The notes below the pieces were generated by a model. It was not told where the DNA came from and did not search any database. It was given only the letters and a program-made list of their open reading frames with translations. The position numbers and the translations under genes are program-made. A stretch of 64,000 nucleotides of DNA. It comes from Candidatus Endomicrobium procryptotermitis (GTDB taxonomy: Bacteria; Elusimicrobiota; Endomicrobiia; Endomicrobiales; Endomicrobiaceae). Shown piece after piece: positions 1 to 64,000 of this stretch. Positions within the stretch are counted from its first letter, which is position 1; each line of letters starts with the position of its first letter. The stretch lies in assembly GCA_031279415.1 (NCBI GenBank), contig JAITIP010000037.1:62001-126000 (forward strand), written 5' to 3'.

Positions 1-1
1 A

Positions 2-1222
2 AACGGAAAAGAAGTAGGTGAATTAAACGAAGGAGATGAAGGCGAAATTATTCTTTCGCAGACTCCGTTTTACGCCGAATCCGGCGGTCAAAGCGCGGAT
101 AAGGGCAAAATATTTATGCCTTCTTTTAACGCTGAAGCTGAAGTGTATGACGTTTTTAAGCCCATAGGAAATTTGTTTGTTCATAAAATAAAAATTTTAA
201 AAAGTTGTTTTAGAAAAGAAATCGAAATTCTTTCTATTATAGACAAAAAGCACCGACTTCAGATTCAGCGTCATCACACAGCGACCCATCTTCTTCATAA
301 AGCTTTAAGAGAATTGTTAGGTGGACATATTACGCAGGCAGGTTCTTTGGTTACGTCGGATTATCTGCGTTTTGATTTTACCCATTTTTCTGCGATAAAA
401 AAAGACGATTTAAAAAAAATCGAGAGCAATATTAACGCCGTAATAAGAGCAGATACTCCAGTATGCATCGCAAATATGACGATAAATGAAGCAAGAAATG
501 CAGGAGCTACGGCATTATTTGGCGAAAAGTACGGCGATATTGTCAGGACGGTTTCTGTAAAAAATGAGGATGGAAACTCAAATTATTCTATGGAACTCTG
601 CGGCGGAACGCATATTTCAAGAACAGGAGAGATAGGATTCTTAAAAATTCTTTCCGAATCTTCCGCAGCAGCAGGTATAAGACGCATAGAAGCAGTTGCG
701 GGAGAAGCAGCCGAACTTTATGTTTCCGAACAGGAACGCAGTTATCAAAAAATATTGGAATTATTTAATGTTTCAAAAACCGATTTAATGATAAAAATAC
801 AAAAATATTTTGACGATTATAAAAAGCTTGAACAAGAGCTTAACTCGTTAAAAAGTCTTTTAATATCTAGCGAAATAGATAATTACGTTAAAAACGTAAA
901 AGAAGTCAAAGGTTTCAAATTTTTGTCTTTATCAGTTGGCGGACAAGACGTTAAGTCGCTTAGGGAAATATCCGACAAAATCAAAGAAAAAATCGGCTCT
1001 ATAATTTTAATAATCGTTTCTATAAACGAAGGCATAGCCTCTTTTATAATTTCAGCAACCCAAGATTACGTTAAAAAAGGAGTAAATGCAGGAAAAATTG
1101 CAAAATCTTTTTCATCCGCTATAAACGGTTCCGGAGGTGGAAAACCTGACTTTGCGCAAGGCGGTTCAAAAGACATTACAAAAATTAATGAAGTCATAAA
1201 AAACGCCGACAAATACTTATAA
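2..1222 (+). CDS. alaS: alanyl-tRNA synthetase, C-terminal part (5' end outside window)
   Basis: The frame is open from base 2, so the gene enters from the left edge; the first internal Met at 116 is not the real start. About 406 residues are present. They begin in the editing domain (TPFYAESGGQ, encoded near 62-92). The editing-site zinc ligands are visible as HTATHLLH (near 275-298) and CGGTH (near 600-614). The C-terminal DHHA1/C-Ala region carries GSGGGKPDFAQGG near 1128. The enzyme charges tRNA-Ala with alanine and clears Ser/Gly mischarging. The catalytic aminoacylation domain lies outside the window. No terminator is evident before the next gene, 43 bp downstream. Confidence 0.97.
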   Translation, partial: NGKEVGELNEGDEGEIILSQTPFYAESGGQSADKGKIFMPSFNAEAEVYDVFKPIGNLFVHKIKILKSCFRKEIEILSIIDKKHRLQIQRHHTATHLLHKALRELLGGHITQAGSLVTSDYLRFDFTHFSAIKKDDLKKIESNINAVIRADTPVCIANMTINEARNAGATALFGEKYGDIVRTVSVKNEDGNSNYSMELCGGTHISRTGEIGFLKILSESSAAAGIRRIEAVAGEAAELYVSEQERSYQKILELFNVSKTDLMIKIQKYFDDYKKLEQELNSLKSLLISSEIDNYVKNVKEVKGFKFLSLSVGGQDVKSLREISDKIKEKIGSIILIIVSINEGIASFIISATQDYVKKGVNAGKIAKSFSSAINGSGGGKPDFAQGGSKDITKINEVIKNADKYL

Positions 1223-1265
1223 ATTTAAGCATACCCGATTTAAATATAATTGAATTGGAAATTAT

Positions 1266-3188
1266 ATGAACGAAAAAAATATGGATTTTTTTATTGGAAA
1301 ACTTCTTGAGCAGGCAGGTATTAAATTTGAATACCAGGGGAGTAAAATTAAAGAGATTTCTGAATCTTTGAGAACGGCTTCTAAAAGAAATTCTAAACAT
1401 GCAGGCAGACCTGAGTTTACTGCAAAAGTCAACGATTTTATTTTAGTAGGTGAGGATAAAGCGACTGTTGATTTACAGGCAAAATATGTTGACGATACCA
1501 AACAGCAATTATCTATCCAAATAAAAGATATAACAAAATACGCTGAAAACGGCGCGTTGCATTATGCAAGACATATTGTTGAAAACACTAATTTTAAAAA
1601 AGTTTTTGCTTTTGGTTGTTCAGGAGATAAAAGACACTATAAAATCCGACCGATTTTTGTGGATAAAAACGGCAAATATACATTATTAAAAGAAGTTAAT
1701 AATTTTGAAAATTTTAATTCCGAAAATATAAATCGTTACTATCGCGAACAAGTTTTACGCGAAGAACCAAAAGAAGTCACGGAATTGAAAGATATTTTAA
1801 ACCGTGCAAAAAGACTGCATGAAGATTTAAGAAATTACGCCCAGCTTAGCGATACGGAAAAACCGTTGGTTGTTTCCGCAATTTTACTTTCACTAAACGA
1901 GCATTATGAAGACCAGCAAGGTTTTATAAATACTTTAATATGCGATAAAGTTAAAAGTGACGGACAAAAAATATACGAGGCGGTTTCTTCTCATATGCAG
2001 AGAGTGCAGGTAGAACCGCAAGTAAAATTACAACAGGTTCTTGCTCAATTTAATATTATTAAAACCCGCGTTATCTTAAGCGACTATAATAAAAAGCTCG
2101 GCAAAACTCCTTTGCGTTATTTTACAGAATATCTAAAAGAATATGTTATCGCTTATACAAAAGCTAATTCGCCAGAGGATGTTTTAGGCAGGTTTTACGG
2201 CGAATTTATGAAGTATAGCGGCGGAGATGGGCAAACGTTAGGTGTCGTGCTTACTCCGTCTCATATTACAGAATTGTTTTGTGATTTAGTGGATATTAAA
2301 GCAAAGGATATAGTTTTTGATCCATGCTGTGGAACAGGCGGTTTTCTTATAGCTGGACTGCATAAAATGCTTAAACAAGCAAAAACAAAAGAGCAAAAAG
2401 AAAATATAAAGAAAAATCAAATATACGGCGTGGAATTAAGGGACGATATGTTTTCTATAGCCACTACAAATATGATTTTAAGAGGTGATGGAAAAAGTAA
2501 TTTAATATGTGCTGATTTTTTACAACAAGAAACACAAAAATTGCGCAAGAAAAATTTTAGTGTCGGTTTTATGAATCCGCCGTATTCGCAAAGCAAAAAT
2601 AAAGAAACTGCGCATTTATCTGAAATAAATTTTATTTCTCGCTTGCTCAATAGTATGGCAGACGAAGCTCGTGTAGTAGTTATAGTTCCTCAAAGTGCGA
2701 TGGTTGGCAAGACAAAAGAAGATAAATTAGTAAAAGTTGAAATTTTAAAACGTCATACATTGCAAGGCGTTATTACTCTTAATAAAAATACTTTTTACCG
2801 CATAGGCACAAACGCTTGCATAGCTGTTTTTACAGCTCATAAACCGCACTCGGCTGACGACTATGTAAAATTTATCAACTTTGAAGACGACGGGTTTGAA
2901 GTCAATAAACATATAGGATTAATTGAAACGGAAAGAGCCAAAGAAAAGAAACGTCGTTTATTAGAATGTTGGCGGCACAATAAAGACGCAGAAAGCAAGT
3001 TTATGGTTAAAACAAAAATTGAAGCTGAAGACGAATGGCTGCACAGTTTTTATTATTTTAACGACGAGATACCAACAGACACCGAATTTGAAAAGACAAT
3101 GGCCGATTATTTGACTTTTGAGTTTAATATGATAGCTCACGGACGCGGTTATTTGTTTGGGTTTGAAGACAGGATAGAGAATGAATAA
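1266..3188 (+). CDS. BcgI-like type IIB restriction-methylation subunit (nuclease + N6-adenine methylase)
   Basis: 640 residues, close to the A subunit of BcgI (about 72 kDa). The N-terminal ~180 residues are not methylase and hold a PD-(D/E)XK-like pattern: PE at 49-50, D57, and EDK at 63-65. The methylase part has the HsdM-type order: a helical region, the SAM-binding motif DPCCGTGGF near residue 353, and the catalytic motif NPPY near 437. In this family one polypeptide carries both cleavage and adenine methylation and needs a separate specificity subunit. The next two reading frames supply that subunit; the first overlaps this gene by 8 bp (ATGAATAA), implying translational coupling. The exact enzyme class is inferred from layout and length. 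A type I-like M subunit is the alternative, but no HsdR is nearby. Confidence 0.8.
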   Translation: MNEKNMDFFIGKLLEQAGIKFEYQGSKIKEISESLRTASKRNSKHAGRPEFTAKVNDFILVGEDKATVDLQAKYVDDTKQQLSIQIKDITKYAENGALHYARHIVENTNFKKVFAFGCSGDKRHYKIRPIFVDKNGKYTLLKEVNNFENFNSENINRYYREQVLREEPKEVTELKDILNRAKRLHEDLRNYAQLSDTEKPLVVSAILLSLNEHYEDQQGFINTLICDKVKSDGQKIYEAVSSHMQRVQVEPQVKLQQVLAQFNIIKTRVILSDYNKKLGKTPLRYFTEYLKEYVIAYTKANSPEDVLGRFYGEFMKYSGGDGQTLGVVLTPSHITELFCDLVDIKAKDIVFDPCCGTGGFLIAGLHKMLKQAKTKEQKENIKKNQIYGVELRDDMFSIATTNMILRGDGKSNLICADFLQQETQKLRKKNFSVGFMNPPYSQSKNKETAHLSEINFISRLLNSMADEARVVVIVPQSAMVGKTKEDKLVKVEILKRHTLQGVITLNKNTFYRIGTNACIAVFTAHKPHSADDYVKFINFEDDGFEVNKHIGLIETERAKEKKRRLLECWRHNKDAESKFMVKTKIEAEDEWLHSFYYFNDEIPTDTEFEKTMADYLTFEFNMIAHGRGYLFGFEDRIENE

Positions 3189-3723
3189 TTTATCAGATAG
3201 AAAATGGAAAGAATTTATTGTTGAAGATTTATTTTGTAATATCTCCAATTCAAAAGCATATCACAAAACTAATCTTTGCGAAACTAAGCGAGGCATCGCT
3301 TATATCAGCCGGACAAATTTAAATAATGGATTTGAAGCAATAGTTTCAAATAACAGTTTTAAATCTAATCCAAAAAACTCAATAGTTTTCGGCGCTGAGA
3401 ACGCTTCTTTTTTTTATGAGCCGTTTGAGTATATTACAGGAAATAAAATGTATGTAATTTCTGATGAGAGAATAAACAAATATAACGGGCTGTTTATTCA
3501 AAAAATGCTAAACAAAAGCGTTGAAAATTGTGGTTTTGGTTATGGTAAAGGTTTAATTGGTACAAGAGTGAAGAAACGGTCAATTTGTTTGCCAGTTGAC
3601 GATAGCGGCGAACCAGACTGGCAGTTTATGACTGATTACATGAAATCCAAAGAACAAAAATTAATCAAACGCTATGAAACATATTTAAGTAAAATAAATG
3701 TTGGGGGGGGGGGGGGTAAATAA
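3181..3723 (+). CDS. specificity subunit, N-terminal half (BcgI-B/HsdS-like), truncated at poly-G
   Basis: 180 residues holding one target-recognition half-domain. It opens with RKWKEFIVEDLF and ends with the family phrase LPVDDSGEPDWQFMTDYM and a coiled-coil-like tail, typical of BcgI-type specificity proteins. The frame runs into 14 consecutive G, giving five glycines, a lysine and a stop. Removing one G (or adding two) would fuse this frame to the next and give a 340-residue protein, about the size of the BcgI B subunit (39 kDa). As written, only a one-domain protein is made. In the NgoAV type I system, a poly-G-truncated HsdS still works as a dimer with a new specificity, so this form may be functional. 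Confidence 0.8.
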   Translation: MNNLSDRKWKEFIVEDLFCNISNSKAYHKTNLCETKRGIAYISRTNLNNGFEAIVSNNSFKSNPKNSIVFGAENASFFYEPFEYITGNKMYVISDERINKYNGLFIQKMLNKSVENCGFGYGKGLIGTRVKKRSICLPVDDSGEPDWQFMTDYMKSKEQKLIKRYETYLSKINVGGGGGK

Positions 3724-4204
3724 TCGTCCTGTATGGCGCGAATTTCAGATTGGCGGCTTGTTTACTGTTGAGCGAGGCAAAAGGCTTATCAATTCAAATC
3801 GCAAAACAGGAAATCTTGCCTATTATTCAGCCGCTGAAAGTAATAATGGGTTAACTGATTTTATAAATAATCCGTTATTTACTACTGCAAATAAGCTTAT
3901 ACACACCACTTTTGGCGATGTATATTATGTAAAAAATAAATTCACGGCAAGCGATGAAATAACAATTCTTGACAATGAAAAACTTAATCGTTATGTCGGT
4001 TTATTTTTAAGTAAGGTTATGAATAATAATAAAAATAAATTTGCTTTTGGCTATAAGGCTTTTACAGAACGAGTAAAAAGACAAACAATTCTTATTCCTG
4101 TAGATAACAATGGCAACCCAGACTATGCGTATATGGAAAATTATATGCGTAATATAGAAATCAAAAAAATTTCTCAATATGTTAAATTTTTAAAGTATAA
4201 TTAA
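3698..4204 (+). CDS. specificity subunit, C-terminal half (BcgI-B/HsdS-like), separated by poly-G
   Basis: 168 residues in a different frame from the first half. The nominal ATG at 3698 sits just before the G run and has no ribosome-binding site, so independent translation is doubtful; the frame is best read as the second half of the gene starting at 3181. It repeats the same architecture: RPVWREFQIGGLFTVERGKR at the start, then a recognition domain, then IPVDNNGNPDYAYMENYM near the end. The two halves are therefore tandem recognition domains, as expected for a protein that reads a bipartite DNA site. In the 13-G state it would be residues ~175-340 of the full subunit. Confidence 0.78.
   Translation: MLGGGGVNNRPVWREFQIGGLFTVERGKRLINSNRKTGNLAYYSAAESNNGLTDFINNPLFTTANKLIHTTFGDVYYVKNKFTASDEITILDNEKLNRYVGLFLSKVMNNNKNKFAFGYKAFTERVKRQTILIPVDNNGNPDYAYMENYMRNIEIKKISQYVKFLKYN
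3703..3716. repeat. poly-G tract of 14, probable slipped-strand phase switch
   Basis: Fourteen consecutive G lie exactly at the junction between the two halves of the specificity gene. Such a run is strikingly out of composition for this AT-rich DNA. Counting frames: 14 G leaves the halves out of frame, while 13 or 16 G would join them. Homopolymer runs of this size are classic slipped-strand mispairing sites. A sequencing or consensus error in the run length cannot be excluded. Confidence 0.85.
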
Positions 4205-4234
4205 TAGAGCTGCGGTGTAGTTTAGGAGGTAATT

Positions 4235-4777
4235 ATGTCAAAATACATTTCTTTGACGGCAATAGGCAAAGACAAACCCGGTCTTGTAAGCACGATCGCA
4301 AAAGTATTATATGAATATAAATGCAATATAGAAGAGTCAACAATGACGATTCTTCACGGCCAATTCGCGATGATACTTATACTAAGCTTTCCTCAAGATA
4401 CAAATATAAAGAGTCTATATTCCACACTTCAAAAGTCGGCTAAGTCACTTGGAATGTCTTTCTCGTATACGCCGCTTTTGTCGTTTACGCCGAAAAAACA
4501 AAAATCTTCCGCGGCGTATATAATATCTGTTTATGGTGCGGACAAACCGGGTATAGTTTATAATTTAAGTTCTTTTCTTGTACAATATAAAATAAATATC
4601 ACGGACGTGCAGACAACTTTATCCAAAAGCAAAGGCAAAAAGACTTATATTATGATTATTGAAGTGGAAATTCCCAAAAAGGTATCCGTGGAAAAAATTA
4701 AAAATAGACTTTCGGATTTGGCGCAATATCTCAATGTCGCGGTATCGGTCAACCGGGCGGAATCGGCAGAGATATAG
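4235..4777 (+). CDS. double ACT-domain protein (GcvR-like)
   Basis: 180 residues with two ACT domains. Each starts with a Gly/Asp-Lys-Pro-Gly turn: GKDKPGLVSTIAKVLYEYK near residue 11 and GADKPGIVYNLSSFL near 100. GcvR-type proteins of this length bind amino acids and act as regulators without a DNA-binding domain. A good ribosome-binding site (AGGAGGT) precedes the ATG. The last base of the TAG stop is the first base of the downstream deformylase GTG, so the two are probably co-translated. The ligand cannot be told from sequence. Confidence 0.8.
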   Translation: MSKYISLTAIGKDKPGLVSTIAKVLYEYKCNIEESTMTILHGQFAMILILSFPQDTNIKSLYSTLQKSAKSLGMSFSYTPLLSFTPKKQKSSAAYIISVYGADKPGIVYNLSSFLVQYKINITDVQTTLSKSKGKKTYIMIIEVEIPKKVSVEKIKNRLSDLAQYLNVAVSVNRAESAEI

Positions 4778-5271
4778 TGGCTATTTTAGACATAATAACT
4801 ATTCCGGATTCTTTGCTTAAACAGGTATCGTTTCCAGTAAACGATATTACCGAAGATATTTGCGAACTTGCGGAAAATATGCGTCTGACCATGCTTGCCC
4901 ACAAAGGCTGCGTAGGAATTGCCGCCGTTCAGGTAGGCTTTTTGACAAGGATTATAATAGTTGACGTTTCGCTCAGTGAAAAGTCTCATAGAAGTTCAGG
5001 AACATTAATCATGATAAATCCACAGATAACTTATTCTTCGGGAAAAATAAGTTCCAGAGAAGGCTGTCTGAGTGTTCCTGACTTTATAGGAAACGTCATG
5101 AGAAAAAAGAAAATAGAAGTCGATTATATGGATTTGGACGGACAAAAGAGACATTTAAAAACCGATGGTTATGAAGCGGTCTGCATACAGCACGAAATAG
5201 ACCATTTGGATGGAAAAGTTTTTCTCGACAGAGTAACATCTTTAAAAACAGATATTTTTAGAAGACAGTGA
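4777..5271 (+). CDS. def: peptide deformylase
   Basis: 164 residues carrying all three family motifs: GIAAVQVG (motif 1, normally GLAAPQVG), EGCLSVP (motif 2, with the metal-binding Cys) and QHEIDHLDG (motif 3, HExxH-type metal ligands). It removes the formyl group from the N-terminal methionine of nascent proteins in the cytoplasm. The start is a GTG that shares its first base with the upstream stop codon (TAGTG), which fits the family's N-terminus. The Val in motif 1 replaces the usual Pro, a variable position. Confidence 0.96.
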   Translation: MAILDIITIPDSLLKQVSFPVNDITEDICELAENMRLTMLAHKGCVGIAAVQVGFLTRIIIVDVSLSEKSHRSSGTLIMINPQITYSSGKISSREGCLSVPDFIGNVMRKKKIEVDYMDLDGQKRHLKTDGYEAVCIQHEIDHLDGKVFLDRVTSLKTDIFRRQ

Positions 5272-5281
5272 AAAATATCTG
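5249..5281 (+). other. inverted repeat spanning the def stop codon
   Basis: A perfect 11-bp AT-rich inverted repeat (cagatattttt / aaaaatatctg) with an 11-base loop surrounds the TGA of the deformylase gene, just ahead of the tRNA. There is no following T run, so it is not a standard intrinsic terminator. It might act as an RNA processing or stability element between mRNA and tRNA. Confidence 0.45.
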
Positions 5282-5303
5282 TCTGCAATACATTGATTTT
5301 TGT

Positions 5304-5376
5304 ACGCCTATAGCTTAATTGGATAGAGCACCGGCCTCCGGAGCCGGTGATTCCGGTTCAAGTCCGGATAGGCGTG
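5304..5376 (+). tRNA. tRNA-Arg (anticodon CCG)
   Basis: A complete cloverleaf folds by eye. The acceptor stem ACGCCTA/TAGGCGT pairs fully and is followed by a G discriminator. The D arm is GCTT...GAGC. The anticodon arm CCGGC-CTCCGGA-GCCGG has CCG at positions 34-36. The T arm is TCCGG-TTCAAGT-CCGGA. It reads the rare arginine codon CGG. CCA is not encoded, which agrees with the CCA-adding enzyme at 16055-17503. Confidence 0.96.
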
Positions 5377-5415
5377 AATTAAAATATATTTGTGTTTGTC
5401 TTTTTCAAATTATAA

Positions 5416-5862
5416 ATGAAAACGGTTATTCAGAGAGTTAAAAAAGCTTCTGTTAGAATAGAAAGCGGGGAAAAAAGAGAGATTGCCGAAGGGTTGGTTA
5501 TTCTGGCTGCTTTCGGAAAAAATGATACGCAGCAAATATGCTGCAAAATTTTTGATAAAATAATGAATCTCAGGATATTTTCAAACGACTGCGGGAAATT
5601 TGATTACTCTCTGCATGATATAAAAGGCGATCTTTTAATTATTTCCCAATTCACGCTTTATGGAAATTGTAAAAAAGGCAAAAGACCGGATTTTAATGAA
5701 GCAGCTTCTTATGAGCATGGGAAAAAACTTTACGAAAAATTTTTAAGTATCGCAAAAAGTTCGGGACTTAAAGTTGAAAATGGCGAGTTCGGTGCCGATA
5801 TGCTTGTTGAAATACATAATGACGGTCCTGTTACAATAATCGTAGATTCGGAAAACATATGA
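5416..5862 (+). CDS. dtd: D-aminoacyl-tRNA deacylase
   Basis: 148 residues, the normal family length. It has the Gly-cisPro-type motif as NDGPVTIIVDS near the C-terminus and the partner motif SQFTLYG in the middle. Dtd hydrolyses D-amino acids (and mischarged Gly) from tRNA, recycling the tRNA. The ATG at 5416 opens the conserved MKTVIQRVKKASV start, but there is no strong ribosome-binding site. Its TGA overlaps the ATG of the following radical SAM gene (ATGA). Confidence 0.95.
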   Translation: MKTVIQRVKKASVRIESGEKREIAEGLVILAAFGKNDTQQICCKIFDKIMNLRIFSNDCGKFDYSLHDIKGDLLIISQFTLYGNCKKGKRPDFNEAASYEHGKKLYEKFLSIAKSSGLKVENGEFGADMLVEIHNDGPVTIIVDSENI

Positions 5863-6740
5863 ATATTGAAGTAAAAATTGAAAAGCTTTACTCCATGATG
5901 GATAAATGCGAAATATGTCCCAGAAAATGCGGAGTAAACAGAAACGGCAGACAGACGGGTATTTGCAAAACTGGAAATAAAATTTTAATTTCAAGTTATA
6001 ATGTTCATATGGGTGAGGAACCGCCCATTACGGGCAAGAATGGTTCGGGTACAATTTTTTTTACGAACTGTACTTTAAAATGTGTTTTTTGTCAGAACTA
6101 CCCCATAAGCCAGATGGGAAACGGCAAAGAAGTTTCTGTTGTAGAGCTTGCGGATATAATGATTGAACTGCAAAATGAGGGAGTTCATAATATAAATTTT
6201 GTTACGCCTACTCATTACAGTCCCCAAATATCTGAAGCGGTTTGCAAGGCAAGAAACAAAGGTTTGAAAGTTCCGATAGTTTTTAATTGCAGCGGTTACG
6301 AAAGGGTTGAGGTTATAAAATTGCTTGAAGATATAGTTGACATTTATCTTCCAGACATAAAATATTCAGATAATAAAACGGCGTTAAAATACAGCGGCAT
6401 AAAAGATTATGTCGAAGTAAACCGTGCGGCACTGAAGGAAATGGTAAGACAGAAAGGTCTTTTAAAAATTAATAATGATGCAATAGCCGAAAGCGGAGTT
6501 TTAATCAGGCATATGGTATTGCCGGGAAATGTTGAGAATACAAAAAAATCTTTGGAATTTATAGCTAATGAACTTTCACCGCAGACTTTTATAAGTCTTA
6601 TGTCTCAATATCACCCTGCTTATAAGTCTTATGATTACAAGGAACTGTCAAGAATTATTACGGCAGATGAATATGAAGAAGCTCTTGTTTGTATTGAAAA
6701 ATTAAATTTTGAAAATGGTTGGCAACAGGAACAGCAATGA
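5859..6740 (+). CDS. radical SAM protein, PflX/COG1313-like
   Basis: 293 residues. The radical SAM cluster motif is C71-TLK-C75-VF-C78. Four more cysteines lie in the N-terminal segment (C17, C20, C24, C36), as in COG1313/PflX proteins, where the phrase GEEPPITGKNGSGTIFF is also typical. The enzyme should use a 4Fe-4S cluster and SAM to generate a radical; the substrate is unknown. It overlaps dtd upstream and the Memo-like gene downstream by 4 bp each (ATGA), so all three are probably co-translated. The pairing with Memo recalls the AmmeMemoRadiSam systems, although the third partner (AMMECR1) is not seen here. Confidence 0.85.
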   Translation: MNIEVKIEKLYSMMDKCEICPRKCGVNRNGRQTGICKTGNKILISSYNVHMGEEPPITGKNGSGTIFFTNCTLKCVFCQNYPISQMGNGKEVSVVELADIMIELQNEGVHNINFVTPTHYSPQISEAVCKARNKGLKVPIVFNCSGYERVEVIKLLEDIVDIYLPDIKYSDNKTALKYSGIKDYVEVNRAALKEMVRQKGLLKINNDAIAESGVLIRHMVLPGNVENTKKSLEFIANELSPQTFISLMSQYHPAYKSYDYKELSRIITADEYEEALVCIEKLNFENGWQQEQQ

Positions 6741-7525
6741 AAAGAACAATGCGTTTTGGAAATTGGTATCCAAACAATGAGGAAGAAATAAAAAGATATA
6801 TCCCCGAAGTCAAAGACAAAAAAAATGCTGTGGGAATAGTGTCACCTCATGCAGGCTGGATATATTCGGGAAAAACCGCAGGAATTACTTTTGCAAGCTG
6901 CGATATTTGCGAAACGTATGTGATACTTTGCCCCAGCCATACCGGACTTGGCAGCGAAATAGCGGTTTATCCTTCGGGAACATGGGAAACGCCTACGGGT
7001 GATTTAGAAATTGACTATGAACTTGCAAAACTTATAGTTCAAAATTCAAAGTATGCAGAATTTGACGATACGGCGCATGCTATGGAACATTCCATAGAGG
7101 TTCAGCTTCCTTTTATCAAAGCCGTAAATCCCAAAGCCAAAATAGTTCCACTTTGTCTTATAGCGGCTGATTATAATAAATGCGCCGATTTGGCGCAGGC
7201 GATTTATAAGGCTTCATGCAGCCACACTGCAAAAATCTGTGTAACTGCTTCTACGGATATGAGTCATTATTCCAACGCCTCAATCGCTAAAATATGCGAC
7301 GACTATGCGATAAAAGAAATTATGCGGCTTGATGGAAAGAGTTTATTGAAAGTCGTTGAGGAGAAAAATATAAGTATGTGCGGAGTATCTCCGACTGCTT
7401 CGATGCTTTTATATTCGAAATTAGCTGGTGCGCAAAAAGCGGAACTTTTAAAATATTCGAATTCCGGAGAAATAACCGGGGATTTCAGCGAAGTTGTTGG
7501 TTATGCTGGCATGGTAATTTATTGA
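6737..7525 (+). CDS. Memo-family protein (AmmeMemoRadiSam system protein B)
   Basis: 262 residues from the ATG at 6737, which overlaps the preceding stop (ATGA) and is preferred over a TTG 18 bp upstream. The start MKRTMRFGNWYPNNEEE and the phrases SPHAGWIYSG, CPSHTGLG, HAMEHSIEVQLPF and STDMSHY are diagnostic of the Memo family. These proteins share a metal-binding fold with class III extradiol dioxygenases, with two His and one Cys in the active-site pocket. Human MEMO1 binds copper and iron, but the bacterial role is undefined. Coupling to a radical SAM gene suggests a shared redox or modification pathway. Confidence 0.88.
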   Translation: MKRTMRFGNWYPNNEEEIKRYIPEVKDKKNAVGIVSPHAGWIYSGKTAGITFASCDICETYVILCPSHTGLGSEIAVYPSGTWETPTGDLEIDYELAKLIVQNSKYAEFDDTAHAMEHSIEVQLPFIKAVNPKAKIVPLCLIAADYNKCADLAQAIYKASCSHTAKICVTASTDMSHYSNASIAKICDDYAIKEIMRLDGKSLLKVVEEKNISMCGVSPTASMLLYSKLAGAQKAELLKYSNSGEITGDFSEVVGYAGMVIY

Positions 7526-7544
7526 GGCGGTAAGGTAAAAAATA

Positions 7545-7880
7545 ATGTTTTGGAAATACGGTGTTGTAATAATGCTTAACACATTTTTGGGTCCAGGAAT
7601 AGGACAGTTGATGCTCAAGAGATTTAAAAAAGGATTTATAATATTGGCGATAGCTTTGCTTTTGCTTGTAATAATGTCATTAATTTTGATTTTTTCTGTT
7701 GATTCTTCATCTGTTCCGTCAGATTTTGCTTCGATGAAAATATTTGCAAAAGAGCTGATAACTCAAAACGCGAGAAAACTTAAATTGATAAATTATGTGC
7801 TTATGATATTGTGGGCATATTCCTATGCCGACATAGTTATGAGTATAGTTGAAGAGCGTAACAAAAATGCGGCAAAATAA
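7545..7880 (+). CDS. small membrane protein, TM2-like
   Basis: 111 residues, no certain family. Hydrophobic segments lie at about 5-22, 31-52 and 84-103. The stretch GPGIGQLMLKRFKKGFII resembles the turn between helices of TM2-domain proteins (Gly-x-Gly-Gln-x-x-Leu then Lys/Arg-Gly). A 14-bp overlap with the next gene suggests co-translation. Function unknown. Confidence 0.65.
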   Translation: MFWKYGVVIMLNTFLGPGIGQLMLKRFKKGFIILAIALLLLVIMSLILIFSVDSSSVPSDFASMKIFAKELITQNARKLKLINYVLMILWAYSYADIVMSIVEERNKNAAK

Positions 7881-8550
7881 GAAAAATGATGTCTTTGTTA
7901 CTGTTAAGCAAATGCGCGATATTGATGACAGGACGTCTGCTGAGTATGGAATTTCTTCGTTGATATTAATGGAAAACGCCGGTCAAGCCACGGCACGCGA
8001 AGCGCAAAAGGCGTTAAAAAAAATGAAAAATAGAAATGTTGCAGTTGTCTGTGGCAGTGGAAACAACGGCGGCGATGGATTTGTCGCTGCAAGATATCTG
8101 CTTGATAAAGGTTTTAATGTAAGCGTCGTAGTGACGAAATCTCCTGAGTTTTTTAAAGGAGACTGCAAAATAAATTTTGATATTTTGAAAAAACTTAATG
8201 CATATATTTCTTTTTCACATGCACATATAAAAAAAGCAGGGCTTATTATCGATGCCGTTTTAGGAACGGGCGTAAGCGGTACGGTTAAAGGTGCTGCGGC
8301 AAAAGTTATAAATGCTATAAATAAGGCAAAAGCTTATAAAATTTCCGTTGACATTCCTTCTGGAATGGATGGTGGAAGTGGCGAAATTGCCGGCAGCGTG
8401 GTCAATGCTGACAAAACGGTGACTTTTGCTTTTCCTAAGAAAGCTTTTAAAAATAAATCTGCACGGCAGTATACGGGAAAAATCACAGTTGCCGATATAG
8501 GTATTCCAAAAATTGTCTCAAAGGAAATAATGGAAAATGAAAAAAATTAA
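7867..8550 (+). CDS. nnrE: NAD(P)H-hydrate epimerase (YjeF N-domain)
   Basis: 227 residues from the ATG at 7867, chosen over a TTG at 7849. It contains CGSGNNGGDGFVAARYL and DAVLGTGVSG, the nucleotide-binding signatures of YjeF N-terminal domains, and SVDIPSGMDG. The enzyme interconverts the R and S epimers of hydrated NAD(P)H so that the dehydratase can repair them. Only the epimerase domain is present; many bacteria have an epimerase-dehydratase fusion, so the dehydratase must be encoded elsewhere if it exists. The stop overlaps the next gene by 14 bp. Confidence 0.92.
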   Translation: MRQNKKNDVFVTVKQMRDIDDRTSAEYGISSLILMENAGQATAREAQKALKKMKNRNVAVVCGSGNNGGDGFVAARYLLDKGFNVSVVVTKSPEFFKGDCKINFDILKKLNAYISFSHAHIKKAGLIIDAVLGTGVSGTVKGAAAKVINAINKAKAYKISVDIPSGMDGGSGEIAGSVVNADKTVTFAFPKKAFKNKSARQYTGKITVADIGIPKIVSKEIMENEKN

Positions 8551-9841
8551 GATAAAAATATTATGTATGATAATGCTCTGCCTAATAGTTACAGGCGGCT
8601 GCATTTCAAAAGGAGCAAAAATAGTGAAATATGATAACGGACTTATTTCGATATTAAGAAGCGATAAGAACAATCTTGCCGCTTCCGTTGCGGTTTACGT
8701 GAGGGCCGGCGCCGTAGACGAAAAACCGAATCAGGCTGGACTTTCGCATTTTTTGGAACATTTAATGTTTAAAGGCAGCAAGAATTATCAGGGTGACGCA
8801 CTCAGCCGCAAAGTCGAAAATATGGGTGGCTACATAAATGCGGCGACGTCAAACGAGTTTACGATGTATTATATAGATATACAAAAAGACGGCGTTGAAG
8901 AGTCGATAAAAATGCTTGCCGACACAATGCAAAACCCTCTTTTTCCACAAGATGAGATAAATAGAGAAAGAAAGGTCGTTATCGAAGAAATTCAGAGATA
9001 TTTTGACAGACCTTTTGCCGTATTGCACGAATCGTTTTCTAAAAATGCGTATGAAAAAAGCGCTTTGGGAAATAGTGTTATAGGAAGCGAAGAAATCATA
9101 GCGGCGGTTACCAGAGATGAAATTTTTAATTATTATTCCGCTCATTATATACCTCAGAAAATGACAGTCGTAGTATGCGGAAATTTTGACGAAGATAAAA
9201 TAAACGCTCTTATTGGAGAAACTTTTGGGAAATTTGAAAAAAAGCCTCTTCCCAATGAGCCAATGCTTTTGGAAGAAGCTCATAAAGGTAAAGAATTTGT
9301 TAAAAAAAGTAAAGTCGAAGTAGGATATATGATAACAGGTTTTTTAGGAGCTGATGCAAGTTCCGATGATATTTTTACTGCAGATATTGCCATGCACGTT
9401 TTGGGCGGCGGCAAATCTTCAAGACTTTACAGGGTTTTAAAAGAAGAAAAACAGCTTGTTTATTCGATAAGTTCTTCTTTCCAGATGATGAGAGGTACAG
9501 GATACGCTTACATAAGCGCTGTATTTGATGCGGCAAATTATGAAGAGATAAAAAAAGAGATAGACTCGCAGATACAAAATATCATCGATAACGGCATAAC
9601 GCGGGAAGAATTGGACAGAGCAAAACTTTCCGTGAAAACAGGATGGAGTTTTTCTTTTGAAAAGCCTTTCAACATAGGTTATGTGTATGGCAGTTGGAAT
9701 CTTATGGGAAGACCTGAAATTGCGGAAAAATTTTTATTTAAAATGAGCGCTTTAAAAACTTCGGACGCGCAGGAATTCTTAAAAAGATATTATAACAAAG
9801 ATCGTGTCATAACAGCGGCTATGTTGCCGGAAGGCAAATAG
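8537..9841 (+). CDS. M16 family zinc peptidase, catalytic member, lipoprotein
   Basis: 434 residues. The N-terminus is a lipoprotein signal with lipobox VTGGC (Cys22), so the protein is probably anchored in a periplasm-facing membrane. The inverted zinc motif H71-FLE-H75 is intact, with E74 as the general base and a third ligand expected in VVIEEIQRYFD about 75 residues on. The substrate-side R/Y motif SSRLYRVLKEEKQLVY is in the second half. M16B peptidases degrade short peptides inside a clam-shell chamber and often pair with an inactive partner, which follows here after 1 bp. The downstream peptide importer suggests peptide scavenging. Confidence 0.93.
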   Translation: MKKIKIKILCMIMLCLIVTGGCISKGAKIVKYDNGLISILRSDKNNLAASVAVYVRAGAVDEKPNQAGLSHFLEHLMFKGSKNYQGDALSRKVENMGGYINAATSNEFTMYYIDIQKDGVEESIKMLADTMQNPLFPQDEINRERKVVIEEIQRYFDRPFAVLHESFSKNAYEKSALGNSVIGSEEIIAAVTRDEIFNYYSAHYIPQKMTVVVCGNFDEDKINALIGETFGKFEKKPLPNEPMLLEEAHKGKEFVKKSKVEVGYMITGFLGADASSDDIFTADIAMHVLGGGKSSRLYRVLKEEKQLVYSISSSFQMMRGTGYAYISAVFDAANYEEIKKEIDSQIQNIIDNGITREELDRAKLSVKTGWSFSFEKPFNIGYVYGSWNLMGRPEIAEKFLFKMSALKTSDAQEFLKRYYNKDRVITAAMLPEGK

Positions 9842-9842
9842 T

Positions 9843-11132
9843 ATGAAAAAAATTATATTTGCAATATCATTGTTTCTAATATCACAAGCCGCTTTTGGAG
9901 GACAAATGGAAGATTTTACGCTTAAAAATAACATAAAAGTAATATTTGACAAAACGAATGGAATAGGTGTTGTTTCGATGAAAGTGTTTACGCCTGCCGC
10001 CGTCGTGTTGGAAACGAAAGAAAACGCGGGAATATCTTTATTGGCGGCAAATCTCATGGTCAAATCCACAAAAAACCGTTCAAGCGATATTTTAGCGCGT
10101 GACGTTGACAATATAGGTGCCGACCTTTCCAATTTAGTAGATTATGATGCGCAATGCATAAGCATAAGCTTTTTATCGGAATATTTTGATGCATCCGCAG
10201 AAATTCTTGCTGACGTGATAAAAAACCCAGCTTTTGATGAAAATGAAATATATACTGAAAAAAGAGATATTGCGGCCGTACTTAACGCTAGAAAAGACAG
10301 CATATTTAGTACAGCGCTTGATAATTTTACCATTAATTTTTACAAAGACGCTCCATATGCTCTGACGGTTTTAGGAAGTGAAGAAAGTTTAAATAAGATT
10401 ACGCGCAGTCAGCTTGAAGCATGGCATAAATATTCGTTTAATTCTTCAAATATTTTAATATCAGTTTCAGGAAACATAGATAAAAGAACTCTTAAGAATA
10501 CGCTTGAAAAATATTTTGGCGATATAGAATCCGGAGAAAAATTTAAAGATGTGGATTTCAATGTGGGCGGTGGAGAAATAAAAACCATCGAAATAAAAGG
10601 CAAATTTAATCAGGCGTACATAATGAAAGGTTTTTTAGCGCCTGATTTGAAAGACAAAGATTACATATCTCTGAAGGTTACAGGAGCGGTTCTTGGAGGC
10701 AGAATGACAAGCAGGCTTTTTACGGAACTGAGAGAAAAGCTCGGTCTTGCTTATGAAGTCAGCGCAATTTATCCTTCAAGAACGCATAAAAGCTATTTTG
10801 TCATTTACATAGGTTTAGATAAAAAGAACATAGATATTACACTTAAAAGAATAGATGAAATATTGGAAGATTTGCGTAATAACGAGGTTGATGCACAGGA
10901 GCTGAAAGACACAAAAACGTATATAAAAGGGCTTTACATAATGGACAGACAGACCGTTGACAGAAAATCATATTATTACGGCTGGCGCGAAAGTGTAGGG
11001 CAAGGTTATGAGTATGACGATAAATATCTCGAAGAGATGGATAAAGTAAGTGGTAAAGACATTCTGAAAATTGCAAATAAAATATTCTCAAAGGATTCCC
11101 TGACTATAATAGTAAGGCCGGATGAAAAATAA
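9843..11132 (+). CDS. M16 family peptidase homologue, non-catalytic partner
   Basis: 429 residues with a cleavable-looking signal peptide (MKKIIFAISLFLISQAAFGG). The M16 fold is recognisable throughout, but HxxEH is missing: the equivalent stretch reads NAGISLLAANLMVKST. The R/Y motif is kept (SRLFTELREKLGLAY), as in the non-catalytic subunits of M16B heterodimers. It begins one base after the stop of the active paralogue and overlaps the following binding-protein gene by 11 bp, so the three are likely one unit. It should complete the chamber and help to bind peptides. Confidence 0.9.
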   Translation: MKKIIFAISLFLISQAAFGGQMEDFTLKNNIKVIFDKTNGIGVVSMKVFTPAAVVLETKENAGISLLAANLMVKSTKNRSSDILARDVDNIGADLSNLVDYDAQCISISFLSEYFDASAEILADVIKNPAFDENEIYTEKRDIAAVLNARKDSIFSTALDNFTINFYKDAPYALTVLGSEESLNKITRSQLEAWHKYSFNSSNILISVSGNIDKRTLKNTLEKYFGDIESGEKFKDVDFNVGGGEIKTIEIKGKFNQAYIMKGFLAPDLKDKDYISLKVTGAVLGGRMTSRLFTELREKLGLAYEVSAIYPSRTHKSYFVIYIGLDKKNIDITLKRIDEILEDLRNNEVDAQELKDTKTYIKGLYIMDRQTVDRKSYYYGWRESVGQGYEYDDKYLEEMDKVSGKDILKIANKIFSKDSLTIIVRPDEK

Positions 11133-12735
11133 ATTAATTCCGTTTTTATTGTTGTTTTTGACTGCGTGTTCTTCCGACGGTTTGAATCAGAAACATGAAG
11201 CTGTGTCGTCAGATGATACGCCGATTTACGGGGATGCTTTTGTTACCGCCATAGGAAGCGACGCTTCTTTTTTAAATCCCATTCTTGCAACCGACACACC
11301 GAGCGGTTACGTCAATTCGATGATATTTAACGGATTGATAAAATATGACGAGAATTTAAATTTAACCTGTGATTTGGCGGAAAGTTTCGAAGTCTCCGAA
11401 GACGGACTTGTTATAACGTTCCGCCTGAAAAAAAATGTCAAATGGCATGATGGACGACCTTTTACAGCCAGAGACGTTAAATTTACCTACGACATTCTTA
11501 TAGATTCCAACACAAAAACTCCTTACTCATCGGATTTTATGCTTATTGAAGAACTTAAAATAGTTGATGATTATACTGTAAAAGTTTATTATGAGCGGCC
11601 ATTTGCGCCTAACCTTCAGAGCTGGGGAATGTCTATCGTGCCGGAACACGTTTTTAGAGGAATGGATTTTAATGAAGCTGCGGCCAACAGAAAACCCATA
11701 GGAACCGGGCCGTATAAATTTGAATCGTGGCAGACGGATCAAAAAATTGTTCTTACGGCAAATCCGGATTATTTTGAAGGCAGACCGTACATAAACAAAT
11801 ATATCATAAGAATAGTGCCTGACTCTTCGGTACAGTTTCTTGAACTCAGAAATGAGTCTCTTGATTTTGCAGGTTTGACGCCAGACCAATGGAATGCATA
11901 TGACAGTTTTTTTAAACGTTATGACAAATACAGATACCCGACTTTTGCTTTTTCATTTTTGGGATTTAACCGTCTGCGTAAACCGTTTGGCGATAAAAGT
12001 TTTTTAAAAGCTGTCGGAATTGCAATAAATAAAAAAGATGTTATAGATGGAGTGCTTTTGGGAACTGGAACGGAAATAAACGGCATTTATCCTCCGCAAA
12101 GCTGGGCGTATAAAGATCTTCCGAAAAGCGAGTATAATCCGCAGAAAGCTTTGGAAATCCTAAATTCTATCGGATTTAAAGATGTTAATGGCGATGGGTA
12201 TCTTGAATATAAAGGCAAGCCGTTTGATTTTACAATAACTACGAATCAGGGAAACAAACAAAGAGAGTTAAGTGCTGAAATCATTCAGCAGCATTTAAAA
12301 AAGATAGGCTTAAAAGTTAATATAAGAATTATAGAGTTTAGCACTTTTATAAACCAGTATATAGCCAAAAGAGAGTTTGATGCTGTTATTATAGGCTGGA
12401 GCACTACTCTTGACCCTGACCAGTATTTGCTTTGGCATTCAGGACAAACCGCTCCCAGACAATATAATTTTCTTTCATATAATAATGCAAGAGTCGACAA
12501 ACTTCTGGAAGACGCCAGAACGACGTTTGACTTTGAAAAAAGAAAAAAAATGTATCATGAAATACAAGAGATTATGTACGAAGACCCTCCCTGCGTGTTT
12601 TTATATTGTTCTGACAGCTTGACAGCGTTGCATAAAAGGTTTCGCGGCGTGAAAGATTTTCCCATAGGTGTGGGCTACAATTTTATAGAATGGTGGACGC
12701 CAAAAAATGAAACAAAATATACATTTCGGGAATAA
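11122..12735 (+). CDS. peptide ABC transporter substrate-binding lipoprotein (DppA/OppA type)
   Basis: 537 residues with a lipoprotein signal ending LTAC (Cys near 16). The SBP_bac_5 signature KNVKWHDGRPFTARDVKFTYD lies near residue 105. The usual bilobed family layout continues to the C-terminal EWWTPKN. It captures peptides (or nickel or another solute, as some family members do) and hands them to the permease pair encoded immediately downstream. With two M16 peptidase homologues just upstream, peptide uptake is the most economical reading. Confidence 0.93.
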   Translation: MKNKLIPFLLLFLTACSSDGLNQKHEAVSSDDTPIYGDAFVTAIGSDASFLNPILATDTPSGYVNSMIFNGLIKYDENLNLTCDLAESFEVSEDGLVITFRLKKNVKWHDGRPFTARDVKFTYDILIDSNTKTPYSSDFMLIEELKIVDDYTVKVYYERPFAPNLQSWGMSIVPEHVFRGMDFNEAAANRKPIGTGPYKFESWQTDQKIVLTANPDYFEGRPYINKYIIRIVPDSSVQFLELRNESLDFAGLTPDQWNAYDSFFKRYDKYRYPTFAFSFLGFNRLRKPFGDKSFLKAVGIAINKKDVIDGVLLGTGTEINGIYPPQSWAYKDLPKSEYNPQKALEILNSIGFKDVNGDGYLEYKGKPFDFTITTNQGNKQRELSAEIIQQHLKKIGLKVNIRIIEFSTFINQYIAKREFDAVIIGWSTTLDPDQYLLWHSGQTAPRQYNFLSYNNARVDKLLEDARTTFDFEKRKKMYHEIQEIMYEDPPCVFLYCSDSLTALHKRFRGVKDFPIGVGYNFIEWWTPKNETKYTFRE

Positions 12736-12737
12736 CA

Positions 12738-13709
12738 ATGTTCAATTATTTGATTAAACGTTTAATATACTCACTTCCGATTTTTTTAGGTATTACGATA
12801 ATTACTTTTACAGTAATGTATACGACTCCTGGAAAACCGACGGATATGATTGCCGACTTTAATATTAAAGTTACAGCGGAAGCCAAAGAAAGACTTGTGA
12901 AACTTTACGGTCTTGACAAACCGCTGCACGAGCAGTATTGGAACTGGCTTAAACGCGTAGCCGTTCTTGATTTTGGAAACTCCTTTAAAGACGGAAGGGC
13001 TGCTTCCGAGAAAATTTTGGAAAGACTTCCAGCTACGGTTTTATTAAACGTTTTATCGATAATTGTAATGCTTGTCATCGCAGTGCCGATAGGCGTATAT
13101 TCGGCCGTAAAACGATATTCGCTGTTTGACAGAATATTGACGGTTATCATTTTTGTGTGTTTTTCCGTGCCGGCTTTCTGGATTGCTTTGCTTCTTATGA
13201 TAGTCGTCGGTTTGTGGCTCGGATGGCTGCCGATTTCTGGTTTGATTTCTTTTAATTTCGAAAATCTTTCATTTTTTTGCAAACTATGGGATTTGGCAAA
13301 ACATCTGATTCTTCCTTTAATAGTTTCGACGCTCGGTTCTTTTGCCGTTCTTTCAAGGTATATACGTTCAGGAATGCTTGATGTGTTGAAGCAGGATTAT
13401 ATTAAAACGGCTTATGCAAAAGGTTTAAGCAAAAAGCAGGTTATTTTTAATCACGCGTTAAAAAACGTTTTGCTGCCGCTCATAACTATAATAGGGTTGT
13501 CGATTCCGGGTTTGATAGGCGGCAGTTTTATTATAGAAACAATTTTTTCCTATCCCGGAATGGGAAGGCTCGGATATGATGCCATTGTGGCAAGAGATTA
13601 TCCTGTGATTATGGGTATTGGAGTAATATCGGCATTTTTAACACTTCTCGGAAATATTGTTGCGGACGTTTTATATTCCGTGGCGGACCCGAGGATAAGA
13701 TACAAATGA
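12738..13709 (+). CDS. peptide ABC transporter permease (DppB type)
   Basis: 323 residues, six predicted membrane segments. The first is MFNYLIKRLIYSLPIFLGI. The ATPase-coupling EAA loop is AYAKGLSKKQVIFNHALKNV near residue 230, and the protein ends VLYSVADPRIRY, both characteristic of DppB. It starts 2 bp after the binding-protein stop and overlaps the next permease by 4 bp. Confidence 0.95.
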   Translation: MFNYLIKRLIYSLPIFLGITIITFTVMYTTPGKPTDMIADFNIKVTAEAKERLVKLYGLDKPLHEQYWNWLKRVAVLDFGNSFKDGRAASEKILERLPATVLLNVLSIIVMLVIAVPIGVYSAVKRYSLFDRILTVIIFVCFSVPAFWIALLLMIVVGLWLGWLPISGLISFNFENLSFFCKLWDLAKHLILPLIVSTLGSFAVLSRYIRSGMLDVLKQDYIKTAYAKGLSKKQVIFNHALKNVLLPLITIIGLSIPGLIGGSFIIETIFSYPGMGRLGYDAIVARDYPVIMGIGVISAFLTLLGNIVADVLYSVADPRIRYK

Positions 13710-14527
13710 AAAAAATATTGAAAAACAAGCCTGCGTTTTATGCCTTGATTTTGATTTTAATAATCATTATCGCGGCTGTTTTTGCTCCGTTTATTGTCCG
13801 CTGCGATCCTTCCGCACAGGATTTGTCAAACAGGCTTGCAGCTCCTTCGTCTGCACATTTGCTCGGAACGGATGATTTGGGCAGAGACGTGTTTTCCAGA
13901 ATGGTTTATGGAGCCAGAGTATCAATATCCGTAGGGTTTTTTGCAGTGCTGATAACACTTTTTATAGGCGTTGTTTTAGGAATGATTTCCGGATATTTCG
14001 GCGGCTGGACTGACTCGATAATAATGCGTTTTACAGACATTATGCTTTGTTTTCCGACATTTTTTTTAATACTTATAGTAATAGCGTTTTTTGAGCCCAG
14101 CATTGTCAATGTTATGATTGTAATAGGGATAACTTCGTGGCCAGGACTTGCAAGAATAGTGCGCGCTGAAGTTCTGTCCGTAAGAGAACGGGAATTTGTT
14201 CTGGCTTCAAAAATGCTTGCAGTAAGCAAAATACGGCTGCTGTTTGTTCATATTCTCCCTAATGTAGTTTCCCCGATAATAGTTTATGCGGCAATAGGTA
14301 TAGGTGGTGCAGTGTTGACTGAGTCCGGCCTTTCATTTTTAGGGCTTGGCGTGCAGCCTCCGATGTCTTCATGGGGACAGATTCTCATGCAGGGTAAAGA
14401 TTACATATATGTGGCGTGGTGGCTTTCTTTGTTTCCAGGAATTATGATTTTACTTACAGTTTTGTCTTTTAACATGATAGGCGAATCCTTAAGAGATATT
14501 CTTGACCCGAAGGACAATAAAATATAA
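13706..14527 (+). CDS. peptide ABC transporter permease (DppC type)
   Basis: 273 residues. It has an N-terminal membrane segment followed by the DppC phrase HLLGTDDLGRDVFSRMVYGA, then a transmembrane bundle. The EAA loop is ASKMLAVSKIRLLFVHILPN and the C-terminal signature is ESGLSFLGLGVQPP. It forms the second half of the import channel with the upstream permease, which it overlaps by 4 bp. Its stop codon overlaps the start of the ATPase gene by one base. Confidence 0.95.
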   Translation: MKKILKNKPAFYALILILIIIIAAVFAPFIVRCDPSAQDLSNRLAAPSSAHLLGTDDLGRDVFSRMVYGARVSISVGFFAVLITLFIGVVLGMISGYFGGWTDSIIMRFTDIMLCFPTFFLILIVIAFFEPSIVNVMIVIGITSWPGLARIVRAEVLSVREREFVLASKMLAVSKIRLLFVHILPNVVSPIIVYAAIGIGGAVLTESGLSFLGLGVQPPMSSWGQILMQGKDYIYVAWWLSLFPGIMILLTVLSFNMIGESLRDILDPKDNKI

Positions 14528-15303
14528 TGGCTATCCTTTCCGTCAAAAATTTAAGCGTGGATTATAAAGCTTCTTTCGGTATTGTAAATGCCATAAAAAA
14601 CGTGAGTTTTGATGTTGAAAAAGGTGAATCTTTTGTCATTGTAGGACGTTCTGGAAGCGGAAAAAGTACGGCTGCATCGGCTATAATGGATTTGACTGAA
14701 TTTGACGGCGGAGAAATTAAATCTGGAAATATAATTTACGATGGCAAAGATCTTCTAAAATTGAGTTTTGGCAAAAAAAGACGGATAAGAGGAAAAAAAA
14801 TATCGATGATTTTTCAAGACCCACAATCGTATTTGAATCCCGTTATAAGAATAGGAAAACAAATTTTTGAAGCTTATGAAACGCATAACCCCGGAGCTTT
14901 AAAAGGAGAAATCCGCAGAAAATCTGAAGAAGTTTTGAAGAAAGTCAAACTTGAAGACAGCGCGAGAATATTTGACTCTTATCCCCATCAATTGTCCGGA
15001 GGTCAAAAGCAGAGAATTTTGATAGCTATGGCGATAGTAAATAACCCCGAAATTTTGATAGCGGACGAGCCTACCACCGGTCTTGACGCCGCAGTACAAA
15101 AACAAATACTTGAATTAATTATGGAACTTAAAAACGGCATGGGACTTACGCTTATAATGATAACGCATAATATGCTTATAGCGAAAAAATATTCAGATAA
15201 GTTAGCAGTTATGCACAACGGTGAAATTGTCGAGTCAGGAAAAACGAACGAAATTTTTACAAATCCGCGTCACGAATACACGAAATTGTTAATAGGATAT
15301 TAA
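14527..15303 (+). CDS. peptide ABC transporter ATPase (DppD type)
   Basis: 258 residues: Walker A GRSGSGKST near residue 40, signature LSGGQKQRI near 158, Walker B ILIADEPTTGLD and the switch His in MITHN. It is shorter than typical DppD (about 330 residues) and lacks the C-terminal extension with the cysteine-rich oligopeptide-transporter motif. It pairs with the next gene as the heterodimeric motor of the importer, and its stop codon abuts that gene's ATG. Confidence 0.93.
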   Translation: MAILSVKNLSVDYKASFGIVNAIKNVSFDVEKGESFVIVGRSGSGKSTAASAIMDLTEFDGGEIKSGNIIYDGKDLLKLSFGKKRRIRGKKISMIFQDPQSYLNPVIRIGKQIFEAYETHNPGALKGEIRRKSEEVLKKVKLEDSARIFDSYPHQLSGGQKQRILIAMAIVNNPEILIADEPTTGLDAAVQKQILELIMELKNGMGLTLIMITHNMLIAKKYSDKLAVMHNGEIVESGKTNEIFTNPRHEYTKLLIGY

Positions 15304-16053
15304 ATGCTTTTAGAAGTCATTAATTTGTCAAAAAAGTATGTTTCAAAAGAACTTTTTAAAGAGAATAATTTTCTTGCTCTTGACACTGTGGGTTTTTCTT
15401 TAAGCAAGGGGGAATATTTGTCTGTCATAGGCAGTTCCGGCTGTGGCAAAACTACACTTGGTAAAATCATCGCAGGTCTTTTGGAATATGATGCTGGAAG
15501 CGTTAAATATTTTGACAAAGATATAAAAGATTATTCGGTGACGGAACTTTCAGCGAAAGTGCAGATGATTTTCCAAAATCCGTATGCATCTTTAAATCCA
15601 AAATTGAGAATAAAATCGTCTCTTTCGGAAGCTTTAAACGATAAACAAAAAGAAAATGCCGAAGAAATTATATGCAAAGTTTTGGAAAGCGTCGGCTTGG
15701 ATGTCAGAATTTTAAACAATTACCCTCATCAGTTTTCCGGAGGACAGAGGCAGAGAATTGCGGTTGCGCGTATATTGCTTAAAAATCCCCAACTTATAAT
15801 AGCCGACGAACCTTTTGCGTCTCTTGACATTTATTCTCAAACTCAGATACTTGAAATTTTTAAAAACATAGAAAAAACATCTAAAACTTCCATGATATTG
15901 ATTACACATGATATTGCGGCTGCGTCTCGTTTTGCCGAAAGAATGATTATTATGAAGAACGGGAAAATCGTCAAAGATTCTTCTTTCGAAAAGATTTTTA
16001 ATGAAAAAGAAAATAAATACATATCAGATTTAATATCGGCAATGGAACTGTAA
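15304..16053 (+). CDS. peptide ABC transporter ATPase (DppF type)
   Basis: 249 residues: Walker A GSSGCGKTT, Q-loop QMIFQNPYASLNP, signature FSGGQRQRIAVAR, Walker B LIIADEPFASLD and H-loop LITHD. The QMIFQNPYASLNPK phrase is characteristic of DppF/OppF-type subunits. It follows directly after the DppD-type gene and is the last transporter gene; the CCA-adding enzyme starts 1 bp after its stop. Like its partner it lacks the usual C-terminal extension. Confidence 0.93.
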   Translation: MLLEVINLSKKYVSKELFKENNFLALDTVGFSLSKGEYLSVIGSSGCGKTTLGKIIAGLLEYDAGSVKYFDKDIKDYSVTELSAKVQMIFQNPYASLNPKLRIKSSLSEALNDKQKENAEEIICKVLESVGLDVRILNNYPHQFSGGQRQRIAVARILLKNPQLIIADEPFASLDIYSQTQILEIFKNIEKTSKTSMILITHDIAAASRFAERMIIMKNGKIVKDSSFEKIFNEKENKYISDLISAMEL

Positions 16054-16054
16054 A

Positions 16055-17503
16055 ATGGAGAATTTAATTAAAGCGCTTATATATTGTTCAAAAGGTTATG
16101 AAGTTTACGTGGTCGGCGGATTTGCCAGAGATTTGTATCTGAAACGCCGTCACAAAGATATTGATTTGGCTATCAGTAAAAGCGCTGAAAAGTTTTCAAA
16201 GAGAGCCGCTGCTTTTCTCGGAGCTAAGCTGGTCGTTCTTGATGATTTAAACAAAGTTTACAGAATAGTATTAAAAGATAAAAATGTGGCGGCGAATATT
16301 GATGTCTCTCTTTTTGACGGAAAAACAATAGAAGAAGATTTAAATAACAGGGATTTTACCATAAATGCGGTGGCTTTTAATATTGCTGATTTTAAAGATT
16401 ATAAGAGCAAAATGATATTTGCTGATAAAAAATGTATTGCAGATTTAAAAAATAAAACAATCAACACTGTTTCAAAAAATATATTTAAAAAAGATCCTTT
16501 AAGGATGCTTCGCGCATTCAGGTTTGCAGCGGAGACGGGGTTTAGGATAACTCAGGAAACTTTAAAATTGATAAAGTTAAACACAAAACTCATAAAAAAA
16601 TCGGCTGTGGAGAGAATAAAAAATGAGTTTTTCAGAATTTTATCCGCATCAAACGCTGCGGATATTTTGAAAATTATGGATAAAAGCGGGCTTCTTTCGG
16701 AGTTGTTTTGTGAAATTTCAAAAATGAAAAAGGCTTCTAAAAAATATTATTATCATCCGCGGGGATTATTTCAGCATTCATTTGAAACGATGGAAGCTGC
16801 GGAAAATATAATAAACAATCTAGAAAAATATTTTCCAGACAATTTTAAAGAGCTTGAAGAACACTTTTCTCGCAGGGAAACTTATTCTGAAAATGTTTCA
16901 AAAGTAAGCCTTTTAAAATTTTCCGCATTATTCCATGACATTGCAAAGCCTGAAACTGCCAAAAAAGAAGACAAAAAAATGCGTTTTTTCGGTCATGAAC
17001 AGAAGGGAGCGGTAAAAATTGAAAAGATGATGAAAGCGTTAAAAATGGGCAAAAAAGAAATTTCCGATACCAAATTCCTCGTTGAAAATCATATGAGACC
17101 TTCGACTCTTACAAAAAACAATATAGTTACGAAAAAAGCGGCTTTGAAATTTTTTAGAGATATCGGAGAGAACACCCCAGATTTGCTTTTGCTTTCGATG
17201 GCAGACTGGCATTCTTATAAAAGATTGAAAGTTTTTGTTCCATCGGAATTGAAAATGCAGGAAAAGTCGGTGCGCAGGCTTATCCATGAATATTATGAAA
17301 TAAAAAACGCCAAGCCTTTACCAAAACTTATCGACGGCAATATAGTAATGAAAAAGTTCAAATTAAAGCCAGGTCCATGGCTTAGAGATATTATTGAATT
17401 TGTCGCGCTGGCACAGCAGAACGGCAAGATTTCAAATAAAAAAGAAGCTCTAAATCTGATTTCTTTAAAAATTGTTTCCGTCAAAAAGAAATATAAAATT
17501 TAA
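16055..17503 (+). CDS. cca: CCA tRNA nucleotidyltransferase with HD domain
   Basis: 482 residues. The nucleotidyltransferase head has VVGGFARDLYLKRRHKDIDLAI (G-G...R-D and the D-x-D metal pair), then RDFTINAVAFNI and DPLRMLRAFRFAAETGF, which bind the tRNA acceptor and nucleotides. The C-terminal half has an HD phosphohydrolase motif, FHDIAKPETAKKED. It adds or repairs the 3' CCA of tRNAs, needed here because the window's tRNA-Arg gene lacks CCA. A poly(A) polymerase is the alternative for this superfamily, but the HD domain favours the CCA role. Confidence 0.92.
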   Translation: MENLIKALIYCSKGYEVYVVGGFARDLYLKRRHKDIDLAISKSAEKFSKRAAAFLGAKLVVLDDLNKVYRIVLKDKNVAANIDVSLFDGKTIEEDLNNRDFTINAVAFNIADFKDYKSKMIFADKKCIADLKNKTINTVSKNIFKKDPLRMLRAFRFAAETGFRITQETLKLIKLNTKLIKKSAVERIKNEFFRILSASNAADILKIMDKSGLLSELFCEISKMKKASKKYYYHPRGLFQHSFETMEAAENIINNLEKYFPDNFKELEEHFSRRETYSENVSKVSLLKFSALFHDIAKPETAKKEDKKMRFFGHEQKGAVKIEKMMKALKMGKKEISDTKFLVENHMRPSTLTKNNIVTKKAALKFFRDIGENTPDLLLLSMADWHSYKRLKVFVPSELKMQEKSVRRLIHEYYEIKNAKPLPKLIDGNIVMKKFKLKPGPWLRDIIEFVALAQQNGKISNKKEALNLISLKIVSVKKKYKI

Positions 17504-17848
17504 ATTTTCCTACCATTATAATGATTAAATATAAATATTCAGAAAGGAATAGTGAATATTTTACATTTGCTTTCGCAGACAACTTCAAGTCTTGTGTTAG
17601 TATGTTGAATCGTTTTAGTGAAAAAATACTTACAAAAAAGGCAATAATAAGTTATAATTATAATTAAATACACATTTTTGTATCGGTTGATTCGGTTGAT
17701 GCAGTTAAACGAAATGCTTTTTTGGATAATTTGAATACTCAAAATCTCTCTCCTCTCATAAAAGATTCATCTGTGGACACGTTTTATTTTCTTTTTAATG
17801 CTTTTGTTTTCTTTCATATATAAATATCAAATTTAAGTCTCTCTATAA
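17504..17848. other. intergenic region with no convincing gene
   Basis: 345 bp, very AT-rich. A TATAAT hexamer is at 17517-17522 but lacks a convincing -35 partner. A roughly 50-codon open frame ends just before the giant gene, without a start codon, ribosome-binding site or recognisable homology; I treat it as chance or debris. The promoter of the giant gene should lie here but I cannot fix it. Confidence 0.5.
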
Positions 17849-20800
17849 GTGAAAAATGTTTCTTCTTTTTGGAAAAATATGAGAAAGACTATTTTAATCA
17901 AAAAATTTTTAATAAAAACGACGGCTTTATTCGCAGCCGTAAGTCTTTTGCTCTGCGTTATACCTGCTGTGGAAGCAAAAGCGTCATACGTCGATAAGTT
18001 TTCAGTGCCATCGTATTCCGGAAAGATAACAGCTGCCGAATATTACGGCGGCAATGAAATAGTAATAAATATACAAGATCTGCATTGCCATGCACAGGCA
18101 CAGAGAAATATAGCAAAGATAATCGGTTATTTAGATGAGAAGTATGGACTTGAAAACGTGTATCTTGAAGGCGCCTTCGGAGAAGTAGATACAACAGCGT
18201 TATATTTGCTAAAGAGAGATGATACAGGAAAAGGAATATTGGAAACGCTCATAGATTCTGGATATATGAGCGGAAGTGAATATTATGCCGCAGTCAACGG
18301 AAAAAATAATTTTATACGAGGGATAGAAAATAGGGAGTTGTATTTAGAGAATATCGGTTTGTACAATGAAATAATAGAGGCGATTTCCGAAGTTGAAAGC
18401 ATATGCAAAGATATGGTCATAGAGATAAAAGGAGTGAAGACAGAATACTCAAATCCTGATATAAGAAATTATGAAAGATTGATAAAAAGATATGAGAAAA
18501 GAAAAATAAGTACAAAGAGGTATTATGGAAAGACAGCTGAAATTGCAGCGATAAATGGTATAAATTTGGATGATTATAAAAATATAAAAGATTACGTAGA
18601 ATTGACTGCACTTTCTGAAAAGTTAAACGGCGAAAAAATATCGAAGCAATTTAAAAAGTTTGCCGAAGTATTGAAAGCAAAAATAGCTTACGGGCAGTAT
18701 TTTTATTTATTGTCAAGAAGCAATAATTTTGTGAATTTGGAAGATATATCGGAAGAATTGAGCGATATATCGCAAAAGTACGGCATATTTGAAGAATATA
18801 AGTTTGAAGAATTGGAAAGATTTTTTGCGTATATGCAAAGAAGCAGAGAGTTTAATCCAGTATTATTTACTAAAGAAGAAGAGAAGTTGAGAGAAAAGAT
18901 ATATGAGGAGTTGGGAAGAACAAGATATGAAAGAGAAGTATCGTTTTTGCATGAATTTATTCCCAAAATAAAAGGCTATTTTACAGCTGAGATAACTGCG
19001 GAAGATTTGGCCGGTTTTAAAGAAGGATTTAAGAAATTCAGAGATATATGGAGATCATATTTTTCTGAGAACAAAGCAAAAAAATTGGACAAATATGCGC
19101 AGTTGCTGGAAAGGTATCATGAAAATAATTTAAGAAGAGACAAAATATTTGTTGACAGAGCAGGCTTACAAGATAATAAAGCCGCGAAAAATGCAAAGAT
19201 CGGAAACGAAGCGTTAATAGATATAGAAAGGGCTGGAAAAAAGAATATAAAAGTAATCGTGACAGGAGGTTTTCACAGCGCTGGTTTGGAAAAAATGCTT
19301 AAAGAAAAGAAAATAACGCATCTGATAATAACGCCGAAAATAACTAAAGAAGTGCCATATGCGCATGAAATATATCTGGAAACGATAAAGAGCTACAAAG
19401 AGATAAAAAAGAACACGATAAACATACAGGCGTTTTCGCAGCTGAAAATAGATTTGGCATTGCCTAAGCTGATAGGCGTGGCATTATTTGTATTAAAAGA
19501 AGAAAGTGACGTACAGAAAGAAGAAGGTATAAAAAGATTTATAAAAGAAAATTTTCTGAAAGAAAGAAAAGAAGATGCTCAAAGAGGAGAAATATTGACT
19601 GAAAGCTTTAAGATAACGGAACAAGGTCGTAAATATATATTTGCGATAGAAGGCCGCAGCTATGAAGCCGTTATGGAAGAAGATGGAGTGAGGGTAATAG
19701 AAATTATGGAATCGAACGCTAAAAGAAAAATTTTAACTGCCGAAGATAATAGAAAATATATAAAAGAAGCAAAAAATTTGTTATTTATATTCAGAAATTT
19801 TATGAAAGATAAAACTGGCAAAGTTTATAAAGCTGCAGCTCTTGTAATAGGTCCTGTTGCCGAAGAGTTTGTTTTTAGAAGCCTGCCTTTTTTTATTCCT
19901 CTGTTTTTAATCGGATCTCCTTTGGCTTTACCTATATCTATTGCCGTGTCATTGATTTCGGGGTTGATATTTTTCCCTGCCTTTCACGAAATTATTGACA
20001 GATTATACTCAGATGGGATAGGTGATGTGAGAACTTTTAAACGTATGATCCCGGATTCTTTTAAATTAACGGCTTTATATCTTGCTCCGGCGATTCCTCT
20101 TGCTTTATTGGCCTCACCTGCAGCTGCCGCAGCTATAGCGCTTGCCTTTTCGGTAATTGCGCATATCGTAAATAATGTTGCCGTGTATTTCAGATGGCAT
20201 AGAGGAATAATGTTGAGCATTTTTGCTAAAGATGCTGTTTCTCCTGATGACAGATATGGACAGAAGATAAAAAAAGCGGTTAAAGAGTTGAGATATCTTA
20301 AAAATAGAGAATTTAGAAATAATGGCAAAGACTGGCAGCTTAATGGTGAAATAAAAGCTGAGTATGAAACTATTTTGGCCGATTTAGAAAATGCCGTAAT
20401 GTTAAACGGTGAAGAAAGATTGGGATTTGTATCGGAATACTTACAAAATTTACTTGCTTTAACCGTTTCAAAAATTAAAATGGACAATAATTTTTATCCT
20501 CAGTTTATGTCATTTTTATCGGACGCAGTTTCCGAAATCGGAACCGAAATACACATCGAAAATGGCATGACCATATCCGATAAATATTCCGAAGAAATGA
20601 CAAAAGCCCTGATTATGCAGCTCGAACAATTTCTCGCAGAGTTTGATTACAGATATGATAAAGATAAACAAAATACGCTTGACGAAATACGTTCGCAATT
20701 ATCGTCTTTAAACGGTTTATCAGATAATAATGAACTTTATCAACTCCTTAATAAAATATTTTTAGAGAGAAAAGTCGTTTCCGAAACGTTATTGCATGCT

Positions 20801-23800
20801 ATAATAGCTCTTTCAATAGTCGTGAAAGACAATAAAGACGGTAAACCATTTTTTCAAAATATTTTTTCGTTGCTTAAACGAGAAATGGATGAGATAGCCC
20901 AATCTTATAAGATGAAAAGTCCCGATAATAGTATTAAAAAAAGAGTTCATTCCATTAGTACTTATGTGCATGGGGCCGCAGCCAAAGCTTATTCGGTAAG
21001 CGCAGAATGCGCTATGGCGCTGTTAACACATTTATATGATTTGGGGCTTTCCTACATAGGCAATTATGGCCTTACAGAAATGGCAAGAAATTATAGCAGC
21101 TACAGAGATTATGAAAAATTTTATAATGCCGTCGTAAAAGATAAAAATATCGACATTGATATTGTTTCATATATTACGGAAGCCGTAGATGCGCTGGATA
21201 AAATTTTGGTCACAGATAAAGAATTAAACACTTGGAAAGAAAGAATTACCGATGATATGCGAAATCTTTCAAAAACGGCAAATGAGTTTTTCTTTCCTCT
21301 TGTAGATATGTTGTCGGCAGAGATGATAGCCGTTTCTAACCGGATGCAGCTTGAAGGTGATGAACAATGGCGTTTGGCCGCTGCTGTCGTTATTACTCTG
21401 TTGACAAAGATTGTAGAAAAAACGAATAGTCCAACATCTCAGAAAACGACCGAAGGGTTAAATAAAATCATGAACAATATTAATTATGAAGAAGATTTAT
21501 TTAAAAAAATTAAATCTTTTTTTCTGCTTGAGATATCTTTAAATGCCAACGAAGCAAGTCATGAATATTTATATAGAAAGATTTTGGAAATATCTAAAAA
21601 ACAAGAAATTCCCAAAAGCGAAGTTTTAAAGCTTCTTGAGGAACTCGCAGTCGCTTTGTTTTACAGTTCAGGCAAAAATTTTGATGTTGAGAGAAATATA
21701 TTTAAAGATTTTGGGGTGAACGCGGAAACCGTAACTCTTATTATCAATGCTTTGCAAAATAATAAAAAGCGTCCTCCTTCAAGATATAAGATACATCTTC
21801 CGACGCGTCCCGAATATTCATGGTCAAGAGAAGAAGACAACATTTCTTATTCTGAAGAACTTGTGGATTTATTGGTTAAATCTGCGGATATAATAGATAC
21901 GGTAAGTTTTACGACATGGCTTGTTTCTTCTTCCGAAAAAGAAGGAAAAGAAACTGCATTGGCTGTAGTTGATAAAATGTTTGCCATAGCCGAAGATATT
22001 TCGGTAAATAAAGAAAAACGCATAGAAACGGCCGATATGATAGCAAATATAATGACGTACTGTTATTCTTATATGTCTGATTCGAGTGTACTAAGAATTA
22101 ATTCGATATTTAATTCATTAGGAATGCCGGCTTATATTGTCCAGCCGGGCATTTACATAAGTCCGTTTAAATTGGAAGAATACGAAAAAAAGGAAGAAAA
22201 GAAAAGCCTAAGGCAGCGGGATTCAACTTCTCATAATGACAGATTTAACATTATATCACTGCTTTCACATCTTCCGGAAGGTATTGTTCCTCTGCAATCT
22301 ATCAGACAAAAAAATCCGCTATATTTTTCTTCTAAAGGAAATACAGATGCTTCTGATAAGGATGTCGCAAAACTTATATCTGAATTCGAGAATTTTAAAG
22401 AAATTTTAAAATTTAACGCTCTGGCATTACAAAAAATGTCGACTATTAATGCTGACAGTTCAAAAAAAGATTTGTATGACGTGCTTCAAATAGTTGAGAA
22501 AATGATTGTCGGATTGGAAAAAATAAATCCTCATCATGGACGAGAATTGAGAGATGCTCTTACACGTATAAAAGAAACTATTGTCGTTAAAGAGAATATA
22601 ACCTCTGATTTTATAAACAGTCAGTTGAAGCTGCGCAATTGGAATGAAAGGGAAATATACAAAATAGATAATATACATGTTCTCATAAACGCCGTACATC
22701 AGATCTCAATCAACGATTTTAAGCATAACATAAAGTCAAACGGTATTATATCGGATAAAATACGTGTTGTAAAAGCGTCGAGGCAGGATTATGCGATCGG
22801 CGGACATGATTTGTCAGATTTCGGAAAGATAAATAAAAATATAGCTGATTTGTTTATTAAGCTTGCCTCAAAAGAATTACACATAGATGATTTTATTTTT
22901 AAAGACGATATTCTTATATGGAGTACAAGATTATTTGCCCACAGTGTAGATATATTTTTTAATTTCGGCGAAACTGACAGAGGAATTGCAATACACTATC
23001 ACGAAGGTGGAAGAAGTCTCCAGTATATGTTAAGAGTCGATTATTTTGCAGATGCTCTTAGAAAACTCGGTTTTAGAGTTGACGCCGATTTGAAGATAGA
23101 TTCCCATCTTGCTGGAGCCTGTGGCTTAGAGGCGGTTTTAAATAAAGATTCGGGGTTAAACGATTCAAAGGATTTGGTATATATTGCGTATATGGCAATA
23201 ATGCTTTTTAAGCATTCTACCAATCTTGATATTCAGCTCGAAGGAGTATACGACAAGCTTAATGAAGAGTCGTATAATATGGGAAAGAAAGAATTAATAA
23301 AAAAATTTATGTCTGACGAAATATGGTACGGCTACAATTATAATTCAAACGGCCGGACGGCTTTTGGATTTGACTATTTGTCTCCAGAATTAACTAATAC
23401 TCCGGATAATCCAGGCTTTAAAGGTGTCAGAGAATATTTAAACAGGATTCTTGTTTATCTGAGACTTGATGAGATACCAGAATTAAAAGAATATTACATC
23501 AATCAAAATATACTGGATGAATATTTTAATAGACCTCTGGAAAGAGCTTATATACAGGGTAAAATAATTATAAACGAAAGAAACGAATTGATTCCAAATG
23601 AAAATTATAATGAATTCGAACCGTTTAAAAGCATTTTATTAACCAAAGAATTCATTCGAGGTGGAGATAATGATTCTGCTGAGCAATACGATATGCTTAT
23701 GCAGGCAAGATTAATGAATTTAGCCGGCAAGATGAATTTTAATTACAAACAAACGGGATTGATAGGAAAGCTTGCAGTTGTAAATGGTTTCTATAAGGTT

Positions 23801-26506
23801 TCAGAAGGGTATCTGTCCTTGAAAGGATTGATGAGTCATCCTACTGGAAGAATGAAATATGCCGTTTCTGAAGTTATCAACTATGACGGAGAAAGAAAAA
23901 AACTTAACCATGCCGAGTTGGCTTCTTTTTTAGAAAAACATGGATATGGACCATTAGTTAGTGATGGCGAAAGCGAAGTAGTCGGTAGAAGAGAAAGGAT
24001 AGGTTTTTCTCAGTCTATTATGGAGGAGAAAATTGTGCGTATTGAGAGTCCTGAAATTTTAGCTGTAGCAACGTCGATGGGAAATGGAACGTATGTATCT
24101 GGAGACATAACTTTTGAGAAAGAAAATGCCGAAAATAAAATACTTGTAGTGCCTTATACTACTCCAAATGATATAGAAGCAATAGAAAAAGTGAGAGCCG
24201 TCATAACTACCGGCGGTGGAGTTTTAAGCCATGCGGCGATTATCACCAGAGAATTCAGAAAGCCGTCCGTTACTTTAAATAAAGACGCTTTATTGTATAA
24301 TGGAAAGCTTCACACGATTTACTACGAACTTTATGGAAAGCCATTGACTTTATCAAATGACGTAGAAGCGATAGAAGTAAAAGAAAGCCATGTGTCACTT
24401 TCTTCCGGAGACAAAGTGCTTGTAAATGGCGAAACAGGAAGCATTTTATTATTCAATGATGTTGACAATAAAATTTTGAATGAGATCCAAGAATATATTG
24501 ACGAAAACAATGAGAAAGCTTTTAAAAAGTTTCTTTTAAAGTATGCGGATCATAAACATATAGGCCGTTTTGTAGAATATGTATATTTTCAGGTTATAGG
24601 AGATGTGAGACTCAATAATATAATGTTTACTCTAATTGATAGAGAAATGCCTAAAGTCATAAAAGATAAAGTAGGAGATCTCAACGCAACTTATGTACAG
24701 AAAAAACTAAATATGATTAGGGATTCTTTACTGAATTTAACACACTCTGGTGATACTGACATAAATATAGTTTATATAATGGTGGAAAACCTCGCAAATA
24801 AACTGAACTCAATAAAAACTACGGACAGCATAAAAGACATGTTCATATTGTCGATGAAATCTGAATTAAACCGGATGAGAAAGCAGATAAATAACAGATA
24901 TCTTGAATATATGAAAGAAAAAATAAATTATGTTTCTGACTTTATTTCCAAAACCGATTTGTCCCCTCAGGATGTAAACGAAGCCGTTAAAATGCTTTCG
25001 CTTGCCAGTGTGTACAATTATTTTACTTTTCGCAGTGGACAAGATGAAGTACTTATTAAAACAGGATCGGAGCTGGCAAATCTTTTAAATGAAATGAGCA
25101 AAAAAGTTTCTTTTTATCAGAATGCCGAAAAAATATCTTTGGAAAATGAGGTACTTAATTTTGAACATATATTTGAAAAAGATGTGCATAAATTCGGTTC
25201 AAAAACCACGGAGCTTGCTTCTATTACCAGAGGATTGGAAAACGAAAAAGGGGTTTCCGTTCCCAAAGGCGTCGGAATAAGTAAAAACGTATTTGAAATA
25301 TATTTTGAACTTGCGGATAGGAGCGAGCGATATAAAGAGCTTAAACGTTTATTTGAAAGTTCAATAATAAATAAAGATGACACTGCTGCAAAAACTGCCG
25401 CTATGTCGATTAAGTCATTGATAGACGAGATAAGAGTGGATAAAACGGCCTTGGAAAAAATAGACAAAGACATAAAAATGAAGATTGACGGTATGCTTGA
25501 TAAAAATAAAAAGTATTCGGTGCGGACTTCTGGAATCGGAGAAGATGGAGAAAGTATGGCTTTTGCCGGAATGGGAGAAACAAACCTGAACGTTTCTTAT
25601 GAATTTATATTTAAAAACGTGGAAGAGTGTTGGAAATCTTTTTATTCCGACAGAAGCATTAAATATATGATAGAAAACGCTGTGATTGTGAATCCTGCTG
25701 TTATTATTCAGGAAATGGCAGATGTAAAAAAAGCGGGCGTGGCTTTCAGCAGGGACAAATACGGCAATACTATTATAGAAATAGTTTACGGACTTGGAGA
25801 GGGACTTGTATCCGGAAGAATAACACCCGATAGTATAACAGTTGATAATAACAGCAGGGAAGTTATAGAATATTCCGTTGTAGATAAACATTATATGATA
25901 ACTCCTCTGAAAAGCGGAGAAGGTACCGAATTGGCACAAGTTTCCAAAGGAGTTAAAGCCAGAGCTTTAAATGCGGGAGAAATAAAATTGCTCACTGATA
26001 TAATTATGCGTCTTGAAAAAAGCGCGGGATATCCTGTAGATATAGAATTTGCTTTAGGAACCGACGGACAGCTTTATATTTTGCAAAGAAGAGCAATAAC
26101 AGATTTCAAGACGTCCACAGTCGTAAATACGGATAAAGAAATAGCACTCATAAGCGCAAGCGGGAACTCAGAGCATTCTGTCTGTATTGGACATCCATCT
26201 TTAGAAGATATTTCCGTAGAGGTATATTATTCGAAAGTTTCAGAAAATACGCTTGTATTAAGCGTGGATGAAAAATATAAAGATCTTTGTAGAAATCAGG
26301 ATTTCCTTTTAACTTTGTCGGAAAGGATAGGCAATGATCCGGTCATAAGAAAAAGAATAAATTCTTTGACGGGTTCCAAATGGGAAATAGCCGAAGGCAT
26401 TTCTCCAGACATAGACCTTTCATATCACGATTTTTCGGATGAAGTCGCCACTGCGAAAAATAAACTTTTGGTTTTACCCATTAAAGATTTATTGTCTGCC
26501 GCATAG
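17849..26506 (+). CDS. giant multidomain exported/membrane protein with PEP-swivel and ATP-grasp domains
   Basis: 2885 residues from a GTG at 17849. An ATG at 17879 is an equally good start; neither has a ribosome-binding site. Regions in order: signal peptide or anchor (about 20-45, ending VEAKA). A TraB/Tiki-like region (about 60-505) with IQDLHCHAQ near 74, YLEGAFGEVD, GIENRELYLEN and a late G-x-x-H in VTGGFHSAGL. A CPBP (CAAX-protease-like) membrane region (about 650-790) with EEFVFR and AHIVNN. A long helical middle (about 800-2000) without a recognisable family. A PEP-utilising swivel domain with GGGVLSHAAIITRE, His2128 being the expected phosphorylated residue. A pyruvate-phosphate dikinase-type ATP-grasp domain (about 2430-2750) with VRTSGIGEDGESMAFAGMG and DIEFALGTDGQLYILQRR. 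The swivel precedes the ATP-grasp, the reverse of PpsA/PPDK. No PEP/pyruvate TIM barrel is seen. Function unknown. Confidence 0.9.
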   Translation: MKNVSSFWKNMRKTILIKKFLIKTTALFAAVSLLLCVIPAVEAKASYVDKFSVPSYSGKITAAEYYGGNEIVINIQDLHCHAQAQRNIAKIIGYLDEKYGLENVYLEGAFGEVDTTALYLLKRDDTGKGILETLIDSGYMSGSEYYAAVNGKNNFIRGIENRELYLENIGLYNEIIEAISEVESICKDMVIEIKGVKTEYSNPDIRNYERLIKRYEKRKISTKRYYGKTAEIAAINGINLDDYKNIKDYVELTALSEKLNGEKISKQFKKFAEVLKAKIAYGQYFYLLSRSNNFVNLEDISEELSDISQKYGIFEEYKFEELERFFAYMQRSREFNPVLFTKEEEKLREKIYEELGRTRYEREVSFLHEFIPKIKGYFTAEITAEDLAGFKEGFKKFRDIWRSYFSENKAKKLDKYAQLLERYHENNLRRDKIFVDRAGLQDNKAAKNAKIGNEALIDIERAGKKNIKVIVTGGFHSAGLEKMLKEKKITHLIITPKITKEVPYAHEIYLETIKSYKEIKKNTINIQAFSQLKIDLALPKLIGVALFVLKEESDVQKEEGIKRFIKENFLKERKEDAQRGEILTESFKITEQGRKYIFAIEGRSYEAVMEEDGVRVIEIMESNAKRKILTAEDNRKYIKEAKNLLFIFRNFMKDKTGKVYKAAALVIGPVAEEFVFRSLPFFIPLFLIGSPLALPISIAVSLISGLIFFPAFHEIIDRLYSDGIGDVRTFKRMIPDSFKLTALYLAPAIPLALLASPAAAAAIALAFSVIAHIVNNVAVYFRWHRGIMLSIFAKDAVSPDDRYGQKIKKAVKELRYLKNREFRNNGKDWQLNGEIKAEYETILADLENAVMLNGEERLGFVSEYLQNLLALTVSKIKMDNNFYPQFMSFLSDAVSEIGTEIHIENGMTISDKYSEEMTKALIMQLEQFLAEFDYRYDKDKQNTLDEIRSQLSSLNGLSDNNELYQLLNKIFLERKVVSETLLHAIIALSIVVKDNKDGKPFFQNIFSLLKREMDEIAQSYKMKSPDNSIKKRVHSISTYVHGAAAKAYSVSAECAMALLTHLYDLGLSYIGNYGLTEMARNYSSYRDYEKFYNAVVKDKNIDIDIVSYITEAVDALDKILVTDKELNTWKERITDDMRNLSKTANEFFFPLVDMLSAEMIAVSNRMQLEGDEQWRLAAAVVITLLTKIVEKTNSPTSQKTTEGLNKIMNNINYEEDLFKKIKSFFLLEISLNANEASHEYLYRKILEISKKQEIPKSEVLKLLEELAVALFYSSGKNFDVERNIFKDFGVNAETVTLIINALQNNKKRPPSRYKIHLPTRPEYSWSREEDNISYSEELVDLLVKSADIIDTVSFTTWLVSSSEKEGKETALAVVDKMFAIAEDISVNKEKRIETADMIANIMTYCYSYMSDSSVLRINSIFNSLGMPAYIVQPGIYISPFKLEEYEKKEEKKSLRQRDSTSHNDRFNIISLLSHLPEGIVPLQSIRQKNPLYFSSKGNTDASDKDVAKLISEFENFKEILKFNALALQKMSTINADSSKKDLYDVLQIVEKMIVGLEKINPHHGRELRDALTRIKETIVVKENITSDFINSQLKLRNWNEREIYKIDNIHVLINAVHQISINDFKHNIKSNGIISDKIRVVKASRQDYAIGGHDLSDFGKINKNIADLFIKLASKELHIDDFIFKDDILIWSTRLFAHSVDIFFNFGETDRGIAIHYHEGGRSLQYMLRVDYFADALRKLGFRVDADLKIDSHLAGACGLEAVLNKDSGLNDSKDLVYIAYMAIMLFKHSTNLDIQLEGVYDKLNEESYNMGKKELIKKFMSDEIWYGYNYNSNGRTAFGFDYLSPELTNTPDNPGFKGVREYLNRILVYLRLDEIPELKEYYINQNILDEYFNRPLERAYIQGKIIINERNELIPNENYNEFEPFKSILLTKEFIRGGDNDSAEQYDMLMQARLMNLAGKMNFNYKQTGLIGKLAVVNGFYKVSEGYLSLKGLMSHPTGRMKYAVSEVINYDGERKKLNHAELASFLEKHGYGPLVSDGESEVVGRRERIGFSQSIMEEKIVRIESPEILAVATSMGNGTYVSGDITFEKENAENKILVVPYTTPNDIEAIEKVRAVITTGGGVLSHAAIITREFRKPSVTLNKDALLYNGKLHTIYYELYGKPLTLSNDVEAIEVKESHVSLSSGDKVLVNGETGSILLFNDVDNKILNEIQEYIDENNEKAFKKFLLKYADHKHIGRFVEYVYFQVIGDVRLNNIMFTLIDREMPKVIKDKVGDLNATYVQKKLNMIRDSLLNLTHSGDTDINIVYIMVENLANKLNSIKTTDSIKDMFILSMKSELNRMRKQINNRYLEYMKEKINYVSDFISKTDLSPQDVNEAVKMLSLASVYNYFTFRSGQDEVLIKTGSELANLLNEMSKKVSFYQNAEKISLENEVLNFEHIFEKDVHKFGSKTTELASITRGLENEKGVSVPKGVGISKNVFEIYFELADRSERYKELKRLFESSIINKDDTAAKTAAMSIKSLIDEIRVDKTALEKIDKDIKMKIDGMLDKNKKYSVRTSGIGEDGESMAFAGMGETNLNVSYEFIFKNVEECWKSFYSDRSIKYMIENAVIVNPAVIIQEMADVKKAGVAFSRDKYGNTIIEIVYGLGEGLVSGRITPDSITVDNNSREVIEYSVVDKHYMITPLKSGEGTELAQVSKGVKARALNAGEIKLLTDIIMRLEKSAGYPVDIEFALGTDGQLYILQRRAITDFKTSTVVNTDKEIALISASGNSEHSVCIGHPSLEDISVEVYYSKVSENTLVLSVDEKYKDLCRNQDFLLTLSERIGNDPVIRKRINSLTGSKWEIAEGISPDIDLSYHDFSDEVATAKNKLLVLPIKDLLSAA

Positions 26507-26525
26507 ACAGATGCTTATTTCTTCG

Positions 26526-26553
26526 GCGCGTAAAATATTTTTGCGCGCTTTTT
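26526..26553 (+). terminator. intrinsic terminator after the giant gene
   Basis: A 10-bp stem (gcgcgtaaaa pairing with ttttgcgcgc, one G-T wobble) with loop TAT, followed by five T. It lies 20 bp beyond the giant gene's stop and separates it from ychF. Confidence 0.85.
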
Positions 26554-26555
26554 GC

Positions 26556-26561
26556 TATAAT
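26556..26561 (+). promoter_or_regulatory. candidate -10 box for ychF
   Basis: A perfect TATAAT lies just behind the terminator and 33 bp ahead of the ychF ATG. No good -35 hexamer is found at the right spacing, so this is tentative. Confidence 0.4.
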
Positions 26562-26593
26562 AAAACAAATACAAATTATATGAAAGAGGAAAT

Positions 26594-27691
26594 ATGAAAC
26601 TTGGCATTGTCGGACTTCCCAATGTAGGTAAATCGACTTTATTTAATGCAATTACGAAAGCGGGCGCAGAAACGGCAAATTATCCATTCTGCACTATAGA
26701 TCCGAATATAGGCGTTGTTGCTGTCCCCGATGAAAGATTGGACTTTCTCGAAAAACTTTACAAATCCAAAAAAAAAGTACCTGCGGCAGTCGAATTTGTG
26801 GATATTGCAGGTCTTGTGAAAGGCGCTTCAAAAGGGGAAGGATTGGGCAATCAGTTTTTGGCTCATATAAGAGAGACCGCAGCCATTGTGCATGTCGTAA
26901 GATGTTTTGAAAGTGGAGACATTACGCATGTCATGGGTGGAGTGGACCCTTTAAGGGATATTGACATTATTGATACCGAACTTATTCTTGCTGATATGGA
27001 AGCCGTAACAAAAAAACTCGAAAGACTTGAAAAAGGCATTAGGCTTAATGATAAAAAAATATTGGCTGAAAGAGAACTTGCCGTAAAAGTAAAAGCTCAT
27101 CTCGAAGCGGGAAACCCTGCAAGAACTTTGGAACTTTCCGAGGATGAAAAAATAATTTTAAGAGATTTTTTTCTTATAACGCAAAAGCCTGTTTTGTATG
27201 CGTGTAATGTTTCTGAAAACGATCTTCCGCAAATGCGTAATCGTGGAGTTGAAAGTGTTGGAGAAAAAGCCGAAAAAGAACAGTCTCAGTCCATACCAAT
27301 ATGTGCAAAAATAGAAGCGGAACTCTCGGAGTTATCCGATAGTGATCAGAAAGCTTTTTTAAAAGATTTGGGGCTTGAAGAACCCGGACTCAAGCGTTTG
27401 GTAAAAGCAGGATATTTTCTTTTGGGGCTTACCACATTTTTGACAGCAGGTGAGGACGAAACACGTGCTTGGACTATAAAAAAAGGGTTTCTTGCGCCGC
27501 AGGCCGCCGGAGTCATACATACGGATTTTGAAAGAGGTTTTATCAGAGCTGAAGTTATGAGTTATGATGATTTATACAGACTTGGCAGCGAAAAAGCCGT
27601 AAAAGACGCCGGCCTTTTGAGAAGCGAAGGCAAAGATTATATTGTCAAAGACGGCGATATTATAGAATTTAGGTTTAACGTTACAAAATAA
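26594..27691 (+). CDS. ychF: redox-regulated ATPase YchF (Obg-family)
   Basis: 365 residues, the standard length. It has the P-loop GLPNVGKST at the N-terminus, the G3 motif DIAGLVKGASKGEGLGNQF, the altered G4 NVSE that gives ATP preference in this family, and a C-terminal TGS domain (RAWTIKKGFLAPQAAGVIH). It binds ribosomes and influences translation and stress responses. GAAAGAGGAAAT precedes the ATG. It stands alone behind a terminator. Confidence 0.97.
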   Translation: MKLGIVGLPNVGKSTLFNAITKAGAETANYPFCTIDPNIGVVAVPDERLDFLEKLYKSKKKVPAAVEFVDIAGLVKGASKGEGLGNQFLAHIRETAAIVHVVRCFESGDITHVMGGVDPLRDIDIIDTELILADMEAVTKKLERLEKGIRLNDKKILAERELAVKVKAHLEAGNPARTLELSEDEKIILRDFFLITQKPVLYACNVSENDLPQMRNRGVESVGEKAEKEQSQSIPICAKIEAELSELSDSDQKAFLKDLGLEEPGLKRLVKAGYFLLGLTTFLTAGEDETRAWTIKKGFLAPQAAGVIHTDFERGFIRAEVMSYDDLYRLGSEKAVKDAGLLRSEGKDYIVKDGDIIEFRFNVTK

Positions 27692-27710
27692 ATTTATGCG
27701 GAGTAATTAA

Positions 27711-28250
27711 ATGAAAAGTTTAGATGAAATAATTAAAAACCGCAAAAGTGTAAGAAAATATCTGAATAAACCCGTAGAAAAAGAAAAAATTATGCAAATG
27801 CTTGAAGCAGCACGACTTGCACCTTCAGCTTGCAATGCGCAGCCATGGAAATTTGTCGTCGTGGCAAATGCTGAGTTAAAAGAGGATATTTTTAATGAGG
27901 GATTAAACAATCTTATTGTTACGAACAAATGGGCGGATTCCGCTCCCGTAATAATAGTTGTGTGCAGCCAAACAAAATTTATCGTGCACAATGTCGCCGA
28001 AAAAATTCAGGATGTCAACTACCATCTTATAGATTTGGGGATAGCCTGTGAACATCTTGTATTGAAAGCCGAAGAACTTGGTTTGGGAACATGCTATATC
28101 GGATGGTTCAGAGGTAAAGAAATTAAGAAAATTTTAAATCTGCCATTTTCTTATAAAATCGAATGCCTGATTACTTTAGGCTATGGCGACGAACCCGTTC
28201 AAAAAGAAGCTGTCAGAAAATCTTTAGAAGAAATAGCGGAGTTTAAATAA
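27711..28250 (+). CDS. nitroreductase family protein
   Basis: 179 residues of the FMN-dependent nitroreductase fold. The N-terminal I-x-x-R-x-S-V-R-x-Y motif (IIKNRKSVRKYLNKPV) and APSACNAQPWKFVVV form the flavin-binding half; GLGTCYIGWFRGKEIKKIL forms the other. It should use NAD(P)H to reduce an unknown acceptor. A GGAG site precedes the ATG. It is followed by the acetyltransferase after 3 bp. Confidence 0.9.
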   Translation: MKSLDEIIKNRKSVRKYLNKPVEKEKIMQMLEAARLAPSACNAQPWKFVVVANAELKEDIFNEGLNNLIVTNKWADSAPVIIVVCSQTKFIVHNVAEKIQDVNYHLIDLGIACEHLVLKAEELGLGTCYIGWFRGKEIKKILNLPFSYKIECLITLGYGDEPVQKEAVRKSLEEIAEFK

Positions 28251-28253
28251 AGA

Positions 28254-28748
28254 ATGGAAATCATACCTGTAGAAACTCAGGAATTGATAGATATAACCGA
28301 AAAAATAGCTTACGAAATATGGCGTGAACATTATGCCTCGATTATTACCGATGAACAGATAGAGTATATGCTTGAAAATTTTCAGTCTGCCGAGGTTATT
28401 GCGAAACAAATATCGATGCAAAATTATAAATATTTTCTTATGAAAAGTCAGGAAGGTTCTTTTGAGGGATATTTTGCCATAGCTGCGGACAAAGAGCATA
28501 TTTTTTTAAGTAAAATTTACGTACGCAAAAGCAGAAGAGGAAAAGGTTACGGGAAAAAAGCCGTTTTCTTTATAAAAGATTTTGCTGAGGAAAATAATTT
28601 TAAAAGCATCTTTCTTACCGTTAACAAAAATAATATAAATTCAATCGAAACCTATAAAAAAATCGGATTTTATATAGAGGAAGAAATAAAGCAGGATATA
28701 GGAAACGGTTTTTTTATGGACGATTATAAAATGCGGCTTGTGGTATAA
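28254..28748 (+). CDS. GNAT family N-acetyltransferase
   Basis: 164 residues. The acetyl-CoA pyrophosphate loop is YVRKSRRGKGYGKKAVFFI near residue 90 (the R-x-x-G-x-G/A pattern). The C-terminal NSIETYKKIGFYIEEE is the typical GNAT beta5 segment. The N-terminal EIWREHYASIITDEQIEYML resembles GNAT members that modify small molecules. The substrate is unknown. It is co-transcribed with the nitroreductase gene. Confidence 0.88.
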   Translation: MEIIPVETQELIDITEKIAYEIWREHYASIITDEQIEYMLENFQSAEVIAKQISMQNYKYFLMKSQEGSFEGYFAIAADKEHIFLSKIYVRKSRRGKGYGKKAVFFIKDFAEENNFKSIFLTVNKNNINSIETYKKIGFYIEEEIKQDIGNGFFMDDYKMRLVV

Positions 28749-28759
28749 AGGATCATCAT

Positions 28760-29665
28760 TTGATTATGTGGATACTTTTCTGGGTTGTTGTCTCTGCGGC
28801 TTTGTTTGCGGATCTTGTAGTTTTAAACAGACATAGCGGAAACGTAAGCATGAAAGAAGCTGCCGTCATGGTATGCGCTTGGGTCGGGCTGGCTTTGTCT
28901 TTCGGTGTGGTTGTTTATTTTGCATTTACCCCGGAGAAAGCTTTAGAATATATTACAAGCTATATAATCGAATACTCACTTTCTGTGGATAATATGTTCG
29001 TGTTTCTTATGATTTTTTCTTATTTTTCCGTGCCAAAACATCATCAGCCGAAAGTTTTAATATACGGAATCATGGGTGCAGTTTTGCTGAGATTTTTATT
29101 TGTTTTTATAGGTGTGCAGCTTATAAATCTTTTCAGCTGGGTAATATATGTTTTTGGGACGATTCTAATCTTGACCTCGGTAAAAATGATTGTAAAAAAA
29201 GATGAAGACATTGATCCGTCAAAAAATATAGCGTATAAAATTTTGAAAAAAATATATCCTTTCAAAACAGATCACAGTACGAACAAATTTTTTTTAAAAG
29301 AAAACGGAGTTTTATACGCCACGCCTATGCTTGCTTCTGTGGCGGTAGTTGAGATGAGCGACATAATATTTGCCATAGATTCCATTCCGGCTGTTTTGTC
29401 AATATCGAGGGACACTTTTATAATATATACTTCAAATATTTTTGCAATTATAGGATTGAGATCTTTATATTTTTTGCTTTCAAATCTTGCCTCGCAGTTT
29501 AAATTTTTACAATATGGAGTTGCGGTCATATTGTTTTTTGTCGGTATTAAAATGGTAATTTCTCATTTTTGGCATATACCTACGCCTTTATCTCTTGCTG
29601 TAATTGTAATCATACTGGCCGCATCTATAATTATTTCAAAAATATTTGATAAAAGACCTTTATAA
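28760..29665 (+). CDS. TerC/Alx family membrane protein
   Basis: 301 residues with about eight hydrophobic helices. Conserved acidic sites lie in the membrane: EYSLSVDNMFVFLMIF near residue 73 and VEMSDIIFAIDSIPAV near 197. TerC/Alx proteins move or sense metal ions, notably Mn in Alx, and can load metalloproteins during export. The start is a TTG at 28760, six bases after AAAGGAT, or an ATG two codons later. Confidence 0.9.
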   Translation: MIMWILFWVVVSAALFADLVVLNRHSGNVSMKEAAVMVCAWVGLALSFGVVVYFAFTPEKALEYITSYIIEYSLSVDNMFVFLMIFSYFSVPKHHQPKVLIYGIMGAVLLRFLFVFIGVQLINLFSWVIYVFGTILILTSVKMIVKKDEDIDPSKNIAYKILKKIYPFKTDHSTNKFFLKENGVLYATPMLASVAVVEMSDIIFAIDSIPAVLSISRDTFIIYTSNIFAIIGLRSLYFLLSNLASQFKFLQYGVAVILFFVGIKMVISHFWHIPTPLSLAVIVIILAASIIISKIFDKRPL

Positions 29666-29703
29666 GTTTTGTTTTTTCCTGTTTATCCAGAGTATCATTA
29701 TAA

Positions 29704-29952
29704 ATTCCAAACTTGAAATTACAGATAGAATCCGTAGAGAATGTCTGTCTAAGAAAAAGGGTTTATCATTGTTGTGAAAAAGATGAGTTGAAATGGCAGT
29801 ATACAGCGTTTTTTCCAAAAGATGCAAATATTGACAATATATCTGAAAATCAAAATCAGCAAATAGAGCATTAGCTTAACAGCAGAGCAAGAAAAAGTAT
29901 TGGCTTCAAAACTCCTCATGAGGTTTTTAATTCTGCTGTATTACCAACTTGA
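29704..29952 (+). pseudogene. IS30-family transposase, C-terminal relic
   Basis: One frame reads FFPKDANIDNISENQNQQIEH, a TAG at 29872-29874, then continues in the same frame as LNSRARKSIGFKTPHEVF. This matches the C-terminal block of IS30 transposases (a Phe-Pro-Lys-Gly region, then LNNRPRK.LGFKTP.EVF). The N-terminal two thirds are absent and I found no terminal inverted repeats. It marks an old insertion at the edge of the glycosylation cluster. Confidence 0.75.
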
Positions 29953-30219
29953 TTCCGACTGAAGCAAAAGAATTTTATGGGTAGCTAAAAAGGTTAAAGT
30001 TGGGAAAAGTTTGGCGATGACAACGATAAAAAGTATGACAGATTGAAATAGAGACATAAGAAGCAGGATGCGGCCAATCAAAGCCCCTCTTTTACAACTT
30101 TCCATAGTCTAAGCTACAATGGCTGCTATTTTGCCAAGCCTTCAAACAACTGTTGCTGCACAGTTGTCTGTCTCCCATATTGTCATATTATTTTTATAAA
30201 TAGATTGGCATTCAATTTT
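29953..30219. other. intergenic debris after the IS30 relic
   Basis: 267 bp without a supported gene. There is an 8-bp perfect inverted repeat (acaactgt / acagttgt, 30146-30167) without a T run in either direction. It probably holds the remains of the insertion and the 3' flank of the minus-strand radical SAM gene. Confidence 0.4.
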
Positions 30220-31176
30220 TTATTTTTTCGTATCATCATTAACAGTCCATTCTAAAATTTCTTTCTTTGAAGTTTTCCATGGATGGTTGAAAGAACGTTT
30301 TTGTATATTGCAGTATTTGCAAAAAGGTATGGGTTTAGCCAAAAAGTCTAATATTTCATCGATTTTATTGACTTTATATATATCTATGCCGTCCCTTTCG
30401 CTTGAAGGAACATTGGTGTTGAAATATTTATTAAAATGTTCAATATTCGGCGCTATAGAACAAGTGTATATTTTTCCTTTTTTAAGCATGATACAATTGT
30501 TTGCATGAAAACAGTATGCAAAATTTTCGGCACAGTTTCCTTTGCCTTCTAAATCCAAAGGTATATGATATGATGTTTTTGTTTTCTCCACGGTGCATCC
30601 GTATGGAATGAAATTAACATGGTATTTGTCTGCGGTATTTTCTATTCTTTCTATATTTATATCAATAGGATATACTGTGTTTTCTATTTGTATATTGTTT
30701 TCTTTACATTCAATCCAAAATTTATCTGGTTGATGATTAAGTAAAATACCATTTGTCACCAGCACTATTGAAGTTTTTGGGAAATAGTTTCTTGTCATTT
30801 TAAAAAAATCAGATACATTCGGGTGTAAAAGTGGTTCCCCTCCCATAAGAGCTATTCTGTTTACTTTACTTTCAGTCAACTCTGAAATTCTTTTTATGTC
30901 TTTTTCAAAGTCTTCAATTTTTAAATATCCGCCTTCTGCCAACGGAGAAAAATGATCACAGCCCCAGCATTTGAGATTGCATTCATCAACTAAATGTACT
31001 AAAAAACTCTTCAGATATGGCAGTGGTATTATTTTATGTATGATATTTATTATTTCTTTTTTATATCTTTGTTCTTGTTCTGCCGACTTTGAGTTTATCC
31101 ATTGCTTTTGCTCTTTACATTCATCTTTTATTAAATTTATTTGATTGTTAAAAAATGCCATAAGCTTTTCTTTCAA
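30220..31176 (-). CDS. radical SAM protein with N-terminal coiled coil
   Basis: 318 residues from a TTG at 31176; an ATG at 31161 is the next choice. The cluster motif is CNLKCWGC near residue 68, followed by ALMGGEPLLHPN (the GGEP SAM-binding motif). A C-terminal cysteine set (FCKYCNIQKR and others) suggests an auxiliary Fe-S cluster of SPASM type. The frame stays open upstream of the TTG for about 30 more coiled-coil-like codons without an ATG or GTG, so the true start is uncertain. It follows two glycosyltransferase genes on the same strand and may modify a sugar or peptide in that pathway. Confidence 0.8.
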   Translation of the reverse strand: MKEKLMAFFNNQINLIKDECKEQKQWINSKSAEQEQRYKKEIINIIHKIIPLPYLKSFLVHLVDECNLKCWGCDHFSPLAEGGYLKIEDFEKDIKRISELTESKVNRIALMGGEPLLHPNVSDFFKMTRNYFPKTSIVLVTNGILLNHQPDKFWIECKENNIQIENTVYPIDINIERIENTADKYHVNFIPYGCTVEKTKTSYHIPLDLEGKGNCAENFAYCFHANNCIMLKKGKIYTCSIAPNIEHFNKYFNTNVPSSERDGIDIYKVNKIDEILDFLAKPIPFCKYCNIQKRSFNHPWKTSKKEILEWTVNDDTKK

Positions 31177-31235
31177 TTCTAAGATTTCATTCTTTAATAT
31201 ATAGTTTTCATATTTAACATCTTTGCATTCCTTGG

Positions 31236-32345
31236 TTAATCTGACAATTTCTTTTTTACATCCATCGTCTGATACTTAAATTGTATTTTAATGCCTAAGA
31301 TTCGAAAAATTTTTTTAGAATCTTTACTGTCAATTGAAAATATTTTTCTGATAAAGTTTCTTATTTTTTTCATTCTGCAAAAATTAATATAGCCTTTTAT
31401 ATCCTTATTAATTAAAAATATAAAATAAGGTTTATTGTAATTTTTTAAGAATTCATCTTTATATTTACACTTATGAAATTCTTCAATAAAACAGTTTACA
31501 TAGGATTGTTGAGAATCGTTTGTGAATTCTTTTATTTTTATAATTTGATGGAAAGTGTCATCATAACGCCAGATTACTCTATTAAATGCTTCAAGATAGT
31601 TACTTATTGTTTTTGTATTTATTGAATTTATAAAATTCACAACAATTTTATTTGCTAAAACAATACTTTTAGCCCTTTTAACAGAAAAAATGCTGAGCTG
31701 ATTTTCTACATTCCTTCTATAGTAGTAATATGTATCGACTACGGGAATAATTTTTTTTGCTGCAAAGGATGTTCGCGCTGTGAAAGGAATATCTTCAGCC
31801 CTCAAAATCGTTTTGTCAAAATAATCACCGTCGCCAAATACACTTTTTAACAAATCGCGTCTGTATATAGAATTCCAAACGATTACAGAATGTTCGTTTA
31901 CGCCGAGATATTTATTTTCAAAAAATCTGCGTTTAAATAAAGGAACTATATATGCGTCAACATATCTATTGCCAAAACACTCTTTATATGGCGCACGTGC
32001 GATATCAGCGCTGGCGGCATTTGCGGCGCTATATAATGTCTCAAGAAAGTTCAAGTCAACCCAATCGTCTCCATCAATAAAACTGATATATTCTCCTGCT
32101 GCTTTTTTTAATCCGCTGTTTCTTGCCGAAGGAAGTCCGTAGTTTTGCGTGTTAATTATTTTAATACGGCTGTCTTTAGATGCATACTGCTCTAAAATCA
32201 TAGGAGAATTATCGGTAGAACCATCATTGACGCATATAATTTCAATATCTTTTAGAGTTTGATTTGTTATGCTATCTAAACAATGTGCTAAATATTTTTC
32301 AATATTGTAAATTGGAATAATTACCGACACTTTGCATGCATGCAT
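31236..32345 (-). CDS. family 2 glycosyltransferase
   Basis: 369 residues. The GT-A fold N-terminus has KVSVIIPIYNIEKYLAHCLDS, CVNDGSTDNS (nucleotide binding) and SFIDGDDWVD (D-x-D metal site). The C-terminal part is the variable acceptor region, ending with the FRILGIKIQFKY tail found in polysaccharide glycosyltransferases. It transfers sugar from a nucleotide-sugar donor, probably to a surface glycan. Its start lies inside the 3' end of the upstream glycosyltransferase gene (47-bp overlap), so the two are co-expressed. Confidence 0.9.
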   Translation of the reverse strand: MHACKVSVIIPIYNIEKYLAHCLDSITNQTLKDIEIICVNDGSTDNSPMILEQYASKDSRIKIINTQNYGLPSARNSGLKKAAGEYISFIDGDDWVDLNFLETLYSAANAASADIARAPYKECFGNRYVDAYIVPLFKRRFFENKYLGVNEHSVIVWNSIYRRDLLKSVFGDGDYFDKTILRAEDIPFTARTSFAAKKIIPVVDTYYYYRRNVENQLSIFSVKRAKSIVLANKIVVNFINSINTKTISNYLEAFNRVIWRYDDTFHQIIKIKEFTNDSQQSYVNCFIEEFHKCKYKDEFLKNYNKPYFIFLINKDIKGYINFCRMKKIRNFIRKIFSIDSKDSKKIFRILGIKIQFKYQTMDVKKKLSD

Positions 32346-34758
32346 TGTTAACCCTTATACGCGTGATACTATTATTTTGCTTATTAAACTCTAATAAATA
32401 TTCAAATTCTTCTTCGGAAACAATTAAACATTTTCCATTATTTTTTAGAACTCTGCATAATTCCATATAAAAGAAATCTTCATATTTTACTTCATTATTA
32501 ATATCGACAAAAATAAAATCGTATGTATTTTCTGGTTTTGTAATATTGTAATCAAAACGTTGATAGAAATGATGATTTGAATATATTTTTTGTCTAACGT
32601 TGTATACTTGTCTTGTATCGGTGGTATAAATATCTATAATATTTTTGTTATGCTCGATTTCGCAAAGCCATTGAGACGGATTATCGGTAAGTAAAGCAAT
32701 TCGATTACATAAAGAATTCAACAGATTAACTAAATTTTCTTTATTTCTAAATTGGAACTCATATCTCTTTGTTTCAAGAGAATTAATAAAAGACTTGACT
32801 CTGCTTGCTACATTTTTAGGCTTTATAGAATACATACAAACAGGTTCATTGAAGCCGCGCGGGCATCTTTGCTGCCAGTGTTTTAACAGATGCGAACATG
32901 CATTTCTACAAGCGGTTGATTCAATATTGATATTCTCACAATATCCAAAAATATCGGAAGAAGTAGGTCCAAACATAATGCATGATTTGCCGCCTAAAGC
33001 ATTTTTTAAGTGTACCAGCCCTCCTTCAGAATCAATATGCAATAAAGAATATTTCAATAAAACATTAAGTTCATCAAAAGAAGTTTTTGAAAGCAAGTTA
33101 ATATCTACCCCTTCAATTAAACCGTAATCGTTATTTGCTCCAAGCTGCACAAGTTTTATATCGGGATATTTTTTCTTTAGTGATTTAGCCAATTTATTAT
33201 AATATTCAAGTGGCCACATTTTTATATGTCCGTTTTCAAATATGCTATCGACTGCGCGTGATAGGGTTATATATTGTTTTAATTTATATTTTTCTAATAC
33301 TGCAAAGGCGTCTAAATCCCATGAAATATAAGGTTTGGTATTTGTATCGTAAGAGAAAATATCATGTATATCGAAATGCCCTCTTCTGTTTTTCCCAAAT
33401 AAGGCGGCAAAATTTGCAATAATAGAATAATTCATATTAGAGAGAGATTTTACTATTTTTACGGTTTCATCAATATACCCAGCCAAAAGAGGTGCTTTGG
33501 CTTTTATTTTAGTGTTATTATATTTTTTGACTATATAAAGTCTGTCATTAAGCAAAACTAAGTCATATTTTTTATAATTTGGTTTCTGGATATAAGGTGC
33601 TGTCATATCAAAAAGTGGATTTCTAGCAAATGCTGCATAACTGCGTGTAAAATAATCAATAGTTATATTTGGAATTTGTTTTTTTACTTCGCTCCAAAAA
33701 GCCGTTTCCATTAAACAGTCGCCGAATCCCTGATTATTTAAAATGGCAATCCTTATTGTGGAATCAAACTGCATTTTTTTAAAAAACTTAAACTGAATAC
33801 CAAATAGGGTGAATACAATATGATAATCGGAATTCGACTTGACCGATAAAATCGTTTCAAAAAAAACATTAATAATGAATCGTCTGAACTTTCTATAAAA
33901 AACTGTATTGACATACTTACGATCAATTATTAATCGTATTTTAATCAGTTTGAAAAAAAATTGCCATATGCGTATGCTGGACAATTTAGGAATAAATTCT
34001 TTTACAAATCTGTCAAATGTGAGATAGTGCAGTTTCCATAAATCGTGTTGCTTTGAGGTTTGTAGATTATAAGTCAGTCCTTCCAAAAGATGCAAAATTT
34101 TTTCATTCGTCCATTCTATACTCTTATATCCGTTTCTATATCTGTAAACCACGTCTTTGATTGCATAAAACTCTTTAGCTTTTATCATTGTGTTTATAAA
34201 AAAAGGAGGGTCTTGAAAACGTTTTAAATCAGGGAAAAAAATATTATTTCTAATAAGAAAATCTCTATTATAAATAAACCTGTGATATCCGTAATCAAAT
34301 TGATAATCGGAATATTGTATTTTTTCATTTTTTGTAAAAGTGTATTTAACGTAATTATTATGATAGACGTAATTTATATTGCCGTGTTTATCTATAGTAC
34401 TGAAAGAACCTCCGCAGATTTGTACGTCATTTTTAACGGCATTATCATATAGTTTTTCCAAGATTGTATTCTCGGGATAGAAATCATCGGGGTCCATAAA
34501 AATGACAAATTCTCCTACGGACATTTTTATTCCGTTATTTCGCGCAGCTCCCGCGCCTTTGTTTTTCTGTGTAAATAATTTTATTCTTTTATCTTTTTCG
34601 GCATATATTTTTATTAAAACGAGTGTGTTGTCCATTGAGCCGTCGTCAATACAAATGATTTCTATATCCTTCAAAGATTGTCTTAAAATGCTGTCAAGAC
34701 ATTCGGATAAATATTCTTCCATATTATATATGGGAATTATAACGGAAACTTTTATCAT
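32299..34758 (-). CDS. fused GT2 / GT9-like glycosyltransferase with methyltransferase-like tail
   Basis: 819 residues. Region 1 (about 1-320) is a GT2 enzyme: KVSVIIPIYNMEEYLSECLDS, CIDDGSMDNT, FMDPDDFYPE. Region 2 (about 330-665) resembles heptosyltransferase-like GT9 proteins: RIAILNNQGFGDCLMETAFW at its start and HIDSEGGLVHLKNALGGKS, a GGLVH-like acceptor/nucleotide motif, near 600. Region 3 (about 670-819) has the look of a class I methyltransferase C-terminal half (YDFIFVDINNEVKYEDFFY, LCRVLKNNGKCLIVSEEE) without a clear SAM-binding glycine loop. An FTLFGIQFKF tail separates regions 1 and 2, supporting gene fusion. AAGGAAAA precedes the ATG. Likely role: two consecutive steps of surface-glycan synthesis. 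Confidence 0.82.
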   Translation of the reverse strand: MIKVSVIIPIYNMEEYLSECLDSILRQSLKDIEIICIDDGSMDNTLVLIKIYAEKDKRIKLFTQKNKGAGAARNNGIKMSVGEFVIFMDPDDFYPENTILEKLYDNAVKNDVQICGGSFSTIDKHGNINYVYHNNYVKYTFTKNEKIQYSDYQFDYGYHRFIYNRDFLIRNNIFFPDLKRFQDPPFFINTMIKAKEFYAIKDVVYRYRNGYKSIEWTNEKILHLLEGLTYNLQTSKQHDLWKLHYLTFDRFVKEFIPKLSSIRIWQFFFKLIKIRLIIDRKYVNTVFYRKFRRFIINVFFETILSVKSNSDYHIVFTLFGIQFKFFKKMQFDSTIRIAILNNQGFGDCLMETAFWSEVKKQIPNITIDYFTRSYAAFARNPLFDMTAPYIQKPNYKKYDLVLLNDRLYIVKKYNNTKIKAKAPLLAGYIDETVKIVKSLSNMNYSIIANFAALFGKNRRGHFDIHDIFSYDTNTKPYISWDLDAFAVLEKYKLKQYITLSRAVDSIFENGHIKMWPLEYYNKLAKSLKKKYPDIKLVQLGANNDYGLIEGVDINLLSKTSFDELNVLLKYSLLHIDSEGGLVHLKNALGGKSCIMFGPTSSDIFGYCENINIESTACRNACSHLLKHWQQRCPRGFNEPVCMYSIKPKNVASRVKSFINSLETKRYEFQFRNKENLVNLLNSLCNRIALLTDNPSQWLCEIEHNKNIIDIYTTDTRQVYNVRQKIYSNHHFYQRFDYNITKPENTYDFIFVDINNEVKYEDFFYMELCRVLKNNGKCLIVSEEEFEYLLEFNKQNNSITRIRVNNACMQSVGNYSNLQY

Positions 34759-34851
34759 ATTCCATTTTCCTTTCTTGGTATAGTTTAAAAATCTATTATT
34801 GTTAAAACCTTAATACTCAAAAATTCTTAATAGTGTCCATAATATTTTTTC

Positions 34852-35670
34852 CTAAGATTTTTGGCTCTTTATAAGTTCGGCTGTCAAATCGAGCGTTTTG
34901 TTTATCACTTTTGTAATTTTCTCAATATAGCACCGAAGGTCTTGTCCAAGCTTTGCCTTTGATTCTATTTCTTCTGACAATTCCTTCAAGGCGGAAAACC
35001 CTAAACTTGCCGCAATTCCTTTTATGGTATGAGCGCTAAAAGCTGCCGTTTTAAAATCTTTGTTGTTTATATTATCTATTAACATATCAAGCAGCTTTTT
35101 TCCTTCAAAACTACCTAAAAGCTGCAAGTAAAGCTCTTTATCATTCATAACCCTTTCAAGACCTTCTTTAAAGTTTATATAAGGAAACAAAGACAAGTAG
35201 TCCAGCTCATTGCAGTGTGGTGCTTTATCGTTGCTTTCCGGCATATATTTTCTGAACGTAACAAACATGCTGTCCATATCAATAGGTTTTCCGATATGGC
35301 TGTTCATTCCCGCGTTGAGACATTCTTGTATGTCTTCGTTAAAAATGTTTGCCGTTAAAGCTATTATAGGAATATTTTTTGCTTTTCCAAAATCTAAAGA
35401 ACGGATTTTTCTGGTGGCTTCCAAGCCGTCCATTTTCGGCATTTGCACATCCATAAGAATTAATCCGTATCTGTCGGGATTTTCTTTGAACATATTTACG
35501 GCTTCTATTCCATTAACGGCAAAATCAATTCTTACTTTTGTGTTCTGTAAAAAAGCTTTAATTATTTCCCTGTTAATTTCCGTATCCTCGGCCACAAGAA
35601 TATATTTTCCTTCATAATCGGGTTTTTTGTTAGACTTTCCGTCTGCTGCCGTATTTTTTGTATTTAACAT
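34852..35670 (-). CDS. response-regulator receiver plus HPt phosphotransfer protein
   Basis: 272 residues. The receiver domain (about 22-143) has the acidic pair in YILVAEDTEINREI, the phospho-acceptor Asp in LILMDVQMPKMDG, the switch Thr in PIIALTAN and the Lys in IGKPID. The HPt domain (about 165-265) has phosphorylatable His in FSAHTIKGIAASLGF. This looks like the detached tail of a hybrid sensor kinase, but GGAG six bases before the ATG supports it as a separate gene. No histidine kinase or output regulator lies nearby, so its partners are elsewhere. Confidence 0.9.
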   Translation of the reverse strand: MLNTKNTAADGKSNKKPDYEGKYILVAEDTEINREIIKAFLQNTKVRIDFAVNGIEAVNMFKENPDRYGLILMDVQMPKMDGLEATRKIRSLDFGKAKNIPIIALTANIFNEDIQECLNAGMNSHIGKPIDMDSMFVTFRKYMPESNDKAPHCNELDYLSLFPYINFKEGLERVMNDKELYLQLLGSFEGKKLLDMLIDNINNKDFKTAAFSAHTIKGIAASLGFSALKELSEEIESKAKLGQDLRCYIEKITKVINKTLDLTAELIKSQKS

Positions 35671-36530
35671 CGGTGCTCCAAAAAATTTTATTAAATGGAA
35701 AGAAGCAAAGGTTTCTCTTAGGACTTATCTACTCGGCGCTTCTTATGTTAGCGTTATTATATATAATTTCAAAAATAATCTTTTTATGATACATTGATTT
35801 TTACAACCACACAAACCGTTTGCATATATTTTTATTGTATATAAATCTAAAAGATTAGTCCAAGTTTTTGCAAAGGTAGTTGCGTTTTCAAAGCCTGATG
35901 GGCATTTTAAGCTGTTATGTCTGTAAATGTGCTTTTATTTTATCTATTATATAAAATAGTCTATATTTTTGTAAATGATGATATTACTGTTAAGTTAATA
36001 ACTTATGATGGCGGAAAACACAGGGCATATTGAAATAAACCGCTCTCAAAACCGTTCCTTTCTGTTGCTCAAAAATGCTTTTGCACTAAACAAACCTAAC
36101 TTTAAATACCCTAATTCTTTGTAGCAGCAGGCAAACTTTTTGCCTGCAAAAAAAATGCTTGACAATAATTAAAAAAATAGTCGAATTTACCTCAGGCGGC
36201 AGCGGAGTAAAAGGCGAGGTCTGCAAGATTTTGCAGGCCTTTGGTTTGCCTGCGATAACAAATATACCTTATTAGTATTGCAGTGATATTTTTGCTCAAT
36301 GCAAGCGGCTCATCGGCAAAACATATTGGCGCGCTTGCGCCGTTTTTTTAAATTGTTTTACATCGCTGAAATCTACATAACCCCGCCTGCGCTTATGTAT
36401 TGAGCTTTTCACTGATATCAATAGGCTTGTCCACATAATGCTGCAATCAAATAAAAGAGAAGAAATATTGATGATGGAAGTTAAACTAACAGCAGGTTTT
36501 TACAAGAAAAACAAACCGCGCAAGCGCAAT
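35671..36530. other. 860-bp region without a complete gene; hairpins and a gene-like scrap
   Basis: The left half is AT-rich and featureless apart from the ribosome-binding site of the receiver-HPt gene. The right half is more GC-rich. It has a perfect 9-bp hairpin at 36127-36147 (gcaggcaaa/tttgcctgc), a 9-bp hairpin at 36218-36239 and a plus-strand terminator at 36328-36349. The plus frame reaching the TAG at 36273-36275 reads protein-like (VEFTSGGSGVKGEV...AFGLPAITN) but has no start. It could be a decayed gene end or a small RNA unit. Confidence 0.5.
36328..36349 (+). terminator. intrinsic terminator (plus strand) with no evident gene
   Basis: Stem ggcgc/gcgcc with loop gctt, then one G and seven T. 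It terminates plus-strand transcription although no intact plus-strand gene precedes it within 6 kb. Confidence 0.7.
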
Positions 36531-38297
36531 CTAAACTGCCGTCATGCTCCAGCCTAGATTTTCTTGTTGAATTTTATAAAGTCTTGCAAAAAGTCCGCCT
36601 TTTTCAAGCAGAGTTTTTGCATCGCCTTCTTCTATAAGACGCCCATTGTCAATAACCGCTATTTTGTCAACGCCAAGCACAGTGCGCAGCCTGTGAGCTA
36701 TGATTATAACCGTTTTGTTTTTTACAAGTTCTGAAACGGCTTCTTGTATTTCCGCTTCGTTTTCAGGGTCAAGGGACGCGGTCGCTTCGTCTAAGAGTAA
36801 AATCGGAGCGTTTTTTAAAAAAGCGCGGGCAATGGAAATGCGCTGCCTTTCGCCTCCAGATAATGTCGAGCCGTTTTCGCCGATAAGAGTATCATATCGT
36901 TTTGGCAGTTTATCTATAAAAGTTTGGCAGCGCGCTGCTTTTGCCGCGGCAAATGTTTCTTCATCGGTCGCGCCTTCTTTTCCTATGCGGATATTGTTTA
37001 TAATCGTATCGTTAAACAAAACTACGTCTTGAAATACAAAACTTATATGGCGCATTAGTGCTTCAGGTTCAACGTTTCTTATATCTATGCCGCCGATGCG
37101 AATTTCTCCTTCTCTTGCGTCCCAGAAACGGGCAATTAAACGCGACAATGTGCTTTTTCCGCTGCCCGAAGGTCCGACAAAAGCGGTAATGCCGCCCTGC
37201 TTTATCGAAAGATTTAAATTTTTTATAACGTCTTTGTCGCCGTAGGCAAAACTTACGTTGTTTAGCTCTATATTGAAATTTTCAAACTTACAGTTTGTTT
37301 CTCCCGTCATAATTGGTTCGTGTCTTACCTGCTGCATACGTTTAGTAGAGATTAAAAAATAAAAAAATTCCGGAAGCAGCGTAAGAATGACAATCAGCGG
37401 GGAATAAATTTTTGCGCTGATAATGATAAAGATAAGAAAAGCTATAACGCTAAGATTTCCCTGCGTTAAAAGAAATACTCCGACAAGAACGACAAGCCCG
37501 ATGCCAGTTTGCAAAATCATTGACGCAAGAACGATAAAAGCGCCTGCGATGCCTTCAAATTTTATCGCTTCATTTTTCATATTTTTGAGCGCTTCGTTGA
37601 GCGCAAAGGATTTTTCTCCATAAAGCCCAAACGCCTTGACAGCTTTAATGCCTTCAAAATATTCCTGTATATGCCCAGACGCCGCAAGTTTAATGCCGAC
37701 TATGCGTTCCCCAAAAAATTCCTGTATTTTCCTGCTTCCAATTACAATAAAAAACGAAATCGGCAAAGCGGCAAACAAAGCTAAAGCCATACGCCAATCG
37801 TAAAAAGCTAAAAGCGCGCAGATTATTATATCAGAAACGATAGTCCCGCAAAGTATCGGCGCAACATGGCTCATCACGTGTTCTATTACCGCACAGTCTG
37901 CCATAATATTTGTAGTCAGCTGTGCAATGTCTTTTCTATTAAAAAAACTCAAAGGCAGCCGCCTAATGCGTTCGGCTGTTTCAATTCTTATTTTTTCCGC
38001 TTCGGCGTATGCGACCGTATATGTTTTGCCATACTCACTGCGATATGCAAGACAATATAAAACCGCGCCAAACAGCCCAAACCCAAACAGCAGCCAAAGC
38101 CTTGTTTTGTCTAAAGACGCCGCGCCGTCTAAAAATGGATTGAGCAGCGTTATTATCGTTTGAATAATTACTACAAAAGGTATTGTCAGCGAAAGGTTTG
38201 AAAGAGCGTTTGATTTTACTGCCCGCTTAAAATCCTTATAACCTTCGTCAGAAAGTCCAAGCTCGTTTTTAATATTAAGCATTTGCTTCTCCTCCAT
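36531..38297 (-). CDS. ABC half-transporter, permease-ATPase fusion (YbtQ/IrtB-like)
   Basis: 588 residues: a six-helix transmembrane domain (about 30-320), then a nucleotide-binding domain with Walker A GPSGSGKST, signature LSGGERQRI, Walker B ILLLDEATASLD and H-loop IIIAHR. It pairs with the next half-transporter upstream (30 bp away) as a heterodimer. Exporter-fold pairs of this kind include the siderophore importers YbtPQ and IrtAB. That reading is favoured by the neighbouring iron-uptake genes and the shared operator, but the sequence alone cannot exclude export. Confidence 0.88.
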   Translation of the reverse strand: MEEKQMLNIKNELGLSDEGYKDFKRAVKSNALSNLSLTIPFVVIIQTIITLLNPFLDGAASLDKTRLWLLFGFGLFGAVLYCLAYRSEYGKTYTVAYAEAEKIRIETAERIRRLPLSFFNRKDIAQLTTNIMADCAVIEHVMSHVAPILCGTIVSDIIICALLAFYDWRMALALFAALPISFFIVIGSRKIQEFFGERIVGIKLAASGHIQEYFEGIKAVKAFGLYGEKSFALNEALKNMKNEAIKFEGIAGAFIVLASMILQTGIGLVVLVGVFLLTQGNLSVIAFLIFIIISAKIYSPLIVILTLLPEFFYFLISTKRMQQVRHEPIMTGETNCKFENFNIELNNVSFAYGDKDVIKNLNLSIKQGGITAFVGPSGSGKSTLSRLIARFWDAREGEIRIGGIDIRNVEPEALMRHISFVFQDVVLFNDTIINNIRIGKEGATDEETFAAAKAARCQTFIDKLPKRYDTLIGENGSTLSGGERQRISIARAFLKNAPILLLDEATASLDPENEAEIQEAVSELVKNKTVIIIAHRLRTVLGVDKIAVIDNGRLIEEGDAKTLLEKGGLFARLYKIQQENLGWSMTAV

Positions 38298-38327
38298 TTT
38301 TATTTGTCTTTTGATCTCGATAAATTT

Positions 38328-40139
38328 TTAAACATTTATTTTCCAGTTCATTGCGCGGTTGTATCGTTTCCACATACGGGCGTAGCAGCCGTCGAAATTT
38401 ACCAATTGTTCGTGTTTGCCTTCCTGTAGGATGCGCCCATTTTCTATAACTAATATTTTATCTGCGTTTCGCACTGTGGAAAGACGATGCGCAATAATGA
38501 TTACGGTTTTATTTTTCATTAAATTATCAAAAGCTTTATGTATATTTTGTTCATTTTCAGGGTCGGCAAACGCAGTCGCTTCATCAAGAACTATTATGGG
38601 AGCATTTTTTAAAATGGTTCTTGCAATGGCAATGCGCTGATGCTGTCCGCCTGAAAGATGAATATTGTTTGCACCTATAACCGTGTCATAGCCTTGAGGC
38701 AGCTTTTGCACAAATTCATCGCACATTGCCGCTTTTGCAGCTTCTATCGCTTTATCGCGGGAAGCGTTTTTATCGCCTATTAAAATATTGTCCAAAACGC
38801 TTTGCTTAAACAGAAAGACGTCTTGAAACACGAAACTTACTATAGACATTAAGTAATCGCTTGACATATCTGCAATATTTACATTTCCTATTTTTACAGT
38901 TCCGCTTGAAACTTCGTAAAAACGAGCTATAAGATGAGCTATGGTAGACTTTCCGCTGCCCGAAGGTCCGACAAGAGCGGTTATTTCGCCTTGATTTGCT
39001 GTAAAACTTATATTTTCTATGGCTGGGGTTTGACAATCGCCGCTGTAAGAAAAACTGACATTCTCAAAAGACAGTCCGTATTGCAAAACGGTTTTAGGGG
39101 AAATTGTCTCAATCAAAGGCGCAATGTCAAAAATTTTGTCCATGCGTTCAATGCCGTTAAGTATAATTTTGCCGTTTTGCGAAACATAAAGCAGTTTTAA
39201 AAAAGGCGTCGGAAGAGAAACGGAAAAAATAAGATAAAATACTGCGGCAAACGCAAATTCCCAATAATTTGAAACGCCGCCCGAAATTAAAATGATAGCG
39301 GGAATTAAAAACAGATAGACGTTATTGACTACAACCATAAAAAGTTCCATATATATTTCGTATTCTTTAGTATAGCCGATGCAAAAATCGCCGTAAGCTT
39401 TAATCATTGCGTAAAATTTGCGAAAACTGTATATGGTTTGGTTAAAGGCTTTAACTACGGAAATACCGCGCACATATTCCACTGCCGCACTGTTCATATC
39501 TTCAAGAGAACTTTGATATTTACTCACAAATATTTGCGCTCGTTTATTGCCAAACGCCGTCGCTTGAATCCCATAAATAAATAAAATGGGTATAAAACTT
39601 GCAATCCCCAGCCGCCAATCAAAAGAAAACAGGATAATGAGCGTGATAATGGGCATAGCAAAAGAACCTGCGATATCCGGAAGCTGATGCGCTATAAATC
39701 CTTCAAGTTTTTCAATATTTTCATCTACAATTTTTCTCAGTTTGCCCGTAGAATTTCGCGTGTGAAAACCTAATGGCAATAAACCAATATGGCAAATGAA
39801 TTCAAGTTTAAGATGATAAATAGTATTAAACGCCGCCAAATGAGAAAACATTAGGGCGATAAAATTAAGAAAAATTGCCGACGCAGCTCCACCAAAAGCA
39901 ATCCACCCCAATTTTATCATATACGATGTATTTAGGCTGTCAAAATCAGATAAATGCGCTGCTATTTCGTGTATAAGATAATAAACGGCAATAAACGGCG
40001 TAAAAGAAACGGCAACGCTTATCACAGAAAGCGCGCAAGAGGCAATGACCAAAACTTTATTGCGCAATGCCAGCTCCCAAAGCCGCGCCATGCCTGTTTT
40101 GCGCTGTGTGAAGTTTGTATTTTCTTTTTGATTTTTCAT
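38328..40139 (-). CDS. ABC half-transporter, permease-ATPase fusion (YbtP/IrtA-like)
   Basis: 603 residues with the same architecture as its downstream partner: transmembrane domain about 25-330, Walker A GPSGSGKST, signature LSGGQHQRI, Walker B IIVLDEATAFADPE (an AFADPE variant in place of ASLDPE) and H-loop IIIAHR. It is the promoter-proximal gene of a two-gene unit. The promoter region holds a TTGACA-17-TAACAT pair and a 14-bp near-palindrome that also occurs ahead of the FTR1 permease. I infer a role in metal-chelate uptake. Confidence 0.88.
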   Translation of the reverse strand: MKNQKENTNFTQRKTGMARLWELALRNKVLVIASCALSVISVAVSFTPFIAVYYLIHEIAAHLSDFDSLNTSYMIKLGWIAFGGAASAIFLNFIALMFSHLAAFNTIYHLKLEFICHIGLLPLGFHTRNSTGKLRKIVDENIEKLEGFIAHQLPDIAGSFAMPIITLIILFSFDWRLGIASFIPILFIYGIQATAFGNKRAQIFVSKYQSSLEDMNSAAVEYVRGISVVKAFNQTIYSFRKFYAMIKAYGDFCIGYTKEYEIYMELFMVVVNNVYLFLIPAIILISGGVSNYWEFAFAAVFYLIFSVSLPTPFLKLLYVSQNGKIILNGIERMDKIFDIAPLIETISPKTVLQYGLSFENVSFSYSGDCQTPAIENISFTANQGEITALVGPSGSGKSTIAHLIARFYEVSSGTVKIGNVNIADMSSDYLMSIVSFVFQDVFLFKQSVLDNILIGDKNASRDKAIEAAKAAMCDEFVQKLPQGYDTVIGANNIHLSGGQHQRIAIARTILKNAPIIVLDEATAFADPENEQNIHKAFDNLMKNKTVIIIAHRLSTVRNADKILVIENGRILQEGKHEQLVNFDGCYARMWKRYNRAMNWKINV

Positions 40140-40205
40140 AATAAACTCTGTTTTTTCATAGATGCTTTAAGATTAAAAAGCAGCGGCAAAGTTGATAATT
40201 ATTAT

Positions 40206-40253
40206 TTGTTATATTTGTATAAATATGTTATATTAATCTAAATATTGTGTCAA
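40206..40253. promoter_or_regulatory. divergent promoter region with 14-bp near-palindromic operator
   Basis: The near-palindrome TTATATTAATCTAA (40228-40241; 12 of 14 bases symmetrical) lies between two facing promoters. On the minus strand TTGACA (40248-40253), 17 bp, TAACAT (40225-40230) serves the ABC pair. On the plus strand TTGTTA (40206-40211), 17 bp, TATATT (40229-40234) points to the methyltransferase gene. The same 14 bases occur at 41288-41301. A bound repressor could shut off both directions. Confidence 0.65.
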
Positions 40254-40396
40254 GATGATATTTTTATGGCTGTGTTAAAAGTTAATACCGTAATGATTAG
40301 ATATGTTAAATATTTTGGGTTTGATAAATTTAATAATTAAAAATATCGTACAATATATATGGATATTCTTAAAAATGCAAAGGATATATAATAATC

Positions 40397-41197
40397 ATGC
40401 GTAAATTGCAAGGCGTATCCGATACATTATTTATTCCCTTGGCGGCGCGCATATTTGTGTCAAAAAAATTCCCTGAATATTTTTTTGATGAAAAAGCCTT
40501 ATTGCTGGAAAAATATATTCCAGACGATACCATACAAAAAAAGTCGTCTGAATATTCGCTTATGGCTTCTGTTGCCAGATACTATAATCTTGACTCAATG
40601 GTAAGGGCATTTATCAAAGAAAATGGTAAAAGCAATATCGTCTATCTTGGTGCTGGATTTGAAACGGCATATTATCGTTTAAATGAACAAACTGCAATTT
40701 TTTATGAAATTGATCTTCCCGACGTAATTTCTGCAAGACGTATGATATTAGGAGAACAAACAAATGAACTGTTAATTGCCTGTAATATATTTGACATGGA
40801 ATGGACAAAACAAATCGATAAATCAATTTCAACGCTGCTTGTCGTTTCCGGTGTTTTCCAATATTTCAAAGAGAATGAGGTTATCCAATTTATTAATGAT
40901 GTAAAAAAGAATTTTTCAAATGTTGAATTAATATTTGATGCAGCTAATGCAACAGGTATTAAATACGCAAATAAGTATGTAAAAAAGACTGGAAATACTG
41001 ATGCGCTTATGTATTTTTACATTGATGACAGTATAGAATTTTCAAAAAAAATCGAAACAAAATTGATAGAGGAACGTGTTTTTTTTACTGATGCAAGGAA
41101 AATTCTGGCAAAGAAACTGGGATTATATACCCGAATCGCAATGAAGATCGTTGATGATAAAAAAAGGGCTGTTTTATTACACCTTAGAATAAATTAA
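40397..41197 (+). CDS. SAM-dependent methyltransferase, LCMT/Tcmp-like
   Basis: 266 residues. It has the leucine-carboxyl-methyltransferase-type layout: N-terminal SSEYSLMASVARYYNLDSMV, the SAM-binding loop IVYLGAGFETAYYRL near residue 78, FYEIDLPDVISARR (acidic ribose ligand), then a catalytic and acceptor region. Members of this family methylate carboxyl groups or small metabolites. It diverges from the ABC pair across a shared control region, so it may modify or sense the transported compound. The ribosome-binding site (AAAGGAT, 12 bases from the ATG) is distant. Confidence 0.8.
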   Translation: MRKLQGVSDTLFIPLAARIFVSKKFPEYFFDEKALLLEKYIPDDTIQKKSSEYSLMASVARYYNLDSMVRAFIKENGKSNIVYLGAGFETAYYRLNEQTAIFYEIDLPDVISARRMILGEQTNELLIACNIFDMEWTKQIDKSISTLLVVSGVFQYFKENEVIQFINDVKKNFSNVELIFDAANATGIKYANKYVKKTGNTDALMYFYIDDSIEFSKKIETKLIEERVFFTDARKILAKKLGLYTRIAMKIVDDKKRAVLLHLRIN

Positions 41198-41265
41198 CTT
41201 AAAAGCAGTAACAGCTGCGCATTTCTTTATCCTGTCCGCCAAACCGCCGCATACAGACAAAGAAT

Positions 41266-41301
41266 TTGACAAACTGAAAAAAAAGATTTATATTAATCTA
41301 A
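41266..41301 (+). promoter_or_regulatory. promoter with overlapping operator ahead of the FTR1 operon
   Basis: TTGACA (41266-41271), a 17-bp spacer, then TATATT (41289-41294), a near-consensus housekeeping promoter. The TTATATTAATCTAA near-palindrome (41288-41301) covers the -10 box and is identical to the copy at 40228-40241. A protein bound there would block RNA polymerase. The identity of the regulator (Fur, DtxR or other) cannot be told. Confidence 0.7.
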
Positions 41302-41371
41302 GTTTTTTATAGAAACGTAATAAATACCTGTTTCTAAATTGCAAAGAAATAATAATTAAGGAGTTATGACA

Positions 41372-42565
41372 GTGTGTAAATTTTTTAAGGTTTTTATAAT
41401 GTTTACGCTTTTATTTTCTTTTGTTTGCCCTGCAGTTTTTGGAGCGCATAAGACATGGAATGACGTTGTTGACGAAATGGAAAGTGTCGCTAAAGAATCA
41501 TACAGCAAATATGCCGCAGGAGATAAAAAAGCTGCAAAAGATGCAGTAGATAAAGCATATTTTGGCTATTATGAAAAACTCGGTTTTGAAAAAACCGTTA
41601 TGGCATACATTTCCGGATCGCGCGCTGCACAAGTCGAATATCAGTTCAGTTTTATAAAAAAAGCCATCAATGCCGGTAAACCAAATAAAGAAGTAAAAGA
41701 ATCTTTAGATAAATTGGTTACTTTTTTAAGGGAAGACGCAAACAAGCTTGACGGGAAAAAAGAAAGTGCTTTAAGCATTTTTCTTGCTTCGCTTTTGATT
41801 ATAACAAGAGAAGGTTTTGAAGCCATTATTATTGTAGGCGCGATTATAGCTTATCTGCGCAAAAGTGGAAATAGAGATAAAACGCGTTCGGTTTACGCAG
41901 GTGCACTTATTGCTCTTGCAGCAAGTGTCGTTATGGCATTTATTTTAAATCGTATTTCCGGGCTTAGCGGTGCAAACCAAGAAATTATAGAAGGTTTTAC
42001 AATGTTGCTTGCCGTAGTAGTCTTATTTTATGTCAGCAATTGGATGGTATCAAAGTCTGGAGCACGGCAATGGGGAAGCTATATTGAAAAAAAAATTCAA
42101 GGCTCTATCACCAAAGGTGGTTTGTTTTCTCTTGCTTTTGCGGCTTTTCTTGCTGTGTTTCGCGAAGGAGCTGAAACGATTTTGTTTTATCAGGCGCTTC
42201 TTGCAAATACCGAAACTTATTTTAATATGTTGTGGTTAGGGCTTGGCATAGGCTGTATTGCACTTGTGTTCATTTATATATTAATAAATGTTTTGAGCAT
42301 TAAGTTGCCTCTCAAACCATTTTTTCTTGGAACAAGCATTTTGTTGTTTATAATGTCAATTTCTTTTACTGGATCGGGAATTAAAGAATTACAGGAAGGA
42401 AATGTCATCAGTGTTACACCGATACATTTTATAGGGTCAGTGGACATACTAGGAATTTATCCTACGTTTGAAACGCTCATCCCTCAAGTTTTTCTTTTAA
42501 TACTTGCGATTATATTGTTTGCAGTGCATATACGTAAAATGAAAAGACAAAATATGGCACAATAA
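41372..42565 (+). CDS. FTR1-family iron permease with N-terminal periplasmic domain
   Basis: 397 residues from the GTG at 41372, preferred because AAGGAG ends 8 bases before it; the ATG at 41366 has only 2 bases of spacing. The order is signal sequence, an extracytoplasmic helical domain (about 30-130), then seven membrane helices. Both FTR1 iron-binding motifs are present: REGFE at residue 148 and REGAE at 266 (numbered from the ATG). FTR1 permeases import ferric or oxidised ferrous iron. The gene leads the P19-type operon as Cj1658 does in Campylobacter jejuni. Confidence 0.9.
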   Translation: MCKFFKVFIMFTLLFSFVCPAVFGAHKTWNDVVDEMESVAKESYSKYAAGDKKAAKDAVDKAYFGYYEKLGFEKTVMAYISGSRAAQVEYQFSFIKKAINAGKPNKEVKESLDKLVTFLREDANKLDGKKESALSIFLASLLIITREGFEAIIIVGAIIAYLRKSGNRDKTRSVYAGALIALAASVVMAFILNRISGLSGANQEIIEGFTMLLAVVVLFYVSNWMVSKSGARQWGSYIEKKIQGSITKGGLFSLAFAAFLAVFREGAETILFYQALLANTETYFNMLWLGLGIGCIALVFIYILINVLSIKLPLKPFFLGTSILLFIMSISFTGSGIKELQEGNVISVTPIHFIGSVDILGIYPTFETLIPQVFLLILAIILFAVHIRKMKRQNMAQ

Positions 42566-42627
42566 ACAATAAAAATAAATAGCGCGATCTTAAAAAAGAT
42601 CCGAAAATAAAAGGAGGAGTTTGTTTT

Positions 42628-43236
42628 ATGAACAGAAAGACAGCAGTATTTTTCGTTATGATGTTATGTCTGTTGTTTGTCGGAACATTTGCAGCATGTT
42701 CCAAAGGAAGTGATAGTTCTTCTACTAAAGCCGCTCCGGCAGCTAAAGCCGAAGCGCCCGGAGAAACCGCAGGGTTTGAAGAGTTTCCATTAGGTGATGA
42801 TATTGAACTTGGACCTCTCAATGTCGCAGGCGTTTACTTCCAGCCTGTAGATATGGAGCCGGCGGGCAATAGTCTTCCTGCCTCTCAAGCCGATGTTCAC
42901 CTTGAAGCTGACATATCGGCGTTGGAAGGAAACACTCTCGGCTATGGTGCAGGCGATTTCGTTCCAAATCTCACAGTCAGATACGAAATTGAAGACAGCG
43001 CAGGTAAAGTTAGCAAAGGCAGTTTTATGCCAATGAGTGCAAGCGACGGTCCGCATTACGGAGCTAATGTGAAAATCGGCAAAGCAGGCACGTATAAAAT
43101 ACGTTTCATTATTGAAAATCCTGAATCTCAAGGTTACTTGCTTCATGTCGATAAGGCTACGGGCGTTGAAGGCAGATTCTGGAAAGAACCTCTTGTTGCG
43201 GAATGGACATTTGATTGGATTCCGAGAACTTGGTAA
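42628..43236 (+). CDS. P19/Tp34 family periplasmic metal-binding lipoprotein
   Basis: 202 residues. Lipoprotein signal ending FAAC (Cys near 24), a Ser/Ala-rich linker, then the P19 beta-sandwich: YFQPVDMEP, QADVHLEADI and MPMSASDGPHYGANV carry the conserved Met and His metal ligands. The C-terminal EWTFDWIPRTW is typical. P19 of Campylobacter and Tp34 of Treponema bind copper or iron and deliver it to the neighbouring permease. A strong GGAGG site precedes the ATG. Tethering through the lipid would keep it by the FTR1 channel. Confidence 0.92.
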   Translation: MNRKTAVFFVMMLCLLFVGTFAACSKGSDSSSTKAAPAAKAEAPGETAGFEEFPLGDDIELGPLNVAGVYFQPVDMEPAGNSLPASQADVHLEADISALEGNTLGYGAGDFVPNLTVRYEIEDSAGKVSKGSFMPMSASDGPHYGANVKIGKAGTYKIRFIIENPESQGYLLHVDKATGVEGRFWKEPLVAEWTFDWIPRTW

Positions 43237-43272
43237 ATTAAAAAGGTATTTCGGATTTGTTAATAAAAATAG

Positions 43273-43309
43273 TATTGAGAATTCCGCCTTTATGGCGGGG
43301 TTCTCAATA
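43273..43309 (+). other. 16-bp stem-loop between the P19 and DUF2318 genes
   Basis: The stem tattgagaattccgcc pairs along its full length, with two G-T wobbles, with 43294-43309; the loop is TTTAT. No T run follows, so it is not a classical terminator. It lies in the 169-bp gap inside the operon and could lower downstream expression or protect the upstream mRNA end. Confidence 0.6.
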
Positions 43310-43405
43310 TTAAAAATGTGTCAGCAAATGATTTTCAATTATTCTTAAACCATAAAATCCGACGTATTTTTATAAGGAATAATTTAGATAATTTGCCCAA
43401 ATTAC

Positions 43406-44692
43406 ATGGCAAATTTTCTATGTTTTTATTCTACGATGATTAAATCTTTTATATACATAATACAAATTCTTTTATCGCCGGCATTATTTACTGCGCTGAT
43501 ATATGCGGTCTTACATACATCGCAAACTTGTGAGTCCTCGCGCAAAAAGTATTATGCCTGTGCCTGTTTTACGGGCGTATTTTGCGCTTTTATATTTGCG
43601 ATGATACAGCGCAACACTGCTGGACTTAACAGAGAATATTTTAATATCGCAGTTTTAAGCGCGAACATTTTAAGCATAGTTTGCTTTATTGCGTTTCTAT
43701 GGGGATTTTTAAAAAAGAAGTCTCCAAAATTTTACGAAACAGCATACAATTTTTCTTATGCGGTTTTAACGGCGTCCATATTCTTATACGTTTTCCCCGA
43801 CGTTTTTTTATACCCTTTCAGTTTCGTTATGACCGGCGAAAGCGTCGTAAGCACAGATTTTCTTTTTAAGTTTGCAGGATATTGCGGCGGCGGTCTTATA
43901 ATTTTTTTAACGGCTTTAGCTTTGTTTAAAGCTTTTTCATCTTTATCGTCCAAATCCGCCTGGATTTTATTTACAGCTCTTTTCGCGTTGGCAATAGCTC
44001 AAAGTTCAGTTTCTCTTTTGCAGTTTTTGCTTGCGCGCCGCATTATCTCGGTTTCAAGACATCTTTTTCATATGCTGCTTCCCGTTATAAATAATCAAAT
44101 ATTTTTTCTCTACGCTATTTTGACAATAACCGTTCCCGTAGGTTTTTTTCTGTTTAAAAAAGGTTTGGTTCTTAGAGGTCAATATTCGAACCCCGCCCAG
44201 CTTAGAAAAATGAAAGTTAAAGCACGCGGTCATAAATACTGGAGTGCTGTTTTGATAATAGGATACGTTTTGTCGGTATTAAGTCTTACAGCTTTAAAAG
44301 CTTACGACGAGCGGGCTGTAGAGCTTTCCCCCGCCGAACCTATGACAATAAGCGAAGATACCGTTATTATTCCAATACAAAATATAGATGATGGACATTT
44401 ACATCGTTTTGCATATTACACACAAGAGGGGATAGAAGTGCGTTTTATAGTTATAAAGAAAAACGATATAGCTTATGGAGTAGGACTTGACGCCTGCGAT
44501 ATATGCGGCGAAACGGGATATTATGAACGCGACAACGAAGTTATATGCAAACTCTGCGATGTGGTAATGAACAAGTCCACAATAGGGTTTAAAGGCGGAT
44601 GTAATCCCGTACCTCTTGCGTATGCGCGGCGCGGGTCAAATATGATAATACAAATATCAGATTTGGAAAAAGAAAAAGGAAGGTTTAGATAA
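43406..44692 (+). CDS. DUF2318 iron-sulfur-type membrane protein
   Basis: 428 residues with about eight membrane helices followed by a DUF2318 domain (about 325-428). The cysteines are in DACDICGETGYYERDNEVICKLCDVVMN and GGCNPVPL, a probable metal or Fe-S site outside the cytoplasm. An ATG at 43436 (MIKSFIYIIQ) may be the true start, since neither has a good ribosome-binding site. It occupies the place of Cj1660 in the Campylobacter p19 locus and is thought to take part in redox handling of the metal. Confidence 0.88.
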   Translation: MANFLCFYSTMIKSFIYIIQILLSPALFTALIYAVLHTSQTCESSRKKYYACACFTGVFCAFIFAMIQRNTAGLNREYFNIAVLSANILSIVCFIAFLWGFLKKKSPKFYETAYNFSYAVLTASIFLYVFPDVFLYPFSFVMTGESVVSTDFLFKFAGYCGGGLIIFLTALALFKAFSSLSSKSAWILFTALFALAIAQSSVSLLQFLLARRIISVSRHLFHMLLPVINNQIFFLYAILTITVPVGFFLFKKGLVLRGQYSNPAQLRKMKVKARGHKYWSAVLIIGYVLSVLSLTALKAYDERAVELSPAEPMTISEDTVIIPIQNIDDGHLHRFAYYTQEGIEVRFIVIKKNDIAYGVGLDACDICGETGYYERDNEVICKLCDVVMNKSTIGFKGGCNPVPLAYARRGSNMIIQISDLEKEKGRFR

Positions 44693-45972
44693 TGTTTTTT
44701 AGAATGGTCAAAGGAGCGCTTTTTCGTCAAAAAGGGAAAATGCTGATGATAGCGTTTACTGTAGCTTTGGGCGTTTCTCTTGCTGTGGCTATGCTCAATG
44801 TGATGTTTGACGCCGGTGATAAAGTCAACAGAGAACTTAAAACTTATGGAGCAAACATAAACGTCATTCCAAAAGGCGCTTCGCTTTTGAACGATATTTA
44901 TGGGCTTGGTGAAGGTTCGGGCGTTTCGGATAAATACCTCAACGAGATCGAACTCGGAAATATAAAAACTATTTTTTGGGCGTTTAACATAGTAGATTTT
45001 ACTCCTTACCTTGAAATGTCTGCAAAATTAAAAGGCGGCAGGCAGGTAAAAATTTCTGGCACGTGGTTTTCTCATCATTTGGAACTGCCTACGGGTGAAG
45101 CTCTTGATACAGGTATGACAGCGATGAAAAAATGGTGGAAGATTCAAGGTGACTGGCTTTCGGACGATGATGAAAATTATCTTATGATAGAAGCGGATAC
45201 CGCTCAAAAAAATAATATAGAGCTTGGCGGCAGCGTTGAAATATTTTACGGTGGAAAAATTTATAATTTTGTAGTCAAAGGAATATTTGATTCAGGGAGC
45301 GATGAAGACGCTCAGATATATCTGCCGCTTAAAAAAGCTCAAGAAATTACCGGAAAAACAGGGCTTGTAAGCCGCGTTGAAGTAAGCGCATTAACTACGC
45401 CTGACAATGAACTTTCCAAAAGAGCGGCACAAAACCCCAATAGCCTTTCAATAAAAGAGTGGGAAACGTGGTACTGCACGGCTTACGTAAGCGCTATATG
45501 TTACCAGATAGACGAAGTAATAACTGACAGCGTTTCAAAACCCATAAGGCGGGTGGCGCAGTCAGAAGGAGCGATACTTGAAAAAACAGAACTGCTTATG
45601 CTTCTTATCACAATATTAAGTCTTGCGGGCGCGGTGCTTGGAATTTCAAATCTCGTAACGGCAAGTGTTATGGAACGCAGCGCGGAGATAGGTTTGCTTA
45701 AAGCCATAGGCGCATACGACGTCCACGTTTCGCTGCTTGTCATCACAGAAATAGCGATTGCTGGAATGATAGGAGCGTTTGCGGGCTATTTTGTGGGGAT
45801 AGGTTTTGCACAAATTATAGGTCATTCAGTTTTTGGTTCAGCAATTAATATTAAGCCTGCGGTTATACCGCTGGTTGTTTTTCTTGTATTTGCGGTAATT
45901 GCCGCAGGGAGTTTTCCCGCTGTTAGATTTTTACTTGCGCTGCGGCCTGCCGAAGTTTTGCACGGAAGGTGA
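44692..45972 (+). CDS. ABC transporter permease, MacB/FtsX type (first)
   Basis: 426 residues: one N-terminal helix (MLMIAFTVALGVSLAVAMLNV), a large extracytoplasmic domain (about 45-295), then three C-terminal helices with the FtsX loop MERSAEIGLLKAIGA. It shares one base with the upstream stop (TAATG). This architecture transmits ATP-driven motion to periplasmic partners rather than forming a simple channel. It matches Cj1661 in position. Confidence 0.9.
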   Translation: MFFRMVKGALFRQKGKMLMIAFTVALGVSLAVAMLNVMFDAGDKVNRELKTYGANINVIPKGASLLNDIYGLGEGSGVSDKYLNEIELGNIKTIFWAFNIVDFTPYLEMSAKLKGGRQVKISGTWFSHHLELPTGEALDTGMTAMKKWWKIQGDWLSDDDENYLMIEADTAQKNNIELGGSVEIFYGGKIYNFVVKGIFDSGSDEDAQIYLPLKKAQEITGKTGLVSRVEVSALTTPDNELSKRAAQNPNSLSIKEWETWYCTAYVSAICYQIDEVITDSVSKPIRRVAQSEGAILEKTELLMLLITILSLAGAVLGISNLVTASVMERSAEIGLLKAIGAYDVHVSLLVITEIAIAGMIGAFAGYFVGIGFAQIIGHSVFGSAINIKPAVIPLVVFLVFAVIAAGSFPAVRFLLALRPAEVLHGR

Positions 45973-46000
45973 CTTTGCCGCCGTTTTAATAACACATAAG

Positions 46001-46057
46001 ATGAGAAATAAAAAATATGCTTTTTATTTGAAGCGGCTGCGTCGTTTGCTTCATTAG
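46001..46057 (+). other. 18-codon mini-ORF duplicating the start of the next permease
   Basis: ATG AGA AAT then KKYAFYLK, then a divergent tail and TAG. The nucleotides around 46008-46029 repeat the first codons of the following gene (46078 on, MKKYAFYLK) with few changes. It has no recognisable ribosome-binding site. It looks like a local duplication of the gene start and could be a leader peptide or simply debris. Confidence 0.5.
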
Positions 46058-46077
46058 CAAGACCAAAAAGGTAAAAA

Positions 46078-47214
46078 ATGAAAAAATACGCTTTTTATTT
46101 AAAAATGATAACAAGTTCGCTGATACGCCGCCGTTCAAGGATGTTTACGGCATTGCTTGCAGTATCGCTTGGTGCGGCAGTTCTTTCCGGGCTTGTTACT
46201 ATATATTACGACATACCGCGGCAGATGGGGCAGGAATTCCGCTCATACGGTGCAAACCTCGTCTTTATAGCCTCTGGTGAAAAATCTTATTTTTACGGCG
46301 ACGCATTAAAAAAAGCCGTTTCATATCTGCCAGTAAAAGACATAGTAGGCATTGCGCCTTACCGCTATAAGACAATAAAAATAAATGAACAGCCTTTTAT
46401 GGCGGCAGGTACCGATTTAAATCAGGCAAAAAAAACAAGCCCTTACTGGTATGTTTCAGGCAAATGGCCGCAAAAAAATGGAGAGACTCTTATCGGGCAG
46501 GAAGTAGCGGATTTGATACGTCTTAAAATCGGAAGCACTTTTTCCATAGTTGGAACTGCTGCAGACAATAAACCGTTTAAACGCGATTTTACGGTGTCTG
46601 CCATAGTGCAGACTGGAGGCAGCGAAGAGGCTTTTATTTTTATGTCTCTCAAAGATTTTGAAGATATGGCGGGTGGACAAAATGCTTTGGACATAGCTGA
46701 ATGCAGCGTTTCTGTTTCATTGGAAGAACTTGATGCAATAATAAAAACCGTAAACGAAAATGTAGAAGATATAACGGCACGACCTGTAAAACGCATAAGC
46801 GAATCCGAAGGAGCGGTGCTCACAAAATTACAGGCTCTTATTTATCTTGTTACGGCAATTATTTTAATTTTGACGATGATATGCGTAGCCACGACTATGA
46901 TGGCCGTAGTTGCAGAGCGGCGCAAAGAAATAGGTCTCAAAAAAGCGCTCGGAGCTACAAATAGAATTATAGCAGTCGAGTTTTTAGGCGAAGACGTATT
47001 TTTGGGAGTTTTCGGAGGATTTTTAGGCGCGGTTGCGGGTTTTATCTTTGCGCAGGCGGTAAGTGTCAACGTATTTGCACGCTCTATAACATTTCAGCCG
47101 CTTCTTGTCCCTGTCACAATATTGGCTTCAATAATAATAACCGCTATAGCCTGTTTTATACCGGTGAGAAGCGCCTCCGAAGTTGACCCAGCTGTCGTTC
47201 TGAGGGGAGAATAG
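46078..47214 (+). CDS. ABC transporter permease, MacB/FtsX type (second)
   Basis: 378 residues with the same layout as its neighbour: N-terminal helix (about 22-44), periplasmic domain, three C-terminal helices and the FtsX loop VAERRKEIGLKKALGA. AAGG precedes the ATG by six bases. It should form a heterodimer with the first permease, matching Cj1662. A 171-bp gap with a 9-bp hairpin (47294-47320) separates it from the ATPase gene. Confidence 0.9.
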   Translation: MKKYAFYLKMITSSLIRRRSRMFTALLAVSLGAAVLSGLVTIYYDIPRQMGQEFRSYGANLVFIASGEKSYFYGDALKKAVSYLPVKDIVGIAPYRYKTIKINEQPFMAAGTDLNQAKKTSPYWYVSGKWPQKNGETLIGQEVADLIRLKIGSTFSIVGTAADNKPFKRDFTVSAIVQTGGSEEAFIFMSLKDFEDMAGGQNALDIAECSVSVSLEELDAIIKTVNENVEDITARPVKRISESEGAVLTKLQALIYLVTAIILILTMICVATTMMAVVAERRKEIGLKKALGATNRIIAVEFLGEDVFLGVFGGFLGAVAGFIFAQAVSVNVFARSITFQPLLVPVTILASIIITAIACFIPVRSASEVDPAVVLRGE

Positions 47215-47385
47215 TGACGCAGTTTTGCGCTAGCGCGACTAAACGGCATTTGTCTTTTTTCGCAGCCTGCGGCATCCAAACCGCAATCTCGACGTTGCCG
47301 CCAATAAAAGAGGTGGCAACAAAGCTGACGGAGTATTTGTCGTTGCCATTATTGTAGTTTTACAGATATCAAAGGAGAAAAAATA

Positions 47386-48051
47386 ATGAATTTGCTTGAG
47401 CTTAAAGATATTTCAAAAATATACGGCGATGTAAAAGCGTTGCAAAATATAAATTTGTCCGTAGCTTGCGGCGAGTGGCTTGCGATTATGGGTCCTTCGG
47501 GTTCGGGCAAAACTACGATGATGAACATTATAGGCTGTATGGACAAGCCGACGCATGGAAGCGTTATTTTGGATGATATCGATATTTCAAAAGAAACTGC
47601 CAAAACCCTTACTGCTGTGCGCCGCGATAAAATAGGACTTATTTTCCAGCAGTTTCATCTTATCAATTATCTTACTGCTTTAGAAAACGTTATGACTGCC
47701 CAATATTATCACAGTATGCAAGATGAAAAAGAAGCGCTTGAAGCTCTTGCGCGCGTGGGTCTTGCCAACAGAGCAAAACATTTGCCAAGCCAGCTTTCTG
47801 GCGGCGAGCAGCAGAGGGTGTGTATAGCGCGCGCTCTTATAAATTATCCAAAGCTTATACTTGCTGACGAGCCTACGGGAAATTTAGATGAAACTAATGA
47901 AAAAATAGTTTTGGATATTTTTAAAACTCTTCACAAGGAAGGAAGCACAATAATAGTGGTGACGCATGACCCAGAGGTGGCCGAAAACGCTCAAAGAACT
48001 GTTATGCTTGAACACGGAAAAATTTCAAAAATAAATATCAATCAAAAATGA
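47386..48051 (+). CDS. ABC transporter ATPase, LolD/MacB type
   Basis: 221 residues: Walker A GPSGSGKTT near residue 38, Q-loop IFQQFHLINYLTALENV, signature LSGGEQQRVCIARAL, Walker B LILADEPTGNLDE and H-loop VVTHD. The phrases are those of the LolD/MacB mechanotransmission group, which fits the two FtsX-type permeases. A good AAGGAG site precedes the ATG. It matches Cj1663. Confidence 0.94.
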   Translation: MNLLELKDISKIYGDVKALQNINLSVACGEWLAIMGPSGSGKTTMMNIIGCMDKPTHGSVILDDIDISKETAKTLTAVRRDKIGLIFQQFHLINYLTALENVMTAQYYHSMQDEKEALEALARVGLANRAKHLPSQLSGGEQQRVCIARALINYPKLILADEPTGNLDETNEKIVLDIFKTLHKEGSTIIVVTHDPEVAENAQRTVMLEHGKISKININQK

Positions 48052-48067
48052 ACGGAGGAAATAAAAT

Positions 48068-48508
48068 ATGATAAAAAAACGCGCCGCTGCATACGCTTTT
48101 GCAATATTGTTTTTTTTGTCTGTATCCAAAACTGTTTTCGGAGCTTCGGCTTACAAATATGCCGACGGCATATATAAAGGTCTAAGCGGAAAAGACGACA
48201 GAGGAGCTTATGGAGAAGTTTCAATAACTTTTAATAAAGGCAAAATTTCAGATTGTATCTTTGTGACATATCAAAAAGACGGCAAAATAAAAAACGAAGA
48301 TTACGGCAAAGTAAACGGAGAAATATCTAACCGCGAATATTACGATAAAGCACAGCTTGCCGTTGACGCTATGGAACAATACGCACAGCAGCTTGTGGAA
48401 GTTCAAAAATTATCTAAAGTAGATGTCATAGCGGGTGCGACTGTAGCCCATGAACAGTTTTTAGATGCCGTAGAAGACGCCTTCAGACAAGCAAAAAAAG
48501 CAAAATGA
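48068..48508 (+). CDS. exported FMN-binding domain protein
   Basis: 146 residues with a signal peptide (about 1-25, ending VFGAS) and one FMN_bind domain: YADGIYKGLSGKDDRGAYGEVSI and, near the C-terminus, DVIAGATVAHEQF. This is the flavinylation motif D-x-x-(S/T)-G-A-T with Ala in place of the first Ser/Thr; the Thr that would carry FMN is present. ApbE, its presumed modifier, is encoded in the next gene with a 4-bp overlap. It stands where Campylobacter has thioredoxin-like proteins, and probably passes electrons to a periplasmic metal-handling step. Confidence 0.88.
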   Translation: MIKKRAAAYAFAILFFLSVSKTVFGASAYKYADGIYKGLSGKDDRGAYGEVSITFNKGKISDCIFVTYQKDGKIKNEDYGKVNGEISNREYYDKAQLAVDAMEQYAQQLVEVQKLSKVDVIAGATVAHEQFLDAVEDAFRQAKKAK

Positions 48509-49497
48509 ACGTTCCAAGCAATACAGCGCAAAACCATACGAAAATATTTTTTGCTATGGGCACGGCGGTGAGTTTGACAATTTACACAGACGCTCCCGAC
48601 GAACAGATTTTAGATGAATCCGAAAACATAGTAAAACATTTGGAATCACTTTTTAGCACAATGAGACAAGACAGCGATATTTCGCGCATAAATATTGCCG
48701 CGGGGCTTTGGTGTACAGTTCATACGGATACTGATGAAATACTTCAAAAAGCCATTTATTTCGCACAAAAGACGGACGGCGCATACGAACCCGCAATTTT
48801 TTCTCTGGTGCGGTTATGGGATATAAAATCCAAAATAGGAAAAAAAGAAACACTTACGATTCCCAATGAAAAATCCATACGCGAAGTTCTTTGTAAATGT
48901 GATTGGCACAATATTGAGACGGACGGCAATAAACGCTATCGCATGTTAAACGGTGCGGAAATAGATCTGGGAGCTGCGGCAAAAGGCTTTACGTCAGAAA
49001 AAATATGCAAATTCTTCTCCTTAAAAAATATCAATTCGGCAATGGTGTCGCTTGGGAATTCATCTATAGCTTTTATGGGAACAAAACCTGATGGTAGTTT
49101 ATGGAAAGCTGGATTAAAAGTTCCCGGTGCCTTGGGAAACGAATATTTTGCAGTTGTAAGCCTTAAAGATAAATTTTTATCCGTAAGCGGCGGATATGAG
49201 CGCTATTTCGTAAAAGACGGCAAACGCTATCACCACATATTTGACAAAAAAACGGGCTATCCTACAGAAAGCGGACTTGAAAGCGTAACCGTAATTTCAG
49301 ATGACGCCGCGCTTAGCGAAGCCTATTCTACGGCACTATTTGTAATGGGTCCTGAGACGGCATTAGATTTTTATAAACAAAACGACGGTTTTGAGGCTGT
49401 TTTTGTCACATCTTCAAAGCACGTCTACTGCACGGACGGGCTTAAAAGTAATTTTGAATTCTGCGGTAAGCCTTACGGATACCTCTATCGCGGTTGA
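48505..49497 (+). CDS. apbE: FAD:protein FMN transferase
   Basis: 330 residues of the ApbE family: AMGTAVSLTIYTD near the start, then STMRQDSDISRIN, EIDLGAAAKGFTSEKI (FAD and Mg binding), SVSGGYERYF, RYHHIFDKKTGYP and the acidic SDDAALSEAYSTALFVMG. It transfers FMN from FAD to a Thr on extracytoplasmic proteins; the FMN-binding protein just upstream is the obvious target. No clear signal peptide is seen. It may be the last gene of the operon that starts at the FTR1 permease. Confidence 0.94.
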   Translation: MNVPSNTAQNHTKIFFAMGTAVSLTIYTDAPDEQILDESENIVKHLESLFSTMRQDSDISRINIAAGLWCTVHTDTDEILQKAIYFAQKTDGAYEPAIFSLVRLWDIKSKIGKKETLTIPNEKSIREVLCKCDWHNIETDGNKRYRMLNGAEIDLGAAAKGFTSEKICKFFSLKNINSAMVSLGNSSIAFMGTKPDGSLWKAGLKVPGALGNEYFAVVSLKDKFLSVSGGYERYFVKDGKRYHHIFDKKTGYPTESGLESVTVISDDAALSEAYSTALFVMGPETALDFYKQNDGFEAVFVTSSKHVYCTDGLKSNFEFCGKPYGYLYRG

Positions 49498-49533
49498 GAT
49501 ATTTATTAAACATATATGTAATAAAAAATTAGC

Positions 49534-49562
49534 TTGATAAATAAAATAAACTTTTCTATAAT
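49534..49562 (+). promoter_or_regulatory. promoter of the TonB-dependent receptor
   Basis: TTGATA (49534-49539), a 17-bp spacer and a perfect TATAAT (49557-49562). This leaves a 5' leader of about 160 nt before the ATG at 49729. A clear copy of the 14-bp near-palindrome is not present. Confidence 0.65.
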
Positions 49563-49728
49563 TATTAAAAATAAAACATATATAATTACTATGAATAATT
49601 TTAATCTATTACAAATTATTTTTATACTTTTTTCAGAAAAAGTCATCTCATTATATGCACAAATGTGAGGGTAATTTTTTGTTATTTTCAGTTCAGTTTC
49701 ACAAAATAAATTACGAAGGATAGTTAAA

Positions 49729-51741
49729 ATGAGCATAAACAAATATAAAAAAACAATATTTTTTTTAGTTGCGGTAGTTATTTTTGTACGTGGCTCGCTT
49801 TTTGGTGTACAGGAAATTTCGGTTGAACAGATAACAGTAACGGCAGCACCTTTAGAATCGGCTTTGGAAATAGGCTTAGACCCTAAAAAACCAAAACAGC
49901 CTGTTCCCGCAGCTGATGCTGCGGATTATCTTAAAAGCGTGCCGGGTTTTTCTGCTATACGTTCTGGCGGAGCAAACGGAGACAGCGTTTTTAGGGGAAT
50001 GTTCGGCTCGCGCATTAATATTTTGACGGACGGCGGAAATGTCTTAGGCGGCTGTCCCAGCAGAATGGATTCTCCTTCATCTTATATATCTCCGGAGTCT
50101 TACGATTCGGTCAGCGTAATAAAAGGACCTCAAACAGTCCTTTATGGAGGCGGCGCTTCTGCGGCGACTGTCAGATTCGAAAGAAAACCTGAAAAGTTTG
50201 AGCAGGGCGATAAGCCTTTTAGAATAAAAGCGAGCGCTCTTGCAGGTTCGTTTGAGCGCATAGGGAGTTCGCTCGATGCAGCTGCAGGAAATGAAAAACT
50301 ATATTTTAGAGTTACGGGAAATTACGATAAATCTTCGGATTATAAAGACGGCGGAGGAAACATAGTTCCTTCAAAATGGGAAAAGTGGAACACAGACGTA
50401 TTTTTTGGCTGGACGCCCGATAAAGACACACTTTTAGAAATCGGCGCAGGAACAGGAGACGGTTATGCGCGCTATGCCGGGCGGGGTATGGACGGCAGCC
50501 AATTTAAAAGAGAAAGTTTTAGCGCAAAATTTTCAAAAAAGAATATAGGAAAAAATATAGATGGCGGGACATTAGACGAATTTGAATTTCAAAGCTATTA
50601 TAATTATTCCGACCACATAATGGACAATTATACTTTAAGAACCCCTTCGGGGATGATGCCAATGCCTATGCTTAGCAATCCTTCGCGCGCGGTTTATGGA
50701 GCGAGAGCGGCTTTTACGTTCAATATTGAACAAAGCGTTTTTATAAACGGCATTGACGTTCAGTTTGATGAACATAAAGGCAGGACGGATAAAAACAAAC
50801 CTTTCATAAAAGACATAGATTATAACAAATATGGAATTTTCAGCCAACTGCAAATGGATTTAGATGAGCTAAATAAAATAGTGTCAGGTGTGCGTTTTGA
50901 TTTTGCACAGGCGGGCGATTTCCGTTCGGCAAGTAAAACCGACGGAGATACAAAAAACGCTTTCTTGCCAAGCGTTTTTGCGCGTTTTGAAGAAACAGTG
51001 GGAAACACTCCTTTTTCATGGTATGCTGGCATAGGGCACAGCCAGCGTTTCCCTGACTATTGGGAACTTAGCCAAACAAGAATGAAAGACGGTTCCAAAA
51101 ATACTTTTGAAGACTTAAATCCTGAAAAAACCACGCAGCTTGACGTCGGCGCACATTACAAAACCGAAAAAATAAACATTTGGCTTTCGGCATACGCGGG
51201 AATAATAAAAGATTATATTCTTTTCAATTATATTACTATGGCTATGTCGGAGAATAAATACGTTCAAAATGTGGATGCGGGAATTTGCGGATATGAAATA
51301 GGAGCAGAATATGTTTTTACGCAATATTTAAAATTTGACTCTGCCCTTGCTTATTCCTTCGGGGAAAATACTACTGACAACCGACCTTTGCCGCAAATTC
51401 CGCCTTTAGAAGCAAGATTTGGCTTAAATTACGAGACGCAAAAATGGCAGACAGGCTTACTGTGGCGCGCAGCGGCAAAACAAAACAGAATAGCAGCTGG
51501 ACAAGGCAATGTGGTCGGTAAAGATTTTGCAGAAAGTGAAGCATTTAACGTTTTATCCTTAAACGTTTCGATAGAACTTACAAGTTATACGCGCCTGAGT
51601 TTAGGCATAGACAATATTTTTGATGTAAAATATTACGAACATCTCAATATGGCAGGAAATGCGGGTTTTGGTTTTTCGGCAAACGAACAAATCAACGAGC
51701 CGGGAAGAATGTTTTGGGGAAAAATCAATGTCAGTTTTTAA
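49729..51741 (+). CDS. TonB-dependent receptor, OprC/NosA copper-receptor family
   Basis: 670 residues: a signal peptide (about 1-27), a TonB-box-like segment QEISVEQITVTA, a plug domain and a C-terminal beta-barrel ending KINVSF (terminal Phe). The plug phrases PAADAADYLKSVPGFSAIR, FRGMFGSRINILTDGG and SSYISPESYDSVSVIKGPQT are those of the copper-receptor subfamily. It keeps C109-x-x-x-M113 (GGCPSRMD), matching the OprC Cys/Met pair that binds copper. AAGGAT precedes the ATG. It imports a metal, probably copper, across the outer membrane and so supplies the P19/FTR1 system. Confidence 0.92.
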   Translation: MSINKYKKTIFFLVAVVIFVRGSLFGVQEISVEQITVTAAPLESALEIGLDPKKPKQPVPAADAADYLKSVPGFSAIRSGGANGDSVFRGMFGSRINILTDGGNVLGGCPSRMDSPSSYISPESYDSVSVIKGPQTVLYGGGASAATVRFERKPEKFEQGDKPFRIKASALAGSFERIGSSLDAAAGNEKLYFRVTGNYDKSSDYKDGGGNIVPSKWEKWNTDVFFGWTPDKDTLLEIGAGTGDGYARYAGRGMDGSQFKRESFSAKFSKKNIGKNIDGGTLDEFEFQSYYNYSDHIMDNYTLRTPSGMMPMPMLSNPSRAVYGARAAFTFNIEQSVFINGIDVQFDEHKGRTDKNKPFIKDIDYNKYGIFSQLQMDLDELNKIVSGVRFDFAQAGDFRSASKTDGDTKNAFLPSVFARFEETVGNTPFSWYAGIGHSQRFPDYWELSQTRMKDGSKNTFEDLNPEKTTQLDVGAHYKTEKINIWLSAYAGIIKDYILFNYITMAMSENKYVQNVDAGICGYEIGAEYVFTQYLKFDSALAYSFGENTTDNRPLPQIPPLEARFGLNYETQKWQTGLLWRAAAKQNRIAAGQGNVVGKDFAESEAFNVLSLNVSIELTSYTRLSLGIDNIFDVKYYEHLNMAGNAGFGFSANEQINEPGRMFWGKINVSF

Positions 51742-52426
51742 TCTTATAAATGTCTCACTTGTAAAAGGGCTTGCGGTTTCCATAGGAATGCATGCGGCTT
51801 TTTTTGGAGCGATGGTTTCCAACAATGGTTCAGACTTGCAGCAGGATAAACCCTCTTACATAGAAGTTAGTTTTGAGCCGGGCGGGCTTAATCAGGATAT
51901 TATTTGTCCGCCGTCGGTTCCACCACAAGCTCAAAGGGAACAAGAGTTGCAAAAAAAAGCAGAAGACGATACACAAATACAAATAAAATCTGAAGCAACG
52001 ATCGCTGTTCTTTCAGAAAAACAAAATGAAAGTTCCTCCATTTCTTATGATGAACTACAGCAACAGCATCCAAATTCAAAAGATATGCAGACTATGGACT
52101 GCTGCAGGCCTTCAAACATCAACATTAAATACGAGATAGATGGTTCGGCAGGAAGCGGACAGGGACTAAAAATTTTGCGTGCGCCAAAACCTTTTTATCC
52201 TCAAGAATCGCGTAAAATCAAAGAAGAAGGAGAAGTTGTAGTAGCGGTTGTTGTTTCACCTGAAGGAAAAATACAGTCAGTAAGTGTAGCTGTTTCAAGC
52301 GGTTTTTCAAGGCTGGATGAAGCCGCCCTAAAAGCCGCAAGAAAAATAAGATTTTCCGCAGACGTGGAAAATCCTTCCTTTGAGTCCGTAGTACTGCGTG
52401 TTCCATACAAATTCGAAATATTATAA
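51728..52426 (+). CDS. TonB-like energy transducer
   Basis: 232 residues from the ATG at 51728, inside the 3' end of the receptor gene (14-bp overlap). It has an N-terminal membrane anchor (SLVKGLAVSIGMHAAFFGAMV), a Gln/Glu-rich periplasmic spacer (about 45-125) and a TonB C-terminal domain (APKPFYPQESRKIKEEGEVV, SSGFSRLDEAALKAARKI, VPYKFEI). It should couple inner-membrane proton-motive force to the adjacent receptor. No exbB or exbD lies in the window. Confidence 0.9.
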   Translation: MSVFNLINVSLVKGLAVSIGMHAAFFGAMVSNNGSDLQQDKPSYIEVSFEPGGLNQDIICPPSVPPQAQREQELQKKAEDDTQIQIKSEATIAVLSEKQNESSSISYDELQQQHPNSKDMQTMDCCRPSNINIKYEIDGSAGSGQGLKILRAPKPFYPQESRKIKEEGEVVVAVVVSPEGKIQSVSVAVSSGFSRLDEAALKAARKIRFSADVENPSFESVVLRVPYKFEIL

Positions 52427-52448
52427 AAAGACACCATCCCGTCTTTTT
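52425..52448 (+). terminator. weak terminator after the TonB-like gene
   Basis: An 8-bp AT-rich stem (aaaaagac/gtcttttt, loop of eight bases) overlapping the stop region, whose T-rich arm can serve as the tail. Low GC makes it a modest candidate. Confidence 0.4.
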
Positions 52449-52496
52449 ACAAAAAACTTTTAAACTGCCATTTAAAGATTATGACTTCAAGCCTGA

Positions 52497-53108
52497 CAAC
52501 TAATAACATATAGTAATTTACATTATGAGAAGTTCACGGACGGGAAAGTAAAATGTATACAAGATGAGATACCATTTGAGATACCGAAAGGCTGGGCATT
52601 TGAAAAATTAGGAAATATTTGCGATATTGCACGCGGAGGCTCGCCGCGTCCTATAAAAAATCATTTAACTGCTTCAAATAACGGCGTCAATTTGATAAAA
52701 ATTGGAGATACAAAACGAGGATACAAATATATTACAGCAACTAAAGAAAAAATTTTGCCTTCTGCAGTAAAGTATTCTCGCTATGTTAAAAGAGGAGATT
52801 TTTTATTAACAAATTCTATGAGTTTTGGACATCCTTATATATTAAAAATAGACGGTTGTATCCATGACGGATGGCTTGTAATTAGTCATATTGAAAATAT
52901 TTTTGATTATGATTTTTTATATTATGCGCTAAGTTCGGATACAGTATATAAATTATTGACTTCTTTAGCAGTCGGTTCAACAGTTAAAAACTTAAAAGCA
53001 GACACTATAAAATCTATTTGCTTTCTAATCCCGCCTTTAGAAGAACAAAAAAGAATAGCTAAAAAAATAGAATCAATTTTTAACCAGTTGAAGTTCTTTG
53101 AAGATTAA
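52497..53108 (+). pseudogene. hsdS: 5'-truncated HsdS (type I specificity) fragment
   Basis: The frame is open from 52497 and reads HYEKFTDGKVKCIQDEIPFEIPKGW, the standard linker into the second recognition domain of HsdS. A full C-terminal recognition domain and the coiled coil PPLEEQKRIAKKIESIFNQL follow. The N-terminal recognition domain and start codon are missing; the first ATG (52692) lies within the domain. No hsdM or hsdR is in the window. It is either a relic or a silent donor of recognition sequence, and it overlaps tail to tail with another fragment on the opposite strand. Confidence 0.85.
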
Positions 53109-53567
53109 ATTAAGTTTTTCTACAATTTTTGTTTGTTCTTGTAATGTAGGTAAAGGGATTAAAATAGTTTGTAATTTTTTAATAGAAACACCACCTATAA
53201 TGCCTGAAATGTTTTTGCCAAATAAATTAAGAAAATATTTTGATTGAATAAAATAATATAAAAACAGACTATTTATTAGTATAGGATGTAAAACACATAA
53301 CTTATTGCCAAAACATATTTTTTCTTTTACTACAGCAACCTTTCTACCTGCGCTACCACCTTCAATACAAAGTAATATATCTTTTGCATATCCATATTTA
53401 AAGCCAATTTCAGTAAATGGTATTTTTATGCTATTATCATAATCAATTGTATTATTAAAAGAAATGTCTTTTGTGGCTATATAATTATAACCCTTAGTTA
53501 AGTTTATGTATTTTAGTTTTTTTATTTGCTCAGATATGCTATTTCCAGTATAACTATTTGTACCTTT
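53073..53567 (-). pseudogene. hsdS: 5'-truncated HsdS fragment, opposite strand
   Basis: The minus strand reads one recognition domain (KYINLTKGYNYIATKDISF, then ILLCIEGGSAGRKVAVVKE and NKLCVLHPI) and a C-terminal coiled coil (IPLPTLQEQTKIVEKLNLIF), stop at 53073-53075. The frame opens after a stop at its 5' end, with no start codon and no first ~20 residues of the domain. Its 3' end overlaps that of the plus-strand fragment by 36 bp. The tail-to-tail arrangement is typical of shuffling specificity loci, but I found no shared inverted repeat. Confidence 0.8.
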
Positions 53568-53589
53568 AAATTAAGCAGGGAATTCTAAA

Positions 53590-56500
53590 ATGCCAAAAAT
53601 TATAGATAATAGACGAGTATCATTATCGCAAGTTTTAAGAGATACTGCAAAAAACCATAAACATTTAAGTATTGCTACAGGCTATTGGGATTTAGAAGGT
53701 ACCTGCGAAATTATAGAACAAATAAAAGATTACAAATCCATAAGGCTGCTTATCGGTAAAGAACCCCTTTCAACCCGCAATCAAAAAGCGCACAATATCA
53801 AAGAAGAGCTGTTCCCCGATGAGGATATTACTTTTGACTTAGAAAACAGTTCAATAAACACAGATACGTATAGCCTAACAAACTTAAGAAAAGCCGCAAA
53901 GATATTATCGCGGCTTATAGAAGAGAAGCGTTTTGAAGTAAAAGTTTTTAGGGATCCGTTTTTGCATGCTAAAGCGTATATTTTTGGCGAGAAAACTTCA
54001 ACAAATGCCGTCGGTATTATCGGTTCAAGCAATTTTACAAAATCTGGGCTTACTCAAAATGCAGAACTCAATACTTTTGAAAATGATTGCCGCATTGTAA
54101 TGTTTCAGCCTCAATCTAATGAGCAAGAGCACGGGTATTTAAGCTGGTTTGAAGAGATGTGGAATTCTTCACAAGCCGTTGAATGGACCGGCGATTTTGC
54201 AAAGATAGTTCAGCAAAGCCCGCTTGGAGATTTAACGTTTGGCGCTTATGACGTTTATATAAAAACATTAATGGAAGTTTTCCCAGAAGAATTAGAGCCA
54301 AAACCTAGACTTGAAAAAAACATTGACGATGTTTTATATTCATTTCAAAACCGCAACGCGGGACTGCTTCTTGCTAAACTAAATAAAATGGGCTTAGCGC
54401 TGCTTTCTGATTCTGTTGGGCTTGGGAAAACTGTCACAGCGGGCGCGGTAATTAAAACGTATATTTCACAAGGAGCAAAAAGAATAATTGTTATTGTTCC
54501 CGCGTCGTTAAAAGAGCAGTGGCGTCAAGATTTAGGCGAATATTTTGAACTTACCGATGAAATTGAATACAAAATAGTTTCACAGCAAAATTTAAATCAA
54601 ATCCAAGAAATGATAGATTATAATAACAAACGCTGGATAAGACCTGTTGATTTATTTGTTATAGACGAAGCGCATAATTTAAGGAGCTCAGGAAGCGAAA
54701 GATATAAAAAAATAATGGAATGGATAATCACAAATCCAAACTCAAAAGTCTTGCTTCTAACGGCAACTCCGGTAAATAACGGACTTATGGATTTAGCAAA
54801 TCAAATTCAACTTGCCGCAAAAGGCGCATTATCGTCAGTATCGGTTGAATATGAAGATAATAGAAGGAAGTTGTTACATATTGATTTTTTTGAGAGTTTA
54901 AAACGTATTCAAAACAGAATAAAGCAAGCAGAAGAAGAAAATAAACCCTTATCTAAAAAAGAATGGCAGGAAATACAAAAGACAGTATCTCAAGGACTTT
55001 CTCATTATCTTGTCCGTTCTACAAGACAGGGCATAGAAAAAGAAGGCGGCATAATATCAAAAGACGGTTCAAAAAAAGTTTTTCCTACCAGCAAGGTTAT
55101 GCCTATAGGGTATTCATATGGGCAAAAAATAGCGGATTGGGTTTCCCAAACAATAACAAATAATTTATCGGCATTTGAAGGCATAAATCCTAAAACAATA
55201 AACATAAATTTGTTTGCAGAATTTACTCAACAATCGTTGCATCCTTTAGATTTCGTTAAAGAAATTATCGCAGACAAAAATTATTATAACCGACATTTTG
55301 GTATTACCGACGATACTGTAGACAAATACGGCGACTTTTTATTTGACTCTACAGTAAATTATCCGCTCTTTGATTCAATAAGAAAAAAAGAAAATGAAAT
55401 TGTTGAAGTAATTACAAATATATTTCAAGCTGTAAATATGCTTGGGTTTGTTCCATACCGTCCTGAAATTTATCTAATAGAAATTCATGCAAAATCTATA
55501 AAAGAAATCAATGCACTTGGAAAAAAAGGCGATGAAGGCGCTAAAATCCGTATGCAGCTTGCAATTCACAATATTTTACATATTACTTGGTTAAAAAGAT
55601 TAGAATCAAGCGCCGCGGCTTTGCTTAAAAGCGTTCAAAATTATAAAAATCGTCTTGAAAAATTTGAGAAATGGTTTGAGAAAGGCTATATTTTGTCTTT
55701 TAAAGATATAACTATAGCAGAAGACGAATATGGAGAAGATATAGAAAAAGCGTTTGAAGCTTGGGAAAATTACGAACCGACAGACGAAGAAATAGAAAAC
55801 GGTAAAAATTTAGAACGTAAAGGCATAGAGAGAAAAGATGCAGATGAAAAGAAATACAATATCGCTGCGATTAGAAAAGACTTACAGAGAGATAAAAAAA
55901 TAATTCAAGTTCTTATAGAACTGCTGTCTGAACTAAAAAAACCTCAAAATAATGGCAAATTATCAAAATTTACGAAACTTGTAGAAAATATTTTACAAGA
56001 GCAAAAATACGGCAAGAAAATTTTAGTATTTAGTTTTTTTTCAGACACGATAAATTATTTAAAAGACGCTCTGCCTGATTTTTTTCAAAGTTCAATTCCT
56101 AATTTTTCACAAAGAGTCGGTTTTATTTCAGGGAAAAACGCTAAATCGTCAGATATAGTTAAAAGATTTTCGCCGAAATCTAAAAAATATATTCTAAAAC
56201 AAGGCGAAACCGAAATATATTTTCTTTTTGCAACCGACGTTTTGTCTGAAGGGCAAAATTTGCAAGATTGCGCGGTTTTAATCAATTATGATTTGCATTG
56301 GAATCCCGTGCGCATGATACAAAGAAACGGTCGTATAAATCGTCTTGGGTCATTGTTTAGCGACGTTTTTATAGCTAATGTAAAGCCCGAAGAAACTCTT
56401 GAATTATACTTAAATCTTGTCCGCCGTTTAGAAAGAAAAATCAATACCATAAAACATACTATAGGCACAGACCAGTCTGTTCTTGGCGAAAAAGAAAATC

Positions 56501-57294
56501 CGATAGAATTCATAGATGAATTCAACTCTCTAATAAAAGCCTACAGCGATAAAGAACAAGATGTTAAATCCGCAATTTTAGATTTAGAAAAAGAAGAGGA
56601 TTTCTTATCTTGGACAAATGATTATATTTATGAGCTCCGCAATTTTTTGAGAGATAACGAAAAAAATAAAGCGGAAATAGATAGAATTAAAAAAATTCCT
56701 ATTGGCAAATGGAATTATTTGCCAAAACGCGCTAAAACAGTTCCAAATAGCGACTCCTTAGCGTTAATTAGAACAATAGGAAAAACTTCCTTAACGGGAC
56801 AGTCGATAGATGAAGTTTATTTTTTAAGCGTTAAAACGCAAGAAGAAAAAGCCTCCTATATTGAAAAAGAAATAGCCTTATCTTTGATTAAAACAACCCC
56901 GGATGACAACAAAAAATTCATAGACGAAATTTTTATAGATAGGGCAATGGCGGCAAGGGTATCTAAAAATGTCGCTAAAACAAGAGCCGAAATTGCCGAT
57001 GTTAAATATGATTTTAAATACAACAAACAAATAAAAGCGTTAACCCTTTTACAAGAAGCCTATCCTTTAATTCCTTTACAAGACGTTTTGTCAAAAGGTA
57101 TTCGCAACGCTTTGCAGGCTGCGCAAATAATGTCAATTTTACGCAAAGTAAATAAAGAGAAGACAGAAAATGGCTCTGTTTTTGCAAGCACATATTCAGA
57201 ATTTGACAAACTATTGAAAGAAATTATACAAATTCAAAACGAAGAGCGTGAGATTAAAGAAACAATAGGAATATTATATTATGCCTTTAAATAG
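53590..57294 (+). CDS. PLD-nuclease-like / SNF2 helicase fusion of a defence system
   Basis: 1234 residues. The N-terminal phospholipase-D-like domain (about 1-200) has H126-A-K128-AYIFG followed by GIIGSSNFTKSG, one HKD half-site. A superfamily 2 (SNF2/DEAD-type) helicase follows: DSVGLGKTV (Walker A) near 276, D359-EAH-362, LLTATPVNNG, and the second RecA domain with FATDVLSEGQNLQDC and MIQRNGRINRLG near 910. The C-terminal part is helical. Such helicase-nucleases act with a methylase, translocating and cutting unmodified DNA. The stop overlaps the methylase start by 14 bp, so the pair is coupled. It resembles no named system exactly; DISARM class 1 also uses a SNF2 helicase and an adenine methylase, but its other genes are absent. 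Confidence 0.88.
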   Translation: MPKIIDNRRVSLSQVLRDTAKNHKHLSIATGYWDLEGTCEIIEQIKDYKSIRLLIGKEPLSTRNQKAHNIKEELFPDEDITFDLENSSINTDTYSLTNLRKAAKILSRLIEEKRFEVKVFRDPFLHAKAYIFGEKTSTNAVGIIGSSNFTKSGLTQNAELNTFENDCRIVMFQPQSNEQEHGYLSWFEEMWNSSQAVEWTGDFAKIVQQSPLGDLTFGAYDVYIKTLMEVFPEELEPKPRLEKNIDDVLYSFQNRNAGLLLAKLNKMGLALLSDSVGLGKTVTAGAVIKTYISQGAKRIIVIVPASLKEQWRQDLGEYFELTDEIEYKIVSQQNLNQIQEMIDYNNKRWIRPVDLFVIDEAHNLRSSGSERYKKIMEWIITNPNSKVLLLTATPVNNGLMDLANQIQLAAKGALSSVSVEYEDNRRKLLHIDFFESLKRIQNRIKQAEEENKPLSKKEWQEIQKTVSQGLSHYLVRSTRQGIEKEGGIISKDGSKKVFPTSKVMPIGYSYGQKIADWVSQTITNNLSAFEGINPKTININLFAEFTQQSLHPLDFVKEIIADKNYYNRHFGITDDTVDKYGDFLFDSTVNYPLFDSIRKKENEIVEVITNIFQAVNMLGFVPYRPEIYLIEIHAKSIKEINALGKKGDEGAKIRMQLAIHNILHITWLKRLESSAAALLKSVQNYKNRLEKFEKWFEKGYILSFKDITIAEDEYGEDIEKAFEAWENYEPTDEEIENGKNLERKGIERKDADEKKYNIAAIRKDLQRDKKIIQVLIELLSELKKPQNNGKLSKFTKLVENILQEQKYGKKILVFSFFSDTINYLKDALPDFFQSSIPNFSQRVGFISGKNAKSSDIVKRFSPKSKKYILKQGETEIYFLFATDVLSEGQNLQDCAVLINYDLHWNPVRMIQRNGRINRLGSLFSDVFIANVKPEETLELYLNLVRRLERKINTIKHTIGTDQSVLGEKENPIEFIDEFNSLIKAYSDKEQDVKSAILDLEKEEDFLSWTNDYIYELRNFLRDNEKNKAEIDRIKKIPIGKWNYLPKRAKTVPNSDSLALIRTIGKTSLTGQSIDEVYFLSVKTQEEKASYIEKEIALSLIKTTPDDNKKFIDEIFIDRAMAARVSKNVAKTRAEIADVKYDFKYNKQIKALTLLQEAYPLIPLQDVLSKGIRNALQAAQIMSILRKVNKEKTENGSVFASTYSEFDKLLKEIIQIQNEEREIKETIGILYYAFK

Positions 57295-60200
57295 TACATT
57301 TTTCAAAATAAGCGAACTATTAGATTTTCTTCATAAAGAAACCGACAGAAAAAAAGCGTTAAAACTTGCCGTAGAAATTGCAAGTCAAATTATATTTATC
57401 ATAGATGACAGCATTTCCTTAAAACCCGCGTCAGATATTTTACTAGACAATAAAATTTTATCTTTCCCAAACCAAAAAGTTGACGCTTGGTTTAACAAAC
57501 ATCCGCATTACCCTGATTTTAAAGCTGCGTTCGTTCATTTTAAAAACGAAAATGCTCTGTTTGAATCCAAGTTTTATTGGCTTAATGAAACCTCTACTAA
57601 AGCGCGCATATCGGCAGGAGTTATGCTCACGCCTAATTGGGAAGATTCTACGCTCACAAGATTTTCAAATTATAAAGTCGGCATAGACTTCTTTCTTACA
57701 AATGAGGCTAAAAGTTTGCTTGTAGTTTTGTCAAATCAAGGAAATTTGCGCGTTTTAGAACTTTCATGCCGACTTACAAACACGCAAATAGAAGTATTAA
57801 ATAAAATTTCGCAGGCGGGCAAATCAGCGACGCAAGAACTTATACATACAAGTTTATGGAACGCTTTTGCGTTAAAAGAAGTCAATAAAAAATTCTTTGA
57901 AGGCATTGCTGAATTATTTACTGAGCTTTTTAATTTTTTGGCTAAAACTAAAGATAGAGAAGATTCAAAATTGTTTGCCAACCGTTTAATAGGGCGTTTA
58001 TTGTTTATTTGGTTTTTAAGAAAGAAAGAACTTATAAATGAATCTTATAATTATTTTACTGCGGACGAAAATTCTGACGTTTATTATGAAAATAAATTAA
58101 AGCTTTTATTTTTTGAGATTCTAAACACGCAAGTTGAAAGCAGAAAAACAGATGATAAAGAGACGCCGTATTTAAACGGCGGACTTTTTGAGGCTCATGC
58201 AAATGATTGGATTAATGAAAATATAAAATTTCCAAAAGACTGGTTTTACAGATTGTATGAACATTTTAACAATTTTAATTTTACAACTGACGAATCAACG
58301 CCCGAATATGAACAAGTCGCCATAGACCCTGAAATGTTAGGACGCGTTTTAGAAAATTTGCTTGCAATGTTAAATACGGATACAGTTGAAAACGCCCGTA
58401 AAGCAAAAGGTGCATTTTATACCCCTCGCGAGATTGTAAGCTATATGTGCAAAGAAAGTTTAAGACAATATCTCTATGTCGCTCTTAATAATCCTGCATA
58501 CAATGACGGCGTTGATAAACTTTTAGATGAATCTGACGCTGTCTTTGAAACGGCAAACAGTAATGCTAAAAGGGATTTGTGGGGAAAAGCAAGCAAAGAT
58601 ATAGTTATTGCAAAAGTTTTATCGGCATTAGATAATTTAAAAGTTTTAGATCCGGCTTGCGGCTCGGGAGCGTTTCCTATGGGAATGCTGCAGATTTTGT
58701 TAAAAAGCTATGAAAGACTTGATTCTCGTTTTGACCCATACAAAATAAAATTAGGCATATTAGAAAATAATATTTATGGAGTTGACATAGAGCCGATGGC
58801 TGTAGAAATATCAAGGTTAAGAGCATGGCTTTCGCTTATTGTTGACACTCCGTTAAATAAAACTGTTGAACCTTTGCCGAATTTAGATTTTAAATTTGTC
58901 TGCGCTAATTCTTTAATTTCGCTTGAAAAATCATCGACATTATTTGACGATGTGGATACCGAAGAAGAATTGCTAAAGGAAAAAGAACGTCTTTATGGTG
59001 AACATGACCACAACAAAGCAGAAAAAATAAGAAATAAGGTGCAAGAACTAACAGATAAATTAGTTAGTTTAGAAGTAAATGAAGCGACGGCATCAGGCCG
59101 TGCAAAACAATTGCGTTCAATAGATTTCAAGGATACAACTAAACCTGCTTTATGTTTTGACGTTTTTTGGCATTTTGGCTTAAAAACAGACCTCAACGGC
59201 GGCTGTTTTGATATTGTTATCGGCAATCCACCGTATGTGTCCACTAAAGGACTAAAGAAAGAAGAAAAGGATATTTTGCAAAAAGAATTTGGATTTTCTG
59301 ACGATATGTATAATCATTTCTTTTTTAAGGGAATACAGCTTTTATCTAAAAACGGAAATCTTTCTTTTATTACTTCAAAAACTTTTTGGACAACTCAAAC
59401 AAAACAAAATTTACGCAATATGTTGTTAACTAAAAAGATAAATTATATTTTTGACACAGCAAATCCTTTTGAATCTGCAATGGTTGATACAAGCGTTATA
59501 TCTGTGCAAAATAGCAGCCCAGAAGGAAATCAGGTTCGTTTTTTAGATGGGGGTAAAGATTTGAGAAACTATAAAGTTTATTCTGTCGCTCAATCCATTT
59601 ATTTAAACGTTCAAAATTCTGTAATTTTCAAGCCGACGCAGGAAAATCTAAAAATATATGAATTATATGGACAGAAAGTGAAAGAGTTGTATGATAAATG
59701 GTGGGATAAAATAAAAACTAGTAAGGATATAGAAAAAAATAAAAATGAATTAAAAACATATTGCAAAAGTTTAAAACCCGGAGATATTGCTTTACTTGGA
59801 TGTCTCACAGAGGGCGGACAAGGATTAGCAACAGCTAATAACGGTAAATACATTGCTGTTAGAAAATCTACAAAATGGGCGAAAAATATTATTAAAGAGC
59901 GTCCTAAAAAGTTGGCTAAGCTAATAAGAGAAAAGAAAATTTCTATGGCTGGTTTTGCAAATACAGTCGATTATTTGGATTCTTTGAATGAAAAAGAAAT
60001 TGCCGCATTGTTTGACGATCTAAAAGAAAAATACGGTAGAGACGTTTTTGGACAAGGGTATTTATATCGTCTAATTGACGATGATGAAATTGCTGACGTA
60101 GATGCGCTTACAGAAGATGAAAAGAAAAATGGCATATCAGAAAATAAAAAATACTATGTACCTTATGATAAAGGAGATAAAGACGGTAATCGTTGGTATC

Positions 60201-60697
60201 TTGAAACGCCTTTTGCTATTGCTTGGACACAAAAAAACGTCCGTTTTTTAAAGACAGATACAAATGCTAGGTATCAAGGATATATGTTCTATTTTAAGGA
60301 AGGTTTTTGTTGGTCAGATATAAGCGATACGCGAATAAGATGTAGATTAAAATCAAATAGTATCCATGACGTTACAAGTATGTCTTTGTTTTCCATCTAT
60401 AAAAACATCCCGAATATTTATTTTATTTGTATTATTGTTTCGTCTTTTACTGGGAGATACATAAAAAATTTTATCAATAATACATCTCATTTCCAGATAA
60501 ATGATGCTCGACAACTACCTATAATTATTCCTTCAAATGAACAAATATTTGATTTTGAAAAATTATTCAATTTTGCCTATGAAACTAAAAGAAAGTTGTT
60601 TTTAAATCAAATATCAGAAAATAAGGCACAGGATAAACTGTTAGAAATACAGGTAAATTTAGATAAAATGGTAGAGAAATTATACAGAATAATATAA
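57281..60697 (+). CDS. Eco57I/PglX-like N6-adenine DNA methyltransferase with exchangeable recognition domain
   Basis: 1138 residues. The N-terminal ~360 residues are helical. AKGAFYTPREIVSYM (near 375), LDPACGSGAFPMG (SAM binding, near 456), NIYGVDIEPMAVEISRLR and N649-PPY-652 (catalytic) define a gamma-type adenine methylase. A target-recognition and C-terminal helical region follows (about 780-1138). From about residue 986 (VRFLKT, FYFKEGFCW) to the end, the sequence has a homologous, diverged counterpart on the opposite strand immediately downstream, bounded by identical nucleotide repeats, so this C-terminus is predicted to be exchangeable by inversion. It should protect the host and set the specificity of the helicase partner. 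Confidence 0.88.
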   Translation: MPLNSTFFKISELLDFLHKETDRKKALKLAVEIASQIIFIIDDSISLKPASDILLDNKILSFPNQKVDAWFNKHPHYPDFKAAFVHFKNENALFESKFYWLNETSTKARISAGVMLTPNWEDSTLTRFSNYKVGIDFFLTNEAKSLLVVLSNQGNLRVLELSCRLTNTQIEVLNKISQAGKSATQELIHTSLWNAFALKEVNKKFFEGIAELFTELFNFLAKTKDREDSKLFANRLIGRLLFIWFLRKKELINESYNYFTADENSDVYYENKLKLLFFEILNTQVESRKTDDKETPYLNGGLFEAHANDWINENIKFPKDWFYRLYEHFNNFNFTTDESTPEYEQVAIDPEMLGRVLENLLAMLNTDTVENARKAKGAFYTPREIVSYMCKESLRQYLYVALNNPAYNDGVDKLLDESDAVFETANSNAKRDLWGKASKDIVIAKVLSALDNLKVLDPACGSGAFPMGMLQILLKSYERLDSRFDPYKIKLGILENNIYGVDIEPMAVEISRLRAWLSLIVDTPLNKTVEPLPNLDFKFVCANSLISLEKSSTLFDDVDTEEELLKEKERLYGEHDHNKAEKIRNKVQELTDKLVSLEVNEATASGRAKQLRSIDFKDTTKPALCFDVFWHFGLKTDLNGGCFDIVIGNPPYVSTKGLKKEEKDILQKEFGFSDDMYNHFFFKGIQLLSKNGNLSFITSKTFWTTQTKQNLRNMLLTKKINYIFDTANPFESAMVDTSVISVQNSSPEGNQVRFLDGGKDLRNYKVYSVAQSIYLNVQNSVIFKPTQENLKIYELYGQKVKELYDKWWDKIKTSKDIEKNKNELKTYCKSLKPGDIALLGCLTEGGQGLATANNGKYIAVRKSTKWAKNIIKERPKKLAKLIREKKISMAGFANTVDYLDSLNEKEIAALFDDLKEKYGRDVFGQGYLYRLIDDDEIADVDALTEDEKKNGISENKKYYVPYDKGDKDGNRWYLETPFAIAWTQKNVRFLKTDTNARYQGYMFYFKEGFCWSDISDTRIRCRLKSNSIHDVTSMSLFSIYKNIPNIYFICIIVSSFTGRYIKNFINNTSHFQINDARQLPIIIPSNEQIFDFEKLFNFAYETKRKLFLNQISENKAQDKLLEIQVNLDKMVEKLYRII
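60237..60256 (+). repeat. inverted repeat A, left copy (20 bp)
   Basis: acgtccgttttttaaagaca inside the methylase gene; exact reverse complement at 61148-61167. It encodes VRFLKT in both orientations. Confidence 0.9.
60286..60313 (+). repeat. inverted repeat B, left copy (28 bp)
   Basis: Begins gttctattttaagg and ends tttttgttgg; exact reverse complement at 61073-61100. It encodes FYFKEGFCW in both orientations. Confidence 0.9.
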
Positions 60698-61072
60698 TTG
60701 GTAAACAAAATCATTAAGTTTTTGCTCTATTTCTGATAATTTCTTTGTAATGTCAGTTTTTTGTAAAAACCCATCAAATATTTTTTTCTTTAAATCTATA
60801 GCTTGCTTAACTAATGGTTGACAGATGTTTAATTGTTTTCTTGTAGGTATTAAAATAGGTAGTTGTCTGATATCATTTATTTGGATATTAACTGTACAGT
60901 TAATGTATTCTCTATAGTAATCAAATAATAACTCAGAATTTAATAAAACAACAATATAATAATTCGGTAACGAATCGACAACAGAATTCAATGACATTGA
61001 ACCAACATCATTTACAGATTTATTCTTTATTTTTACCTTTAACAAACGCGCTTGCGGATTTAAAACATTTGT

Positions 61073-61100
61073 CCAACAAAAACCTTCCTTAAAATAGAAC
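61073..61100 (-). repeat. inverted repeat B, right copy (28 bp)
   Basis: Exact reverse complement of 60286-60313, inside the silent cassette. Confidence 0.9.
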
Positions 61101-61136
61101 TGCGGATTTCTGAAAACAGGCATTCCTTCTCCTTTT

Positions 61137-61307
61137 TTACCAGAATTTGTCTTTAAAAAACGGACGTATCTTTCCGTCATCTCCCCATATAACCTCATAA
61201 TCACTATTAGAGAAAAATGGCGGGGCTATATAACATAAATCCATGCTTTCATTCGGCAGCTTTTTCAAAACTTCCAGATTATCGACTAATATCACTTGGT
61301 TTTTCAT
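61137..61307 (-). pseudogene. N-terminal fragment of a beta-class site-specific DNA methyltransferase
   Basis: 56 codons from the ATG at 61307: a VILVDNLEVLKKLPNESMDL start, then YIAPPFFSNSDYEVIWGDDG, then a premature stop. This is the conserved opening of type III Mod-like methyltransferases, usually YIDPPFFSN...YEVIWGD. The catalytic D-P-P-F has become A-P-P-F. The homology ends where repeat A begins, so the gene was cut by the recombination that placed the cassette here. It should be inactive. Confidence 0.8.
61148..61167 (-). repeat. inverted repeat A, right copy (20 bp)
   Basis: Exact reverse complement of 60237-60256. It is read as VRFLKT in the cassette frame and as part of IRPFFKD in the overlapping methyltransferase fragment. 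Confidence 0.9.
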
Positions 61308-61457
61308 TTTGCCAATCTTTTATAGAATCACAAAAAAATGTACAATTTTTAGAATAATCTTTCAATTATAAAATAGACTAGTTTCCATGCTGAAAATATG
61401 TTCTATAAATCATATAAAAGTGTGGAAAAGAGCTTTTTATTATAAAAACAAAAAAAT

Positions 61458-62732
61458 TTATTTTGGTTTTATAATGTCAAAGCCCGTATACTTTCTTAAA
61501 ACTTCCGGAATTATTACTGAACCATCTTCCTGTTGAAAATTTTCAAGAATGGCGGCAAAAGTCCTTCCTACAGCTACGCCGGAACCATTTAATGTGTGCA
61601 GGAAATCCCTTTTCTTCCCTTCTTTGTATTTTATTTTTATATTCATTCTTCTCGCCTGAAAATCTTTAAAATTTGAGCATGAAGAAATTTCTCTGTATTC
61701 GGCGTCACCGGCAAGCCATACTTCCAAATCATAAGTTTTCGACGAAGCAAACCCCGTATCACCGGTGCATAACAGTGACACTCTGTAAGGAAGTCCTATA
61801 AGTTCCAAAACGTTTCCGGCGTCAATGACAAGAGATTCCAGTTCGTCCATGGAATTTTCGGGCTTTACGAATTTTACTAATTCAACTTTATTAAACTGAT
61901 GATTTCTTATAAGGCCTTTGGTGTCTTTTCCATATGAACCGGCTTCTCTTCTAAAACATGCTGAATAAGAAACGTATTTTTTCGGAAGTGCGGACTCTTC
62001 CAGAACATTGTCTCTGTAAATGTTGGTAACGGGAACTTCTGCTGTAGGAATCAGATATAAATCGTCATTGGCACATTTAAAAGCGTCTTCTTCAAATTTC
62101 GGGAGCTGCCCTGTACCTTTCATCGAAGCTTGATTGACAAGATAAGGTGTCATGATTTCAGTGTACCCTTTAGCTTTATGCGTGTCAATAAAAAAACTTA
62201 TAATAGCCCTCTCGAGAGCACAGCCTTCATTCTTTAAAATGGCAAAACGTGAACCGGAAATTTTTGACGCTGTTTCAAAATCCAAAATTCCGAGTTTTTC
62301 TCCTATTTCCCAATGTCGTTTAGATTTAAAAGGATGCCTTATAGTATTTCCTACAAGACGAACTATTTTATTATTCGTTTCATTTTTTCCAGATGGCACG
62401 CTCTCATCAGGAATGTTTGGAACACGCAGCAAAAAATCTTCCATCTGGCTTTCAATCATAAGCAAATATTTTTCCTGTTTCTGAATTTTGTCTCTTATTT
62501 GGTTTATTTCTTCAAGCAGTTCTTGCGGAGGATATTTGCCTTCTCTTTTCAGGCTGCCTATTTCTTCCGATTCTTTGTTTCTTTTAAGTCTAAGCTGTTC
62601 AACGTTGGCAATTATCGTTTTTCTCGTATTATCCCAATCAAGAAGCTGCTCAAAATTAATATCTTGGTTTCTAGATTTCATTGCTTTTACGACTTCTTCA
62701 ACATTTTCCCTTATAATTTTAATATCTAACAT
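61458..62732 (-). CDS. serS: seryl-tRNA synthetase
   Basis: 424 residues, the usual length. An N-terminal coiled-coil arm (about 30-110) grips the tRNA-Ser long variable arm. The class II core has motif 2 as [21 protein letters not shown] and motif 3 as [19 protein letters not shown]. It charges tRNA-Ser and also supplies the serine for selenocysteine synthesis where that occurs. AGGAGA lies 6 bases before the ATG. It is a single gene, oriented against the defence island. Confidence 0.97.
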
Positions 62733-63075
62733 TGCTTTCTCCTATTCTAATATTTATATTTTCTGTTATTTTAGCAATTTTTAAAAAGGTTGTCTTTCCA
62801 GACTTTTATTATTTTGATAGTAGATATTTTAGAGAGGAAAAGTTTATCAAAAATTATAAAAAGCAAAATCGGGGAAATAAAATCGTAGATTTAGATTTAT
62901 GTAAAAAAAGTTAATTTTTTAACCGTCGAACAAATGTTACAGGCTATGCCGGCAATTCTGGTGAAGAAAACGTGATGAATTACACGAAAGGTTTAATATG
63001 ATGATCGTCTAAGACATGAAAAAATCGTTAGCAAAGCTTTCCGATGAAGTGATAAAACTTATCAGACATTTTAAT
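62733..63075. other. intergenic region with no supported gene
   Basis: 343 bp. It contains the ribosome-binding site and presumably the promoter of serS at its left end. The right half reads protein-like for short stretches on the plus strand (such as GYAGNSGEENVMNYTKGL) but with several stops and no start; it may be a decayed gene that I cannot name. Confidence 0.45.
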
Positions 63076-63999
63076 TCAGCCTTTGATAACCGCCAAAGGA
63101 ACAAGTTTTGCTACTTTATTTGCTATTCCCGCGCCCTCACACGAAGTAATGACTTCGTCAATATTTTTGTACGCGTTCGGCGTTTCTTCAGCTAAAGTTT
63201 TATAGGAATTCATAAAAACTTTTATGCCTCTGTTTTCCAGATAATTTTTTAATTCTTTGCCGTTAGTGGATTCTAACGCCGTGCTTCTGCTCATTAATCT
63301 TCCGGCTCCGTGACAAACTGAACCGAACGTTTCGTCCATAGCTTTCTGCGTTCCGCAAAGAATATAAGATGCTGTTCCCATTGTTCCCGGTACTATCACA
63401 GGCTGACCGTAAGAAACATAGGCTTTCGGTATTTGCGTGCTGCCCGCGGCAAACGCTCTGGTGGCTCCTTTTCTGTGAAGCATAACTTTTCTGCCTTTAT
63501 GTTTTTCGATTTTTCCTATATTGTGTGCAATGTCATAAACATTTTTTACATCGTCGGCACAGAAACCAGCTTCTTTAAAAGCCTGCCTTATAAAATAAGT
63601 TATCATCTGTCTATTTACCCATGCATAATTTGCGCCGCACGCCATGGCGGAAAAATATGTTTTTCCCTCCTGAGAATTAATTGGAGCGCAGCAAAGCTGT
63701 CTGTCGGGTACTTCTATACCGTATTTTATTACGGCTTTTTGCATAAGCCCTATGTTATCATCGCAGATCTGATAACCGAATCCACGAGACCCGGTGTGAA
63801 TCATTATTGCAATGGAATCTTTTTCTATTGTGAGAACTTCAGCAATTTTGCGGTCAAACACTTCTTCAACTTTTTGAATTTCTATAAAGTGATTGCCCGC
63901 GCCAAGTGTGCCGACCTGCGCCAAGCCTCTTTCAAAAGCGCGACTGCTGACATTTTCCGAACAGGCACTTTTCATGCAGCCGTTTTCTTCGGTTTTATC
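63076..63999 (-). CDS. rtcB: RNA-splicing ligase RtcB, C-terminal part (5' end outside window)
   Basis: The frame is open to the right edge, so the Met at 63975 is internal. About 307 residues are visible, with the family's metal and catalytic sites: GTLGAGNHFIEIQ, HTGSRGFGYQ, the loop HRKGATRAF, PGTMGTASYIL and CHGAGRLMSR. The last of these holds the His that becomes guanylylated in RtcB. The enzyme joins 2',3'-cyclic phosphate or 3'-phosphate RNA ends to 5'-OH ends using GTP and Mn, for RNA repair. The N-terminal metal-binding Asp and Cys residues are outside the window. Confidence 0.96.
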   Translation of the reverse strand, partial: DKTEENGCMKSACSENVSSRAFERGLAQVGTLGAGNHFIEIQKVEEVFDRKIAEVLTIEKDSIAIMIHTGSRGFGYQICDDNIGLMQKAVIKYGIEVPDRQLCCAPINSQEGKTYFSAMACGANYAWVNRQMITYFIRQAFKEAGFCADDVKNVYDIAHNIGKIEKHKGRKVMLHRKGATRAFAAGSTQIPKAYVSYGQPVIVPGTMGTASYILCGTQKAMDETFGSVCHGAGRLMSRSTALESTNGKELKNYLENRGIKVFMNSYKTLAEETPNAYKNIDEVITSCEGAGIANKVAKLVPLAVIKG

Positions 64000-64000
64000 C

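Follow-up and report, generated by a model that had tools for sequence, protein, structure and literature searches.

A predicted invertible recognition-domain switch in a single-chain type IIG/PglX-like methylase gene of Candidatus Endomicrobium procryptotermitis

A methylase gene followed by an inverted recognition-domain cassette

Near the end of the window, by which we mean the whole 64,000-nucleotide stretch of DNA analysed, we saw a helicase gene that overlaps a gene for a large adenine methylase, with a cassette on the opposite strand directly behind the latter (Table 1). The methylase has DPACGSG and NPPY motifs and the layout of a type IIG enzyme, i.e., a gamma-type methylase with an N-terminal extension and a C-terminal recognition domain in one chain, while by Pfam the PLD nuclease-like domain sits in the neighbouring helicase. 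A genome of the same family (G007) encodes a methylase that is 72% identical. A helicase homolog lies upstream of nearly all related methylases, and on an 11.8-kb Lactiplantibacillus plasmid the helicase and methylase form a two-gene unit. We rejected three other assignments: the methylase scored 149 bits against the BREX PglX model NF033452 (NCBIfam curated cut-off 500), the helicase scored 166.5 bits against DrmD of DISARM (curated cut-off 610), and the Methylase_S domain of type I hsdS (PF01420) was absent by Pfam from both the methylase and the cassette. We recognized no pglZ or brxC beside the methylase in the list of open reading frames from 50 to 64 kb, judged by eye only. Half a type I specificity subunit (Methylase_S, 138 residues) is encoded just upstream of the helicase (52692-53108, plus strand), with no hsdM or hsdR recognized beside it. 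An AlphaFold model of methylase residues 401-1138 had a mean pLDDT of 62 with a poor recognition domain, and was set aside.

Table 1. Features of the methylase locus, in window coordinates
Feature	Position	Strand	Basis or remark
PLD-domain SNF2-type helicase, presumed restriction partner	53590..57294	+	Pfam PLDc_2, RE_NgoFVII, SNF2-rel_dom, Helicase_C
Type IIG/PglX-like adenine methylase, 1138 residues	57281..60697	+	Eco57I PF07669, E=3.7e-32; PADLOC REase_MTase_IIG, 548 bits
Site A, methylase copy	60237..60256	+	(AA)ACGTCCGTTTTTTAAAGACA; half-sites AAACG/CGTTT flank central TC
A-B linker, allele i (TDTNARYQGYM)	60257..60285	+	Two linker alleles common to several phyla
Site B, methylase copy: GTTCTATTTTAAGGAAGGTTTTTGTTGG (FYFKEGFCW)	60286..60313	+	Exact 28-bp inverted repeat
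Expressed recognition-domain segment, class gamma	60314..60697	+	Domain comparison and tree
Silent cassette: alternative recognition domain, class beta, linker allele ii	60680..61204	-	PADLOC PglX and weak Pfam TaqI_C matches; domain and linker comparison
Site B, cassette copy	61073..61100	-	Exact 28-bp inverted repeat
Site A, cassette (outer) copy	61148..61167	-	Exact 20-bp inverted repeat; outer half-site ATACG
DNA methylase gene of the beta class, truncated 5' end only, fused at site A	61140..61307	-	78% identical to N-terminus of G000:C25:51817-52719

The original prediction was that the methylase C-terminus and the cassette encode homologous yet different recognition domains bounded by two exact inverted repeats, and both repeats were found in the places it gave, A with 20 bp and B with 28 bp, the minus-strand frame being ~38% identical to the methylase C-terminus. 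In 300 third-order Markov simulations of positions 57281-61300 the longest exact inverted repeat had a mean of 13.8 bp and a maximum of 22 bp, so that the observed B exceeds all of them. It had also been argued that the identical nucleotides point to recombination rather than mere homology; on the premise that the peptides VRFLKT and FYFKEGFCW alone are conserved, we calculated a chance of ~1.5e-4 for joint codon identity in both copies, which favors that argument, while downstream of the A and B blocks the same codon was used at 22 of 42 identical residues. Inversion in silico preserved the reading frame and gave a full-length methylase ending LYYSV, as expected (1147 residues via A, 1141 via B), and the displaced domain likewise remained open after inversion at either site; both recognition domains are open as they stand, with no decay.

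Related loci and the two exchange points

Searching species genomes with the methylase, we obtained 60 loci, and in eight of them the methylase has a homologous serine recombinase as its neighbor (L040, L041, L043, L045, L046, L050, L056 and L058). Three further loci in the same phylum (L115, L140 and L141) and two Lactococcus plasmids (L118 and L121) brought the total of other loci with an Mpi-family serine invertase adjoining the methylase to 13. The layout of helicase, methylase, inverted recognition-domain cassette(s) and Mpi-like serine invertase was found in at least four phyla (Bacteroidota, Bacillota, Actinomycetota and other Elusimicrobiota), with one to three cassettes on either strand between methylase and recombinase. 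A plasmid search identified one close methylase; viral contigs gave no match, and phage records gave weak, partial methylase matches only. We asked whether contigs tend to end near the recognition domain, as mixed orientation might cause, and found the signal unconvincing (8/22 versus 9/37 controls). In L140 (G020:C17), a switch of the same family, a 37-bp inverted repeat lies over the catalytic NPPY motif and inversion would swap everything after it (1190 to 1095 residues, both open). In L119 (plasmid pHRM2a, Desulforapulum) an Mpi-family invertase gene precedes genes for a helicase and for a different kind of site-specific DNA methyltransferase.

Blocks resembling A and B were present on both arms in eight loci (the window, L040, L041, L043, L045, L056, L058 and L115). 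Several loci had substitutions of their own in these blocks, common to both arms, while the flanks outside A were unrelated; the blocks thus behave as recombination sites would be expected to. Between A and B we distinguished two linker alleles, i (TDxxARYQGY) and ii (TNSGKKGxGMPVxRNPQ), and the two arms carried opposite alleles in seven of the eight loci. Each of the domain classes alpha, beta, gamma and delta was found with both linkers, which requires exchange at B, between linker and domain, and the scrambling of linker and domain types across loci indicates that A and B have both been exchange points. On the tree, domain classes changed between the expressed and the silent position at least seven times, three of these changes being forced by strongly supported branches. 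Class beta was silent in all eight loci where it stood beside another domain (L041, L042, L043, L045, L056, L115, L117 and the window), so switching may be rare or biased. Two nested sites together with two A-B linker alleles would in principle allow four methylases per locus and not two, a possibility drawn from this comparison across loci.

What we regard as the strongest evidence that the architecture switches came from the Lactococcus plasmids. The invertase proteins of pJM1F and pUCCL629A are identical, and their methylase bodies are collinear (92%). What pJM1F expresses as its recognition domain is stored in pUCCL629A as the silent cassette (99.2% DNA identity over 496 bp), and the silent cassette of pJM1F is 85% identical to the domain that pUCCL629A expresses. 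Two other plasmids, pUCCL635A and pLLUC147A, have a methylase body 98.5% identical to that of pJM1F and express its silent domain (87%), with neither cassette nor invertase. The repeat core of the Lactococcus loci, GAGCGATTATGTACGAC, differs from site A.

Recombinase candidates and rearranged junctions

The original prediction was correct that the window contains no recombinase gene of either the serine or the tyrosine type, and the search of the rest of the genome that it proposed found a single serine recombinase, intact, on another contig (G000:C18). This protein passes the NCBIfam Mpi model NF009949 (301 bits versus a cut-off of 272, residues 1-196). Seven matches to tyrosine recombinases in the genome were set aside, since the adjacent enzymes of the relatives are of the serine type. 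Directly 5' of the C18 gene lies a 66-bp stretch (L006:6520-6585, which is G000:C18:94519-94584) that is 92% identical to the A-B region of the methylase and contains partial halves of both sites. The published Mpi site of B. fragilis is ARACGTTCGTN (PMC8375218), with which the methylase copy of site A (AAACGTCCGTT) agrees at 10 of 11 positions and the outer copy (ATACGTCCGTT) at 9 of 11; in a search of the whole genome the full site was matched only by the two A copies. In B. fragilis itself the target sites of Mpi are many and distant (PMC4747536). The C18 protein clusters with Mpi of Parabacteroides and with Elusimicrobiota relatives (67–68%), outside the clade of invertases from loci with A sites (51–57%), and two of its closest relatives stand alone, without a methylase; because of this grouping and these solitary relatives we treat it as the leading candidate only, one that may act in trans on the A-A segment.

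The place past the outer A copy that the invertase occupies in relatives is taken in the window by a 5' fragment of a DNA methylase gene of the beta class, and the paralog of that fragment on contig C25 has an Mpi-like sequence, GATACGCTCGTTTAAGG, at the junction. At L117:9750-11360 (G156:C7) we saw two recognition-domain segments and an invertase with no methylase body, and at B an alcohol dehydrogenase gene is fused to this unit; we rejected the idea that the unit is a mobile element, as a deletion that brought that gene up to site B would account for it equally well. That such junctions fall at A or B in loci independent of one another suggests past recombination at these sites, illegitimate recombination being an alternative. 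Elsewhere in the source genome, matches to N6_N4 methylases are clustered on one strand with several frames interrupted (G000:C15:18795-30243), which resembles a restriction-modification gene array that has decayed.

Proposed mechanism, alternatives and relation to known systems

In the mechanism we propose, site-specific recombination between the two A copies would flip positions 60237-61167 and replace linker i and domain gamma with the stored linker ii and domain beta, while exchange between the two B copies would swap the domain and keep the linker, so that up to four methylases could be obtained from one locus. The expected enzyme would be an Mpi-family serine invertase such as is encoded next door in related loci; with the adjacent invertase missing here, the C18 gene may serve in trans. 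A new domain should alter the motif that is methylated and, together with the PLD-helicase, the one that is restricted; the change in methylation is expected from where the recognition domain lies in PglX (PMC11341690). The idea of a switch in an Eco57I/PglX-like methylase beside a PLD-helicase gained support from the 13 loci with adjacent invertases and from the swapped Lactococcus plasmids, and was refined to one with two nested sites and alternative linkers. Judged from these sequence comparisons, it is quite probable that the locus has the design of an invertible recognition-domain switch in a single-chain methylase. As the adjacent invertase is missing and the candidate lies on another contig, present flipping in the source genome is something that we infer.

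It is on present activity that the most serious rival differs from this reading: the locus may be a former switch, now locked, whose dedicated invertase was lost by rearrangement at A, with the cassette a silent relic and the distant recombinase serving other sites. This would account for the missing neighbor, for the fusion of the cassette's outer edge at A to a fragment of another gene, and for the place of the genome's own C18 recombinase outside the clade of A-site invertases, and G156 offers a comparable remnant in its domain pair and invertase without a methylase body. However, the repeats are exact, the central TC dinucleotides match, the outer half-sites are near the consensus and both domains are open, and the genome retains an intact Mpi-family gene with a copy of the A-B region at its 5' side. 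We give the locked relic a substantial weight that falls a little short of even, and because it shares the switch design with our preferred explanation the two weights overlap.

The remaining alternatives dispense with a site-specific recombinase or with movement altogether. RecA-dependent homologous recombination or gene conversion could exchange domains at short identical blocks, as restriction enzymes commonly do at conserved blocks; B is a coding block conserved in the protein, and L045, L050 and L141 have long repeats of 80–135 bp that would suit this route. Yet repeats of 20 and 28 bp are short for exchange by RecA, 13 loci have an Mpi-family invertase next to the methylase, and A resembles the Mpi site, with the identical tract beginning beside the presumed crossover dinucleotide, and we consider this route unlikely. 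That the cassette is a static duplicated domain, its repeats due to peptide conservation alone, appears more improbable still, indeed very much so: FYFKEGFCW is conserved across the methylase family and block B taken alone would match in its codons by chance at P ~0.025, but the joint codon identity of A and B, the locus-specific substitutions common to both arms and the swapped positions found in nature in Lactococcus all stand against it.

Our preferred reading of a site-specific switch has precedent in BREX, for Goldfarb in 2015 is said to have described inversion of pglX in some systems, with inverted partial copies at some loci. Like BREX pglX, the gene here encodes a single-chain methylase of related sequence with a C-terminal recognition domain; unlike it, it scores far below the PglX cut-off, has a PLD-helicase in place of BREX genes and is associated with Mpi-type serine invertases. 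Type IIG variation in Campylobacter is an on/off mechanism at repeat tracts, whereas here a domain would be exchanged. The Campylobacter case is nonetheless alike in that the phase-variable enzyme is of type IIG (Anjum 2016, as given in PMC5903667). In type I hsdS loci such as the pneumococcal cod locus, inversion between repeats swaps a target-recognition domain (PMC4948785, PMC7394358), and hence DNA specificity, as predicted here; the specificity subunit is separate there, whereas here the domain is the C-terminus of a one-chain methylase with no HsdS domain, and the enzyme that inverts the pneumococcal locus is PsrA (PMC11709252), in place of the Mpi-family serine recombinase associated here. 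The B. fragilis Mpi system shares the recombinase family, distant inverted repeats and a similar site, but flips promoters of surface polysaccharides (PMC4747536, PMC8375218) and not methylase coding sequence. Our literature search found no report of the architecture; Goldfarb 2015, Milman 2023 and Chanin 2024 lay outside that search and may already list part of it. Relative to the known inverting hsdS and pglX genes, what appears new is an invertase of the Mpi type, a helicase as partner, nested sites combined with two linker alleles, and occurrence in several phyla. As a joint proposal, which we hold tentatively and at less than even weight, Mpi-family invertases would drive nested-site switches with four specificities across phyla, running in trans in this genome, and off-target recombination at Mpi-like sites would fuse the unit to other genes.

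Most known cases of inversion-driven epigenetic phase variation are type I hsdS genes. A one-chain switch with a simple helicase and a portable serine invertase, together with the Lactococcus variants, would offer a two-gene system in which the switching of specificity can be tested. Such a switch would also show where nature cuts a recognition domain for swapping, and would explain how one locus could present several specificities to phages.
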